Assembly: GCA_016210285.1 (NCBI GenBank)
Contig: JACQUN010000080.1
Coordinates: 1-5,539 of the forward strand
DNA: 5,539 nucleotides
Origin: Chloroflexota bacterium
GTDB lineage: Bacteria; Chloroflexota; Dehalococcoidia; UBA1127; JACQUN01
Direction of reading: 5' to 3'
Positions 1 through 5,539 of this stretch are shown here, piece by piece. Under the pieces are notes generated by a model, which was not told the DNA's origin, searched no databases, and saw only the letters and a program-made list of their open reading frames with translations. Made by a program: the position numbers and the translations under genes. Position 1 is the stretch's first letter. Each line of letters starts with the position of its first letter.

Positions 1-70
1 GCGACGAAGAATCTGGTGGGGCGGGGTTTCTTCCCCCAGCCCAGACCCTTCGCTTTGCTCAGGGTGACAA
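1..70. repeat. Imperfect palindromic intergenic repeat, copy 1
   Basis: The first 53 bases form an imperfect palindrome: TCTGG at 12-16 pairs with CCAGA at 41-45, and G-runs at 18-26 face C-runs at 33-37. The reverse complement of 1-53 aligns well with 1100-1153: GAAGGGTCTGG and CCAGATTCTTCG are shared, and only the loop differs. The tail at 59-69 (TCAGGGTGACA) is also echoed at 1187-1197 (TCAGAATGACA). This is seen directly. I infer a dispersed, non-coding, REP- or MITE-like repeat. The left end may be cut by the window edge. Confidence 0.6.
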
Positions 71-149
71 CCGAAAGACCCAGCATTTCCAGCAGAACAG
101 GGTATCCGCCAGGCTCAGCAGAAGATAGAATAGAGAGAAGGAGCAGGCG

Positions 150-758
150 ATGAGGTATCTGCTGGCTGCTCTTATAGGCGTGCTCCTCCTGGGGGGAGCC
201 TGCACGGCCCCCTCGGCCTCCACGCCCAACTCGGCTGCCGCCCCTGCTGAGCCTAGCGCAACGACGGCCCCCGGGGCGCAAGCAGAGCCATCCCCTACCG
301 CCTTCCCCATCACACGCCGGGAGGCCATCGAGCCACTGACCGCGGATACCCCGGCACCCGACTTCCAGTTGATCCTCTTTGACGGCAAACCCCTTCACCT
401 CTCCGAGCTACGGGGCAAGCTGGTCGTCCTGAACTTCTGGGCCTCTTGGTGCCCACCCTGCCGACAGGAGATGCCCGCTTTTCAGCGGGCCTGGGAGAAG
501 CATCGGGACCACGGGGTGGTGTTCGTGGGCATCGCCATCAGTGACCAGAGGGAGAAGGCCGAGGCCTTCGCTCAGCAGGTGGGGGTAACCTACCCCCTGG
601 GCATGGACGAGACCGGCCAAGTGGCTGCCAGCTATCGGCTCCGAGCACTCCCCTCCACCCTCTTCATCAACCAGGACGGGACGATAGCCAAGCAGGTGGT
701 CGGCGCCATGACCGAGGGCTCGCTAAATGTCTTCATTGACCTGTTTCTCCGGAGGTAG
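150..758 (+). CDS. TlpA/ResA-family thioredoxin-fold lipoprotein (thiol-disulfide oxidoreductase)
   Basis: This is a 202-residue protein anchored outside the cytoplasmic membrane, probably reducing or exchanging disulfides in exported proteins, as ResA/TlpA proteins do for cytochrome c apoproteins and other envelope substrates. A hydrophobic signal segment (about residues 3-17) ends in LLLGGAC, a plausible lipobox with Cys18 as the lipidated residue. A linker rich in Ala, Pro, Ser and Thr (about 19-55) follows. The redoxin domain fills about 65-202. NFWASWCPPC carries the active-site motif W100-C-P-P-C104, and the usual cis-proline is P168 in ALPST. The length is normal for the family. The start is ATG 150, with AAGGAG at 138-143 and six bases of spacing. 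The DUF971 gene follows after five bases, so the two are likely co-transcribed. The family is clear. The exact substrate is unknown, and no cytochrome-maturation genes are visible here. Confidence 0.93.
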   Translation: MRYLLAALIGVLLLGGACTAPSASTPNSAAAPAEPSATTAPGAQAEPSPTAFPITRREAIEPLTADTPAPDFQLILFDGKPLHLSELRGKLVVLNFWASWCPPCRQEMPAFQRAWEKHRDHGVVFVGIAISDQREKAEAFAQQVGVTYPLGMDETGQVAASYRLRALPSTLFINQDGTIAKQVVGAMTEGSLNVFIDLFLRR

Positions 759-763
759 GCGCT
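751..763 (+). promoter_or_regulatory. Ribosome binding site of the DUF971 gene inside the tlpA-like gene end
   Basis: GGAGG at 751-755 overlaps the last arginine codons and abuts the stop of the upstream gene, eight bases before ATG 764. Translation of the small downstream protein is therefore likely to be coupled to that of the lipoprotein. Confidence 0.7.
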
Positions 764-1090
764 ATGGCCACGGCAGGCCACATCCAGCCCAGCAGTATTG
801 AGATCACGCCGGAGGGGGTCGCCATCACCTGGAAGGACGGCCACCGCAGCCTCTACCCGCACCGCCCCCTGCGCCTCCAGTGCCCCTGCGCCGCCTGCAT
901 CGGGGAGTGGCCCCGCCAGCGCCCCATAGACCCCAGCACCGTGCCCGAGGACGTGGTGGCCCTGGACCACATGCCCGTGGGGTTTTACGCCGTCCAGTTC
1001 CTCTGGAGCGATGCCCACTACACCGGCATCTACTCCTTCGAGGCGCTGCGTGCTGCCTGCCCCTGCCCGGAGTGCCAAAAGACGAGATAG
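764..1090 (+). CDS. DUF971 / GBBH-like N-terminal domain protein
   Basis: This is a 108-residue cytosolic-looking protein with no signal or membrane segment. The whole chain matches the DUF971 fold (gamma-butyrobetaine hydroxylase-like N-terminal domain): ITWKDGHRSLYPHRPLRLQC, then the PVGFYAVQFLWSDAHYTGIY block. Cys40-x-Cys42-x2-Cys45 plus His85 correspond to the Cys-x-Cys-x2-Cys and His set that binds zinc in human gamma-butyrobetaine hydroxylase. A second CxCx2C (Cys99, Cys101, Cys104) sits near the C-terminus. No oxygenase domain follows, so it is the short stand-alone form, whose role is not established. It may bind zinc or another metal, or act as a small adaptor. It lies in an operon with a thiol-disulfide protein, and that pairing hints at thiol or metal chemistry, but this is only inference. 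The start at ATG 764 is supported by GGAGG at 751-755. Confidence 0.9.
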   Translation: MATAGHIQPSSIEITPEGVAITWKDGHRSLYPHRPLRLQCPCAACIGEWPRQRPIDPSTVPEDVVALDHMPVGFYAVQFLWSDAHYTGIYSFEALRAACPCPECQKTR

Positions 1091-1093
1091 AAG

Positions 1094-1153
1094 CCCTTTA
1101 GGAAGGGTCTGGGGTTAGGGAAAGGGCCCTACCTCCCCAGATTCTTCGGTCGC
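1094..1153. repeat. Palindromic intergenic repeat, copy 2, possibly acting as a terminator
   Basis: A short hairpin (CCCTT 1094-1098 with AAGGG 1103-1107) leads into a larger one. TCTGGGG 1108-1114 pairs with CCCCAGA 1135-1141, and TAGGG 1116-1120 pairs with CCCTA 1127-1131 around an AAAGGG loop. The unit at 1100-1153 is the inverted counterpart of 1-53. It begins within ten bases of the DUF971 stop. ATTCTTC follows the stem, so it may end the upstream operon, but there is no proper T-run and termination is an inference. Confidence 0.6.
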
Positions 1154-1163
1154 GGAGTTTACC

Positions 1164-1190
1164 CTGAGGGAAACGAACGGGCTCCCTCAG
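1164..1190. repeat. Perfect 8-bp inverted repeat in the spacer
   Basis: CTGAGGGA at 1164-1171 and TCCCTCAG at 1183-1190 are exact reverse complements around an 11-base loop. The right arm runs into AATGACA, the tail shared with copy 1 of the palindromic repeat, so this probably belongs to the same composite repeat. No T-run follows, so I do not call it a terminator. Confidence 0.5.
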
Positions 1191-1230
1191 AATGACAAGA
1201 AACCTTCTTCCGCTCGGTGGGCTTGCGCGT

Positions 1231-1270
1231 CGTCTGTACCAGGGACGGGTTCCCCAGACGCCTGGGAGGG
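1231..1270 (+). promoter_or_regulatory. Structured leader and ribosome binding site of the hydrolase gene
   Basis: CGTCTG at 1231-1236 pairs with CAGACG at 1255-1260, and GGGA 1242-1245 pairs with TCCC 1251-1254, giving a bulged hairpin. GGGAGGG at 1264-1270 follows, four bases before GTG 1275. This strong ribosome site decides in favour of the GTG start, since no ATG is suitably placed. Whether the hairpin affects translation is unknown. Confidence 0.5.
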
Positions 1271-1274
1271 AAGC

Positions 1275-1982
1275 GTGACCACGCCAGGGCAAGAGGACGA
1301 CTACGACTCCATTCAAATCCAGGCGGTTGCCCAGGCGCCCGCGCCGGAAGGGCAGAAAGGGCAGGGCATCCTCCTGCGCACGAACCGGGGTGACATCCGC
1401 TGCCTGGTGCACATGGCGCCCGGTGACTCTTCCGCCGGCGTCGTGTGGGTGTGGGGCGCCCGAGGTGGCTTCGAGGGCCCCGCCGGGGGCATCTACGGCG
1501 TCCTGGCGGAGGAGCTTTTGGCCGAGGGCATTACCTCCCTGCGCCTGGACTACCGGGACCCCAGAGCCCTCCACGAGTCGGTGCTGGACACCCTGGCGGG
1601 CGTCTCCTTCCTGAAGGGCATCGGCTGCGGGCGCGTGGCCCTGGTGGGGCACTCCTTCGGGGGGGCGGTGGTCATCGCCGCTGCGCCCTTCAGCCCCGTA
1701 GTGGTGGCCGTGGCCGCCCTGTCCAGCCAGACCTACGGCGCCACCAACGCCGCCGATGTCTCCCCACGCCCGCTGCTGCTTGTCCACGGCGCTGACGACA
1801 CCCACCTGGCCCCGCAATGCTCCGAGATGATTCACCAGTGGGCGAAGGAGCCCAAGGAGCTGGTCATCCTGCCCGGGGCCGGGCACAGCCTGCGGCAGTG
1901 CCAGGCGCAGGTCCACGACCTGCTGAAGCGCTGGCTGGCCGAGAAGCTGGGAAAACCTCACCCCCCGACCCCCTCTCCTTAG
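1275..1982 (+). CDS. Alpha/beta hydrolase, dienelactone-hydrolase-like
   Basis: This is a 235-residue probable cytosolic esterase or related serine hydrolase; the substrate cannot be read from the sequence. The nucleophile elbow is GHSFGG at residues 125-130, with Ser127. HGADDTHLAP (171-180) supplies the acid, most likely Asp175. GAGHSL supplies His204. A GARGGF stretch (61-66) after the first strands sits where the oxyanion-hole loop is expected. The chain is compact, lacks an obvious large lid domain and has no signal peptide. It starts at GTG 1275, chosen because GGGAGGG lies four bases upstream. The last residues (KPHPPTPSP) are encoded by a palindromic repeat that also provides the TAG stop. 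The natural fold probably ends near GKLG or earlier, and the tail is an addition. The gene stands alone between repeats, so no pathway is implied. Confidence 0.88.
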   Translation: MTTPGQEDDYDSIQIQAVAQAPAPEGQKGQGILLRTNRGDIRCLVHMAPGDSSAGVVWVWGARGGFEGPAGGIYGVLAEELLAEGITSLRLDYRDPRALHESVLDTLAGVSFLKGIGCGRVALVGHSFGGAVVIAAAPFSPVVVAVAALSSQTYGATNAADVSPRPLLLVHGADDTHLAPQCSEMIHQWAKEPKELVILPGAGHSLRQCQAQVHDLLKRWLAEKLGKPHPPTPSP

Positions 1983-1996
1983 CCAAGGAGAGGGGG
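1956..1996. repeat. CCTCACCCCC-type palindromic repeat, left copy
   Basis: The CCTCACCCCC arm at 1956-1965 is followed by a perfect 12-bp hairpin: CCCCCTCTCCTT at 1969-1980 and AAGGAGAGGGGG at 1985-1996, with loop AGCC. A related unit occurs in reverse orientation at 5376-5413. The hydrolase reading frame ends in this repeat: its TAG starts on the last base of the left arm. The stem could also act as a transcription end point for the hydrolase, but only a short ATTCTTT (2001-2007) follows. Confidence 0.7.
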
Positions 1997-2030
1997 AGAG
2001 ATTCTTTGAAGGAGCTTCGCCCATTCAAGC

Positions 2031-2076
2031 TTCCCGTTTCGGGCACTTCCTGTAAAATGCGGGGCGGAGGTACGGG
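2031..2076 (+). promoter_or_regulatory. Candidate promoter and ribosome binding site of the restriction-modification locus
   Basis: TAAAAT at 2053-2058 is a fair -10 box in otherwise GC-rich sequence. TTCCCG at 2031-2036 is only a weak -35 match, 16 bases upstream. GGAGG at 2066-2070 is a good ribosome site six bases before ATG 2077 and supports that start. The promoter itself is tentative, because it rests mainly on one hexamer. Confidence 0.35.
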
Positions 2077-2688
2077 ATGTCCGCTGTTCTGGATGTCTTC
2101 GGCGAACGATTGCGGGACTACGTGGGCAAGCTGGACGCTGGCCTGGGACACGACGCTCGCCGGGAGCGGTTCCTGGGGTTCCTAAAGGATGCCTTCGCAG
2201 TAGACCTGAGCGCCTACCAGATTGAAGAGCGGGTCTTCACAGGCCCCGTGGATGCTATCCTGGGGGCACTGGTCTTTGAGTTCAAGCGGGACCTGGCCCA
2301 GGAGGGCGCTGACGCTGAATCTCAGTTGAAGCGGTACATCAGCGATTTGCGCAGAGAACACCCAGGGAAGGCCTACACTGGCATTGCTTGTGACGGCCTG
2401 CGTGTCAGGGCCTACACGCCGCTGTACGAAGAGAATGAGGTTACGGTCCGGGAGGTCCGCCTCGTCGGCGAGCTGGATTTGGCTCCCGCCGCGCGCAACC
2501 CGAAAGCGACGGAGAACGCTTTTTCTGGCTGGACACTCTCCTGGCCCACTTCCGGCGGGAGCGCCTGCCCGCGACAACCCAGAGCATCCTGGCAGGCTTC
2601 GGACCGGCCAGCCCAACCTTCCGCATCGCCTTTACACACCTGGCACGGCTCTTCCAGGCGGGCCGCGATGATCCTTCGGTCAAATTGA
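2077..2688 (+). CDS. N-terminal nuclease part of a Type IIG-like restriction-modification enzyme (frame-shifted)
   Basis: This open frame gives 203 residues, of which about the first 148 look like real protein. They form the N-terminal endonuclease domain of a single-chain restriction-methylation enzyme. After a helical start, PVD (57-59) and EFK (68-70) form the PD-(D/E)XK metal-binding core (Asp59, Glu68, Lys70). Q83-x3-Y87 in SQLKRY resembles the extra QxxxY motif of RecB-like nucleases. From about residue 150 to the stop the sequence turns rich in Ser, Pro and Trp without family character, while the -1 frame reads FFWLDTLLAHFRRERLP and runs directly into the methyltransferase part. The true product is therefore probably a fusion with the next entry. 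The start at ATG 2077 has GGAGG six bases away. As written, the gene would make a truncated nuclease domain, or nothing stable. Confidence 0.75.
   Translation: MSAVLDVFGERLRDYVGKLDAGLGHDARRERFLGFLKDAFAVDLSAYQIEERVFTGPVDAILGALVFEFKRDLAQEGADAESQLKRYISDLRREHPGKAYTGIACDGLRVRAYTPLYEENEVTVREVRLVGELDLAPAARNPKATENAFSGWTLSWPTSGGSACPRQPRASWQASDRPAQPSASPLHTWHGSSRRAAMILRSN
2518..2525 (+). other. Frame junction (one base missing) in the restriction-modification gene
   Basis: In the frame of ATG 2077 the codons read GCT TTT TCT GGC. One base back they read TTT TTC TGG CTG GAC, giving FFWLD and a smooth continuation to the methyltransferase. One extra T in the T5 run at 2520-2524 would join the halves. The exact site is uncertain: any loss of one base between about 2480 and 2525 would look similar. 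A slip of the Phe codon TTT back by one base is possible on paper, but no canonical X XXY YYZ slippery heptamer is present. Confidence 0.8.
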
Positions 2689-5336
2689 AGTATGGCCTGT
2701 GGGACCGCTACCTGGCTATCGTCTATGGCGACAGGGTTGGCGACGAAGAACTATTCCTGAAGCACACCTACCTGGCGACCCTGGCCAAGCTGGTGGCCCT
2801 GCACTACCTGTTGCCTTCCATTTCCCTGAGCAGCGACGAGGAGGTACGCGACTTTCTAGCCGGGGATACATTCCTGAAGCAGGATATCGCCAACTTTGTG
2901 GAGGAGGACTTCTTCACCTGGTTCCTGGATAACAAGGACCAAGGGGCAGGGCTCAGGGGTCAAGGGCTTGCTCTGGTCCGCCACCTGCTGCGCTCTCTGG
3001 CCGCCTACGACTTCTCCCAGGTCAGCGAGGACACGCTGAAGGGCCTCTACGAGGTGCTGGTGGACCCTCCAGCCCGCCACGACCTGGGGGAGTACTACAC
3101 CCCCGACTGGCTGGCCCACTACATCCTCCAGGAGGAGCTCAAGCTCCAGGAGGACCCCCGCGCCAGCCTCCTGGACCCCGCCTGCGGCTCCGGCACCTTC
3201 CTCTTCCTGGCGGTGCGCCTGGCCCGGGAGGCCCTGGCCTGGTGGGGGGTTGACCCCGCTGAGGCCCTGCTGCACATCACCCAGAACATCGTCGGGATGG
3301 ATGTGCAGCCGCTGGCGGTGACCATCGCCCGGACCAACTACCTGCTGGCCCTGGGCGATTTGCTGAAGGGCGCGCGGCCTCAGGTGAACATCCCGGTCTA
3401 CCTGGCCGATGCCCTGCGCCTGCCGGAGGTCAGCACCTCCCGCCCCCTGGAGGGCGGCTTCCCGGAGCCTGTCCACACCATCAAGGTGGGGGACGAAACT
3501 TTTGAGCTTCCCGACAGCGTGGTAGCTGACTCCGCCCAACTGGACTATGTGTTCTTCCGGATCCACCAGTACCTCGCAGCGGTCCGCCAGGGGAAGGCGG
3601 CGGGCCGGGAGCGGGAGGCTCTGGATAGGGCAGCCGGTGCCTTCCGCCAAGTCCTTGTTTCATCCAAGCCCAGGTACGCCCTTGACCCTCTGGACCCGTT
3701 TGCCGCTGATGTGGTTGCCCGCACGTTTGTTACCATGGCGTCCCTTGCCCTGGAGGGAAAGGACGATGTCTGGCCCTTTGTGCTGAAGAACGCCCCCCGT
3801 GCTGTTTACTATGCCCGACAAGGATTTGACTACGTTGTGGGCAACCCGCCCTGGCTCTCCTTCCGCTATTTCCGCAGCGCCGACTACGCTCGCTGGTTCC
3901 GAAAGCAGGCGCTGGAGGAGTACCAACTCCTGGAGAAAGGGAAGCCCCACCTCTTCACCCAGATGGAGCTGGCCACCTTTTTCTTCGCCCGCGCCGCCGA
4001 CCTCTACCTGAAGCGCCCTGCGGAGAAGACATCCCGCGGCCGCATCGCCTTCGTCATGCCCCGCTCCATCATGGTGGCCGGGCAGCATGCCCGCTTCACG
4101 TCCTTCTTCTTCAAGGGCGGCTCTCTGTGCCTGAAGCTAGAGAAGCTGCTGGACCTGGAGGGGGTAGAGCCCCTGTTCAGAGTCCCTGCATGCGTCCTGG
4201 TAGCGCAGGTGGGCCCGGAGACAGTCTTCCCCGTCCCCTGCACCGTCTTTCAGGGCCAGCTCCCTTCCCACAACGCTTCCTGGGCCGACGCGGCCCCGCG
4301 CCTGGCGCGGCGAGAGGGCCGGCTGGAGCGGGTGCAGGGCCGGCTGGCGCCCGTAGGGGCTGCCCCTGCCCTGGCCGGGCGCAGCTACTATGCCGACAAG
4401 TTCTACCAGGGGGCCACCATCGTCCCCCGCAACTTCTGGTTCGTCCAGGCGCCTGAGTCGCCCCTGGGGTTCAGCATGGACAAGCCTGGCCTGGAGACCT
4501 CGGAAGAGGCGGCAAGGACGGCCAAGCCTCCCTGGAAGGACGTGCGGATGCGTGGCGCCGTGGAAGCGCACTACCTGTACGCCACGCTGCCCTCGGGCGA
4601 CCTGCTGCCCTTCGGCTACCGGGCGCTGCGCCCCGTGGTCCTGCCCCTGCTCCGGGAAGGAGAGCGCAACCGCCTGGTGACGGCGGACGAGGCCCTGGAG
4701 CGAGGGGACACCGGCCTGCATGCGTGGCTGCACGCGGCCCAGGCCCACTGGGAGCGCCTGGCCAGAAAGGGCCCAGGGGGACAGCCCAAAGTGGCCAGCG
4801 TGCTTGACTGGCTGGACTACCGCCGCAAGCTGACCCGCCAGCGGCCTGGGGCACGGTACAAGGTGCTGTACAACGCTGCGGGCACCAACCTCCTGGGGTG
4901 TGTGGTGGACACGTCTGCCCCGCTGCCGCACCCCGTAGCGGGCGGCTCGCTACCCTTCCAGGGCTTCCTGGCGGAACACAAGACATATCTGTATGAAACA
5001 GACGACGAAGCAGAAGCCTGTTACCTTGCAGGGATTTTCAACGCCCCCTGCGTGGACGAGGCCCTGAAGCCAACCCAGACTCGTGGGCTATGGGGAGAGC
5101 GGGACATTGAGAAGCGAGCTGTAAACCTGCCCATCCCCCGCTACAACCCGTCGGACCCGGCCCACCGGCGGCTGGCGGAGCTGAGTCAGGCCTGCCACGC
5201 CAGAGTGCAGGAGGTCACCCCGGAGATAGCGCAGCGCTACCGGAGCGTGGCTCAGGCGCGGGCCGCCGTGCGGGAGCTTTTGCGGGCGGAGCTGGCGGAG
5301 ATAGACGCCCTGGTGCGGGAGATGATGGGGACATAA
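2685..5336 (+). CDS. N6-adenine DNA methyltransferase and target-recognition part of a Type IIG-like enzyme
   Basis: This part would methylate adenine in a specific DNA site, using S-adenosylmethionine, as the modification half of a combined restriction-methylation protein. Numbering from the TTG at 2685, residues 1-130 are mostly helical. GEYYTP (135-140) resembles motif X and DPACGSGTF (164-172) is motif I. NIVGMDVQPLAV is motif II, and Asp242 in LADALRLP fits motif III. After an insert of roughly 140 residues comes the catalytic NPPW (387-390). This order is that of gamma-class N6A enzymes. Target-recognition-like segments follow (YYADKFYQGATIVPRNFWFV from 568, HKTYLYE from 765, GLWGERDIEKR from 801), and the chain ends in helices. 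TTG 2685 has no ribosome site and lies inside protein-like sequence. The frame is open from 2439 and the real coding sequence enters near 2520 from the upstream nuclease part, giving about 1086 residues in all. No separate specificity or translocase gene is present. Confidence 0.85.
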   Translation: MKYGLWDRYLAIVYGDRVGDEELFLKHTYLATLAKLVALHYLLPSISLSSDEEVRDFLAGDTFLKQDIANFVEEDFFTWFLDNKDQGAGLRGQGLALVRHLLRSLAAYDFSQVSEDTLKGLYEVLVDPPARHDLGEYYTPDWLAHYILQEELKLQEDPRASLLDPACGSGTFLFLAVRLAREALAWWGVDPAEALLHITQNIVGMDVQPLAVTIARTNYLLALGDLLKGARPQVNIPVYLADALRLPEVSTSRPLEGGFPEPVHTIKVGDETFELPDSVVADSAQLDYVFFRIHQYLAAVRQGKAAGREREALDRAAGAFRQVLVSSKPRYALDPLDPFAADVVARTFVTMASLALEGKDDVWPFVLKNAPRAVYYARQGFDYVVGNPPWLSFRYFRSADYARWFRKQALEEYQLLEKGKPHLFTQMELATFFFARAADLYLKRPAEKTSRGRIAFVMPRSIMVAGQHARFTSFFFKGGSLCLKLEKLLDLEGVEPLFRVPACVLVAQVGPETVFPVPCTVFQGQLPSHNASWADAAPRLARREGRLERVQGRLAPVGAAPALAGRSYYADKFYQGATIVPRNFWFVQAPESPLGFSMDKPGLETSEEAARTAKPPWKDVRMRGAVEAHYLYATLPSGDLLPFGYRALRPVVLPLLREGERNRLVTADEALERGDTGLHAWLHAAQAHWERLARKGPGGQPKVASVLDWLDYRRKLTRQRPGARYKVLYNAAGTNLLGCVVDTSAPLPHPVAGGSLPFQGFLAEHKTYLYETDDEAEACYLAGIFNAPCVDEALKPTQTRGLWGERDIEKRAVNLPIPRYNPSDPAHRRLAELSQACHARVQEVTPEIAQRYRSVAQARAAVRELLRAELAEIDALVREMMGT

Positions 5337-5338
5337 GG

Positions 5339-5364
5339 GAAGCCCGAAGGGGCTTCGCCCCTTT
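5339..5364 (+). terminator. Candidate transcription terminator after the methyltransferase gene
   Basis: Two alternative hairpins overlap just after the TAA at 5334-5336. GAAGCCC 5339-5345 can pair with GGGCTTC 5350-5356, or AAGGGG 5347-5352 with CCCCTT 5358-5363 around a CTTCG loop. The second ends in only three T residues, so intrinsic termination would be weak. Position and stem strength favour the call, and the short T-run weakens it. Confidence 0.45.
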
Positions 5365-5375
5365 GGAGAAACCAA

Positions 5376-5413
5376 CCCCCCCTCTCCCTCAGAGGGGGCC
5401 AGGGGGTGAGGGC
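5376..5413. repeat. CCTCACCCCC-type palindromic repeat, right copy (inverted)
   Basis: CCCCCTCT at 5378-5385 pairs with AGAGGGGG at 5391-5398 around a five-base loop, and GGGGGTGAGG at 5402-5411 is the reverse complement of the CCTCACCCCC arm. Relative to 1956-1996 the element is inverted, so the asymmetric arms of both copies point away from the restriction-modification gene. The stem is shorter than in the left copy. Confidence 0.65.
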
Positions 5414-5539
5414 GCCTGCTACTTCCTCCCCTGGGCTGGGTTCCCACTCATCGGCAGTAGGTTCGCCTGTCCTCGACTACCAGTCTGGGGGTTCCTCGAA
5501 CTGGGTGCACGTTAGGCTCCCCCTAGCAGGGTGCTGAAA
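5414..5539. other. Non-coding tail with no supported gene
   Basis: I see no plausible gene here. GTTC 5491-5494 and GAAC 5498-5501 make a tiny hairpin. The last 17 bases (CTAGCAGGGTGCTGAAA, 5523-5539) read like the edge of another dispersed repeat cut by the window end, but there is no second copy here to prove it. Confidence 0.3.

Follow-up and report, generated by a model that had tools for sequence, protein, structure and literature searches.

A Type IIG restriction-modification gene read in two frames on a Chloroflexota contig, very probably a broken or misread copy

The window, meaning the whole stretch of 5,539 nucleotides that was analysed, comes from a bacterium with its nearest relatives among the Chloroflexota. 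Three genes lie ahead of a long coding region that changes frame once, and the features of the locus are as follows.

150–758: small gene for a TlpA/ResA-like redoxin.
764–1090: gene with a GBBH-like_N domain.
1275–1982: alpha/beta-hydrolase gene.
2066–2071, forward strand: Shine-Dalgarno-like GGAGGT, 5 bases ahead of the ATG at 2077 (read directly from the sequence).
2077–2688, forward strand: ORF 1, frame 1, ATG start, 203 aa.
2077–2520, forward strand: native part of ORF 1, a predicted N-terminal PD-(D/E)XK-type nuclease domain of 148 residues (D59, E68, K70).
2439–5336, forward strand: open stretch in the frame one base back (frame 3).
2478–2524, forward strand: interval containing the one-base frame offset, as placed by profile score, codon usage and one conserved column.
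2520–2524, forward strand: T5 run, the likeliest place of the offset.
2520–5336, forward strand: continuation in frame 3 (938 residues), with a helical connector, a gamma-class N6-adenine methyltransferase and a putative C-terminal recognition region.
2521–2688, forward strand: out-of-frame tail of ORF 1, Ser/Pro/Trp-rich and with a negative codon-usage score, ending at the stop codon TGA (2686–2688).
2685–2687, forward strand: TTG, the earliest ATG, GTG or TTG codon of the second frame, overlapping the ORF 1 stop.
3174–3200, forward strand: methyltransferase motif I region DPACGSGTF, intact.
3843–3854, forward strand: methyltransferase motif IV NPPW, intact.

No Shine-Dalgarno-like sequence was seen upstream of TTG 2685, and a tRNA scan of the window was empty. 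A 47-base imperfect inverted repeat (77%) at 5–51 and 1102–1148 flanks the redoxin and GBBH-like genes.

From 2520 onward, frame 3 reads FFWLDTLLAHFRRERLP and is free of stop codons until 5336. It scores above the cut-off for the Pfam families N6_Mtase and Eco57I and matches the PADLOC model REase_MTase_IIG with an E-value of 4.8e-80. A family profile of length 1072 was built from 113 full-length relatives, P0001, P0002, P0007, P0013, P0035, P0059, P0081 and P0104 having been omitted beforehand. The nuclease piece corresponds to profile positions 24–168 (82 bits) and the methyltransferase piece to positions 173–1070 (1127 bits); since both match adjacent parts of one profile, chance is ruled out as the source of the two pieces. 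Besides the window's own piece, 116 of the 119 relatives among the matches listed carry the N-terminal and C-terminal pieces in one chain, and the N-terminal piece is missing from P0007, P0013 and P0035. Together, the two pieces are one gene for a 1086-residue Type IIG restriction-modification enzyme. The first-pass annotation had read the locus as a single-chain gene with a one-base offset, its nuclease motifs in one frame and its methyltransferase motifs in the frame one base back, and the ORFs, the intact motifs, the domain matches and the profile all confirm this. The remainder of the approximately 1086 codons also proved undamaged, as that annotation had stated.

The resemblance to Type IIG enzymes (PADLOC REase_MTase_IIG; BpuSI and DrdV, with MmeI titled Type IIL) extends to an N-terminal PD-(D/E)XK-type nuclease domain and a gamma-class N6-adenine methyltransferase with motif I and NPPW, and the C-terminal region aligns with DrdV and MmeI in the predicted model of a relative. 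Relatives in the family are about 1080 residues long. The window differs in that its chain is broken between nuclease and methyltransferase by the one-base offset, located within about 2478–2523, and so does not occupy a single reading frame. Since the family is single-chain and this copy as read is not, the window copy was classed as a member that is either broken or misread. The nearest genome locus, L020 of genome G001, is 54–57% identical.

The nuclease residues D59, E68 and K70 are invariant in a ten-row alignment. Among 38 wider relatives D59 and E68 remain invariant, while position 70 holds Lys in 14 of them and Glu in 24, so that close relatives show an E-x-K nuclease motif and most of the wider ones E-x-E. 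In a Foldseek search with the nuclease domain alone no match reached E<=0.001, and the best 50 rows contained no restriction enzyme; a second aligner recovered BpuSI, DrdV and BsaXI.

The position of the offset was approached by several routes. The profile score stays within about 2 bits for frame switches anywhere over 2463–2523. Codon usage shifts from frame 1 to frame 3 after about 2500–2523, and is equally flat for switch points over about 2478–2523. Either measure alone was therefore rejected as a means of pinning the offset, both being flat over about 45–60 bases. The second piece opens with a motif that a permissive pattern, [FYL]-[FLYSRC]-[WFLR]-[LMF]-D, recovers from 112 of the 113 full-length relatives, and the residue just ahead of this motif is A (49), V (35), F (10), L (9), I (7), C (1) or T (1). 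In the window this residue is A when read from frame 1 and R when read from frame 3; because R never occurs there in relatives, the T-run at 2520–2524 is favoured. The offset thus likely lies at the T5 run, as judged from a single column that amounts to modest evidence. The earlier placement at this run is favoured by the conserved column and stays unproven, in that profile score and codon usage allow a switch anywhere over about 2478–2523. The accompanying claim that the original frame degenerates past the offset was borne out, with codon usage turning against frame 1 and the tail becoming rich in Ser, Pro and Trp.

A model predicted for the relative P0003 (mean pLDDT of 87) puts these positions into a structural context. 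The offset maps to the first turns of a helix (139–153) that follows the last nuclease strand (121–132). Alignments with Type I M subunits, BsaXI, DrdV and MmeI start at about residue 155–163 of the model, and those with CamA-like methyltransferases only at about residue 300. Since the helix follows the last nuclease strand and the methyltransferase alignments begin at about 155–163, the offset is, on this model, at the border between the nuclease and methyltransferase modules. By chance, an offset would fall within the approximately 46 of 3260 bases concerned in roughly 1–2% of cases, a figure that should carry little weight as the border was identified afterwards.

The arrangement at the end of ORF 1 might be taken for a pair of real genes, one for a small nuclease and one for a methyltransferase, with a TTGA stop/start overlap linking them. 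Coupled, overlapping restriction-modification genes are known, namely EcoKI hsdM and hsdS (PMC3510504), and a nuclease-less relative with intact motifs (P0007, 920 aa) exists. The overlap of the TTG with the ORF 1 stop is less telling than it appears, since TGA after A, G or T always yields such an overlap. With a start at TTG 2685 the methyltransferase core, whose beginning is near residue 155–160 of the P0003 model, would moreover lose its first helices, and ORF 1 residues 149–203 have a negative codon-usage score. Nor was a separate small-nuclease ORF found in relatives: a search for proteins of about 112–355 aa sharing short words with ORF 1 recovered only ORF 1 itself among 274 candidates. 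Relatives that stop near residue 200 and then restart, the case named at the outset as one that would speak for two genes, were not seen among those examined. Two genuine genes are an exceedingly improbable explanation.

Related loci were then compared at the DNA level. Of 132 loci given, 13 were removed as duplicates with an identical 150-residue core and L095 was removed as a further piece of the L020 gene, leaving 118 distinct loci. A locus was counted as one frame when its profile match ran from position 110 or lower to position 990 or higher. This rule alone gave 103 one-frame, 3 split (L004, L047 and L120) and 12 partial loci; L070 was reassigned from one-frame to split because its last 80 profile positions lie in another frame. 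The final tally is 102 loci in one frame, 12 partial and 4 frame-split, with the splits at profile positions 700/706 (L004), 925/948 (L047), 999/992 (L070) and 912/948 (L120). The partial loci comprise six that are truncated where a contig or locus ends (L013, L056, L080, L093, L106 and L121), four distant viral loci with an N-terminal part unmatched by the profile (L005, L008, L009 and L012), and two decayed remnants (L111 and L139). A class-wide search found a match at E<=1e-60 in 37 of 393 genomes, and the matches listed are all without internal stops.

These loci bear directly on programmed -1 slippage at the T5 run, by which a free 203-residue nuclease fragment and the full-length enzyme would be made in fixed proportion. 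Slippage would suit a T5 at the likeliest offset site and a second frame that is already open there, and if true it would lack a precedent among restriction-modification enzymes so far as the literature search goes, since that search, which covered titles and the starts of abstracts, returned nothing on frameshifting in these enzymes. However, no in-frame X XXY YYZ heptamer occurs in 2440–2688, and pseudoknot-free RNA folding of the site's surroundings and of the sequence downstream gave energies like those of shuffled sequences (z of -0.51, +0.39 and +0.30). Nothing is conserved at the site either: the TTT TTC TGG codons of the window are shared only with L042 among the loci compared, L042 is in one frame, and the other loci use different codons. 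None of the 118 distinct loci is split at the window's site, which answers the suggestion that the same offset be sought in related genomes. The three explanations that the first-pass annotation listed still stand, its low rank for slippage is upheld, and slippage is regarded as highly improbable. Non-canonical slippage can occur without a heptamer or a strong stem.

A phase-variable ON/OFF switch has precedent. Homopolymer tracts serve such switching in Campylobacter jejuni cj0031, with a polyG tract of nine (PMC4889913), and as homopolymeric repeats in Helicobacter pylori JHP1272 and HP1353-HP1354 (PMC3936762), so that a frame-disabled Type IIG gene is an already known phenomenon and a change in tract length is known to split Type IIG genes into two frames. 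The window resembles these cases in having a Type IIG gene out of frame, but its tract is a T5, shorter than a G7 and runs of six elsewhere on the same contig. No tandem array lies at the offset site, the one array found in the window being that of a 21-base unit at 4302–4347, and no allele with another run length was seen. With neither a long homopolymer nor a short-unit tandem tract at the site, phase variation is considered very unlikely.

With high confidence, the locus is therefore best described as an ordinary Type IIG gene in a copy that is either broken or misread, and two accounts of the split remain in contention. According to the first, the offset is a base-call or assembly error and the organism's gene encodes an intact single-chain Type IIG enzyme, an account that is entertained seriously though somewhat short of even confidence. 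It fits a single offset in approximately 1086 otherwise intact codons, an offset whose likeliest spot is a homopolymer, and a window that seems to be an entire short metagenome contig. A run of five T is, on the other hand, short for homopolymer errors on most platforms, and longer homopolymers on the same contig keep their frames open. Coding homopolymers of at least five number 27 in the window, and the T5 is the only one to coincide with a frame break; the other 26, among them one G7 and four runs of six, lie in frames that stay open, which disfavours a platform prone to miscalling homopolymers. Of these 26, 24 are informative, as the runs at 1961 and 1969 sit in the last codons of the ORF at 1275–1982, where a shift would be barely visible.

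According to the second account, which is the best explanation offered here and is believed about as readily as it is doubted, an ordinary Type IIG gene recently underwent a single random shift of one base in the real DNA. Against it, the lack of other damage fits an error equally well as a very recent mutation, the nearest protein relative among the best 120 of 7004 matches is 53% identical, and the frame splits seen in relatives may themselves be errors. That the gene decays in nature follows from the nuclease-less remnants L111 and L139/L140, of which L140 has a degraded NPPW motif, and frame splits elsewhere in the gene occur in the four relatives L004, L047, L070 and L120. Because the other coding homopolymers keep their frames open and related genomes carry such decayed remnants, a real indel is slightly favoured over a consensus error.

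If the one-base mutation is real, it would have arisen at the module border of a single-chain gene. Translation from ATG 2077 would then yield a nuclease fragment of 203 residues that ends in a nonsense tail and lacks the recognition part, and the methyltransferase and recognition part would be reachable only from the weak TTG restart, which would cut into the helical domain. Recognition, methylation and cleavage normally share one chain, so that a single offset should abolish restriction and modification at the same time, and loss of both in the window copy is likely as judged from the sequence. The wording of the first-pass annotation, in which a deletion silences a potentially toxic enzyme, is an inference, as one offset should take away nuclease and methyltransferase activity at once. 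With restriction and modification lost together, the loss would presumably be cheap to the cell from the start. One event can in this way deprive a single-chain restriction-modification gene of both cutting and marking, and a real offset in the window would be an early snapshot of decay of the family toward nuclease-less forms. If the offset is instead an error, the locus is a warning to take care when split defence genes are predicted from one metagenome contig.

The nuclease-less relatives P0007, L111 and L140 provide some comparison. As in the window, their nuclease is no longer working together with the methyltransferase; in these relatives, however, the nuclease is absent from the seen sequence, which begins about 10–25 residues past the offset, whereas in the window it is present in another frame. 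The listed P0007 protein begins 22 residues past the offset site, and on its sequence it is possibly a natural methyltransferase-only derivative. Its contig is 168625 bases long and was absent from the searches of 400 and 250 genomes (E<=1e-150). The remnants L111 (genome G371) and L139/L140 (L140 being in genome G788) closely follow a gene whose translation, judged by eye, resembles an asparaginyl-tRNA synthetase.

A palindromic repeat, CCCCCTCTCC...GGAGAGGGGG, flanks the window gene on both sides at 1969–1996 and 5378–5398, the second copy being imperfect. Its pattern has 76 matches per strand in the L020 genome (G001), where a reversed control has 0; G371 has 3 matches, and five further genomes have 0. 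Palindromic elements that enter coding sequence are known from Rickettsia, and the repeat described here looks like an element of this kind. One copy at L020 3193–3219 lies inside the Type IIG gene, where the frame is unbroken and a Ser/Pro/Gly-rich insert is added. A similar-looking insert is found at about the same place in P0006, and P0004 has one near its N-terminal end.
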